Shown here piece by piece: positions 1 to 30,147 of a stretch of 30,147 nucleotides of DNA; positions within the stretch are counted from its first letter, which is position 1, and each line of letters begins with the position of its first letter. The position numbers were made by a program, and so were the translations under genes. The notes under the pieces were generated by a model. The model saw only the letters and a program-made list of their open reading frames with translations, did not search any database and was not told the origin of the DNA. This stretch comes from a virus: IMG/VR virus record IMGVR_UViG_3300030333_003802, positions 1 through 30,147 of that record. One strand, given 5' to 3'.

Positions 1-3000
1 ATCAGTAGCTAATAATGATGTAATAGTTGTTTGAGCCGCCGAAACTGCTGCAGTAATAGTTGTTCCACTATTTGTAATTCCTATTCCATCTCCACCTAAC
101 AATGAAAAGTCTGCACTACCACCAGTGTCAGAAGCTTTACTTCCAGAACCTGTATCTGTTTGGAAAGTTACTGCTGTAATGTCTCCTGAACCTGAAGCAG
201 CAACTTGAGCATCAATATAAGCTTTAATAGATTGTTGAGTTGCAAGAGCAGTAGCGCTATCAGAACTTAAATCATCTTCATCTAATATTGCTGTTACTGT
301 AGCTCCGCTTGCTAATGTTAAACTTACATTATTAGTTACTCCACCGCCGTCTGCGATTGTTATAGCAACATCTCCATCTGTATAGTCAATAGTAGCTGTT
401 TCTAAACTACCACTAGCAATATTTAAACCAGTAGAATCTATCGATACTCTTTTAGTATTGTCTGCATAAAAATTAATTGTATTTGCATCTTCAAAGTCTA
501 CTTTAGTTTGGTCATCTTCACCTATCTTTATATCAGTAGCAAGTAAAGAAGTAATTGTTGTTTGAGCTGCAGATAAAGCAAAATCAAGGTTGTCATTAGT
601 TGTATCGTATGTTACAGAAATACCAGTTTCGGTATTACTTGAAACCATATTGTTACCTACAGTATCTCTAATATAAGTAGCTAAAGCTGTTCCATCTACT
701 GTTATAGCATCGGCTTCTAAGGTTCCATCAATATCAGCATCTCCACTTATATCTAAAGTAGCTGCATCTAATTCACCTGTAATTGTAAAATTTCTTAATC
801 CAGTATAATCTTTGTTTGAGTCAAGTATAACTGCTTTAGAAGCAATAGCTGTTCCTACGGCAGTGCTTCCTAAATCTAAAGCATTTAATTCTCCTACTAC
901 AGCTGTAATTCCATCTAAGACATTTAACTCTGCAGCGGTACTTGTAACTCCGTCTAAAATATTTAACTCTGCTGCTGTACTGCTTACAGCTGTTCCATTA
1001 ATAGAAAGAGCATCTGTCTCTAAGGTACCATCAATGTCTACATCTCCTGAAACATCTAAACTTCCTGCGTCTAGTTCTCCTGTAAGCGTTATATTTCTAA
1101 AACTTCCAATATCTTTATTACTATCAACAACCACACCTAAACTTGCTGAAACTGTTCCTGCTGTCACTCCATCTAAAACATTAAGCTCTGCAGGTGTTGC
1201 TGAAATTTGAGTAGTTGAAGCTGCTGCTAATACTGGTAAAGTTCCAGATACATTTGGTAAATTTATTGTTCTGTCTGCTGTAGGGTCAACAACTGTAAGA
1301 GTAGTTTCGTACCCATCTGCTGTAGCTCCTTCAAAAACAACTGCATTTTCAGCATTCATTGTTACTGTATCTACTTGAGTTGTTGTTCCTGCTACATTTA
1401 AATTTGGAACTCTTAAAGTTCCTGTACTTGGATTATAATATAATGCACCAGTATCATCGTATAAAGCACTTGTGCTATTACCAAATACTAAATCATAATT
1501 TACATTATCTGATTTGTCAGTTATAGTTACTGTAGAAGCCAATGTAGCGTTTGCTACTGTAACTCCTGCAATAACTGTATTTAAAGCAGTTCCTCCAACG
1601 GTAATAGCATCTGCTTCAAGTGTTCCATCTATATCCGCGTCACCAGAAACGTCTAATGTTGTTAAGTCTAATTCTCCTGCTATTGTTACATTACCATCTG
1701 CTAATGTAATTAAATCTGTATCGTCTGTATGTCCAATTGTTGTTCCATTAATAACAACGTCATCTATATCTGCTAATCCTGCTGCTAATGTACCAGTAGT
1801 GGTAAATCCTGCTGCTGTAATTGTTCCAGAAGTGGAATCATTTCCACTGTTAATTAAAAATGCGTCATCTACGTTAAGTGTATCTCCACTTAAAGAAATA
1901 TTTGTTCCTGCTGATAAATTCGTATCATCGCTAATATCAATAGTTCCAAGCGTAATAGCTTGTCCACTTAATGAAAGATAATCGTGAGAACTTGTAACAA
2001 GTGTTACATTGGTGCTATTATCTGTGCCTGAAGCGTCTACGCCTAAAGTTGTTCTTGCAGCACTTGCATTTGCATCATCTACAAGACTTGCTCCAAAGGT
2101 TGATATTGTTGTACTGTTGGGTACTGTTAATGATTTTATACCATCTAAATCTGTTACCTCGCTATCCATTAATGCACCAGCAGCTGTTACATTTGTTGCG
2201 TCAGTAACGTCTGCACCTGATTCTACACTTAACGCAGACAAGACTTCAGCTACGGTTAACCCTTCTACTTCTGTTCCATCAATTCTAAGAAAATCATTAT
2301 CTGCAACTGCATCATTAGCTGTTAAAACATTTCCATCGCTAATACCTTTTGTCAAACCTTTTACAAATGCAAGGTTTGTAACTTCAGAATCCATTAACGC
2401 ACCAGCGCTTGTTACGTTTGAAGTATCTGTTACATCAGCACTTGCTTCTATTGCATCTAACTTATTTTTAAGTGTAGTTGTAAAATTATTATCTGATTGT
2501 GTAGCTACAACAAAATCTATATTACCATCTGTGTCATCGTAGGTAACAGAAATTCCTGTTTCTGTACCGTCTAACATACCTCCAACAAAATCTTCTACCT
2601 GTTCTTGTGTTAGCGTAGCACTTATTTTTGAATCTAATTGTGTTTGAATATTTGAAGTTACTCCATCTACATAATTCAATTCTGCTGTAGTAGCTGTTAC
2701 TCCGTCCATTATGTTTAATTCAGAAGCAGTTGCTGTAACGCCATCTAAAATATTTAATTCAGAGGCTGTGGCTGTTACACCATCTAAGATATTTAATTCT
2801 GCGGTAGTTGATGTTACACCATCAAGAATATTAAGTTCTGCTGTTGTAGATGTTACTCCGTCCAAAATATTTAACTCAGATGCTGTTGAAGTAACACCGT
2901 CTAGAATATTTAATTCTGAAGTAGTTGCCGTAACTCCATCTAATAAATTTATCTCTGCTGTCGTAGCAGTCACTCCATCTAATATATTTAATTCAGATAC

Positions 3001-3243
3001 AGTAATTGTTGCACCGTCTAAAATGTTTAATTCAGCAGCTGTAGAAGTAATAGCAGTACCAGCATACTGCAACGCACCTGCTGAGGATATATTAACAGCA
3101 GCGCTGCTAAGTTGTAATACACTATCTGTAGCTTCTCCATCTGATACCGTCCTTAATGTTGAGTCTATACCTGAATTACTATTTGAGACCTGAAGGAGGT
3201 CTTTATAAGTATCTTTTATTCTTGTTCCTGTTAATGTCGCCAT
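1..3243 (-). CDS. Repeat-rich tail fibre / receptor-binding structural protein, C-terminus outside window
   Basis: An uninterrupted leftward frame of 1081 codons starts at ATG 3243, preceded by GAGG six bases upstream, and runs off the left edge, so the C-terminus is missing. After a short N-terminus come about ten tandem 13-residue units of the type S/A-ELNILDGVT-x-x-x (39-bp period, about 2655-3050). The middle holds three copies of a roughly 50-residue unit with the core SGDxDIDGTLExDA (near 700-785, 1000-1090 and 1595-1690). A segment reading SAAQTTITSLLATD occurs twice, near 550 and at the edge. Composition is Thr/Ser/Asp/Ala-rich with almost no Cys. Such repeats are common in fibre or stalk proteins of marine phages, and the position at the end of the morphogenesis operon fits. 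Which surface it binds cannot be read from this part. Confidence 0.85.
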   Translation of the reverse strand, partial: MATLTGTRIKDTYKDLLQVSNSNSGIDSTLRTVSDGEATDSVLQLSSAAVNISSAGALQYAGTAITSTAAELNILDGATITVSELNILDGVTATTAEINLLDGVTATTSELNILDGVTSTASELNILDGVTSTTAELNILDGVTSTTAELNILDGVTATASELNILDGVTATASELNIMDGVTATTAELNYVDGVTSNIQTQLDSKISATLTQEQVEDFVGGMLDGTETGISVTYDDTDGNIDFVVATQSDNNFTTTLKNKLDAIEASADVTDTSNVTSAGALMDSEVTNLAFVKGLTKGISDGNVLTANDAVADNDFLRIDGTEVEGLTVAEVLSALSVESGADVTDATNVTAAGALMDSEVTDLDGIKSLTVPNSTTISTFGASLVDDANASAARTTLGVDASGTDNSTNVTLVTSSHDYLSLSGQAITLGTIDISDDTNLSAGTNISLSGDTLNVDDAFLINSGNDSTSGTITAAGFTTTGTLAAGLADIDDVVINGTTIGHTDDTDLITLADGNVTIAGELDLTTLDVSGDADIDGTLEADAITVGGTALNTVIAGVTVANATLASTVTITDKSDNVNYDLVFGNSTSALYDDTGALYYNPSTGTLRVPNLNVAGTTTQVDTVTMNAENAVVFEGATADGYETTLTVVDPTADRTINLPNVSGTLPVLAAASTTQISATPAELNVLDGVTAGTVSASLGVVVDSNKDIGSFRNITLTGELDAGSLDVSGDVDIDGTLETDALSINGTAVSSTAAELNILDGVTSTAAELNVLDGITAVVGELNALDLGSTAVGTAIASKAVILDSNKDYTGLRNFTITGELDAATLDISGDADIDGTLEADAITVDGTALATYIRDTVGNNMVSSNTETGISVTYDTTNDNLDFALSAAQTTITSLLATDIKIGEDDQTKVDFEDANTINFYADNTKRVSIDSTGLNIASGSLETATIDYTDGDVAITIADGGGVTNNVSLTLASGATVTAILDEDDLSSDSATALATQQSIKAYIDAQVAASGSGDITAVTFQTDTGSGSKASDTGGSADFSLLGGDGIGITNSGTTITAAVSAAQTTITSLLATD
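2655..3050 (-). repeat. 39-bp tandem repeat array inside the fibre gene
   Basis: Around ten in-frame copies of a 39-bp unit encode 13 residues each, with the core ELNILDGVT. Copies differ mostly at synonymous or conservative positions (ELNIMDGVT, EINLLDGVT, ELNYVDGVT), so the array is kept at protein level. The boundaries given are approximate. Three further, scattered ELNxLDG units occur nearer the C-terminal side. Confidence 0.85.
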
Positions 3244-3246
3244 TTT

Positions 3247-3699
3247 TTACCTCAAATCTGCTGGAACAATTGCTCTTGTTCCTCCTGTTTTATCATTCTT
3301 CTTCATACCGTATTTTCTTATCCCTTCTTTATAATTAGCCAAAAATTGTTGTGCCATTTGTGCTTTTATAGCAGACATATTTGGGTCTGAAGCTTTTGCT
3401 GCTGCATCTAATAACAAATGTCCTTTCACAAAATCTATTAACAAGGGCTGTAAAACATTGTCTAAATCAATAGTACTTGTTATAGAACTAACTGCATCAG
3501 GCTCTGCATAATAAGAAATTAATATACCATTAGCTATATAATCTGAACCTGAACCTATAATAGCTGCCTTATATTTACCTTTAGCAGTTTCTGTAGTTCC
3601 TCCATCTCCATCTGTTGTGGCTATTGCTAATTTATCTCCTTCAACCCACCATACAAAGGTGTCTGAAGGGTCTGTATATGTACTACTTACTGCTGCCAT
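3247..3699 (-). CDS. Small phage structural/adaptor protein of unknown function
   Basis: A 150-residue frame begins at ATG 3699 with GGAG six bases upstream and ends three bases before the fibre start, so the two are co-translated neighbours. The C-terminal half (about residues 85-150) is helical and basic, with KAQMAQQFLANYKEGIRKYG in its centre; the N-terminal half is beta-like with Gly/Thr/Asp turns. No catalytic motif or membrane segment is visible. Its place between the tail-tube-side genes and the fibre suggests a tail or connector component; that is inference from gene order only. Confidence 0.75.
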   Translation of the reverse strand: MAAVSSTYTDPSDTFVWWVEGDKLAIATTDGDGGTTETAKGKYKAAIIGSGSDYIANGILISYYAEPDAVSSITSTIDLDNVLQPLLIDFVKGHLLLDAAAKASDPNMSAIKAQMAQQFLANYKEGIRKYGMKKNDKTGGTRAIVPADLR

Positions 3700-3702
3700 T
3701 TT

Positions 3703-4008
3703 TTACTCCGTGTCTGTTATTTTAATTTCTTGGTTAGTTAATCTAGCAATCTGTATATATTCACTGTCAGAATTTAAGATACTTACTCTAAAGACTTTAT
3801 TCACAGTAATATCTCTATCATCATCTAATCCATACCAAAGTTGGTCATTAACTAAATTTGTTTTACCATATTCCATTTTTGTAGCATATTTGCCCATATC
3901 TGATAAACATTGGTTTACAAGGTTTAGCACATATGTTTCGTTAGCATCAGGAACTGCTTGTCTTACTCTGCTTAATATTTCTCTTAAGCTAAATTCTATT
4001 GCTGCCAT
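3703..4008 (-). CDS. Conserved-type phage tail/connector protein, unknown function
   Basis: The 101-residue product starts at ATG 4008. A longer reading from 4065 is open, but GGAGG at 4016-4020 sits seven bases before 4008, and the ATG overlaps the stop of the upstream gene as TAATG, so 4008 is preferred. The first 45 residues (IEFSLREILSRVRQAVPDAN onward) look like two amphipathic helices; the rest is mixed alpha/beta. A similar short helical protein often connects head and tail components in podoviruses, but I see no diagnostic motif. Confidence 0.75.
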   Translation of the reverse strand: MAAIEFSLREILSRVRQAVPDANETYVLNLVNQCLSDMGKYATKMEYGKTNLVNDQLWYGLDDDRDITVNKVFRVSILNSDSEYIQIARLTNQEIKITDTE

Positions 4009-4178
4009 TATAGGTCCTCCCAATTGTCTGTTACATCTTCCCAAGCCATATTGAATGATGCCCACTTTGAAAAAGAGGTAAACACTTCAGCCCAAGCTGA
4101 ACCTATAGAAGATAAAGCTTGCTCTGACCAAGATGTACTTGGAGAAATACTTTGTTTTGTCCAATTAGTTTTAGTCAT
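4008..4178 (-). CDS. Tryptophan-rich 56-residue protein
   Basis: A complete small gene fills the gap between its neighbours exactly: ATG 4178 comes one base after the stop of the 166-residue gene, and its TAA overlaps the next ATG as TAATG. The protein has six tryptophans (residues 6, 17, 29, 39, 46, 53), most preceded by N, S, A or K, as in TNW, TSW, SAW and DNW, which looks like a degenerate 10-12 residue repeat. No signal or membrane helix is present. Tight packing and the Trp periodicity argue for a real, probably structural, protein; the role is unknown. Confidence 0.7.
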   Translation of the reverse strand: MTKTNWTKQSISPSTSWSEQALSSIGSAWAEVFTSFSKWASFNMAWEDVTDNWEDL

Positions 4179-4179
4179 C

Positions 4180-4680
4180 TTATACGCCTGCTACTAAGAC
4201 ATTAACTGTTGCTTCGTGAGTTCCGTCAGTATAAGCACCTGCTAGTATTTTAACGTCAGCAATAGCTTCTCCCATTTCCATAGGAATGACTACTGCTTGA
4301 CCTGGGTCTAATACTGCGAATATTTCACCACTTACTGTAATTGATATAGTTCCTGGTGAACCAAGTGCACTAACGTATTCTACTGCCACAACGTGAACTG
4401 TAGCTGGTAATGTTCCTGCTGTCACAGCAGACAATTCTGTCCAGTCTGAGTTATCTAACCCATCTGCACTACTTGCCTCTGAAACAACTGCATTACTCCA
4501 ATAAGCTACGTCTGATGTACTATATTCTTGATTCATAGTATAGCTTCCGCCCCAACTTCTTTGTCCTGAAAAGACATCTAAAGCATAGTTTGTGTAATCT
4601 CCAGCTGCACCACCGTCGTTTGCAACGCTTACGTCATTAACAATCTGAACTGATGTTTGTACTCTAATTTCGTTTGCCAT
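4180..4680 (-). CDS. Beta-rich phage structural protein, unknown function
   Basis: A 166-residue product starts at ATG 4680 with AAGGA eight bases upstream. It is rich in Val, Thr, Ala and Gly and poor in Lys, has no Cys, and its alternating hydrophobic pattern (for example TISITVSGEIFAVLDPGQAV around residues 110-130) suggests beta-sandwich folding. Such proteins between the long coiled-coil protein and the fibre are usually virion components. The sequence shows no enzyme motif. Confidence 0.75.
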   Translation of the reverse strand: MANEIRVQTSVQIVNDVSVANDGGAAGDYTNYALDVFSGQRSWGGSYTMNQEYSTSDVAYWSNAVVSEASSADGLDNSDWTELSAVTAGTLPATVHVVAVEYVSALGSPGTISITVSGEIFAVLDPGQAVVIPMEMGEAIADVKILAGAYTDGTHEATVNVLVAGV

Positions 4681-4689
4681 TATGTTTCC

Positions 4690-6525
4690 TTATTGTTTAT
4701 TTAATTGCCCTTGTAAGGACTGTAAAAATTCTTTATATTGAGCATCAATTATTTGATACTGCTGTCCGTACCAAGTATATTTAGCTGTATCTTTTTGTAA
4801 ATTAGCGTTATATTCTTGAACTTCTTTACTAACATTTGCTCCATAAGCCTGAAGCTCTGCTCCGTACTTAGCCATTATGTTATTATTGTCTTGTATTTTA
4901 GCTTGCATATTTTGAGCTGAATTTTGTAATGCTAAAGCTTGGTCAGCTGCTTTGTTTGCCAAATCAACATTGGTAGATTGCTGTGCTGTTTGTTGAGCAT
5001 CAGCTGCATCTATTTGAGCCTGTGTTATAGCTTTTTGTAAATCAGAATTATGTTTTTGTGCTTCTGCAGCTATGTTTGCTTGATATCTTACATTCTCTTT
5101 ATTAAACTCATTTAATTCATTTTGTATATCTGCTTGATATTGTTGAAGTTCTACGCTAGTTCTTGCTTGGTATAATGTTAATTCTTTTTGTGTGTTTTGC
5201 TGATATTCAGCTATTTCTTTGTTTACATTTTGTTGATATAAACCTAATTCTTGTTGAAACTTTGCTAAAAGACTATTATTATTATTAATAATTTCTTGCA
5301 TATTATTTACAGCATTTTGAAGGTTAAGCTCCTGGTCTTTAGCTTTGTTTGCAATATCAACATTAGTAGCGTTTTGTGAATCTTGTTGAGCTTTTGCCAA
5401 ATCAATCCTAGCTTGTTCAAGAACTTTTTGTTGGTCAGCTTGAAATTTTGAAATAGCTTCTTGAAATTCTGTTTGATATATTGAATTTTCTTTATTAAAC
5501 TGAGCTTGAGACTCACTTAATCTTGCTTGATATTCAGAAATCTCATTGTTTAATCTTCCTAATTGTATTTGAGCTAACTCTGAATCTTCATCTGTTTCTA
5601 AAAATGTTTCAAATTGCGATGTATCCACAGTTAAAACTGGAGGAGTAAATGTTGGAGCACTTCCAGAAACATTTATTTCACTAGGAACGGTGCCAAATGT
5701 TACAGTTGACATATCTTCAGCAAAGGCTGATTGATTGCTAGCGTCCGCGTATGTAACAGTTGCTATACTTGGAACACTAGGAGCGCTTGCGCTTATGCTT
5801 AAATCTGATATGGCTACGCTACTTAAACTTAATGTAGGTTTTGTATATGATGGAACATCTCCACTTATATCTGCTTTGCTAACACTTCCTACAGTAATAT
5901 CTCCCACAGCAGTTGCAGTTGCGTCAGCATTTGTTGCATCGCTATAACTTACTGTTGATAAAGTTGGTGCTACTGGAACTGTTGAGGAAATAGATAATGC
6001 TGACAAAGAAACATTAACATCATTCATTAATCTTTGAATGCCATTTCTTGCTGCATATAAAACTACAGCTGGCTCTGCTTCGTCAGGAAAATTTGTTATA
6101 GAACTGTCATCATAAGTTACTGCTGAAAAGTCAAGACTTATATGAACTAATGACATATCGTTCGTAGAAGCGCTTGTAGGAAATACTTGTAAAGTATCTC
6201 CATCCATCCAATAAGCAGGGTCACTTGTTGTAGCATATTCCATATTACTTGAATCTTGTATAATACCTTTTTTAGTTGGAGCTACTTTTCTACAAGGTGT
6301 TAAATAAGAACTGTTTCCAGCATCTTTTCTTAAAACACCTAATACTTTCTTACCCTCAACGTCAATTGTATTTTCAAAAACAGTTGTTGAAGCTACTTCC
6401 TCAAGCCTTGTTTGTGGTATAAAATTAATAACTTCTTTACAACCATCTTGCAACCAACTGCTAATAGCAGTAGTGTCGCCTATGCTTCCTGTTAAGTCTT
6501 CTACTTGTACTTGAAATGTTGCCAT
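4690..6525 (-). CDS. Coiled-coil tail/internal virion-type structural protein with duplicated segment
   Basis: The 611-residue product starts at ATG 6525 (AAGG upstream, overlapping the stop of the preceding gene as TAATG). Residues 1-175 form a globular domain that begins with FQVQVEDLTG and contains an aromatic 'DPAYWMDGDTLQVFP' segment, like phage head-tail adaptor N-termini. Residues about 180-310 are Ser/Thr/Ala/Val-rich and repeat a SYSDATN/TYADASN theme. From about 320 to the end the protein is a Gln/Asn/Ala/Lys-rich coiled coil. That coiled coil holds two related segments, each beginning NKEN, passing through a 'TNVDxANKAxDQxLxLQN' block and ending in a run of YQ/YN heptads, so it arose by internal duplication. 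Gln content is striking. The role as a tail or ejection component is inferred from position and architecture. Confidence 0.8.
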   Translation of the reverse strand: MATFQVQVEDLTGSIGDTTAISSWLQDGCKEVINFIPQTRLEEVASTTVFENTIDVEGKKVLGVLRKDAGNSSYLTPCRKVAPTKKGIIQDSSNMEYATTSDPAYWMDGDTLQVFPTSASTNDMSLVHISLDFSAVTYDDSSITNFPDEAEPAVVLYAARNGIQRLMNDVNVSLSALSISSTVPVAPTLSTVSYSDATNADATATAVGDITVGSVSKADISGDVPSYTKPTLSLSSVAISDLSISASAPSVPSIATVTYADASNQSAFAEDMSTVTFGTVPSEINVSGSAPTFTPPVLTVDTSQFETFLETDEDSELAQIQLGRLNNEISEYQARLSESQAQFNKENSIYQTEFQEAISKFQADQQKVLEQARIDLAKAQQDSQNATNVDIANKAKDQELNLQNAVNNMQEIINNNNSLLAKFQQELGLYQQNVNKEIAEYQQNTQKELTLYQARTSVELQQYQADIQNELNEFNKENVRYQANIAAEAQKHNSDLQKAITQAQIDAADAQQTAQQSTNVDLANKAADQALALQNSAQNMQAKIQDNNNIMAKYGAELQAYGANVSKEVQEYNANLQKDTAKYTWYGQQYQIIDAQYKEFLQSLQGQLNKQ

Positions 6526-6698
6526 TACTTACCTTGTCCTCTATATGCTTTTTTGTATTTTTTTAAACTCTTTGAAGAAACAAACATATGACTAGTGTCT
6601 GGAATAGTTCCAAACCTAGTATGCTTACTTTCTCCTTGCCTTGTTTTCTTTAAAGTTTTTTTCTTTAAAGAAACATTGCTAAATAACCTTCTTCTCAT
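6525..6698 (-). CDS. Small very basic phage protein
   Basis: A 57-residue gene starts at ATG 6698 directly after the TAA of the 19-codon gene upstream; its own TAA overlaps the ATG of the 611-residue gene as TAATG. It begins MRRRLF and carries Lys/Arg clusters at both ends (LKKKTLKKTRQ and LKKYKKAYRGQGK), with a neutral centre 'RFGTIPDTSHMFVS'. Net charge is strongly positive, consistent with nucleic-acid contact or virion DNA neutralisation, but no family is recognised. Confidence 0.7.
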   Translation of the reverse strand: MRRRLFSNVSLKKKTLKKTRQGESKHTRFGTIPDTSHMFVSSKSLKKYKKAYRGQGK

Positions 6699-6758
6699 TT
6701 ATTTTCTTTTTTTAGGTCTTCCTACTTTTTTACCGTATGTTCCTTCACCTCTTGGCAT
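6699..6758 (-). CDS. 19-residue basic peptide with AT-hook-like GRPKK tail
   Basis: ATG 6758 follows the upstream stop by two bases, GGAG lies 6-8 bases before it, and its TAA abuts the next ATG. The peptide reads MPRGEGTYGKKVGRPKKRK. The V-GRP-KK core is like the minor-groove AT-hook motif. From memory, tiny ORFs with MPRG/MPKG...GTYGxKxGRP are frequent in marine phage genomes near capsid genes. The size makes this vulnerable to over-calling; the perfect packing is the main support. Confidence 0.6.
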   Translation of the reverse strand: MPRGEGTYGKKVGRPKKRK

Positions 6759-6760
6759 AG

Positions 6761-7027
6761 TTAACTCCTATCGTCCCATTTAATATGTTTTTTATATAAA
6801 GCTTTTTTATCATCCGCTTTCTTCTTTTGACCTCTTTTAATGTGTTCATCCATTGAGATTGAACTAAAATCTATTTGGTCTTTTCTAATCGCTGTTGCCC
6901 AAGGGCTATTTTCCCTTACAACAAACTGAGTACTCCACGCTGGTGGATGTGCTCTTTGTCCGCAAGAGGGACAATTAAAAAATCCCTCTGGGTTAGGCTC
7001 ACTACAATGCTGACAACTTTTAGCCAT
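6761..7027 (-). CDS. Zinc-ribbon small protein
   Basis: An 88-residue product whose ATG 7027 overlaps the upstream stop; AAAGGA precedes it. The N-terminus holds two CxxC knuckles (C5/C8 and C19/C22) spaced 10 residues apart, a classic zinc ribbon. The remainder is polar, with a Lys-rich C-terminal helix (IKRGQKKKADDKKALYKKHI). It could bind nucleic acid or protein during assembly; the sequence does not decide. Confidence 0.75.
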   Translation of the reverse strand: MAKSCQHCSEPNPEGFFNCPSCGQRAHPPAWSTQFVVRENSPWATAIRKDQIDFSSISMDEHIKRGQKKKADDKKALYKKHIKWDDRS

Positions 7028-7224
7028 TATCCTTTATGAACAATAATGTAAGCAATTCTACTGCTATCAAGCTTTACTGCTTGTATGTCAACTATAGCTC
7101 CATCACTATCATCTAAGTCTTGGATGTAGTCATTAATTTCTTTAGCCAAAGAACCAGAAACTGAATCTGCTTTTGGGCTTATATCATTAATGATAACTTT
7201 TGTAGTTGTATTGTAATTAGCCAT
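7027..7224 (-). CDS. Hypothetical 65-residue protein
   Basis: ATG 7224 has AGGAG six bases upstream and the stop overlaps the next ATG. The sequence is acidic in the middle (IQDLDDSDGAIVDIQAVKLD) and ends in a beta-like IAYIIVHKG. It resembles short phage proteins with a beta-alpha-beta core, but no named family is recognised. Confidence 0.7.
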   Translation of the reverse strand: MANYNTTTKVIINDISPKADSVSGSLAKEINDYIQDLDDSDGAIVDIQAVKLDSSRIAYIIVHKG

Positions 7225-7236
7225 TTTTTTCTCCTA

Positions 7237-7452
7237 TTATTTCTTATAAACTTTTTCTGCTCCAGCTATACCGAAGCTTCCTAATGTTACCCAGACAAAT
7301 GAATTATATACATTGTCGTTGATAACTAAATCTTGTCCCATTAATCCTGTCACTAAATCAACGATTCCAAACATAACCATAACAGCAAAAGAAATAAATC
7401 CAATGATTGCTTTTTCGTTGTATTCGTTTTCGTCTTTAAATATTTTCCACAT
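7237..7452 (-). CDS. Small two-helix membrane protein, holin-like candidate
   Basis: The 71-residue product starts at ATG 7452 with AAAAGGA upstream. A charged N-terminus (WKIFKDENEYNEK) is followed by two hydrophobic segments, about residues 15-38 (IIGFISFAVMVMFGIVDLVT) and 49-65 (FVWVTLGSFGIAGA), and a basic tail EKVYKK. Size and topology would suit a class II holin or a virion-associated membrane protein. No endolysin lies nearby in the window, so the holin call is only a possibility. It is the first gene after a 72-base hairpin block. Confidence 0.7.
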   Translation of the reverse strand: MWKIFKDENEYNEKAIIGFISFAVMVMFGIVDLVTGLMGQDLVINDNVYNSFVWVTLGSFGIAGAEKVYKK

Positions 7453-7473
7453 AATTTTTTCCTTTTGGATTTC

Positions 7474-7533
7474 GGGGTTACACCTTTATACGAATAACCC
7501 CACAGTTCCAAAACTGTTAATCCTCACGGATTA
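7474..7533 (-). other. Three abutting perfect hairpins between the capsid block and downstream genes
   Basis: The 83-base gap after the decoration-like gene holds three inverted repeats that touch without a spacer: TAATCC/GGATTA with a 4-base loop (7518-7533), ACAGTT/AACTGT with a 4-base loop (7502-7517), and GGGGTTA/TAACCCC with a 14-base loop (7474-7501). None is followed by a clear U-run on the transcribed (minus) strand, so simple termination is unlikely; mRNA processing or 3'-end protection of the capsid message is plausible. Confidence 0.75.
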
Positions 7534-7535
7534 GT

Positions 7536-7964
7536 TTATGATATAGTCATATGGTCGTTATCGTGTTGTTGTCCACTTACATAGTAGTTAGAACCATCAC
7601 ACACTAACTCTGCCCAATCACCAACTGCTGCTCCAGAAGCCCAAACTAATTCATCAACTCCTGATTCTGCAGATTCTCCACCTGAAGAGTCTGCTGAACC
7701 AATCATACCAATTAAGGTATCTTCAGCTGAATTAGGGATTACTTTTACTGCATTTGATGCTGCTTCTGTAAGAATGAATTTTGCATTCCAACCTGGACCA
7801 GCTGTAGCTGCTAAAGGTAAAGTAATGCTATAAGCAGAATCCTGCTGTATGCAAAATACTGTACCTGAGTCAGCTGCTGTTAAGGTTAAAGCTGCGTTAA
7901 CAACTTTTACTTTCTTTCTTACGTCCGATACGCCACTATTAGGTTCTAAGTATGCACTTCTCAT
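7536..7964 (-). CDS. Capsid decoration-like small structural protein
   Basis: A 142-residue product from ATG 7964. A start at 8018 is open but lies inside the capsid gene, whereas GGAGGG sits 8 bases before 7964 and the ATG follows the capsid stop by one base. The protein is Ala/Ser/Thr/Gly/Val-rich and beta-like, with a 'GTVFCIQQDSAYSITLPLAA' segment and a 'GDWAELVCDGSNYYVSGQ' segment typical of beta-sandwich head or fibre-like surface proteins. Position immediately after the major capsid gene suggests a head decoration or stabilising protein; this is inference. Confidence 0.75.
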   Translation of the reverse strand: MRSAYLEPNSGVSDVRKKVKVVNAALTLTAADSGTVFCIQQDSAYSITLPLAATAGPGWNAKFILTEAASNAVKVIPNSAEDTLIGMIGSADSSGGESAESGVDELVWASGAAVGDWAELVCDGSNYYVSGQQHDNDHMTIS

Positions 7965-7965
7965 T

Positions 7966-9339
7966 TTAGATTCCCTCCACGTTATATAAAGCGTGAGATT
8001 CTGGTAATGTGATTTCAAGACCTGCTTCTGTAAGAATCATATCTTTTCTCAAATCTTCGTCTGACGCCTGAACGTTAGTCATAATTTGAGTATCACGATT
8101 TAAACCATTACCTACTAACGGTCTGTATGCTAATTTGCTCATATCAGCCATTAACATAAATCCGCTCGCAATACCTCTAAATAGAGGTTCTTTAACTAAG
8201 TATAGTGACCCGTGAACAGTGTTAATTTCCATTAGTCTATGACCAAAAGAACCAGCTACGTCATCATTTAATCTAAATGGAGAATACTGATATCCCATTG
8301 AATTATCAAGGAAATTAGAGTTACCCATTTTGTTAAAGTATGAAATAACAGGTAAAGAAGCAAGACATAGTCTTTCGCTTGAACCGCCTCTAGCAGGGTC
8401 AAAGATTACTTCCATATCTGATAATAGTCTGTCATATGTTAACTCTGATGTAGCTAATGTTCTGTTATAAGCTTTTCCAGAAGAATAGCTTAAAGCTGCA
8501 TCTGCATCACTAGGGCTAACGTTTTTAACAATGTTACCAACAAGACCTTCAGTGTACTGAATGCCATCGTTGGTTCGTGCTTTTTGACCAAAGAGCATAG
8601 CTCTTTCAATGTCAACTTTGTGTTCACGTAGTTTTTGAGCCCAAATTCTATCGAACTCGTTTGAATAGCCACGATGTCTTGTAGCTATTGCTGTGTTTGT
8701 CATCTCACAAGCTGTTTTAAAGATTTGAGTGTACCCAAAATTATCATCTAGTGTATCTGAGAAAGTGTCAGGTGAACCTGTTCCTTCTGCATATGATGTA
8801 CCAACTATTTGACATTTTGAATTGTTAGGTATTGTTGCATACCCGTCTACACCTGAATTTGATAGGTCAATTACTTTACCTGTAAATGAGGTAGAAGCAC
8901 TTCCTACTACTGGTGCTGACTCAACTCTAACCAAGACCTGTGAATAACCGTCGTCATTTGCGTCATTAGTTCTGACTGCAAATACCATTCCTTTTACAAG
9001 GAAGCCAATTGCTGTACCGCTATCAACATCAACTGTGAAGTCGTGTGATTCGTTAGCAGCAACAGCACTACCACCGTTTACGGCTGCAGCTGTATCAAAA
9101 GTTCTTGAAGTCCAATTAGTAACAGTTCTGTTTTCTAAAAAACGGAAAATGTTATCATCTGTTGGTACTTTAGCAACTTTAGATAAGTAGACGAAAAAAG
9201 GTGATTCCTCTGGCATAAGTTCTGCAACTCTATCAGAGAAATCATACAGCTTTCTTTGGTCTGGAGCTGTTCCGTAACCTGCGCTAGTTGAAGCTGCGGT
9301 TATATCTGACGCTTTTAGTATATTTTGATTATACGCCAT
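7966..9339 (-). CDS. Major capsid protein
   Basis: A 457-residue product starting at ATG 9339 (AGGAG ten bases upstream). It follows the scaffold-like gene directly, as in portal-scaffold-capsid operons. The N-terminal region has a 'LYDFSDRVAELMPEESPFFV' segment, then long mixed alpha/beta sequence with an RHRGYSNEFDRIWAQKLREH helix and a C-terminal domain rich in NxxSxF and Tyr/Leu motifs; this pattern resembles SU10-like or other HK97-fold capsid proteins. The assignment rests on length, gene order and general character, since capsid proteins diverge strongly. It would assemble into the icosahedral shell around the scaffold. Confidence 0.8.
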   Translation of the reverse strand: MAYNQNILKASDITAASTSAGYGTAPDQRKLYDFSDRVAELMPEESPFFVYLSKVAKVPTDDNIFRFLENRTVTNWTSRTFDTAAAVNGGSAVAANESHDFTVDVDSGTAIGFLVKGMVFAVRTNDANDDGYSQVLVRVESAPVVGSASTSFTGKVIDLSNSGVDGYATIPNNSKCQIVGTSYAEGTGSPDTFSDTLDDNFGYTQIFKTACEMTNTAIATRHRGYSNEFDRIWAQKLREHKVDIERAMLFGQKARTNDGIQYTEGLVGNIVKNVSPSDADAALSYSSGKAYNRTLATSELTYDRLLSDMEVIFDPARGGSSERLCLASLPVISYFNKMGNSNFLDNSMGYQYSPFRLNDDVAGSFGHRLMEINTVHGSLYLVKEPLFRGIASGFMLMADMSKLAYRPLVGNGLNRDTQIMTNVQASDEDLRKDMILTEAGLEITLPESHALYNVEGI

Positions 9340-9361
9340 TTGTTTTAGTCTCCTAAGTTAT

Positions 9362-10120
9362 TTATTTCTTAGCTAAACGACCAAAACTTCCTGCTTGAAC
9401 TATTCTATCCCAAGCCTGGTCTCTTTCAGACTTCTGAGGCTGGTCGCCTCCCTGAAGAACACCTGCTGGTTTGGGAACTGATTTAGCGGCTTGTACAGCT
9501 TTTCTGTTTTCATTTGGTTTTGTACTTACTCCTCTGCTTTCTTTCCAAACATTTATTAATGTTTCTATAGGAAGGTTAGCTTTTGGCGTAGTTGCAAAAT
9601 TTAAAAACTCTTGAGCTTCACTTTTTGACATATCGTGGTCAGCAACTAATTCGTTTTGTAAATTGTTCATAGCCATTTCATTTTGCAGTTTAGCTAATTC
9701 GTTATCTACTGTTTCGTGTACAAGCCTTTTTTCTTGACTTACTCTAAATTTGTAAGATTCAGATTCTGGCTTGTAATAAGCATCCCAAGGGTCAAAGGTT
9801 TCTGGAACTTCCATATTACCTTCTGAACTAGATTTTCCTGCAAGGTTCTCTTCTATCATATCAACTATTTCAGGTTTTTGATTTAACACATCTCTTAATT
9901 GCATCAAGTCTTGAGACTGTTGCGATAATGTATCGTGCTCTACAACCTTTTTGTCATACATAGATTGAAACTTTTTAGCTTCCGCTTCCCAATCAACTGC
10001 CACCTCAGATGGTTCTACACCTTCTGGTTCGTTAGCTTCCGCTGAAATAGTTTCCTCTGTTCCAGTTGATGCTACTATTGGGTCTTGTTCTACAACCTGT
10101 TCTTGTTCTTTGTTTGCCAT
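9362..10120 (-). CDS. Capsid assembly scaffolding protein
   Basis: The 252-residue product starts at ATG 10120 with AAGGAG seven bases upstream. It is very acidic in the N-terminal third (Glu/Asp/Gln-rich), helical in the middle with predicted coiled coil (AEAKKFQSMYDKKVVEHDTL), and becomes basic near the end (KPNENRKAVQAAKS). That charge polarity and the position between portal and major capsid are typical of phage scaffolds, which guide shell assembly and leave before packaging. No protease motif is apparent. Confidence 0.8.
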   Translation of the reverse strand: MANKEQEQVVEQDPIVASTGTEETISAEANEPEGVEPSEVAVDWEAEAKKFQSMYDKKVVEHDTLSQQSQDLMQLRDVLNQKPEIVDMIEENLAGKSSSEGNMEVPETFDPWDAYYKPESESYKFRVSQEKRLVHETVDNELAKLQNEMAMNNLQNELVADHDMSKSEAQEFLNFATTPKANLPIETLINVWKESRGVSTKPNENRKAVQAAKSVPKPAGVLQGGDQPQKSERDQAWDRIVQAGSFGRLAKK

Positions 10121-10146
10121 TGTTTTCTCCTTCCGCGATTTAGTTA

Positions 10147-12156
10147 TTACTCGGAACCGCGTTTTTCTTTTTCTTTGTTTTCTTTATCTAACGAATCAGA
10201 CATTTGGTCTACCATATTTTCTAGTGCCATTACCTTTTCTTTTTCTTTAACTTTAGTAGAAGAAATTACATCGTTAAGTCGAGTTTTAAATTTCTCAACT
10301 TCAGTTCTCTTACGAGCACTGACTGATTCTCTTTCAGCTGTTTGTAAGTCTCCACCAAGTTTCTTTACTTGATTTTCAAGCTGTGCAATGTACTGTTGCA
10401 TTTGTGCCATTTGTCCTTTTCGTTGAAGAACACCTTCTTTGTCGAAGATTTCGCTTTTCTTCAAAACCTCAACATCATCTACCAGACCTAACTTGTAAGC
10501 GTCAAGGTACATATTATATTCTGCCACCTTATTGCTTGGTAATGTTGAACCTGATATTATTCTAACGTCGTGTTGACCTATTGACAAATCATTATCAATA
10601 GAAACAATTTCGTTGGTTTTATCATCATACAATCTCATATTAACTGTAAATTCAGTTAAATCGTTATTTGGTTGTACAATTCTAAAAGTTTTTTGGAATT
10701 TATAATGCTCTTTAGCTAAGTTATATATTACCTGCCCTACTTGCGCAAGAGAAGATTCAATGTCTCTTAACTTAGATTTTCCTCTAGACTCTCCCATTTC
10801 AGATAAAAGCATTGTTCCTCTTACTGACTCTGGAGCCTGGTCTTTAAATCCCTGTAATAATTCTGGAATACCAAAATTTAAATCTATATATTTTTCCACT
10901 CTATCTATTAAATAATAAAACTCGCTTGTTAAAGGAGCTGGCTGTGGAAAATGCGGGTCACCAAATTCTGGGTTATATTCAATAACCGCATTTGGATTTG
11001 CCCAATCTTTTTCTAACTGACTAACACTGTCAACACTTCCCTCAGGAACTAATAATTTTAATCCTGCTGCAGATTGAGCGTGTGACAAGGTCAAAGAGAA
11101 TAACTTATTTAAAAGTCTTTGAGAGTCTTTAACCTTGTTCACATCTGACTTTGGATAGGGAGTGTTTGTCCAAATGTTTGCGAAAGGAACAATTGGATAT
11201 ATATCAGTATTAAGAACACGCTCAAATAATAAAGTATCACCAATGCTAGAACATTGCATAATTCTTGTTTGTAAAACTTCCTCTACCTCTATAGCTCCGC
11301 TTTCTATAGCTTGAATGTTTTGCTCTTCTTGTATAACGTTAGCATAAATTTCAGCATTAATAATTTTTTCCGTTCCTTGAACAGTGTTAAATAGTCTGTA
11401 ATAAGGAACTTTTGTTTTGTAAAATCTGTCTAATATTTGATATTTTTTATGTTCGTTATAATCTAAATCTTTAGCTTCTGCTGGAGTATATATATTTTGA
11501 GAATTTTTTACTGAAGCAGTAGGATAGTCTTCTCCATATAAAGAATTGTCTCCTACAGCAATATCGTCAATAACATCTTCAAGCTCTGGATATAAATCTA
11601 AAACCTGATTTTTTGTTAAAAAGGTTGAAAGAATTATTCCAGAAGCATCTGTAAAAAATCTATCTCTGGAAGCAGGGTCTACATAAACACGAAAAGGGTC
11701 TACGTTTATATATTTTATTTCTCCTCTTCCAAAATCAGCTTCTGGGTCCATATAAACATACATATACCCTAAGCCTGTAGTAGCATAATCGTGAACAGTT
11801 TGTTTAAAAACAACATCTCCTTTTGAAATATCCCAAACATATTCTAATATAGTCTTCCAAACATTTGAAAGTTTATTATCAGAGTCTTCTCTTCCAATAG
11901 CAGTAAACCTTGCAGGCTGTGCTGTTAAAAGAGATTTAAGTTTATCTACTGCTGCATATATTCTATCTATAACAAAATCAGCTTGCCCAACTGATTGTAA
12001 CGCACTAGATTCATCTGATGTATAATGATTTCCTAAAACAAAATCTACCGCGTTTCTAGCTTCAGCGTCCCATCCTTGTCTTGCGTCGCTCCATCTTCTA
12101 AAAAGTTCTTTAGATATCTGCGGTTTTGATTTGTTGTTATCGTCGTAATTTGCCAT
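10147..12156 (-). CDS. Portal protein (head-tail connector)
   Basis: A 669-residue product from ATG 12156 (GGGAG upstream). It sits between TerL and the scaffold gene and has the length of P22/T7-type podovirus portals. Visible hallmarks include the N-terminal 'WSDARQGWDAEARNAVDFVLGNHYT' type helix, 'VDKLKSLLTAQPARFTA', and 'NVDPFRVYVDPASRD', where a portal wing domain usually reads DP..VYxDP. The C-terminal 100 residues are a Lys/Glu/Gln coiled coil, matching a portal barrel or tail. It would form the dodecameric channel at one capsid vertex that docks the terminase. Confidence 0.88.
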   Translation of the reverse strand: MANYDDNNKSKPQISKELFRRWSDARQGWDAEARNAVDFVLGNHYTSDESSALQSVGQADFVIDRIYAAVDKLKSLLTAQPARFTAIGREDSDNKLSNVWKTILEYVWDISKGDVVFKQTVHDYATTGLGYMYVYMDPEADFGRGEIKYINVDPFRVYVDPASRDRFFTDASGIILSTFLTKNQVLDLYPELEDVIDDIAVGDNSLYGEDYPTASVKNSQNIYTPAEAKDLDYNEHKKYQILDRFYKTKVPYYRLFNTVQGTEKIINAEIYANVIQEEQNIQAIESGAIEVEEVLQTRIMQCSSIGDTLLFERVLNTDIYPIVPFANIWTNTPYPKSDVNKVKDSQRLLNKLFSLTLSHAQSAAGLKLLVPEGSVDSVSQLEKDWANPNAVIEYNPEFGDPHFPQPAPLTSEFYYLIDRVEKYIDLNFGIPELLQGFKDQAPESVRGTMLLSEMGESRGKSKLRDIESSLAQVGQVIYNLAKEHYKFQKTFRIVQPNNDLTEFTVNMRLYDDKTNEIVSIDNDLSIGQHDVRIISGSTLPSNKVAEYNMYLDAYKLGLVDDVEVLKKSEIFDKEGVLQRKGQMAQMQQYIAQLENQVKKLGGDLQTAERESVSARKRTEVEKFKTRLNDVISSTKVKEKEKVMALENMVDQMSDSLDKENKEKEKRGSE

Positions 12157-12183
12157 ATACTCCCATTGTGATATTTTAAGACA

Positions 12184-12213
12184 AAACTACTAATTTTTCC
12201 CTATTGTTGTCAA
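12184..12213 (-). promoter_or_regulatory. Candidate leftward promoter before the portal gene
   Basis: The 65-base gap between TerL and portal contains a perfect TTGACA on the minus strand (12213-12208) with TAGTTT 18 bases downstream (12189-12184), a weak -10. It would add transcription of portal, scaffold and capsid. The -35 is exact, the -10 poor, so this remains tentative. Confidence 0.35.
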
Positions 12214-12221
12214 GATAAAAA

Positions 12222-13811
12222 TTAAGTTTTTTGCCCTGTGACCCAACTAATAGCTTGAGACGCAAAGCTGTCTTGTTTTTTACTTATTCTTTCTTCCAGA
12301 GATTCTCGTTCTATAGCAGAGCTTCTAGGAGGTTTTGCAGTTGTTACAGAATACCATAAACCATCTAGTAAGTCGTCGTTTCTACCTTTTGGAAATTCAA
12401 ACATTTCATCTACAAGATTCTCGTGTTCTTTCTTAATATATAATTTTCTTTGATTTACTATAGGACATAACAGTGCTTCTATCCTATCTTCTTTTTTAAT
12501 CCCACCAGGAGGTCTTACTCCTAAAGCCAAACCAGGAGCCATTTTTCTATCTCTTCCTATTAATTTATTAACATAGTCTTTTACAATTCCTTGAGCTCCT
12601 ACCTTTTCTATATTAACTCTTCTAACTGGTTGATATTTTTTAGCATATTCAAATATTCTTTGAGGCATATCATATAAAGCAGAGTGTTCTCTATAATATT
12701 CTAAGACATAAATATTTCTTTCACTGTCAATTCCTATAACCATTATTACCTGGAAATCGCTTTTCTCGTTAGCTTCATATGCTAAATCTACTCCGATGTA
12801 AATATTTATAGGTATTGCAGATTCATCAATCATTAAATAATTAAAACCATCTCTAGATTCTACGTGACCTCTATAGTAGTTTAATCTATTAATTTTAAAT
12901 TTAGCAGTTTCTAAGTCCCTTGCTTCATTTAAATATTCTTGAGCAAATTTATGAACAAGACCCATATCACTAAATCTAGCTCTAATTTCCTCTAATTTTT
13001 TCTTGCTAAAATAGTTTGGCCAAAGAGGAACTCCGTCTACAATAGCTTTTTTATACATAACAGCCCAAGGAGATTGTCTTCCTTCTTTTTCAGCTGAAAC
13101 CCATCCATCATATACTCCTTGTAAAAAAGAGTCATAATGAACTATAGTTCCAATTAACCAAATAGAACCTTCTTGGTCTTTTGAGTTTTCTAAAGCTGGC
13201 TCTACTGTAGACATTACCCATTCTTTAATTTCTCTTCTTCTTTCTGGCGTTTTTGTATTTAGCTCAGATTCAAAGTCATCAAGAATAATATTTGTATATC
13301 TTAGTCCTAATTGTGAACGACCACGAAGCCTTTGAGATGTACCTTTTGCAATTACCCTATCTCCTCTTGCTGTTGTAAATTCTTTTTCAGTCCATTTAGT
13401 ACCTTTTAAATCTCCAAAGTAATAATTTAAAGCAGGGTTTATGTCAATATGGTTTTGAATATATTTGATGTGGTCAATAGCTTGAGACTGTTCTTCTGAT
13501 ACCCAAGCAATAAATTCTTTTTTATCAGGAGGATTAAAATACAGTTTATATAACAGTGCTGTTTTAGCTAATGTAGATTTTGCGTGACCACGAGGTAATA
13601 TAATACAAGCCCTTTTTTCATCACCTAACAGCAAATCGCTTAACTCATACTGATAGGGAGCTGGGCTAGATTTCATAAAATCTTCAGGTAAAAACATTTG
13701 CCCAAAAGTTATTATGTCTTTTTTGGCAAGTTCTAATGCTCTCTCTTTTTGAGAAAGGTCTGGAGGAATTATATTAAATTTCTCTGGCTTCTTCTTTGAA
13801 TTCTTTTTCAT
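12222..13811 (-). CDS. terL: Terminase large subunit (packaging ATPase-nuclease)
   Basis: The 529-residue product drives ATP-dependent DNA packaging through the portal and cuts the concatemer. ATPase motifs are clear: Walker A LPRGHAKST (72-80), Walker B NIILDDFE (174-181, Asp178/Asp179), and the coupling motif IGTIVH (220-225). The C-terminal RNase H-like nuclease shows IGVDLAYE (Asp342), and DDLLDGLWYS near 479-488 with Asp483 as an acidic metal ligand. Length matches phage large terminases. The start overlaps the cyclotransferase-like gene by 38 bases and has only a weak ribosome site, so it may be translationally coupled. Confidence 0.95.
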   Translation of the reverse strand: MKKNSKKKPEKFNIIPPDLSQKERALELAKKDIITFGQMFLPEDFMKSSPAPYQYELSDLLLGDEKRACIILPRGHAKSTLAKTALLYKLYFNPPDKKEFIAWVSEEQSQAIDHIKYIQNHIDINPALNYYFGDLKGTKWTEKEFTTARGDRVIAKGTSQRLRGRSQLGLRYTNIILDDFESELNTKTPERRREIKEWVMSTVEPALENSKDQEGSIWLIGTIVHYDSFLQGVYDGWVSAEKEGRQSPWAVMYKKAIVDGVPLWPNYFSKKKLEEIRARFSDMGLVHKFAQEYLNEARDLETAKFKINRLNYYRGHVESRDGFNYLMIDESAIPINIYIGVDLAYEANEKSDFQVIMVIGIDSERNIYVLEYYREHSALYDMPQRIFEYAKKYQPVRRVNIEKVGAQGIVKDYVNKLIGRDRKMAPGLALGVRPPGGIKKEDRIEALLCPIVNQRKLYIKKEHENLVDEMFEFPKGRNDDLLDGLWYSVTTAKPPRSSAIERESLEERISKKQDSFASQAISWVTGQKT

Positions 13812-14181
13812 ATTCTCTGTCCAACATAATTAGTGTTTTTCTAGATAACCAGTTTCCGTCTGGAACTTCTGTAAAAGAATTAGCGCTTTGCCATAATTGA
13901 GGTCCTGCTACATAAACCCAGCATTTTTCTTTAGAATCGTCTGGAAGGTAAACATCTACAGTTGTTCTTATATATAAACCTCCATCGACATTTTCATACA
14001 AATCGTATTCAACTAAATCTTGTTCATCGACATCAACGAGCTCAACAACAGCTCCTTTTCCTTTTGGGTTTTTTATTAAAGCAGGAAAAGACTGTGTTCC
14101 AGGAAAAACTAAGCTAAACCCTTCAACTTTTCCTACTTCAGTTCTTCCTCTTCTAAGAGTACCATATACAGCTAATCGCAT
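13774..14181 (-). CDS. Gamma-glutamylcyclotransferase-like (AIG2/GGCT-fold) protein
   Basis: A 135-residue protein opens with LAVYGTLRRG (residues 3-12), the signature substrate loop of GGCT/AIG2-like folds. It continues with a 'VEYDLYENVDGGLYIRTTV' block (57-75), in which Glu63 matches the catalytic acid of 'LDxyE...Y.R..V'. Family members release 5-oxoproline from gamma-glutamyl amines or peptides. ATG 14181 overlaps the upstream stop (TAATG), and the 3' end overlaps terL by 38 bases, so it is a fixed member of the packaging operon. Its substrate is unknown. The same fold is known to accompany amidoligase/amidotransferase gene sets, and both occur in this phage at 21-23.6 kb. Confidence 0.8.
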   Translation of the reverse strand: MRLAVYGTLRRGRTEVGKVEGFSLVFPGTQSFPALIKNPKGKGAVVELVDVDEQDLVEYDLYENVDGGLYIRTTVDVYLPDDSKEKCWVYVAGPQLWQSANSFTEVPDGNWLSRKTLIMLDREYEKEFKEEAREI

Positions 14182-14408
14182 TATGCATATCCTACTTCCC
14201 TAGGTATTCCCATTTCTATAATACCAAAATCTATAGAATAAATTGTTAAGCAATTAAAACATTTTATTCCAGAACAGTCTTTTTTATGTTTTGACCACAT
14301 ATATACACCTGTTTTTCTTAGGTGACTGTGGCATATATGACATCTTTTATTTTTCGCTATCTCTTTTAACTTCAGCCAATTTTTTGACTTCGGGCTCTTG
14401 AATTGCAT
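14181..14408 (-). CDS. Small zinc-binding protein (CxxC...H..C...CxxC)
   Basis: The 75-residue product starts at ATG 14408, with AGGAG seven bases upstream, and lies 62 bases inside the end of the TerS gene. Metal ligands are C23, C26, H41 (or H27), C45, C50 and C53, arranged as RCHICH...HKKDC....CFNCL. The N-terminus is strongly basic. The spacing is somewhat HNH-like but lacks a clear catalytic HH/N pair, so I do not call it a nuclease. Packaging or nucleic-acid binding is plausible from the neighbours. Confidence 0.7.
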   Translation of the reverse strand: MQFKSPKSKNWLKLKEIAKNKRCHICHSHLRKTGVYMWSKHKKDCSGIKCFNCLTIYSIDFGIIEMGIPREVGYA

Positions 14409-15108
14409 TTAATTGCTCCTTTGTGAATCCCTGGAATAAAGTAACAGACTCTGTCTTCTTTTCAGTGTCCATCATTCCAGATACTTTCATTAATGTATTT
14501 AACGCAGAAAGCTTATCTCTATCACTAGACTCTTTTTTGTCAATAATATTTCTCATTTCTTCTAAAAGATACCTAGGGGTAATTTCAGCTTCTGATAAAT
14601 GTTTATCTATTTCTTCTCTAATCAAACTTCTCATCCTTTCCGTTTTCAATAATAGTTTAGATTCTCTTTCTGCGTATTTTTCATTATTACTAGGAAATGC
14701 TTTCATATAAGCTTCTACTACTTCATCTCCTTTAGCAACATATTTAGCAAAAAGAAATTCAGAATTAGTTGCATTCTTTCTTTCTTTTCTTCTAACCGAC
14801 GGAGATTTACCATCTTTAGAAAATGTATGCATATTAGTTCTCATAGGCCCTTCTAATTTAACATTAGGAGAACATACAAAAGAACCTATTATTGTTCTTA
14901 TAAATGTAGTTTCTTTTTTTCTGTCTGATTTTTTCATTACGCCAAGATGTAAAACTTGACAAACTCTTTCATCATCAGTTAAAATCCAATCATTCTTGTT
15001 TGAATGTCGCCAATTTTCAACCAAACTAACATCAGGGTGGCTATCTCGAAATTCAGCGACATCATCAAACAAATAATGTTTAACTCCATTTACTAAACGG
15101 GTTTCCAT
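14347..15108 (-). CDS. Probable terminase small subunit
   Basis: A 253-residue product. From about residue 115, 'NSEFLFAKYVAKGDEVVEAY' followed by 'LLLKTERMRSLIREEID', the pattern matches the small-terminase type in which a helix-turn-helix is followed by an oligomerising helix pair and a Lys/Glu-rich tail. The first 110 residues form an unusual extra domain (NWRHSNKNDWILTDDERVCQ) that I do not recognise and could bind the packaging site. It lies two genes upstream of terL. Its ribosome site is weak (GAGG 16 bases before ATG 15108). Confidence 0.65.
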   Translation of the reverse strand: METRLVNGVKHYLFDDVAEFRDSHPDVSLVENWRHSNKNDWILTDDERVCQVLHLGVMKKSDRKKETTFIRTIIGSFVCSPNVKLEGPMRTNMHTFSKDGKSPSVRRKERKNATNSEFLFAKYVAKGDEVVEAYMKAFPSNNEKYAERESKLLLKTERMRSLIREEIDKHLSEAEITPRYLLEEMRNIIDKKESSDRDKLSALNTLMKVSGMMDTEKKTESVTLFQGFTKEQLNAIQEPEVKKLAEVKRDSEK

Positions 15109-15116
15109 TAATTTAC

Positions 15117-15374
15117 TTATTTTTCCTCTTTTTCGTCAAGGCTTTTCTTAACATCAAGCTCTCCTACAACAAAAGCAATGTACTTATTTAAAAGCCATCT
15201 TTGTTCAGATACTTGTTGTTCAGCTCTCATCATTGAAGCGGCTATTTCATTAGCCCTCGCATAATTAGCTCTTGCATCAGGACTAAGAGACTCAAGTTCA
15301 AAGCTATATTCTTTTCCATCATAGTTAAGCATAACTTTGTTATCTTTATTCTCTGCTACTTTCTTTTTTGCCAT
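15117..15374 (-). CDS. Hypothetical protein, DUF6447-like
   Basis: The 85-residue product starts at ATG 15374, with AGGAG five bases upstream; an in-frame GTG six bases earlier would overlap that site and is rejected. The segment MLNYDGKEYSFELESLSPDA followed by a long helix with QQVSEQRWLLNKYIAFV resembles small phage proteins of the 'xxDGKEYxxxxLSxEA' type, in which a beta hairpin precedes one helix. The role is unknown. Basic N-terminus and acidic C-terminus. Confidence 0.7.
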   Translation of the reverse strand: MAKKKVAENKDNKVMLNYDGKEYSFELESLSPDARANYARANEIAASMMRAEQQVSEQRWLLNKYIAFVVGELDVKKSLDEKEEK

Positions 15375-15386
15375 TTTCACTCCTCA

Positions 15387-16118
15387 TTATAACGGGTTAA
15401 CTGTAGGTGGAGCATAATACTCCAACTTTCTATGTAAGTCTTCTAATATCTCAACGTCCGCAATATTGTGGTCGTATACATATTTTAATGATTTTTTATC
15501 GCCCCAACGCGCTTTTTGCCAATACTCTGGTTTGATTCTGGTTTTACCATCTATACCAAAGAACTCTGTTGCGGCTTGTAAAGAAGACCTATGTAACTTT
15601 AATTTAGATTTTACCACATAGTAAAGGTCTTTATGAGCTTTTTGTTTGTACATAGGAAAATCAATTCCGTGATACATAGCTCGTGTTCTAATAAAAGGAA
15701 CATCAAATCTAGTTCCGTAATAAGTAAATATAACATCATATTTATTTATTTCTTCAACTAATGATTTAACGATTCTTTTATCTTGCTTGTTAGACATAAT
15801 CTCTTCTCTTTTGATAACATCTCCAGCAACCTTCTTAACACCTCTACCTTTTATACACCAAGACAACATTAAGTCAATATTAGCACTGAATCCTGTAGAT
15901 TCAATATCTAAATAGCCAATACTAATTTCGTGCCCTTTGGTATATCTTACTGGTTTTCTAAATCCTAACGATTCTATTTTTCTAGTCACAGCCTTATATG
16001 TTCTATCAAATCCAGCAATTTGCAGTTCTTGATATAACATAAAAGCTGATTTAGCAGTTTTCTCATATTGATGTAATATGATTATTTCTTCGTCAGTCCA
16101 AAGTTTTGATTTTGCCAT
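15387..16118 (-). CDS. DnaQ/YprB-like DEDD exonuclease with N-terminal HTH
   Basis: A 243-residue protein. Residues 5-55 (LWTDEEIIILHQYEK ... RKIESLGF) look like a SANT/Myb-type helix-turn-helix. The remainder is an RNase H-fold exonuclease. Exo I is DIEST (Asp71, Glu73), Exo II is YYGTRFDVPF (Asp139), and Exo III is YDHNIADVEIL (His217, Asp221). These are the four DEDD metal ligands plus the catalytic His. It would degrade single-stranded or 3' ends. Unusually it sits in the leftward packaging operon, not with the replication genes, so it may act in DNA maturation. Confidence 0.85.
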   Translation of the reverse strand: MAKSKLWTDEEIIILHQYEKTAKSAFMLYQELQIAGFDRTYKAVTRKIESLGFRKPVRYTKGHEISIGYLDIESTGFSANIDLMLSWCIKGRGVKKVAGDVIKREEIMSNKQDKRIVKSLVEEINKYDVIFTYYGTRFDVPFIRTRAMYHGIDFPMYKQKAHKDLYYVVKSKLKLHRSSLQAATEFFGIDGKTRIKPEYWQKARWGDKKSLKYVYDHNIADVEILEDLHRKLEYYAPPTVNPL

Positions 16119-16121
16119 TTT

Positions 16122-16217
16122 TTATTTCCATCCCTTTGAAAAGAATTTTTTCCAACCTCTAGCTACTCTTTCCCAAAAGTTTAGATTCTTTTTAGATTTT
16201 GCTTTCTTTTTTGCCAT
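16122..16217 (-). CDS. 31-residue cationic amphipathic peptide
   Basis: ATG 16217 overlaps the upstream stop (TAATG), and the TAA ends three bases before the exonuclease ATG. The peptide starts MAKKKAKSKKN and continues NFWERVARGWKKFFSKGWK, a segment with aromatic residues recurring every 3-4 positions between lysines, like a membrane-active amphipathic helix. Function unknown; lysis or nucleic-acid binding are both conceivable. Exact packing supports it being real. Confidence 0.6.
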   Translation of the reverse strand: MAKKKAKSKKNLNFWERVARGWKKFFSKGWK

Positions 16218-16831
16218 TATTTACCCCATTTCTGGTTTTTGACTATTAACGCCATCGCTGCATATATAGCAGTATCTAAAAACGCATCTTCGATTGGTTC
16301 GTTCTGTGCTTCGAAGTTATGTTTCGTTGAAAGGTTAACTAGTCTGTTTATCTTATCATTTAGCCTTACTATAATACCTAGCAAAGCTACATTGATTTCT
16401 TCTTCGTTTTTAAGCGAAGTTCCCATAGCAATGTTGCCTGGGCCGTAATCAAATTGTTTTCTGCAAAATGTTAAATACATATCGTTTAACACTCTTTGAA
16501 GGTTTTCTTCTGTTTCTGGGTAGTTTTCTTTAATATAAGCTACCGTATCTTCAGCTGTAGATGTTTTTTGAGGCATATTTTGTCCAACATCATCTATTAC
16601 TTCTGTGGAACCTTCTGCAACTTCTCTTAATATCCTATTATCATCTGCCTTACTTTCGCATTCATATGGATATTCTTCTGTTTCTGAAGAGTCGTTTAAA
16701 GAACCTTCTATCTTCTTAAATGTTTTATTTATCTCTTTTTTATACTTATCCATACCTTGTTGTAGTTTTTGTACTATCTCTTTACTTCCTGCTTGTTTTG
16801 CTTTTAAGATTTTTTCTGTATTTTTTCCCAT
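16217..16831 (-). CDS. DUF1599 / Nmad1-type nucleotide-modification-associated protein
   Basis: The 204-residue product starts at ATG 16831 (AGGAG seven bases upstream). Residues 1-90 are a charged helical extension. Residues 115-200 carry the DUF1599 pattern: FCRKQFDYGPGNIAMG, then LGIIVRLNDKINRLVNL, then EPIEDAFLDTAIYAAMAL. The conserved Tyr-Gly, Arg-x-x-Asp-Lys and Asp-x-x-x-Asp residues recall all-alpha MazG-like nucleotide-binding folds. From family knowledge, Nmad1 proteins occur near phage base-modification genes; no thymidylate-synthase-like or hydroxylase gene is seen in this window. The N-terminal extension overlaps the metallopeptidase gene by 28 bases. Confidence 0.75.
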   Translation of the reverse strand: MGKNTEKILKAKQAGSKEIVQKLQQGMDKYKKEINKTFKKIEGSLNDSSETEEYPYECESKADDNRILREVAEGSTEVIDDVGQNMPQKTSTAEDTVAYIKENYPETEENLQRVLNDMYLTFCRKQFDYGPGNIAMGTSLKNEEEINVALLGIIVRLNDKINRLVNLSTKHNFEAQNEPIEDAFLDTAIYAAMALIVKNQKWGK

Positions 16832-17118
16832 ATATACTCTCCTATCCCTAATTGAAATAATCCATTTGATATTGCATCAATATATTGCTCATCGTGCTTT
16901 AATCCGCAATTAAAGTAGATTGCGTGTAATATTTCGTGTATTAGTGTTTCTTGTTGTCTTGATTCGTGAATATCCTTATTTATATATATAACGTTCTCCT
17001 TAACCTCGTGTCTACCATATAACTCCCTTGTAGGGTCATTGTCAGTTAATTCTGTAGGAACAATTGTATATATATGTCCACCTATGTTGATTTGCCACTT
17101 ATTTAGCTTTTTTCCCAT
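16804..17118 (-). CDS. HExxH metallopeptidase-like protein
   Basis: A 104-residue product from ATG 17118, chosen because GGGAG lies eight bases upstream; a longer TTG-initiated reading lacks a site. Residues 57-66 read ETLIHEILHA, a zincin HExxH signature (H61, E62, H65). After it comes an acidic 'HDEQYIDAIS', which could give the third ligand (Glu77 region). Short zincins of this kind with a preceding beta hairpin (HIYTIVPTEL) resemble ImmA/SprT-like phage proteins. Proteolysis is inferred from the motif only. Confidence 0.75.
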   Translation of the reverse strand: MGKKLNKWQINIGGHIYTIVPTELTDNDPTRELYGRHEVKENVIYINKDIHESRQQETLIHEILHAIYFNCGLKHDEQYIDAISNGLFQLGIGEYIWEKIQKKS

Positions 17119-17287
17119 TTTTCTTTTTCTCCCTATCCTTTTTTTTATCAATTGGGTCTCCCGTGTAAGAATCTACCTCTTCCTCTTCTTCGAAAAAATT
17201 TTCATACATAAACTCGTCTGACATTATGCGGAAACTTTCTTCTATAAGACGTTCTATTTCTGCGGTTTTATCTTTTTTCTTTCCCAT
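17099..17287 (-). CDS. First gene of the leftward operon, small charged protein
   Basis: A 62-residue product with an acidic core (NFFEEEEEVDS) and a Lys-rich tail (KKKDREKKKNGKKAK); no fold is recognised. ATG 17287 has no Shine-Dalgarno sequence. A TTGACT...TAAAAT promoter ends just nine bases before it, so translation may begin on an almost leaderless mRNA. Its 3' end overlaps the metallopeptidase gene by 20 bases. Confidence 0.65.
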   Translation of the reverse strand: MGKKKDKTAEIERLIEESFRIMSDEFMYENFFEEEEEVDSYTGDPIDKKKDREKKKNGKKAK

Positions 17288-17296
17288 TGTGTATCA

Positions 17297-17326
17297 ATTT
17301 TAACAAATAACTACTACACAAGTCAA
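17297..17326 (-). promoter_or_regulatory. Leftward promoter of the late operon
   Basis: On the minus strand TTGACT (17326-17321) is followed by an 18-base spacer and TAAAAT (17302-17297), a good sigma-70-type promoter. The expected start falls around 17290, only a few bases before ATG 17287. Confidence 0.7.
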
Positions 17327-17380
17327 GACAATAATAAAAAAATTTTACGACATAGTAATTTAATAATAATAAAATAGTTC

Positions 17381-17410
17381 TTGACAGCAATAAAAATAAT
17401 TGTTTATAAT
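17381..17410 (+). promoter_or_regulatory. Rightward promoter, consensus sigma-70 type
   Basis: Perfect TTGACA (17381-17386), 18-base spacer, perfect TATAAT (17405-17410), followed by a second overlapping TATAAT at 17411. It is the strongest promoter in the window and would drive the rightward early genes. Confidence 0.8.
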
Positions 17411-17471
17411 TATAATACTCGGTGCTCGTTAATATAAGCTTAATTGATACTTATTTTAAAAGAATACTCAA

Positions 17472-17483
17472 TACTCTAGAGTA
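17472..17483. repeat. 12-bp perfect palindrome, operator candidate
   Basis: TACTCTAGAGTA lies in the control region about 60 bases downstream of the consensus rightward promoter; half-sites GAGTA/TACTC recur within 90 bases on both sides. This arrangement is typical for dimeric regulator binding, which remains to be shown. Confidence 0.5.
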
Positions 17484-17710
17484 CGCGATACTTTTCCCGA
17501 AAATTTTCCAAAAAAATAAAAAAAATAGTCAACAAAAAAAATAATATATCAGAGTATTCCCGCGATTTTTCCCAAAAATATTGAAAAAAACAGCCATTCT
17601 CAAAAAATTGCCGTAGTTTGTGTGTGGTTCTTATCACATCAAAGGGGTCGGGTCTTTTTCCTTGTTGGAAATTTGAAAAAAGGTTGAAAATCTCGTTTTC
17701 CTATTAGAAA

Positions 17711-17719
17711 TGTTATAAT
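17711..17719 (+). promoter_or_regulatory. Extended -10 promoter candidate
   Basis: TGTTATAAT has the TGn-TATAAT arrangement of extended -10 promoters; no good -35 is present at 17 bases. It points to the rightward genes. Confidence 0.4.
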
Positions 17720-17774
17720 TGAAGCCCTCTATGTCTAACAATATCAACACTTACAATTTATTTAATAATATCCC

Positions 17775-17803
17775 TTGACACAAACCTATATATTCACTAG
17801 ACT
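17775..17803 (+). promoter_or_regulatory. Rightward promoter candidate before the first early gene
   Basis: TTGACA (17775-17780) with TAGACT (17798-17803) at a 17-base spacing, about 36 bases before ATG 17839. The -35 is perfect, the -10 matches four of six. Confidence 0.5.
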
Positions 17804-17838
17804 TAGGTGTTATTTGACAAATGGAAAGGAGATGCACT

Positions 17839-18027
17839 ATGACTAGTGAACTAGTATATGAGCAAAGCCGTCTACAAGCCAGGATAATGGAATTATATTG
17901 TCCTTGGTTTGGAACCTTCACGACAAATCCTGCGGACACGAAAGAGAAAGCAGGGTATTGGGCACAAGTGAGGATGATGACTATGGATGAGCTCATCGCA
18001 CTACTACCTGCTGATGAACAGCGGTAG
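17839..18027 (+). CDS. First rightward gene, hypothetical 62-residue protein
   Basis: ATG 17839 is preceded by AAAGGAG at seven bases; an upstream in-frame ATG at 17821 would place its start inside the leader and lacks a site. The protein is helical and mixed-charge, with two Cys-free halves around 'CPWFGTFTTNP' and a 'MMTMDELIALLPADEQR' C-terminus that could be an amphipathic helix. No family recognised. As the first gene after the early promoters it is a candidate host-takeover or regulatory protein (inference). Confidence 0.7.
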   Translation: MTSELVYEQSRLQARIMELYCPWFGTFTTNPADTKEKAGYWAQVRMMTMDELIALLPADEQR

Positions 18028-18036
18028 CATACTAAC

Positions 18037-18058
18037 GGCGGGGCCTTCGGGCCCTGCC
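18037..18058 (+). other. Very stable UUCG hairpin between two early genes
   Basis: GGCGGGGCC-TTCG-GGCCCTGCC forms a 9-bp stem (one G-T pair) with a UUCG tetraloop, 10 bases after the previous stop and just before the ribosome site of the next gene. There is no U-run, so it is not a classical terminator; it could protect or punctuate the mRNA. Its GC content is extreme for this AT-rich genome. Confidence 0.75.
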
Positions 18059-18077
18059 ACTAATGAAAGGAAATACA

Positions 18078-18404
18078 ATGCAATTAAATACAATAGAAAT
18101 ACTATTCATAATGATGTGTTGTGGATTGTTTGCTTACTTTATAGGATATGTGTTAGGAACACTATCACATCTTAAAATGAAAATAAGTGAATTAGAAGAC
18201 TACAATTCCTTCACTTGGGGAAGCGAACATCGCAATGATATGTATTTTGATATAGTGAAAACTGAATCAGAACTTAAAGAAGATGGTGTGCAATGGTATT
18301 ATTTTAACAGTGATGGCGTTTGCATAGCAGAGGAATTTAAGAAGAAGGAACCTGGTATCAGATTGACACATTTCTCTAACGATGGTTGTCGCCACTATAA
18401 GTAA
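18078..18404 (+). CDS. Membrane-anchored small protein, unknown function
   Basis: A 108-residue product from ATG 18078, with AAAGGA six bases before; a TTG/other start further upstream is not supported. Residues 6-31 (IEILFIMMCCGLFAYFIGYV...) are one transmembrane helix, followed by a basic KMK and a soluble domain with WYYFNSDGVCIAEEFKKKEPG. N-terminus-out or in cannot be decided with certainty, but positive residues after the helix suggest the soluble part faces the cytoplasm. It ends before a strong terminator. Confidence 0.7.
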   Translation: MQLNTIEILFIMMCCGLFAYFIGYVLGTLSHLKMKISELEDYNSFTWGSEHRNDMYFDIVKTESELKEDGVQWYYFNSDGVCIAEEFKKKEPGIRLTHFSNDGCRHYK

Positions 18405-18418
18405 TTACCCTACCTCAC

Positions 18419-18456
18419 AAAGCCCTGGGACCCGTAATCCTGGGGCTTTTCTTTTT
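18419..18456 (+). terminator. Rho-independent terminator
   Basis: AAAGCCC...GGGCTTT plus an inner GGA/TCC stem make a 12-bp hairpin with two G-T pairs and a CCCGTAA loop, followed by TTCTTTTT. It lies 14 bases after the membrane-protein stop. Confidence 0.85.
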
Positions 18457-18479
18457 ATTATAAAAAATATTTTATGTGT

Positions 18480-18496
18480 GCTAGATTAAACAATGG
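18480..18496 (+). repeat. GCTAGATTA-type repeat, copy 1
   Basis: GCTAGATTAAACAATGG, preceded by an AT tract containing TATTTTAT. The first of seven copies of the family (consensus GCTAGATTAMMCANNGC) spread over 18480-20030. Confidence 0.7.
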
Positions 18497-18604
18497 CGCA
18501 TTTTTTTTCGCCTCCAATATATTTATTTTATTATTTTCTTGCATAATTCGTTTTTATAGTGTAAGTTATAGTATTATTTGACAATTAGAAAGGAGGTGAT
18601 TACA

Positions 18605-18841
18605 ATGAAACCTGAAACTCTAGACCTTTTAAAAAAGGTTGTGTGTTTACTTGAGAATGGTGTAAAATCGCATAATTTGTATGCGGTATTACGAGAGTTT
18701 GGAATTACAAAAAACCATATAAATTGGCAGTTTGATTATTTCTTACAAAGACTGGATTTATTTTGGGATGATGATTTCAACGAGGATGACCTAGAAAATG
18801 ATTGGATGTCCTTTAACAATCTCAAGAAAAAGGAGAAGTAA
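18605..18841 (+). CDS. Small acidic hypothetical protein
   Basis: ATG 18605 has a textbook AAAGGAGGTGAT site; the longer reading from 18578 would start inside the leader. The 78-residue product is helical in its first 55 residues (KKVVCLLENGVKSHNLYAVLREFGITKNHINWQFDY, which has a turn at 'REFGITKNHINW' like an HTH) and very acidic afterwards (WDDDFNEDDLENDW). A DNA-mimic or regulator is conceivable; no family is recognised. It is flanked by its own leader motif and its own terminator, so it is a single-gene unit. Confidence 0.7.
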   Translation: MKPETLDLLKKVVCLLENGVKSHNLYAVLREFGITKNHINWQFDYFLQRLDLFWDDDFNEDDLENDWMSFNNLKKKEK

Positions 18842-18847
18842 TACACT

Positions 18848-18888
18848 GGGCCCCTGGGAACTAACCTGGGGGCTCTCTCTTTTTTTTT
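18848..18888 (+). terminator. Rho-independent terminator
   Basis: GCCCCTGGG-AACTAA-CCTGGGGGC, nine pairs, then TCTCTC and eight T. It starts six bases after the stop of the acidic gene. Confidence 0.9.
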
Positions 18889-18908
18889 ATAAAAACATTT
18901 TTGCGTGT

Positions 18909-19004
18909 GCTAGATTACCCATCGTAATATTTTATTAGAGCTAGATTACCCAATGCTAAATTGCCCATTGCTATTATTTTTATAAATGCCAGATTAAACA
19001 TCGC
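18909..19004 (+). repeat. GCTAGATTA-type repeats, clustered copies 2, 3, 3b and 4
   Basis: Four copies in 96 bases: GCTAGATTACCCATCG at 18909, GCTAGATTACCCAATGC at 18940, GCTAAATTGCCCATTGC at 18955, GCCAGATTAAACATCGC at 18988. Start-to-start distances are 31, 15 and 33 bases, near multiples of half or whole helical turns. An iteron-like replication or partition element, or phage-specific promoter sites, would fit. Confidence 0.7.
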
Positions 19005-19125
19005 AAAATTTTGACTATTCCCACCCGCCCAGCCCTCTAAAATATGGAATTTTGAGGACAAAGTCAAGCAAATTCGTCTATTTTTTAAAGATTTTTGTAA
19101 GTCTTGATATTGTTGAACTTAGAGC

Positions 19126-19143
19126 AAACCGACCAGTCGGTTT
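19126..19143. repeat. Inverted repeat, operator or hairpin candidate
   Basis: AAACCGACCAGTCGGTTT: two perfect 8-base arms around CA. The core CCGAC/GTCGG recurs in the next 70 bases and around 19909-20050. Confidence 0.5.
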
Positions 19144-19159
19144 ATTCCTATTTTTAGAC

Positions 19160-19200
19160 AAAAAAAAGCCGACTAAAGTTAATTAGCCGACTTTTTTCTT
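19160..19200 (-). terminator. Terminator of the leftward pair, possibly bidirectional
   Basis: AAAAAAG...CTTTTTT brackets an imperfect stem (CG/CG pairs and CTAA/TTAG) with an AGTTAA loop; A- and T-runs flank it so it can act in both directions. It begins 14 bases beyond the stop of the 128-residue gene. Confidence 0.5.
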
Positions 19201-19214
19201 TTGAGATAATATAA

Positions 19215-19601
19215 TTAGCTCATTATCTCAACCTTGTGAGCAACTTGAGGCGTTCCAAAAGTCGCTTCTTTACCTCTTTTTTCTAATTGTAGCCCTGATT
19301 TACCAATTTCTTTATTTAAGTCTGAAATTGCTTTATCAACCGCCTTTACTAAAGTCTTTAATGTTGGATTAAAGTCTTTAATAGATTTCCAATTATCAAA
19401 GCGCTCACCGACTACAAGATGATTTTTGTCATAACCTTCAACTAATTGAGCAAGTAATAACTCATTACCATCAGCAATTTCCTCAAATTGTTCAACCATT
19501 GCGTCGCGTTGTTGCTTTGAAACTCTTTTCATTTGTCTACGACTTACTGATAATGTTTTTGGTTTACTATTATCATTTATTTTTTCAACTTTACTACTCA
19601 T
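19215..19601 (-). CDS. Leftward hypothetical protein in the early region
   Basis: The 128-residue product starts at ATG 19601, one base after the stop of the 69-residue gene, with GAGAGG upstream. It has a basic N-terminus (SVSRRQMKRVSKQQRD), then acidic/helical sequence (QFEEIADGNELLLAQLVEGY), then a 'HLVVGERFDNW' segment and a helical 'LKTLVKAVDKAISDLNKEIG'. No family recognised. Opposite orientation to all flanking genes suggests separate control. Confidence 0.7.
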   Translation of the reverse strand: MSSKVEKINDNSKPKTLSVSRRQMKRVSKQQRDAMVEQFEEIADGNELLLAQLVEGYDKNHLVVGERFDNWKSIKDFNPTLKTLVKAVDKAISDLNKEIGKSGLQLEKRGKEATFGTPQVAHKVEIMS

Positions 19602-19602
19602 T

Positions 19603-19812
19603 TTAATACCTCTCTTTTATTATTGTTTTTATTGTATTATCATCATCTACAAAGTCTTCACCAACTACCAACCTATGAATATCGGCGGTATTTAATGCGT
19701 CTTGTAAATTAGATTTCATTTTTCTATGTTTCTCAGAAGACTTACGACTTTCGTCTTGCATATCATTAAAAGCCGATAATTTTGCTTCTGAATTTTCTTT
19801 AATTTCTAACAT
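19603..19812 (-). CDS. Leftward hypothetical protein, partner of the 128-residue gene
   Basis: A 69-residue product from ATG 19812 (AGGA upstream). It is Lys/Glu/Ser-rich and helical in its first 48 residues, then 'IHRLVVGEDFVDDDNTIKTI', which echoes the LVVGExF motif of its neighbour; whether that means common descent or a shared binding motif cannot be judged from so few residues. The two form a two-gene unit with their own promoter and terminator. Confidence 0.65.
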   Translation of the reverse strand: MLEIKENSEAKLSAFNDMQDESRKSSEKHRKMKSNLQDALNTADIHRLVVGEDFVDDDNTIKTIIKERY

Positions 19813-19837
19813 TTGTCTAATTCCTATATTTGTTAAT

Positions 19838-19843
19838 ATTATA
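19838..19843 (-). promoter_or_regulatory. -10 box candidate for the leftward pair
   Basis: TATAAT on the minus strand, 25 bases before ATG 19812. The -35 region (TCACTT at 18 bases) is poor. Confidence 0.4.
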
Positions 19844-19928
19844 CTGATAAATTAGGGGTAAAAGTGATTTATTCCAAATACTTTCGGCGATATTTTGAAA
19901 ATAGTTTAGTCGGTAAAAAATATTTAAG

Positions 19929-20061
19929 TAATGCTAGATTAAACAGTGCCGTCGGAAAACTTTGGTTGTGTCGGAAAAAGACTTGACACCGTGCTATAAT
20001 ATTTTATTACTGCTAGATTAACCGCCGTCGGAAAACTGGACATTTGTCGGAATAGTGCTTG
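19929..20061 (+). repeat. Two long direct copies carrying GCTAGATTA and GTCGGAAAAC blocks
   Basis: Copy A (19929-19985) and copy B (20008-20061) share GCTAGATTAA at 19933/20012, GCCGTCGGAAAACT at 19948/20024, TGTCGGAA at 19969/20045 and CTTG at the end. The offset changes from 79 to 76 because B lacks three bases. They are copies 5 and 6 of the repeat family with an added downstream block. Confidence 0.8.
19992..20000 (+). promoter_or_regulatory. Extended -10 promoter candidate
   Basis: TGCTATAAT has TGn plus a perfect TATAAT. It lies between the two direct copies. The TTGACA at 19983 is too near to be its -35. Confidence 0.45.
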
Positions 20062-20124
20062 TTCGTCATCACATTCATTAGTAAATTATACCTCAAATTG
20101 AAGTAGATTTAAGAAACAAGAGAC

Positions 20125-20138
20125 GCGACGCAAGTCGC
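20125..20138 (+). other. GNRA-type hairpin at the ribosome site of gene 20154
   Basis: GCGAC-GCAA-GTCGC makes a 5-bp stem with a GCAA tetraloop, ending two bases before the GAAAGGA site. It may tune access to this site. Confidence 0.55.
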
Positions 20139-20153
20139 TTGAAAGGACAAAAA

Positions 20154-20585
20154 ATGGAAACAACGACTTATTTAAAAACTTGTCGCTGTGAAGCCTGTGG
20201 ACAATGGACTAAAAAAGAAGTAGAGATAGAATGCCTTCCGACTGGAACTGAAGTATCAGTCATTCCTAATTATGAGGACGGAAAGTATGAAATCACTATT
20301 GAGTGGATAGATAGGGACATTATACAGAGTTTTGACGCTGACAATTATGCAGACATAAGGTATTTGATACAAGATGTTGCTTTTAGATTACATAATCATC
20401 ATAAAGCATTAGTCGTAAACCTTATTAATAGCGAATATAACACACACAGACGCGTGAACAGCGTCAGTCTGTCAAACTTCTTAGACAAACAGGCAGACGC
20501 AGTCTTAAAGATAGATAAACTCTTAAAGAAATATAAGAGACAAGACAATCACGCGACTAAACTAATGATGAGAGGAGGCATATAA
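20154..20585 (+). CDS. Cysteine-containing hypothetical protein
   Basis: The 143-residue product starts at ATG 20154, six bases after GAAAGGA; the TTG-initiated extension from 20139 would start inside that site. The N-terminus reads TCRCEACGQW (C10, C12, C15) with C27 shortly after, a possible zinc knuckle. A beta segment YEITIEWIDRDIIQSF follows, then helices (IRYLIQDVAFRLHNHHKAL). No family recognised. Confidence 0.7.
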   Translation: METTTYLKTCRCEACGQWTKKEVEIECLPTGTEVSVIPNYEDGKYEITIEWIDRDIIQSFDADNYADIRYLIQDVAFRLHNHHKALVVNLINSEYNTHRRVNSVSLSNFLDKQADAVLKIDKLLKKYKRQDNHATKLMMRGGI

Positions 20586-20586
20586 T

Positions 20587-20673
20587 ATGTGCGACAAATG
20601 TTCAGATAAAAAGAAAAAAGCATTATTAGCAAAAAAGGCTATTTATATATCTAAAGTAAACAATAGACAATAG
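20587..20673 (+). CDS. 28-residue CxxC peptide
   Basis: ATG 20587 follows AGGAGG by eight bases. The peptide starts MCDKCSDKKKKALLAKKA and ends in NNRQ. The two cysteines and lysine run suggest metal or nucleic-acid binding, perhaps as a dimer. It is short, so confidence is limited, but the strong ribosome site and gap-free position between genes support it. Confidence 0.5.
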   Translation: MCDKCSDKKKKALLAKKAIYISKVNNRQ

Positions 20674-20681
20674 GAGGTTAT

Positions 20682-20780
20682 ATGTTTTTAGAAGCAATGC
20701 AAGTCGTATTAGGAGTATTCGTCGGAATACTATTAATCCTAATGGTAGTTGCAATAATAATGAATAAGTTAGAAAGGTAA
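20682..20780 (+). CDS. 32-residue single-span membrane peptide
   Basis: TAGGAGG, whose first three bases are the previous stop, lies 5-8 bases before ATG 20682. After MFLEAM, residues 7-27 are uniformly hydrophobic (QVVLGVFVGILLILMVVAII), then NKLER. That is a clean single transmembrane helix with a cytoplasmic positive end. It is a candidate small membrane effector; function unknown. Confidence 0.6.
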   Translation: MFLEAMQVVLGVFVGILLILMVVAIIMNKLER

Positions 20781-21028
20781 TAATATAGGTTTTTAAGCCG
20801 CGATTTTTATATAGCGACGCCCACCTACACATTAGACCATAGTCCTTAATCCTTTCGGGACTTGTAGGTATAGACAAGAGGCGTCGCAAAGAATTATTTG
20901 ATATGTGAAGTAGAGCAAGGCTCTGCGACTGAAGTAGACACCTACTCTTGAAGCATATTGTATATAATGGGAAGTCTCACCTGACGAGGCATTAGATATT
21001 TGACAATTAAATAAATAAGGAGACTAAT
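20781..21028 (+). promoter_or_regulatory. Structured leader of the amidotransferase-amidoligase pair
   Basis: The gap before gene 21029 holds nested helices: GCGACGCC (20814-20821) with GGCGTCGC (20880-20887), ACCTACA (20823-20829) with TGTAGGT (20863-20869), and AGTCC (20841-20845) with GGACT (20858-20862). Two hairpins follow: AGAGC-AAG-GCTCT (20912-20924) and AGTAG-ACAC-CTACT (20933-20946). Finally AGTCTC (20973-20978) can pair with GAGACT (21020-21025), which contains part of the ribosome site. TGAAGTAGA occurs twice between helices. This could be a cis-acting switch or a small RNA; I could not match it to a named riboswitch. Confidence 0.65.
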
Positions 21029-22111
21029 ATGTGTGGAATATATGGTTTAGCGAAAAGTCCGACGACTTACACCAAGCGACAATTCAAAACTGTCAAAAAG
21101 GTATTAAGAGAAATTGCAGTAGATAGTGAGACTAGAGGTGCTCACTCGTCTGGAATTGCACAAGTCGGAAACAAAACTAAAATACATAAATCACTACTTC
21201 CGTCTTCCAAATTCGTGGACAGCAAAGGTTATATAGAAGCAGTTAAATCTTTAAAAGATGGAAACTATATTCTATTAGGACACACACGATTTGCGACAGA
21301 AGGTGCTATTGTAAAGAATAATGCTCACCCATTTAGAGTTGGCGATACTATCGGCGCTCATAATGGTTGTGTCTATAATATTGAGGAAATGCAGACAAAG
21401 TTAGATAAACAATGTCCAGTAGATAGTCAATTAATATTCAAGGCAATAGACGATAATGATAACATAGACGAAGCAGTTAAACATTTTGACAGCGATTTTG
21501 CATTGTCATTTGTTAAGACAAATCCTATGGTATTACACCTATGTCGTGAGGACAATCGTCCTTTGTATGTAGCATATGTCCCAAGTTTGCTAACTCTATT
21601 TTATGCAAGCGAAGCGACTTTTATTGAGAATGCTTTGATTGCGTGTAATTTAGACGCAGAGATATATTCATTAAATAAGAATACTTTATATTCTTATGAT
21701 GTATCTAAGTTTAGCGACTTACAGACAAATGTAGAAAAAAGCGACTTTGAATACGAAAGTAGAGAATATAATTTCAGTATCAATAATTATTCTTCCAACG
21801 ACGAATTTGACGATTGGAATAGTTATAATTATAGTTATGGGAATTATCGTCCTCTATATGACACTTCACATCTTTACGACACAAATGGAAACCTAATTGA
21901 TAGTGAACTTGAAGCCGAAAAACAAGAGCTTTTGACTTGTTATGGCGGAAATCCTAACAACTGGTTTTTTGACGAAATGGAAGGTATGTGGAGTTATCTT
22001 GATGAATATACTGGACAAATTTGGACAGAAACCCAACTTATAAATGGGAATTTTCAACAAGAAATTGACTTTGAAGAGGAGACAGACAATGCCCAACCAA
22101 TACGAAACTGA
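21029..22111 (+). CDS. Class II glutamine amidotransferase (Ntn hydrolase)
   Basis: A 360-residue protein starting MCGIYGLA: after Met removal Cys2 is the N-terminal nucleophile. The class II set is present: RGAHSSG (36-42), GHTRFAT (84-90), N98/H100-P in 'NNAHPF', GAHNG (109-113) and the DSQLIF stretch (132-137). It would hydrolyse glutamine and pass on ammonia. The C-terminal 130 residues are acidic, with Asn/Tyr/Asp-rich sequence (SYNSYGNY-type), and contain no synthetase domain such as AsnB or PurF carry, so the acceptor must be handled by a partner. The next gene, overlapping by 23 bases, is an amidoligase, the partner expected for this arrangement. Ribosome site AAGGAG precedes ATG by six bases. 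Confidence 0.88.
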   Translation: MCGIYGLAKSPTTYTKRQFKTVKKVLREIAVDSETRGAHSSGIAQVGNKTKIHKSLLPSSKFVDSKGYIEAVKSLKDGNYILLGHTRFATEGAIVKNNAHPFRVGDTIGAHNGCVYNIEEMQTKLDKQCPVDSQLIFKAIDDNDNIDEAVKHFDSDFALSFVKTNPMVLHLCREDNRPLYVAYVPSLLTLFYASEATFIENALIACNLDAEIYSLNKNTLYSYDVSKFSDLQTNVEKSDFEYESREYNFSINNYSSNDEFDDWNSYNYSYGNYRPLYDTSHLYDTNGNLIDSELEAEKQELLTCYGGNPNNWFFDEMEGMWSYLDEYTGQIWTETQLINGNFQQEIDFEEETDNAQPIRN

Positions 22112-23639
22112 AACGACGCACGAGAATGCCCAGAATACAATACTATTGCAATGCGATGATTGTGGAAACGAAGTCCGCGAGGACGACTTAACTGGCACAG
22201 ACGACGGAAATGAAGTCTGTGAGGACTGTTATGATAACAATTATTCCGAGTGTTATGGTTGTAGTGGTGTTATGGTTCACGACGATATGCATTACTATAA
22301 TGGTGATTATTATTGTGAAGACTGTTTTTACGATAATTGTTTTCATTGTGCAAGTTGTGGAGAACCAGAGCATTTAGACTATTCTCGCTACGACGACCAT
22401 AGTGGAGATACTTACTGCGAAGGTTGTTATGAAGAATATGGTGGTGAGGAATACGACTGGAATGTCTTTTCAAATGAATATGTTCAAGTAAACGACGATT
22501 TTGCTTCTCCGACTAAAAACCTATACAAAAGCGATACTTACGACTTAATCCCAAGTCGCAGATATCAAGGTATAGAGGTTGAGGCAAATCATAATGGAGA
22601 CTATTCACGAGACAATATTGCAAGAGCTATTGCAGAGAGAATAGACGATACAAGGTTGGAACAGATGTTTGACGAAGTTAGTCAAGCAGAGTTTCCCGAC
22701 TGGTATAAGATAAGTGGCATTCAAGTAGTAAGTGATGGAAGTATAACAGGTGGCGACGATGGTTATGGTTATGAATATGTAATGACACCGCGTCGCGGAG
22801 ACCAACTATATACTGATATGTGTTTACTTACAGACACACTTGTAGACTATGGACATTACATTAGTAGAAAGTGTGGCTATCACTTACACATTGATATTAG
22901 AGACTACGACTATTATCACTTAACCTGTCTTATGGCTATGGTTAAGTTAATAGAACCTCATATATACTCTTGGGTTCCGCAATCCCGACTTACTGGGAAT
23001 TGGTGTCGTCCGATATCTCAAAACTGGTATGACTTTAATGGCATATACGACAGAGATGATTTCATTGAGATTTATTACGACAATGGTAATAAATTTAGAT
23101 ATGAAAAATATCACGACAAAAGGTATCACGGTTTTAACCTACACTCTCACTTTGGGAGCAATCAAGGTTTAGAACTGAGATATCACGGCGGGACACTCAA
23201 TCCGACTAAAATGTTGCATTGGAGTATTCTTTGGGGACAGATAGTAGATAAATGTTATGAACTTGGAAATGAACTCAAGACACAAGTTGATAGACGAAAT
23301 TTCTTTAAGGACATAACATTTGACAAGAGATATGGCGACGAGACGAAAGGGTTTAGAAATCCGACTATGGACATACAAAACCTTTTTGAGACTTTTGACA
23401 TACCTCAAACAACGAAAGACTACTATGGAATGCGACAAAAGGAGATAGAAAATAATCCGAATACTTCTCCGACGCATTTCGTTGATTGTTTTTCAAAGAC
23501 TTCACATATTGTGGAGTTTGACAAAGCGACAATGAGTTTCAATACAGTCAAAAAACTACCTCACAGGGTAGGGAGATATGGGACTTTACAGGAACTCACA
23601 TACGACGATATAAGCAGTCATTTTGAGATTGCCTCGTAG
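22089..23639 (+). CDS. Zinc-ribbon amidoligase (COOH-NH2 ligase fold)
   Basis: The 516-residue protein starts at ATG 22089, seven bases after GAGGAG; a start at 22044 would lie deep in the amidotransferase and lacks a site. Residues 20-115 form three zinc ribbons with paired CxxC knuckles: C22/C25-C44/C47, C55/C58-C76/C79, C87/C90-C110/C113. Residues 155-400 match the Amidoligase_2 pattern: GIEVE (161-165), SDGSI plus YEYVMTP (215-234), CGYHLHIDIRD (262-272), NLHSHFG (350-356) and LELRYHGGTLN (361-371). This fold, related to glutamine synthetase and GCS2, uses ATP to join a carboxylate to an amine. Family knowledge places it next to glutamine amidotransferase genes, as here. Acceptor unknown; the ribbons may select a protein or nucleic-acid target. 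Confidence 0.85.
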   Translation: MPNQYETETTHENAQNTILLQCDDCGNEVREDDLTGTDDGNEVCEDCYDNNYSECYGCSGVMVHDDMHYYNGDYYCEDCFYDNCFHCASCGEPEHLDYSRYDDHSGDTYCEGCYEEYGGEEYDWNVFSNEYVQVNDDFASPTKNLYKSDTYDLIPSRRYQGIEVEANHNGDYSRDNIARAIAERIDDTRLEQMFDEVSQAEFPDWYKISGIQVVSDGSITGGDDGYGYEYVMTPRRGDQLYTDMCLLTDTLVDYGHYISRKCGYHLHIDIRDYDYYHLTCLMAMVKLIEPHIYSWVPQSRLTGNWCRPISQNWYDFNGIYDRDDFIEIYYDNGNKFRYEKYHDKRYHGFNLHSHFGSNQGLELRYHGGTLNPTKMLHWSILWGQIVDKCYELGNELKTQVDRRNFFKDITFDKRYGDETKGFRNPTMDIQNLFETFDIPQTTKDYYGMRQKEIENNPNTSPTHFVDCFSKTSHIVEFDKATMSFNTVKKLPHRVGRYGTLQELTYDDISSHFEIAS

Positions 23640-23650
23640 TATGGACATAA

Positions 23651-23682
23651 GACTGGTGGCGACTGAAAAGTTGCCATCAGTC
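23651..23682 (+). other. 13-bp hairpin after the amidoligase gene
   Basis: GACTGGTGGCGAC pairs with GTTGCCATCAGTC around a TGAAAA loop (two G-T pairs). It starts 11 bases after the stop and is followed by A-runs, not T-runs, so it is not an ordinary terminator; 3'-end protection or processing is more likely. Confidence 0.7.
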
Positions 23683-23736
23683 AAAAAAAGATTTGGAATT
23701 TATCACATTTAATGCTAAATTCTTAGTGTTAAATTA

Positions 23737-23745
23737 TGCTATATT
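23737..23745 (+). promoter_or_regulatory. Extended -10 promoter candidate before the small-gene cluster
   Basis: TGCTATATT in the context ATTATGCTATATTA, 25 bases before ATG 23771. The same 12-mer TTATGCTATATT recurs at 25443 before the RHH gene. Confidence 0.5.
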
Positions 23746-23770
23746 AATAAAGAGAAGGAGCGACTAAAAA

Positions 23771-23944
23771 ATGCTAAATGATAATATAGAAAACAATGCG
23801 ACTGAAGAACAAGAAATGACTATTGAGGAGCAAGAAATTATGGAAGAGTATTTAAGAGAAAAGAATTTAGACTATGCTATAGACAATATGACTAATGATT
23901 TAGTCTATATAGAAGAGATAGGAGAGTGGGTTAATGAAGACTAA
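23771..23944 (+). CDS. Acidic 57-residue hypothetical protein
   Basis: ATG 23771 follows AAGGAG by ten bases. The product is extremely acidic (about 20 Glu/Asp in 57; EEQEMTIEEQEIMEEYLREK) and helical, with a DNA-mimic-like charge. It opens a chain of nine overlapping small frames. Function unknown. Confidence 0.65.
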   Translation: MLNDNIENNATEEQEMTIEEQEIMEEYLREKNLDYAIDNMTNDLVYIEEIGEWVNED

Positions 23945-24131
23945 AAAAGTAAAAGACGAAATAAAAGCAATAATACAAGAATTGGAAAAAGACTATGAAA
24001 TGGACTATGCTGAAATGTATGATTGCTATTTAAGAAATGATATGACAATAGACTATCATATAGGAGTTAGTTATGTTGAAGGTATGTATAGAACATTGCG
24101 ACTAATGGAGGAAAAAAATGAGACAAGTTAA
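23934..24131 (+). CDS. Small hypothetical protein
   Basis: A 65-residue protein with ATG 23934 inside the end of the preceding gene (11-base overlap) and AGGAG nine bases before. Charged helical sequence at the N-terminus (KTKKVKDEIKAIIQELEKDY), then 'DYHIGVSYVEGMYRTLRLME'. No family recognised. Confidence 0.65.
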   Translation: MKTKKVKDEIKAIIQELEKDYEMDYAEMYDCYLRNDMTIDYHIGVSYVEGMYRTLRLMEEKNETS

Positions 24132-24297
24132 ATATATCAAAAAAAACTATGAACTGAAATATGTAAAGCAAGACTTGGCAAACTTTTTAGAATTTTATTT
24201 AAGTCAAGCTATGTCGCTAGAACAAATGGACGACTGGGCAAAAAGACTACAGAAAAAATGGAACTTCAAAAGTGAGGAGTTAGATGGGAAGGAATAG
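24118..24297 (+). CDS. Small hypothetical protein
   Basis: A 59-residue gene overlapping its neighbours by 14 bases on each side; GGAGG lies six bases before ATG 24118. Helical with basic N-terminus (QVKYIKKNYELKYVKQDL) and Trp residues (W40, W48). Unrecognised. Confidence 0.6.
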   Translation: MRQVKYIKKNYELKYVKQDLANFLEFYLSQAMSLEQMDDWAKRLQKKWNFKSEELDGKE

Positions 24298-24379
24298 ACG
24301 AAAGTTTGGTAAAGAAAAATCAAAAGTTAGAAGACGAATTATTAAACAATTAGGAAAGATGAAGAGGAAAGAAAAATAA
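24284..24379 (+). CDS. 31-residue arginine/lysine-rich peptide
   Basis: ATG 24284 is preceded by GAGGAG at four bases, and TAA overlaps the next ATG (TAATG). Sequence begins MGRNRRKFGKEKSK and continues VRRRIIKQLGKMKRKEK. Over half of the residues are Lys or Arg, so nucleic-acid binding is likely; the role is unknown. Confidence 0.55.
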   Translation: MGRNRRKFGKEKSKVRRRIIKQLGKMKRKEK

Positions 24380-24603
24380 TGATAGACGATGTTAGAGATG
24401 AAATGCATAGAGCATTTGAAATAGTAGACAAAACAACTATAGACGATATGCTTGTTTGTGGATACTGCGGTATTGAAGAGGAGTATATGGAAGATTGCGA
24501 CGAGGAAGTTATTACTTACTTTGAATTTCAAGAAAGAGTAGCAGAAGAGACTATGGGCAATAAAGATGAATATCATAGAATATTAGACGGAGGTAGATGT
24601 TAA
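24379..24603 (+). CDS. Small acidic protein with CxxC
   Basis: A 74-residue product; ATG overlaps the previous stop. C27 and C30 (CGYC) plus C40 and the terminal C74 could bind zinc. The remainder is acidic (Glu/Asp-rich). Unrecognised. Confidence 0.65.
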   Translation: MIDDVRDEMHRAFEIVDKTTIDDMLVCGYCGIEEEYMEDCDEEVITYFEFQERVAEETMGNKDEYHRILDGGRC

Positions 24604-24813
24604 ATGAAAATGTATAATATATATTTAAAAAGGAATGTAGACTTAAATGCTTATGACGACGAATATATGGCAACAACAAATAAACCTAATAAGTTTATAG
24701 ACAATTTTAATGATGATAGAGATAGGGAGGACAGACTACCTTATTCAGAGTTTGTAGTGAAAGAAATAAATGCTATTATATACGACGAGGAGACTGAAAA
24801 TGAAAGTAGATAA
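24604..24813 (+). CDS. Small hypothetical protein
   Basis: A 69-residue frame starting directly after the previous stop; GGAGG precedes it by nine bases. N-terminal beta-like MYNIYLKRNVDLNAY, then a very polar Asp/Arg/Asn stretch (DNFNDDRDREDRLP). No family recognised. Confidence 0.6.
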   Translation: MKMYNIYLKRNVDLNAYDDEYMATTNKPNKFIDNFNDDRDREDRLPYSEFVVKEINAIIYDEETENESR

Positions 24814-24973
24814 AACTTGGAGTATAAAACACGAAGGACATTTAAATAAAAATAATATTATATTCACCGACAAAATGAGAAGACTAATACTGGACTTAGA
24901 GAGAGTTAATAACAATCTAGGATACTATGTGCTTAACGAGGAGGACGAATGGATAAAGATAAAGAAGCGATAA
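24800..24973 (+). CDS. Small hypothetical protein
   Basis: ATG 24800, inside the end of the previous gene, is chosen because GAGGAG lies seven bases before; a longer reading from 24770 lacks a site. 57 residues; a basic N-terminus (KVDKTWSIKHEGHLNKN) and a 'LDLERVNNNLGYYVLNEEDE' segment. Unrecognised. Confidence 0.6.
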   Translation: MKVDKTWSIKHEGHLNKNNIIFTDKMRRLILDLERVNNNLGYYVLNEEDEWIKIKKR

Positions 24974-25116
24974 AGTTACAGACGCAAATAATAAATGCGA
25001 CTGCTAAATTATATGAGTTAGGATTTAGAATAGAGACTAAATACATAAAAGGAGCAGGTTGGGCAAGTGAAATAGTCAATAGAAACACAGGAGAAAATTA
25101 TGAGCAACATAAGTAA
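24949..25116 (+). CDS. Small hypothetical protein
   Basis: A 55-residue frame from ATG 24949, overlapping its neighbours by 25 and 17 bases, with GAGGA five to eight bases upstream. N-terminal helix DKDKEAIKLQTQIINATAKL, then 'IKGAGWASEIVNRNTGEN'. Unrecognised. Confidence 0.6.
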   Translation: MDKDKEAIKLQTQIINATAKLYELGFRIETKYIKGAGWASEIVNRNTGENYEQHK

Positions 25117-25408
25117 AGGTTATGAGCAATTTAAAAAAGTAGACGCAGAATTGGACAAACTATTGCTATATATAGAAAAATTAGAGGAAGAGTATGCAAA
25201 AGCGGTAAGCGGATTTGCTATAGGCGAAAAAAGGAATAAAGGTATGCCTATGCAAGTCTTAAAAACATCAGAAGTTGTTGCAGGTTTGATGAAATTGGGA
25301 GATATATTAGACAAGATTGAAATGGGAGAGGAAGAGAATAGATATTATACAAATGTAATATGGTATGCTATAGATATAATAACAATAGAGAAGGAAACAA
25401 TAAAATAA
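25100..25408 (+). CDS. Coiled-coil small protein
   Basis: A 102-residue product from ATG 25100 (AGGAG upstream). Residues 1-35 form a heptad-rich helix (KGYEQFKKVDAELDKLLLYI), followed by a 'GFAIGEKRNKGMPMQVL' loop and two further helices. It ends the chain of small overlapping genes. Unrecognised. Confidence 0.65.
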   Translation: MSNISKGYEQFKKVDAELDKLLLYIEKLEEEYAKAVSGFAIGEKRNKGMPMQVLKTSEVVAGLMKLGDILDKIEMGEEENRYYTNVIWYAIDIITIEKETIK

Positions 25409-25424
25409 ATTTTTAAAGTTTTTC

Positions 25425-25454
25425 TTGCTTTAAATAAAGTAATTATGCTATATT
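25425..25454 (+). promoter_or_regulatory. Promoter immediately before the RHH gene
   Basis: TTGCTT (25425-25430), 18-base spacer, TATATT (25449-25454) with an upstream TGn. The expected start is at or within a base or two of ATG 25460. Confidence 0.65.
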
Positions 25455-25459
25455 TAGAT

Positions 25460-25651
25460 ATGAACAAAGATATTACAAAAATACAAACATCTTTTATTAT
25501 GGACAAAGAACTTTGGTTGAAGTTTAAGGCTAAATCATTGTCGGAAGGTTCATCTATAAAAGAAAAACTAAATGTCTTAATATTGGACTATGTTAATAAT
25601 AAGGAGAAAAAGAATGCCAGCAGTTGGTTTCGTCTATCCCGATGGACTTAA
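25460..25651 (+). CDS. Ribbon-helix-helix-type regulator, possibly leaderless
   Basis: From ATG 25460 the product has 63 residues. The earlier in-frame ATG at 25445 lies within the promoter -10 region, so 25460 is preferred. Residues 6-45 read KIQTSFIMDKELWLKFKAKS...SIKEKLNVLILDYV, the beta strand, helix, helix layout of Arc/MetJ-like DNA-binding proteins. There is no Shine-Dalgarno sequence; a leaderless mRNA is possible. It overlaps the exonuclease gene by 38 bases and could autoregulate this operon (inference). Confidence 0.65.
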   Translation: MNKDITKIQTSFIMDKELWLKFKAKSLSEGSSIKEKLNVLILDYVNNKEKKNASSWFRLSRWT

Positions 25652-26495
25652 AGTTTCTTTTGAAGAAATAAGGGAAGGAAATGTAGACATAGAGAAGATG
25701 GGTATGACTTTACCTACTTTGATAGAAATGTCAAGGGAAAGGGACCCAAATAGAAAACCGTCTACAACAGAGTTGCTAGTCGGAACTTGTGAAGCTTACT
25801 TAAAGAGGACAAAAGAGTATTATGTTAATCCTCAAGAGAGAGCATTTTCATTAGCAGGGACTATGCATCACGCGAGATTAGAACAACATAGCGACGATAG
25901 ACACCTATTAGAAGAACAATTAGAAGGCTTTGATATTACTGGTATAGTCGATTTATACGATAAAGAGAATAAATCATTAATAGACTATAAAAATACTGGT
26001 TCTTATAAGTGTTCTCAATTATTAGGTATGACATACAATAGAATTCCAGACCCGTCTGGTGCTAAATATAAATCTAGTGGGAAGTGGGGAAAAAAAGGTT
26101 CCCCAAAGATGATAAAACAATGGTATCGCGACGAGGGTTTAGCAGATTTTGGAGATTGGGGTTGGCAATTAAATTGGTATAGATATCTCTTGGAAAAGAA
26201 GGGATATGAAGTAGATAAGATGTATATACAAGTTACTTTAAGAGATGGAGGACTTGCTGTATCAAGAGATAGAGGGCTTGATAGACATATATATTTAATA
26301 AATGTTCCTAAATACGACGATGAGGTTATAGAATTTAAGTTTTTACAAGCGAGAGATGAATTAGTCAAAGCATTAGAAACTGACAACTTACCTCAAAAAT
26401 GTAGCGACGAACAAACTTGGAACGGACGTAAATGTGAATCTTTTTGCGAAGTAAGACATTTATGTCCATATAACAATGGGAGTATAAATGGTTAA
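25614..26495 (+). CDS. Cas4/RecB-like PD-(D/E)XK exonuclease with Fe-S cysteines
   Basis: The 293-residue product starts at ATG 25614, seven bases after AAGGAG. RecB-family motifs are visible: GTMHHARLE (82-90), GIVDLYD (Asp113), LIDYKN (Asp124, Lys126) and the Q-motif 'WQLNWYRYLL' (184-193). C59 with C274, C278 and C284 would ligate a [4Fe-4S] cluster as in Cas4/AddB-type nucleases. It would resect double-strand ends and feed the annealing protein that follows. There is no Cas1 or CRISPR array here. Stop and next ATG overlap by eight bases. Confidence 0.88.
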   Translation: MPAVGFVYPDGLKVSFEEIREGNVDIEKMGMTLPTLIEMSRERDPNRKPSTTELLVGTCEAYLKRTKEYYVNPQERAFSLAGTMHHARLEQHSDDRHLLEEQLEGFDITGIVDLYDKENKSLIDYKNTGSYKCSQLLGMTYNRIPDPSGAKYKSSGKWGKKGSPKMIKQWYRDEGLADFGDWGWQLNWYRYLLEKKGYEVDKMYIQVTLRDGGLAVSRDRGLDRHIYLINVPKYDDEVIEFKFLQARDELVKALETDNLPQKCSDEQTWNGRKCESFCEVRHLCPYNNGSING

Positions 26496-27117
26496 AAAAG
26501 AAGAACCTCAATATCCTTCGGCAGAAGAGATGTTGGATATGCAAATAACAGCAGAAATGAATGCTAATATTTGCGACAAACACCAATGGGTTTCAGAACA
26601 ACCTACTCCTCAAGACGTAGTTAAAAGCAGAAATGGTTTTGATTATGTAGACGAAGGATATATGCGTTGGAGATTAAACCAACATTATCCTATTTGGTCT
26701 TGGGAAGTAGTTAAATATGAGACTCTTGGAGATAAAGCTATAGTGGTTCACGGACGTCTAAAGGTTATAGACGAAGGTGTTCCTCGTAGTTTTGACGCAG
26801 TTGCGGCGCATAGAATAGCTCAAGCTAGAAGTGGTTCAGGATATGTAGACTTAGGTAATGACTTAAAAGCTGCAAATTCAGACGCTTTTAAAGTAGCTGT
26901 AAATAGACTATGTAATGTAGCAGATGATGTATATAGAAAACAATATGTAGACAAGTCTCTTAACAAGGAACAGTCTGATTATTTATATCTATGTATGTCT
27001 CAAATGGATACTGGCGAAGCGAAGAAAGTCGAAGCTGCTTTAGTATCTGGTAAGATAAATAAAGACAATTATGATAAAGTAATTGATAAACTAAAAAAGG
27101 GAGTTAAAGATGAGTAA
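26488..27117 (+). CDS. Rad52-type single-strand annealing protein (probable)
   Basis: A 209-residue product, ATG 26488 after GGGAG. The pattern 'WSWEVVKYE', then 'VHGRLKVIDEG', then 'SFDAVAAHRI', then 'LKAANSDAFKVAVNRLCNVADDVYRK' (about 128-155) is the Rad52/Sak-like beta-beta-beta-alpha core, in which the DAFKxA helix binds ssDNA. The context between an exonuclease and an SSB-like gene, the standard phage recombination trio, supports this. The C-terminal 40 residues are a helical extension. I would place it at moderate certainty because annealing proteins diverge widely. Confidence 0.6.
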   Translation: MVKKEEPQYPSAEEMLDMQITAEMNANICDKHQWVSEQPTPQDVVKSRNGFDYVDEGYMRWRLNQHYPIWSWEVVKYETLGDKAIVVHGRLKVIDEGVPRSFDAVAAHRIAQARSGSGYVDLGNDLKAANSDAFKVAVNRLCNVADDVYRKQYVDKSLNKEQSDYLYLCMSQMDTGEAKKVEAALVSGKINKDNYDKVIDKLKKGVKDE

Positions 27118-27667
27118 TGTTACTGATGTATTGAACGACATAGATAATGACGTGGCTTATTACAATCCTTCAGAAGATACTACTGGAGCAGAGAAGAAGT
27201 TATTGCCTGAAGGAACATATGAAGCAAATGTTCATAAGTTAACAGTAAAAAATAACATTATAGTTAAAAATCAATATCTTAGTGATATATATGAGGCTAT
27301 ATATGTTATAGACGGAACGAAGCATCCAGAATTTGCTAATAAGCAAGTTAAATCAAAAGGATACTTTAGATTTAAGAAGCCCGACGAAAAGAAATATCCT
27401 AACCTTAAAGATAATCAAGGTAATAATAAAGGATATATGATATTCACAGAGGCTTGTGGCTTTGAGATGCAGAAAGACGAACAAGGAAGATATCTTCTTC
27501 CAGTAGTTATGGAGTCTGATATTGCTGGAAACCCAGTAAACATCAAAGTTGTTCACGATAAGTGGACTAACTCAGAAGGAGAGCAAAGAGTTACTCCTTT
27601 GGCAGTTAATGTATTTAAATCTAAAGAGAGAGTAAAACCACTAAATGACGAGGAGTTACCATTTTAA
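27110..27667 (+). CDS. Single-stranded DNA-binding protein, DUF669-like with SSB tail
   Basis: A 185-residue product overlapping its neighbours at both ends. Residues 30-165 have an OB-like beta pattern (LPEGTYEANVHKLTVKN, IYEAIYVIDG, VVMESDIAGNPVNIKVVHD) as in DUF669 phage SSBs. The C-terminus is NDEELPF, an acidic tip ending in Pro-Phe that mimics bacterial SSB tails which recruit repair enzymes. It would coat ssDNA produced by the exonuclease and hand it to the annealing protein. Confidence 0.75.
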   Translation: MSNVTDVLNDIDNDVAYYNPSEDTTGAEKKLLPEGTYEANVHKLTVKNNIIVKNQYLSDIYEAIYVIDGTKHPEFANKQVKSKGYFRFKKPDEKKYPNLKDNQGNNKGYMIFTEACGFEMQKDEQGRYLLPVVMESDIAGNPVNIKVVHDKWTNSEGEQRVTPLAVNVFKSKERVKPLNDEELPF

Positions 27668-27900
27668 TGGACTACTTAATCAAATTAGATGAAGAGCAAT
27701 TAATGGCTTTAATTGAGATGATAGAAAAGAATAGATGTGAAGGCGAAGAGGAAGTATGTTCTCAAGTTAGAACATCTATCAAATCTCAGTTTCAGTCGCA
27801 GTATAAAGAAAAGGAACAAATTGTTTCAGTCGATTCCGAGGATGTCTTGGAAAGAGCTAAACAGACTATGGGTCCTAATTACTGTGACAACTGTGATTAA
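27667..27900 (+). CDS. Small cysteine-containing hypothetical protein
   Basis: A 77-residue product; ATG overlaps the SSB stop (TAATG). Helical and acidic/Gln-rich, with C24 and C31 and a C-terminal YCDNCD. A terminal zinc pair is possible. It is the last gene before the structured non-coding region. Confidence 0.65.
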   Translation: MDYLIKLDEEQLMALIEMIEKNRCEGEEEVCSQVRTSIKSQFQSQYKEKEQIVSVDSEDVLERAKQTMGPNYCDNCD

Positions 27901-27957
27901 TATATTGTGGAGTATGGTTAATCCTACTAACACAACTAGCGGACTTCACAATATATT
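27899..27957 (+). ncRNA. Long hairpin after gene 27667
   Basis: AATATATTGTGGAGT (27899-27913) pairs with ACTTCACAATATATT (27943-27957): 15 bp with one G-T pair, around a 29-base loop. Only TTTT follows, so terminator function would be weak. It begins on the stop codon itself. Confidence 0.65.
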
Positions 27958-27967
27958 TTAAAAGAGT

Positions 27968-28098
27968 TAATATTCCCTTCTCACAATACGCTTTAAAAGG
28001 AAGCGGGCAGGTAGACAATCCTGTTTACCCTTTAATAAACGTACGCAAATACAATTCGGTTGGCGCAGAATTGAAATATAACAGAGAAGGGAATATTA
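27968..28098 (+). ncRNA. 131-nt multibranch RNA element of unknown class
   Basis: A perfect 15-bp closing stem, TAATATTCCCTTCTC (27968-27982) with GAGAAGGGAATATTA (28084-28098), encloses three hairpins: CGCTT/AAGCG (27989-28005), GGTAGAC/GTTTACC with a G-T pair (28010-28029) and CAATTC/GAATTG (28052-28073). Single-stranded joints are AAT-rich. The element lies 15 bases before ATG 28114. Its closing strands can equally be read as terminal inverted repeats, but an RNA with three nested hairpins is the simpler reading. Not matched to a known class. Confidence 0.65.
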
Positions 28099-28113
28099 TC
28101 TATAGGGAGAATT

Positions 28114-28332
28114 ATGGAAGTTTCTAAATGGAATAAAATTATGGACACGTTTCAAGACTTACTTGGATGGGATAAAGGTATCACTGAAGTTATTGTGACT
28201 AAAAGATTATCTAAAATAGGTAGAAAGAGTATTATAGACTTAACAGATAGGGAAGAAAAATATCTTGTCCATATATTAAGAAAAAGATATAGGGAGTGTT
28301 TAGATGAGGTTGAGAGAAAAGATTCTAATTGA
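28114..28332 (+). CDS. Hypothetical protein, 72 residues
   Basis: GGGAG lies six bases before ATG 28114. All-alpha, basic-to-mixed sequence: SKWNKIMDTFQDLLGWDKGI, VIVTKRLSKIGRKSI, then an Arg/Lys-Glu helix ending RECLDEVERKDSN. Overlaps the next gene by 29 bases. No family recognised. Confidence 0.65.
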   Translation: MEVSKWNKIMDTFQDLLGWDKGITEVIVTKRLSKIGRKSIIDLTDREEKYLVHILRKRYRECLDEVERKDSN

Positions 28333-28513
28333 CTTAAAGAGCAATAAAAATATATCTTCTAGTGAGTTGTGTCTAAAATACTTTATGTTTCCTTACTTTA
28401 TTAATAAAGAAATAAAGAAATTATATAGAGAAGGCAATAACATAACAGAAGTTAGGACACTTGGGAGGTATTATAAGCTCATTAGGGACAAAAATGGTAA
28501 ATATTACTGGTAA
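28304..28513 (+). CDS. Small HTH-like protein
   Basis: A 69-residue product from ATG 28304 (GGGAG upstream). The first 45 residues (LREKILIDLKSNKNISSSEL ... INKEIKKLYREGN) fit a winged helix-turn-helix, followed by an 'RTLGRYYKLIR' wing. It is a putative DNA-binding regulator or recombination accessory; fold assignment by eye only. Confidence 0.6.
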   Translation: MRLREKILIDLKSNKNISSSELCLKYFMFPYFINKEIKKLYREGNNITEVRTLGRYYKLIRDKNGKYYW

Positions 28514-28517
28514 TTGA

Positions 28518-28603
28518 CGAGGTTGCCCTTGTATGGACGAAGCACATATTAGTCGATAGTTATATCGAAAAACCAATTATAATCGCGTATAGGGGCATTC
28601 TCG
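28518..28603 (+). ncRNA. Long-stem RNA element with internal hairpin
   Basis: CGAGGTTGCCCTTGTATG (28518-28535) pairs with CGTATAGGGGCATTCTCG (28586-28603) at 17 of 18 positions (four G-T pairs, one T-T mismatch). Inside, TCGATA-GTTA-TATCGA (28553-28568) forms a second hairpin. It lies five bases after the HTH gene stop and 22 bases before ATG 28625. It has no U-run. Confidence 0.65.
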
Positions 28604-28624
28604 AAAGAAAAATTTGGGAGAAGT

Positions 28625-29035
28625 ATGAAAAAAAATGAATTATTGATGTTAAAACAGTTAAATAAGCATTTTCCTCAAGATAAGCCTATTTTGTGTGGAA
28701 ATGAGTATCATAGATTTGATGCATATAATAATAATTATATAATTGAATTAAAATATAGGCATAAAATTTATGACGAATTTATTATTGAGTTTGATAAATA
28801 TGCTTATAATAAACTTTATGCGGAAATGTATGGAAAAAAATTTCTATATGCAGTAGGAGTAGAAGATGATATATTTATATTTAATATAAGCAATTTAGAT
28901 TCGTCTGGGTATAATTATAGGTGGGAAATGAGACCAATGCCTAAACAGACAGAATTTGACAAAAACTATGAAATAGATAAATTAGTAGGATATTTAGAAA
29001 GGTGGGCAGGCAAAGGAGTTAATGATGGCAAATAA
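28625..29035 (+). CDS. PD-(D/E)XK nuclease-like protein
   Basis: A 136-residue product from ATG 28625 (GGGAG upstream). 'HRFDAYNNNYIIELKYR' (residues 29-45) is a compact D-(X)n-E-x-K active site (Asp32, Glu41, Lys43), and a following 'EFIIEFDKYAYNKL' helix suits the fold. It may resolve or trim recombination intermediates. Overlaps the next gene by 11 bases. Confidence 0.7.
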   Translation: MKKNELLMLKQLNKHFPQDKPILCGNEYHRFDAYNNNYIIELKYRHKIYDEFIIEFDKYAYNKLYAEMYGKKFLYAVGVEDDIFIFNISNLDSSGYNYRWEMRPMPKQTEFDKNYEIDKLVGYLERWAGKGVNDGK

Positions 29036-29402
29036 GTCAAAAGCAAAAGGAAATAGATTTGAAAAGGAGTGTTGTTCTGTAGCTGAAGAATATGGGTTTG
29101 CTGCAAAAAGAGCCTGGGGAAGCGACGGAAGAAGTATAGGTAAGTCTCCAGAGGTTGATATAGTTATAGAGTATAGCGACGTTGATGGATTGTTTGACAA
29201 TTCTATAGAATTAGATATACAATGCAAAGTTAGAAAGAGCATAGCTGAATATATTATACCACCAGACGATTGCGACTTTACTTTGATTAAACAAGATAGA
29301 GGTGAAATCTATGCTTGTATTAAATATGAAGAATTATTAAAATTAATTTTAGAAACATTTAACAAGGAGGGAAATATTGGAAATACCGAAGATGTCCTAT
29401 AA
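29025..29402 (+). CDS. Holliday-junction-resolvase-like nuclease
   Basis: A 125-residue product. ATG 29025 is preferred to the ATG three bases earlier because AGGAG then lies six bases away. 'KAKGNRFEKECCSVAEEYGF' , 'AKRAWGSDG', 'SPEVDIVIE' and 'LDIQCKVR' give the G-x-FE / R..GS / VD / QCK series of Hjc-type resolvases (Glu14, Asp46, Gln67/Lys69 region). It would cut four-way junctions or branched DNA before packaging. Confidence 0.75.
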   Translation: MANKSKAKGNRFEKECCSVAEEYGFAAKRAWGSDGRSIGKSPEVDIVIEYSDVDGLFDNSIELDIQCKVRKSIAEYIIPPDDCDFTLIKQDRGEIYACIKYEELLKLILETFNKEGNIGNTEDVL

Positions 29403-29778
29403 AGGATTAGACAGAGAAGAGATGAATTATGTGGACCCAGAAATATTTGAAAGGGATAAAGCAGAGTTTTTAAGTAAATATTATTATTTGAAACAAATAG
29501 ACCCTGAAGGGTACGAAGAATGGTTTGACCAAAAAGCAATTGATAAGTTTGTCCACGGATTAAAAGACCCTCATTATCAAGGACAGTTAAATGGAATTAA
29601 ATATAATGAAAAAACTTCCACGACAAGAGTTCCTACAAGATGTGAGAAATGTGGAAGAGCTTGGGCATATGAATATATGACTAAGTCTTTTGAATATAAC
29701 TTTTTAGACCCAGAAGTCTATACAAAAAATATACCTATGGAAAAAGGAGATTGTCACGAATGTAAGGAGGATAAATAA
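29377..29778 (+). CDS. Zinc-ribbon protein with TTG start
   Basis: A 133-residue product. The start is TTG 29377: AAGGAGG lies exactly six bases before it, whereas the first in-frame ATG (29392) is 21 bases away from the site. C-terminal CEKCGRAW ... GDCHECKED gives four zinc ligands. The N-terminal 80 residues are acidic and aromatic (YVDPEIFERDKAEFL). It overlaps the resolvase gene by 26 bases and the helicase start as TAATG. Possible helicase or replication accessory by neighbourhood. Confidence 0.75.
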   Translation: MEIPKMSYKGLDREEMNYVDPEIFERDKAEFLSKYYYLKQIDPEGYEEWFDQKAIDKFVHGLKDPHYQGQLNGIKYNEKTSTTRVPTRCEKCGRAWAYEYMTKSFEYNFLDPEVYTKNIPMEKGDCHECKEDK

Positions 29779-30147
29779 TGGTAGAACATACAGCATTAGC
29801 AATACATAGCTCTGAAAGCGAACAAGCTGTTTTAGGAGCAGTATTATTAGATGAGAGTTGTTATGACTTGGTTAAAGATTTTATACCCGAAACTGAAGTA
29901 TTCTATGATTTAAAGAATCAAAAGATTTGGGAAACAGTTGTAGATTTAAAAGCTGAAAATATACCAATAGATATTGTAAACGTTTCATCTAAGATAAATG
30001 GAATGACATATTATATGACTGGACTTGTAGATAAAGTTCCTACTACTGCTAACGTTGTATCTTATGCTAGGCAGTTAAATCAAGATTGGTTAAGACGAAA
30101 ATTAGTAAAGCAGTCTCAAGTTATAGCAAAAGAAGCTATTGATAACT
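29778..30147 (+). CDS. dnaB: Replicative DNA helicase, N-terminal part
   Basis: An open frame from ATG 29778 runs off the right edge (123 codons). 'SSESEQAVLGAVLLDESCYD' followed by 'VFYDLKNQKIWETVVDLKAEN' and 'YARQLNQDWLRRKLVKQSQ' is the DnaB N-terminal domain that mediates hexamer assembly and primase contact. The ATPase domain lies outside the window, so it is partial here. A DnaB-type replication start fits the recombination and replication genes before it. Confidence 0.9.
   Translation, partial: MVEHTALAIHSSESEQAVLGAVLLDESCYDLVKDFIPETEVFYDLKNQKIWETVVDLKAENIPIDIVNVSSKINGMTYYMTGLVDKVPTTANVVSYARQLNQDWLRRKLVKQSQVIAKEAIDN

Follow-up and report, generated by a model that had tools for sequence, protein, structure and literature searches.

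The window, a stretch of 30,147 nucleotides that makes up the first part of an IMG/VR virus record (IMGVR_UViG_3300030333_003802, here G000), encodes a glutamine amidotransferase (GATase) and an amidoligase in overlapping genes. The pair is preceded by a folded RNA leader and followed by a hairpin, and a third enzyme of the set, a gamma-glutamyl cyclotransferase (GGCT), is encoded elsewhere in the window. The features are as follows.

13774-14181, minus strand: gamma-glutamyl cyclotransferase (AIG2/GGCT), third enzyme of the set (PF06094, 3.9e-14)
20814-20887, plus strand: structured RNA leader element before the GATase gene (fold z=-5.5, covariation, no Rfam match)
21017-21022, plus strand: Shine-Dalgarno sequence AAGGAG of the GATase gene, read from the sequence
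21029-22111, plus strand: class II (Ntn-type) glutamine amidotransferase, 360 aa, without a synthetase domain (Pfam GATase_6, AF2 model, invariant catalytic residues)
22089-23639, plus strand: Amidoligase_2 protein (carboxylate-amine ligase), 516 aa, with three N-terminal zinc modules (Pfam 6e-17, AF2 model, motifs)
22152-22427, plus strand: three LIM-like zinc modules, at Cys 22/25/44/47, 55/58/76/79 and 87/90/110/113 of the amidoligase (Cys conservation, weak LIM matches)
22557-23231, plus strand: Amidoligase_2 catalytic domain (PF12224, match to 2-240 of 245, E=2.5e-19)
23651-23682, plus strand: 14-bp hairpin just 3' of the amidoligase gene, with an A tract after it (fold z=-8.9)

G000 is 71.7 kb long, a scaffold interrupted by two 10-N gaps (30148-30157 and about 55985-55994). 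Its second part carries another terminase (TerL 35% identical; L007 13828-15399) with portal and capsid genes, and holds neither the module nor a second amidoligase. The scaffold is probably a chimera of two related phages, and the module is therefore not argued from that part. Among cultured phages the nearest TerL shares about 27% identity, a capsid search points to mixed hosts, and searches of bacterial genomes with the zinc-bearing amidoligase and the terminase gave no match and hence no host. The label "marine" used here comes from an earlier reader of the sequence and from the nature of the related records rather than from metadata. PADLOC returned no match, so no listed defence system was found. 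Elsewhere in the window, a long protein with many ELNILDGVT-type repeats (1-3243, minus strand) looks like a typical tail or fibre protein, and a small homologue of M78/SprT-like metallopeptidases (16804-17151, minus strand) is conserved beside the terminase region in relatives.

The original prediction of a class II amidotransferase without a synthetase domain was borne out by both domain content and fold. Pfam assigns the product of 21029-22111 to GATase_6 (E=2e-14) and GATase_7 (E=5e-7) and detects no synthetase, isomerase or phosphoribosyltransferase domain in it. An AF2 model (pLDDT 82) matches the GlmS glutaminase domain best (3e-13), followed by PurF, AsnB and EgtC. The protein begins MCGIYG, which places the nucleophile C2 of an Ntn glutaminase fold at its start, and C2, R87, N112, G113 and D132 are invariant in 30 homologues. 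The core of the enzyme changes slowly, with a median identity to the window of 74%. The predicted 23-base overlap with the amidoligase gene is exact (22089-22111).

The amidoligase scores 62.8 bits against PF12224, where the cut-off is 22 (E=6e-17). Its AF2 model is of moderate quality (pLDDT 79.5); Foldseek ranks YbdK first (1e-4), then glutamine synthetases, and further down gamma-glutamyl-methylamide synthetase (GMAS), the Pup ligase PafA and a PINCH LIM pair. As full-length TM-scores are low, the fold is assigned on the strength of structure match, profile and motifs all agreeing. The carboxylate-amine ligase fold is common to the window protein and the YbdK/glutamine synthetase/PafA superfamily, whereas identity is about 10% and the window protein has added LIM-like modules. 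Twelve residues, G161, E163, E165, D216, S218, E229, H265, H267, R300, N350, E362 and R364, are invariant among 44 close homologues. They make up the motifs GxExE, D-x-S, E, HxH, R, N and ExR, which other phage amidoligases share; the active-site residues are kept in those of Bacillus, Arthrobacter, Porphyromonas, Pseudomonas, Salinivibrio and Sinorhizobium phages, in an alignment that omits L048 and has Ser for G161 in one row. Profile and structure searches thus recovered GATase_6/7, Amidoligase_2 and the COOH-NH2 ligase fold, and the residues singled out beforehand (Cys2 of the GATase; Glu163, His265 and Arg364 of the ligase) are each invariant in homologues, so that an amidoligase with its catalytic motifs is confirmed. 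Each record of the clade has exactly one amidoligase by profile search. As a single-protein query the amidoligase found no match among viral contigs; homologous contigs were reached with GATase, TerL and amidoligase-alignment queries. Conservation is uneven along the protein, with a median identity to the window of 46% in the catalytic domain (intermediate), 34% in the zinc modules (fast-changing) and 23% in the C-terminal region (fast).

The three zinc ribbons expected at the amidoligase N-terminus proved to be three four-cysteine modules, each of the form C-x2-C-x(17-19)-C-x2-C. Ten of the twelve cysteines are invariant in the 44 homologues, and the remaining two are kept in 42-43 of them. 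We call the modules only LIM-like, since they score below the cut-off for the LIM domain (PF00412; 19 bits versus 22.9) despite a weak resemblance in sequence and fold (Pfam 0.0017, CRP1 2.7e-5, PINCH LIM by fold 0.019). In a second phage group (L202, L208, L209, L211, L213, L214, L216, L218, L219, L222) the GATase is flanked by two amidoligases, CxxC pairs occur on both ligases and on the GATase C-terminus, and a cyclotransferase is also present. This distribution suggests that zinc modules are shared between the partners of one complex. Clear homology of the GATase C-terminal modules to those of the amidoligase was considered and dropped, the match being weak (E about 4e-3). A third group (L215, L220, L224) has the ligase first and then the GATase, and no cyclotransferase. 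Separately, L198 and L200 encode a 130-aa ORF downstream of the amidoligase (9170-9562) with one amidoligase-like zinc module (E 3e-5).

The original prediction described a dedicated module of GATase, amidoligase, zinc modules and leader, all of which stand, but it missed the third enzyme. The GGCT gene (13774-14181, minus strand) sits between the terminase subunit genes and overlaps the start of the large subunit gene (12222-13811). GGCT changes slowly (median identity to the window 71%). Its place in the set was assessed on 80 IMG/VR contigs chosen only for their terminase, so that the selection took no account of the module. GGCT lies beside TerL in all 77 of those with at least 450 bases upstream, and both GATase and amidoligase are present in all 27 with at least 8.5 kb upstream, although some of these contigs are near-identical and the counts overstate their independence. 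Contigs picked by GATase gave the same result in all loci with room, and PF06094, as one cyclotransferase, was found in 22 of 26 whole records. With 77/77 for GGCT and 27/27 for both other genes, the three enzymes form a core module of the clade, and the expectation that phage relatives would keep GATase and amidoligase together is upheld. The phage family is large, uncultured and marine by label, and carries this fixed three-enzyme set behind an RNA leader.

We interpret the set as a three-enzyme module for glutamine-dependent amidation that is a pared-down form of the podovirus "peptidoglycan modification cassette", and put the probability of this reading at about 0.6. What the analysis establishes is the set of genes and its presence throughout the clade, the fold, the conservation of the active sites and that of the RNA structure; chemistry, target and regulation we infer. 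The GATase, judged from its fold and invariant catalytic residues, would free ammonia from glutamine. Its overlapping and probably complexed partner, the amidoligase, would activate a carboxylate with ATP and join ammonia or another amine to it, producing an amide or gamma-glutamyl bond, as its fold and motifs suggest. GGCT may then remove or cyclise gamma-glutamyl groups, limiting or recycling the product. We place the reaction in the cytosol, since no protein of the set shows a hydrophobic stretch at its N-terminus and since Cys4 zinc modules fit that compartment; its most likely target is a cell-wall precursor or a host protein. Such targets are favoured, and a metabolite or a virion protein is possible. 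A probable role of the zinc modules is to bind the target or to keep the complex together.

A metabolite target would make the pair an enzyme system of small-molecule metabolism, producing gamma-glutamyl or amidated metabolites that GGCT recycles as 5-oxoproline; amine assimilation and glutathione-like or secondary metabolites would all fall under this heading. GGCT-family enzymes act on small gamma-glutamyl compounds, and gamma-glutamyl-methylamide synthetase and the YbdK ligase are among the closest folds of the amidoligase. We nevertheless regard this alternative as unlikely: a small-molecule ligase has no need of the zinc modules conserved on the amidoligase, and the C-terminal part of the protein changes quickly (median identity to the window 23%).

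The position of GGCT raises the further idea that the module modifies the phage's own late proteins, such as capsid or terminase, with GGCT as a late-acting partner. The gene is 7 kb from the GATase/amidoligase pair, on the opposite strand and in the packaging operon, and may for that reason act at another time. Because it overlaps the terminase gene, it is probably expressed with the packaging genes; the overlap recurs in a second, more distant clade, and in the second phage group all five records checked have the cyclotransferase gene overlapping that of TerL. Against this, the GATase and amidoligase genes are located in an early-type region, GGCT belongs to the early cassette in cultured phages, and a search for a marked target site found none. 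Modification of late proteins thus appears quite improbable, and amidation of a wall precursor or host protein is retained as the preferred reading.

The leader is the most original part of the finding, a conserved folded RNA for which no Rfam family matches at or above the gathering threshold. In the window it consists of an outer helix GCGACGCC/GGCGTCGC, a middle helix ACCTACA/TGTAGGT and a hairpin whose loop contains AATCCTTTC. Across the family it is a three-helix RNA in which an outer GCGAC...GTCGC helix and a middle helix are accompanied by a hairpin whose UCCUUUC loop is invariant; one extra hairpin, with the loop UAGUCG, is usually present. In the main family (24 distinct sequences), 18 of 25 pairs show compensatory changes and 88.5% of cells pair, values reached by none of 500 shuffles; the signal collapses when the partner is shifted by 1-3 columns. 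A covariance model scores strongly in 33 loci, each just upstream of the GATase gene, and recovered the leader at 58-60 bits in eight loci from contigs outside model building. Directly upstream of GATase, the leader is present in about 40 contigs. The window copy scores only 15.5 bits (E 2.8) with this general model and so is not claimed from it alone. It belongs to a divergent sub-type of four members (the window, L048, L052 and L066) that lacks the extra hairpin and has double changes in 10 of 13 counted pairs, again reached by 0 of 500 shuffles. On its own, the window copy (20814-20890) folds with z=-5.5, and the structured leader of the original prediction is thus substantiated by fold and by covariation beyond chance. 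In L028 the main leader is immediately preceded by another hairpin element (7782-7851), which has the same type of outer helix but lacks the UCCUUUC loop.

Our hypothesis is that the leader probably tunes translation of the GATase. UCCUU in its loop is complementary to the GATase Shine-Dalgarno AAGGAG, a match that is not significant on its own; per sequence, the complementarity spans 4-8 bases and mostly does not exceed shuffles. Proven sequestration was accordingly rejected as a description, with complementarity mostly at chance level and the loop showing no covariation. The UCCUUUC loop stays constant when the Shine-Dalgarno changes, so that direct sequestration is not supported by covariation. 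The same constancy fits a leader that serves mRNA processing or stability rather than regulation, which would be compatible with the main reading of the enzymes. This is a real possibility, if a less than even one: the leader occurs as one copy per genome, always before the GATase gene, with both loop sequence and helix junction conserved, all of which argue against it. More doubtful is the idea that the leader represents a new cis-regulatory RNA class, sensing the glutamine/ammonia state or a module component and gating zinc-guided amidation. If it were true, these marine phages would use nitrogen status to turn modification of a host target on and off. The leader RNA is in any case a separate, testable find tied to one gene.

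At the other end of the pair, the hairpin said to follow the operon is real and has a 14-bp stem rather than the 13 bp first given. A strong hairpin occurs after the amidoligase gene in most relatives too, several with a T run. The window hairpin (23651-23682) has no U tract and is not reported as terminator-like; its reading as a canonical terminator was rejected, as A's follow instead of U's.

The amidoligase/GATase/GGCT set is widespread in phages, and predictions that it modifies the host wall go back more than ten years. The podovirus "peptidoglycan modification cassette" is described for phiEco32, LUZ24/PaP3, PA11, CW02, RIO-1 and PSA-HP1 (Iyer et al. 2009, as cited in PMC10580990; PMC5498523), with a further published source in PMC3890496. 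Papers citing Iyer and colleagues use this name and suggest a role in superinfection exclusion (PMC10580990, PMC5498523, PMC11945000). Action on peptidoglycan is a hypothesis in the literature, and our literature search found no assay of it and no biochemistry for any member of the set. The dedicated modification system of the original prediction is supported as a module, but the same three families had already been published in a larger phage cassette. By its gene content, the window set is a slimmed-down form of that cassette, with zinc modules, and not a new system.

The podovirus cassette and the window clade share a class II GATase, an Amidoligase_2 protein and GGCT in one genome, and the same active-site motifs. 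In cultured phages the cassette families occupy one neighbourhood, most with an ATP-grasp protein and a second COOH-NH2 ligase. The window clade differs in having neither: ATP-grasp (phrog_2599) is absent from G000 and 10 related records of 42-57 kb, and the PF14395 COOH-NH2 ligase from 11 clade records (42-72 kb), with 4 of 4 cultured controls positive in each search; as clade records may be fragments, both absences hold for the recorded sequence. On these two absences we regard the window module as a reduced variant, whose product may differ from that of the published cassette. Zinc placement also differs, the modules being at the amidoligase N-terminus in the window and, as paired CxxC, at the GATase C-terminus in CW02, TC6, p2-10_Or1 and T5S1. 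GGCT lies within the early cassette in cultured phages and in the packaging operon in the window clade, which has in addition the structured RNA leader. The marine OM43 phages MEP401 and MEP402 are reported to have an amidoligase (PF12224) and a GATase (PF13522); they are likened to the window by description, and zinc modules, GGCT and leader do not figure in the part of that description drawn on (PMC10580990). Arthrobacter phage Kovu resembles the window in having GGCT, amidoligase and GATase without ATP-grasp or a second ligase in the stretch seen, whereas its genes are contiguous, its amidoligase and GATase have no CxxC pairs and no leader RNA was found. The window clade keeps the set in its simplest complete form: each genome open to checking has a single ligase, a single source of ammonia and a single cyclotransferase, which makes the set tractable for expression and assay.

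Follow-up and report, generated by a model that had tools for sequence, protein, structure and literature searches.

A covarying RNA leader of an amidotransferase-amidoligase gene pair in phages, and hammerhead-type ribozymes at the corresponding site of distant relatives

In a group of uncultivated phages we have identified a conserved, structured RNA leader directly 5' of a gene for a class II glutamine amidotransferase (GAT). The window (the whole stretch of DNA analyzed, 30,147 nucleotides, positions 1 to 30,147 of IMG/VR record IMGVR_UViG_3300030333_003802) comes from a virus record of 71,658 bases that encodes portal, terminase and head genes. As judged by comparison of related viral sequences, the fold of positions 20814-20887 is proven by compensatory changes, and it is absent from the RNA catalogues searched. 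It is tentatively hypothesized that this RNA acts in cis as the 5' leader of the message for amidotransferase and amidoligase and that it replaced, or arose from, a hammerhead-type leader at that site. A strongly covarying, non-Rfam RNA on this gene pair would provide a handle on the timing of product synthesis in phages, and a succession from a hammerhead to another fold at one site would constitute a natural series, showing how a ribozyme site turns into a control element or a new ribozyme.

The leader hairpin and its locus

The leader is preceded by a short ORF that stops at 20780 and followed by GAT, which starts at 21029. Three stacked helices (P1, P2 and P4) occupy 20814-20887 and are capped by the loop AAUCCUUUC. 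The features of the locus are as follows.

20682-20780, plus strand: short ORF of 32 amino acids, membrane-protein-like by its sequence, which stops 33 nt 5' of P1
20814-20821, plus strand: P1, 5' strand (GCGACGCC), partner 20880-20887 (8 bp); double changes in 2 of 8 pairs, 100% paired
20823-20829, plus strand: P2, 5' strand (ACCUACA), partner 20863-20869 (7 bp); double changes in 4 of 7 pairs, 100% paired
20841-20846, plus strand: P4, the apical helix, 5' strand (AGUCCU), partner 20857-20862 (6 bp, one G-U); double changes in 6 of 6 pairs
20850-20856, plus strand: apical loop motif UCCUUUC, invariant across leader types A, B and C
20857-20862, plus strand: P4, 3' strand (GGGACU), from type B covariation
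20863-20869, plus strand: P2, 3' strand (UGUAGGU), from type B covariation
20870-20879, plus strand: 3' side of an asymmetric internal loop (AUAGACAAGA), from the type B alignment
20880-20887, plus strand: P1, 3' strand (GGCGUCGC), from type B covariation
20887-20895, plus strand: CAAAGAAUU box immediately 3' of P1, recurring in several leader types and degenerate in part of type A
20896-21010, plus strand: extra window-specific stretch with possible small hairpins and the AGUCUC/GAGACU pairing, within chance
21017-21022, plus strand: Shine-Dalgarno sequence (SD) of GAT, AAGGAG, from the sequence
21029-22111, plus strand: GAT, class II glutamine amidotransferase (GATase_6), 360 amino acids; Pfam PF13522, E 2.3e-14
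22044-23639, plus strand: Amidoligase_2 protein, second gene of the conserved pair; Pfam PF12224, E 6.2e-17

A preliminary description of this DNA had pointed to nested helices in the leader, and these are indeed present: the ensemble pairing probabilities predicted for P1, P2 and P4 are 0.94-1.0, the 76-nt hairpin (20813-20888) folds at -29.2 kcal/mol with a z-score of -5.40 and beats 200 of 200 dinucleotide shuffles, and compensatory changes are found in relatives. The structures described for the second half (20889-21028) are no better than chance (z -1.61), and by eye the leaders of relatives differ from the window over this stretch. Within it, AGTCTC (20973-20978) is predicted to pair with GAGACT (21020-21025) at a probability of ~0.8, but the length of the match is within chance, some 6-nt complement to the ribosome site being held by 574 of 1000 shuffled leaders (57%). 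The masking of the ribosome site that had been ascribed to this pairing is particular to the window, within chance and not conserved; the SD is largely accessible by prediction in most of 12 folded relatives, with exceptions such as L007, L036 and L332. As for the suggested switch between CAAGAG (20875-20880) and CTCTTG (20945-20950), the letters exist, but every pair has a predicted probability of 0.0.

Across related loci GAT repeatedly has an amidoligase relative behind it, with conservation of the arrangement leader, GAT, amidoligase. In many of these loci the upstream ORF at 20139-20585 also has a relative, which stands in front of GAT, and an ORF resembling the short ORF at 20682-20780 also occurs upstream in L035. 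Distant GATs with amidoligases are present in cultured phages, and in both Pseudomonas cases examined the gap 5' of GAT is just 52 nt (PA11) or 12 nt (LUZ24-like). When bacterial genomes were searched for GAT with the window sequence alone, none was found; an alignment-based search of bacterial genomes returned two distant matches.

Leader types, covariation and specificity

Relatives of GAT were assembled as 53 viral loci and later as 78 and 80 (overlapping sets), and a stable hairpin lies directly 5' of GAT in nearly all related viral loci. Type A leaders (33 rows by tree labels) are of a three-way-junction type, with 29 matches representing 27 distinct leaders. Their layout consists of a 16-bp P1/P2, a joint AnUA, a P3 hairpin with GUCG in its loop and a P4 hairpin with UCCUUUC in its loop, after which P2 and P1 return and CAAAG or a degenerate form of it follows. 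In the alignment of 27 type A leaders, which was fitted to the model, 95.6% of the cells are paired and double changes occur in 21 of 26 pairs (115 such cells). No shuffle out of 500 reached these values on any measure, and in slid controls 23-51% of the cells were paired. An unfitted MAFFT seed of 12 type A leaders agrees, with double changes in 11 of 26 pairs.

Type B comprises the window, L035, L039 and L053. It is without P3 and has a single C facing an internal loop of 7-10 nt, an asymmetry (1 nt on the 5' side vs 7-10 nt on the 3' side) found in 4 of 4 leaders. These four phages are 98.8% paired, with double changes in 12 of 21 pairs. The earlier proposal of a structured leader in front of the amidotransferase gene, against which homologous leaders without compensating changes in the stems were to count, is to this extent borne out: the leader is a genuine and conserved RNA, compensating changes being abundant in both types A and B.

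Model R2 was built from L035, L039 and L053 alone, with the window left out. Its best match in the genome of the window scores 53.4 bits (E 5e-12) and covers 20811-20895, and the runner-up there scores 14.1 bits. That the structure is a chance hairpin in an AT-rich leader is scarcely credible: the second half, 20889-21028, does behave in this way, but for 20814-20887 chance is excluded by the covariation and by the R2 match. R2 also weakly matches L027 and some type A leaders, at the correct place, so that types A, B and C probably belong to a single family. Leaders of types D and E form hairpins of two helices. In most of them a similar strand rich in CCUUU precedes the returning helix, and CAAAGAAUUU often follows their P1.

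The sole matches of model R1 were GAT leaders (24 phage records, 15 with a match). A three-part DNA pattern run over 2.9 million viral contigs found 43 stretches, and the 16 pattern contigs outside known GAT loci gave no model match. Among the phage records tested, the leader motif was found only before the GAT-amidoligase pair and in a single copy per genome. A looser pattern (TCCTTTC..GTCGCAAA) was rejected as a motif finder, its matches being mostly chance. Scanning the window with Rfam 15 covariance models at the gathering score yielded no family, a permissive Rfam scan (E<=10) of the window, L021 (type A) and L044 (type D) gave chance matches only, and BLASTN of the leader against cultured phages returned nothing. 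In L015, the type A leader is immediately preceded, in tandem, by a second, diverged structured element (2779-2856; GGCGACG..CGUCGCC AAAGAAUU), an arrangement that looks as if the leader element had been duplicated.

Hammerhead-type ribozymes at the corresponding site

Complete hammerhead cores are present directly upstream of distant GAT homologues in L331 (1906-1977), L332 (1892-1975) and L333 (1906-1977). According to the core search these are type I hammerheads located 85-92 nt 5' of the ATG, with a stem I of 6-7 bp, CUGANGA, stem II, GAAA, a stem III of 9-10 bp and GUC; that of L332, for example, reads AGUAAUA-CUGACGA-G..C-GAAA-C..G-UC-UAUUACU. With cmscan, the RAGATH-1-hammerhead model (RF03152) scored 29.9 bits in L332 and 27.6 bits in L331, both lower than its gathering score of 56.3, and the assignment accordingly rests on core, stems and position. 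Having a complete core and predicted stems I, II and III, the three leaders qualify as putative hammerheads. The leaders of L327/L328 (1876-1969) and L330 (1884-1978) were read by eye as hammerheads with altered, non-standard stem II closing pairs; the strict core search misses L327, L328 and L330, and cmscan gave no match in the L327 and L330 leaders. The same core search, applied to the window and related loci, found no joined CUGANGA/GAAA core in the window, where a lone CUGACGA lies near 20982 with no GAAA after it.

The hammerhead rows branch at the base of the GAT tree, outside the clade of UCCUUUC leaders (100/95 for the clade including L049/L050), and they are paraphyletic as the tree is rooted in the drawing; support for some of the basal nodes is weak (83/89, 81/76), and the branch of L330 is long. 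The leaders of our family are comparable to hammerheads (RF00008, RF03152) in that the latter occupy the same genomic site in basal GAT relatives and in that D and E leaders retain two stems and GCC..GGC-GUC. They differ in that the window and the type A-E leaders are without the joined CUGANGA/GAAA core, both CUGANGA and GAAA being missing from the D and E leaders. These intermediate leaders look as if they were hammerheads that had lost the core, a descent judged by position and by the GGC-GUC remnant and not by aligned intermediates. Phage hammerheads near start codons have been described, including PaP3 and HHphage 13 nt before a helicase start codon, and a PaP3 hammerhead is reported to be active in vitro (PMC3088659). 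A leader just before a start codon hence has a precedent among them (PMC3088659). In the outgroup (L411, L412, L415, L417, L419 and L420), the last 80 nt before position 1501 hold another conserved-looking hairpin, e.g. GAGUAUUAUU..CCUAUGAUGU..AAUAAUACUC.

It is improbable that the UCCUUUC leaders (types A-E) themselves self-cleave and have taken the hammerhead's place, whether as a new ribozyme class or as an offshoot of the hammerhead whose core was rebuilt. The RAGATH approach, in which structured RNAs sharing gene neighbourhoods with hammerheads are sought, has reportedly yielded new ribozyme classes. Type A was also considered as an HDV-like, twister or pistol RNA. These readings were rejected on two counts: covariation of the outer helix is that of a single stem, and none of the Rfam ribozyme models gives a match.

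Candidate functions of the leader

The retention of the fold despite letter changes, together with hammerheads at the same spot, argues for a real gene-control or RNA-cutting element. A cis-acting leader that succeeded a hammerhead is the reading that we favor, and the comparison supports it through the conserved fold 5' of GAT, the invariant UCCUUUC loop and the hammerhead-type RNAs at the homologous basal site. In a hammerhead-like role, such a leader would set the start or the lifetime of the GAT message. One possibility is a structured cut site, the type A stack of P2 and P4 (~21 bp) being as long as RNase III substrates are; another is a 5' stem-loop with a protective effect. Contact of the UCCUUUC loop with a protein or with the SD might add control. 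An RNase III site alone would not need the invariant UCCUUUC loop.

A less probable but still plausible explanation is translational control by a pseudoknot, in which the UCCUUUC loop would pair in cis with the SD of GAT and block ribosomes until a signal arrives. The invariance of the loop in types A, B and C and its complementarity to the SD core over 4-6 nt in most leaders are consistent with this explanation, as is the unusual conservation of the ribosome site, the spacer UAGACU between SD and AUG being found in 73% of GAT genes vs 1% of other SD-bearing genes on the same contigs. However, AAAGGA precedes GAT at nearly the same rate (39%) as it precedes other genes (32%), the loop is still UCCUUU beside a UAGGAG SD neighbourhood, which leaves the UUUC part unexplained, and by inspection the complementarity drops to 3-4 pairs in L027, L030 and L041. 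The predicted accessibility of the SD in most folded relatives also speaks against it, although secondary-structure folding is blind to pseudoknots. With no loop-SD covariation to count, the loop being invariant, and AAAGGA not clearly enriched, we place the hammerhead-successor leader first and SD pairing second. T4 gene 32 and preQ1-II are known examples of a phage translational operator and an SD-masking pseudoknot, and in them too the ribosome site of a single gene finds its complement in a loop; unlike them, the leaders described here show no covarying loop-SD pairs and carry the loop ~70-180 nt upstream of the start. The 3' tail of 16S rRNA is ACCUCCUUUCU in many bacteria, and UCCUUUC has those letters.

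The window spacer (21022-21028) is GACUAAU, and an example of UAGACU is found at 2989-3000 of L002. Pairing of the P3-loop UAGUC with GACUA at the start codon is suggestive in many type A leaders and was rejected as a general feature; it is broken in L004, L011, L019 and L022 (UUGUC) and in L017 (no GACU), and GACU persists in leaders without P3. The L002 group does not keep a pairing between the UCCUUUC loop and the CAAAG box, which was likewise rejected.

We consider it rather unlikely that the apical loop is an operator for an RNA-binding protein of phage or host origin, perhaps encoded in the operon itself, which would repress translation or stabilize the message. A single copy per genome, a strict tie to one operon and an invariant motif in single-stranded form would suit such an operator, and the phage operators of T4 gp32 and MS2 coat present a comparable pattern.

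A metabolite riboswitch for glutamine or for the GAT/amidoligase product is more doubtful again. The downstream enzyme belongs to a glutamine-using family according to Pfam, and the type A junction has the conserved AnUA as well as the conserved GUCG in the P3 loop, but the junction and P3 are missing from the window's type, which leaves no obvious pocket, and the leader is found before one operon only. The preliminary description had suggested a check against the glutamine riboswitch families of Rfam, and it gave no family match: the glnA and Downstream-peptide models (RF01739 and RF01704), which represent glutamine riboswitches, had no match in the window or single leaders at E<=10, and the other Rfam models gave nothing beyond chance there. 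Those RNAs resemble the present leaders in preceding a glutamine-linked gene and, for type A, in the three-way junction, whereas the window's type is without such a junction. They are known from cyanobacteria and marine samples (PMC2864571), and the leaders here are in phages. The leader may have a metabolite- or protein-sensing role, as put forward at the outset.

LUZ24-like Pseudomonas phages have another structured leader, located in front of their ATP-grasp gene (L447 (PaP3) 33183-33308, minus strand, and L448-L455), with a z-score of -3.24 in PaP3. These leaders have a conserved GUAAU/AUUGC at the base and a variable top, and by inspection their helix changes compensate between phages. 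Like the GAT leader, they form a long hairpin (with a branched top in PaP3) in front of a gene that belongs to a similar GAT/amidoligase/ATP-grasp module, and the start region of PaP3 (CAAAGAAACAGGAGAUACACUAUG) is similar; they differ in the gene, in the conserved letters (GUAAU..AUUGC at the base) and in having no R1 match. Because related modules with a structured leader occur in cultivated Pseudomonas phages, wet tests are within reach. The PaP3 record (L447) also holds two hammerhead-like sequences on the minus strand, near 44106 and 45444, close to the record end and away from GAT.

Follow-up and report, generated by a model that had tools for sequence, protein, structure and literature searches.

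The phage genome studied here carries, between two genes of its recombination and replication operon, a stretch of DNA with the potential to fold into a branched RNA closed by a long stem. We asked whether this stretch is a functional RNA, whether it has relatives, and what it might do. The window is the whole stretch of DNA that was analysed (30,147 nucleotides, positions 1 to 30,147 of IMG/VR record IMGVR_UViG_3300030333_003802). The element sits on the + strand between a gene predicted to encode a 77-aa protein (27667-27900) and one predicted to encode a 72-aa protein (28114-28332). Upstream of this gap are exonuclease/recombination-type genes and a gene for a 185-aa protein (27110-27667), and downstream are genes for a RusA-like resolvase and a DnaB-like helicase. 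A Shine-Dalgarno-like GGGAG and the start codon of the 72-aa gene (28102-28116, + strand) follow just 3' of the element. This agrees with a preliminary description that had placed the element in an inter-gene space of this operon, close before a start codon. At 21029-22111 and 22044-23639 the window also has early genes that look like those of a glutamine amidotransferase (GlmS-type N-terminal part) and of an amidoligase. The terminase has a distant resemblance to its counterpart in ICP2-type phages, with 27% identity.

The preliminary description had reported a perfect 15-bp stem closing a multibranch fold. The 5' strand of this stem, which we call P1 (TAATATTCCCTTCTC, 27968-27982), is the exact reverse complement of the 3' strand (GAGAAGGGAATATTA, 28084-28098). 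The 131-nt strand has an MFE of -41.3 kcal/mol compared to -21.4 +/- 3.2 for dinucleotide shuffles (z = -6.2), and 0 of 200 shuffles were as good. Among inverted repeats with a loop of 40-160 nt, the window has a single perfect one of 15 bp, located exactly at 27968-28098. Such a repeat was present in 2 of 100 first-order Markov sequences of window length, so that the stem alone (p ~ 0.02) is suggestive and not decisive, leaving the decision to a comparison of the family.

Relatives were taken from IMG/VR contigs containing homologues of the 185-aa gene upstream and the 72-aa gene downstream of the element. More copies were gathered by pattern searches, a neighbour-protein search, and three covariance models made from copies at the 3' end of the operon (R1), from leader copies (R2), and from diverse leader copies (R3). 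R1, containing 3'-end copies only, detected the window copy with E = 2.6e-9 for its genome. R2, containing leader copies only, detected copies from a second phage group (group 2) with E-values down to 1.9e-9 and several mid-operon copies weakly. These matches tie the leader, mid-operon, and 3'-end types together. None of the three models found a second copy in the genome of the window. Pattern matches in L134, L136, L137, L140, L142, L144, L146, L150, and L075 were dropped as being without the fold or context of the element. A core-pattern scan of bacterial and archaeal genomes gave 15 matches, mostly in GC-rich actinobacteria, that were judged by composition to be chance; the one inspected (L166) was GC-rich, lacked a closing stem, and was rejected by eye.

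We then compared 31 copies from uncultured phage contigs in a block alignment made by hand. This set includes near-identical copies and the edges of P1 were picked by complementarity, so the pair counts reflect non-independent events; with this understood, standard pairs were observed at 309 of 310 sites in P1 (3-5 pair types per position), 154 of 155 in P2 (4-5 pair types at most positions), and 153 of 155 in P3, where P2 and P3 are the two hairpins next to the 5' strand of P1. Exchanging the 3' strands between copies in 1000 trials gave means of 149, 75, and 125 and maxima of 208, 102, and 138 for P1, P2, and P3, respectively. The sequence of P1 is completely different between lineages (TTCCCTTCTC, TTTGGCCTAC, TTTTCCCCTC, GTGGTGGATA, GACGGACAGA, TGCAGGCAGT, TGAAGGGCAT, and others), each with its own complement, and pairing is kept. 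P3 covariants include GCGGG/CCCGC, GTCGG/CCGAC, GAAGG/CCTTC, and GTGG/CCAC. An automated covariation score for six leader copies, with rows padded with N to help the aligner, was 0.947 compared to 0.304 when shuffled and 0.05-0.11 when slid. Chance had been considered very unlikely in the preliminary description, and it is the covariation across the 31 copies that settles this point; from the comparative evidence we are certain that the window element is not a chance structure. There are compensatory changes across independent copies and homology detected by the models across contexts, as is characteristic of a conserved structured RNA family. The preliminary description had named, as a refutation, relatives in which the reading frames persist while the stems fail to covary; the comparison did not bear this out. 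This sequence evidence strongly supports a real function for the element as an RNA whose fold is selected.

The alignment also points to the molecule that functions. G-T pairs are fixed in one orientation, at the first pair of P3 in 20 of the 31 copies and at the third pair of P2 in 12. These are wobble pairs in RNA from the + strand and C-A mismatches on the other strand, which identifies the + strand early-operon mRNA as the functional molecule. A motif-plus-stem scan of the relatives gave one match in each and two in L027, all on the early strand, and zero copies on the other strand. A feature acting at the level of DNA, such as a replication origin hairpin or a protein-binding inverted repeat, or else chance, would be in keeping with the location in replication operons and with the inverted repeat. 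However, because the G-T pairs have one orientation and the copies are always on the early strand, we regard this as extremely improbable.

The conserved architecture is comprised of P1 enclosing P2 (5 bp, with a loop usually ending in AGG) and P3 (5 bp, with mostly an 8-nt loop) followed by ACCYU, CAAAUAC, and GGUUGGC. In the window, P2 is CGCTT[TAAAAGG]AAGCG (27989-28005, 7-nt loop), P3 is GCAGG[TAGACAAT]CCTGT (28007-28024), and a conserved ACCCTT run is at 28027-28032. A conserved single-stranded stretch, CAAATAC...GGTTGGC, spans 28047-28064, and no other sequence in the element varies as little as the GGTTGGC within it (28058-28064). The preliminary description had proposed three independent hairpins. 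Three are indeed predicted, but they agree only in part with the conserved structure. The middle hairpin of the MFE fold is an 8-bp GGTAGACA/TGTTTACC helix that differs from the conserved P3 and is probably not the native one. The third, CAATTC/GAATTG (28052-28073), has a poorly conserved helix, and it is the GGTTGGC in its loop that is conserved there. From the sequence comparison we propose that the P2 loop and ACCYU form a pseudoknot (AGG/CCU in most copies, AAGG/CCUU, and UAGG/CCUA in L176), for which the ACCCTT run in the window could base-pair with AAGG in the P2 loop. GGUU[GGCA]AACC forms a hairpin of its own in several leader copies. Pairing of GGUU with the P3 loop (AAYC) is plausible in most copies, but it shows no compensatory change and does not fit L176 or L127, and was rejected.

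Some leader copies are reduced to 60-62 nt, keeping P1 and GGUYUGGC or a variant without P2 and P3. The single-stranded stretch described above is present even in these minimal copies, where P1 and a GGUYUGG(C/A) loop alone remain and the overlap with a small open frame, described below, is retained. These copies, of about 60 nt, are at L013:875-936, L014:1115-1174, L016:1093-1152, L021:1112-1173, L036:1304-1365, L039:951-1012, and within 813-1073 of L023. The loss of P2 and P3 tolerated by several leader copies suggests that the conserved core is not essential everywhere. A distant leader-like candidate with GGUUGGCAAACC, an 8-bp closing stem, and an open frame is at L153:1085-1169 (contig G051:3877-3990); its P2 and P3 are unrecognisable (24 bits, E = 0.002).

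Searches of Rfam 15 with the window copy and several others returned zero families at the gathering threshold, and relaxed thresholds gave scattered weak matches only, different for each copy. A ribozyme was one of the functions suggested in the preliminary description; none of the ribozyme classes in Rfam was matched at either setting. A self-cleaving ribozyme of an unknown class would be compatible with the compact multibranch fold, the proposed pseudoknot, and the conserved unpaired residues; with no Rfam ribozyme match, open frames running through the leader copies, and P2 and P3 lost in the minimal copies, we consider it very improbable. A nucleotide search of 50,697 phage records (cultured phages) found no relative, the one match being 25 nt long and at chance level (E = 0.1), and among open-access papers we found none describing the element. 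This is a previously undescribed structured RNA family that is absent from Rfam. As judged from the sequences compared, its members are structured RNA modules of 60-160 nt that uncultured tailed phages of marine origin carry in their early mRNA for replication/recombination.

The place of the RNA in the genome varies. In most relatives the gene before the element in the window (p27) ends in TAATG, which overlaps the start of the gene after it (p28), and there is no insert. An insert of approximately 144-158 nt with the same closing stem and core is found between p27 and p28 in L002, L003, L004, L010/L011, L024, L027, and L038. Relatives without this insert carry the RNA elsewhere and, in most, it is behind a promoter at the 5' end of the early operon. 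These leader copies are directly 3' of a sigma-70-like promoter (often TTGACT or TTGGAT, a spacing of ~17 nt, and a TATTAT-like box) that we assigned by eye, and some are also preceded by a terminator. In group 2 the RNA is at the 3' end of the replication operon, approximately 45 nt before a convergent late gene and with no gene behind it. Upstream of P1, at a distance of 5-9 nt, most group-2 copies have a hairpin of 9-13 bp whose sequence is unrelated and changes while its pairing is kept. The window copy is adjoined upstream by a second long hairpin with a 15-bp stem in the predicted fold (27899-27957, + strand). This hairpin is absent from the mid-type relatives examined; most group-2 copies have one of unrelated sequence at the equivalent place. 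AGCCACCGA is conserved downstream of the RNA, ahead of the convergent late gene, in L066, L074, L083, L087, and L098, mostly followed by an A-rich run. It is also found in L092, where the RNA has decayed.

Relatives missed by the motif-plus-stem scan carry variants that were seen by model or by eye; L037 has its copy in the neighbouring locus L151, and L017 is truncated. When five mid-type and nine group-2 contigs were scanned in this way over large parts of their length, no extra copies were found, and the count of one copy per genome is provisional because the contigs are fragments. L027 has two copies with different closing stems, one in the leader (L027:1087-1217) and one in the middle of the operon (L027:4799-4931). 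This pair probably captures a duplication at a stage when the leader copy has not yet been lost. A tree of the 185-aa protein places the mid-type phages in two lineages within one supported group that includes L027, and the mid-operon copy of the window is probably descended from a duplicated leader copy.

The gene behind the RNA may be p28, groES, one of several unrelated small genes, or none. For instance, L081 has a phage groES-like gene immediately behind an RNA copy (L081:5336-5593). A riboswitch or cis-regulator for one gene, as the preliminary description had suggested, is therefore unlikely by comparison of the loci, because the downstream gene differs and is absent in one phage group. 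Since the RNA occurs at differing places as one copy, we conclude from these genomes that it is a self-contained module independent of a particular neighbour. This would also be true of a trans-acting small RNA that is cut from the early mRNA and acts as a free decoy or regulator, so that place and neighbours are irrelevant. Such an RNA would be independent of location, would normally be present once per genome, and could have 3'-end copies with no gene behind them, and, in most group-2 copies, the structure-conserved hairpin immediately before the RNA could shield the preceding mRNA once the cut is made. However, the leader copies are within a maintained open frame, the RNA has no terminator of its own, and we found no convincing promoter or terminator at the window copy. 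We consider a trans-acting RNA possible but doubtful.

A processive antitermination RNA of the HK022 put or Bacillus EAR type would modify RNA polymerase in the early operon. This operon is long, some leader copies are right behind a terminator and promoter, and a position upstream of the genes or terminators to be passed fits the leader copies; EAR is likewise a structured RNA in the middle of an operon. By contrast, group-2 copies at the end of the operon have only antisense DNA of the convergent gene behind them, and there is no strong intrinsic terminator on the + strand behind the element in L031 or in the window. Thus, antitermination is an improbable function for the family.

All full leader copies except L019 are inside one open frame of approximately 39-62 codons. 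The ATG of this mini-frame is 1-11 nt before P1 or inside P1, mostly without a Shine-Dalgarno sequence. It is often 5-11 nt behind the proposed -10 box and is often predicted to be leaderless. In most copies the stop codon overlaps or nearly touches the start of the next gene. The mid copies have an open frame without a start codon, with only an in-frame GTG in the mid copy of L027, and in L010 and most group-2 copies every frame is interrupted by stops. This suggests that translation is a feature of the leader form only. The peptides differ, with substitutions that look near neutral in two small groups, and GGUUGGC is read in different frames among leader copies. Together with the stops, these observations indicate that RNA, and not protein, is conserved, and we rejected a coding explanation. 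Frameshifting and bypass were considered only, and nothing in the frames favours them.

The mini-frame raises the possibility of a cis-acting leader element of the early operon in which P1 hides or gates the mini-frame start and, via the stop/start overlap, the first real gene, or in which the RNA stabilises the mRNA end. The leader copies begin at or just behind the 5' end, have an ATG at the edge of P1 or inside it, and have a stop overlapping the next start, and a ribosome-binding site is within ~10 nt behind the mid copies and L081. However, the RNA is followed by differing genes, and in several group-2 lineages by none, the mid and 3' copies are without the mini-frame, and the peptide changes look close to neutral. 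We therefore entertain this reading with considerable reservation.

The explanation that we tentatively prefer, with confidence a little short of even, is that the element is a factor-binding RNA module of early transcripts that acts on the whole transcript or in trans and not on one gene. The module would fold on its own, and a host or phage protein would be offered the pseudoknot between the P2 loop and ACCYU together with the GGUUGGC loop. The function would be binding, to recruit or titrate that factor, and the effect would not be exerted via a particular downstream gene. Because the leader module is inside an open frame, translation of the mini-frame and folding of the module would exclude each other, and this could time the early operon. 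Translation through the leader copies fits poorly with an RNA that needs to stay folded. It is conceivable, and we propose it with caution, that these RNAs form a movable early-phage class, a protein-binding or host-takeover module that can change place among leader, mid-operon, and end positions in the replication operon, and whose leader form overlaps a leaderless mini-gene with translation competing with folding. Were its partner a host factor, the RNA would count as a phage takeover RNA. With this family an uncultured marine phage group gains a structured RNA that is well supported, and there is a clean system in which to study how an RNA can change its place in an operon, and in some copies apparently be translated, without losing its fold.

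Several known RNAs resemble the element in part. HK022 put RNAs, found in phage leaders, and the Bacillus EAR element, found between genes in the middle of an operon, are small structured RNAs that act within the transcript. The present element is similarly small, structured, and in leaders or between operon genes, but it can also be at the operon 3' end and has no Rfam match. The autoregulatory pseudoknot of T4 gene 32 is likewise a structured RNA in phage replication-gene mRNA and is bound by a phage protein, whereas the present element is larger, has three helices, is not tied to one gene, and gave no match. The phi29 pRNA is a phage RNA of similar length (~120 nt) closed by a long helix; the present RNA, by contrast, lies within early operons, its tailed phages have ordinary genes for portal and terminase, and it has no Rfam match. 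The manA and wcaG motifs are structured RNAs of marine metagenomes and cyanophages reported near metabolic genes of cyanobacterial phages (PMC2864571). As marine phage RNA motifs they are the nearest to the present element by setting, and the Rfam scans of the element matched neither of them.
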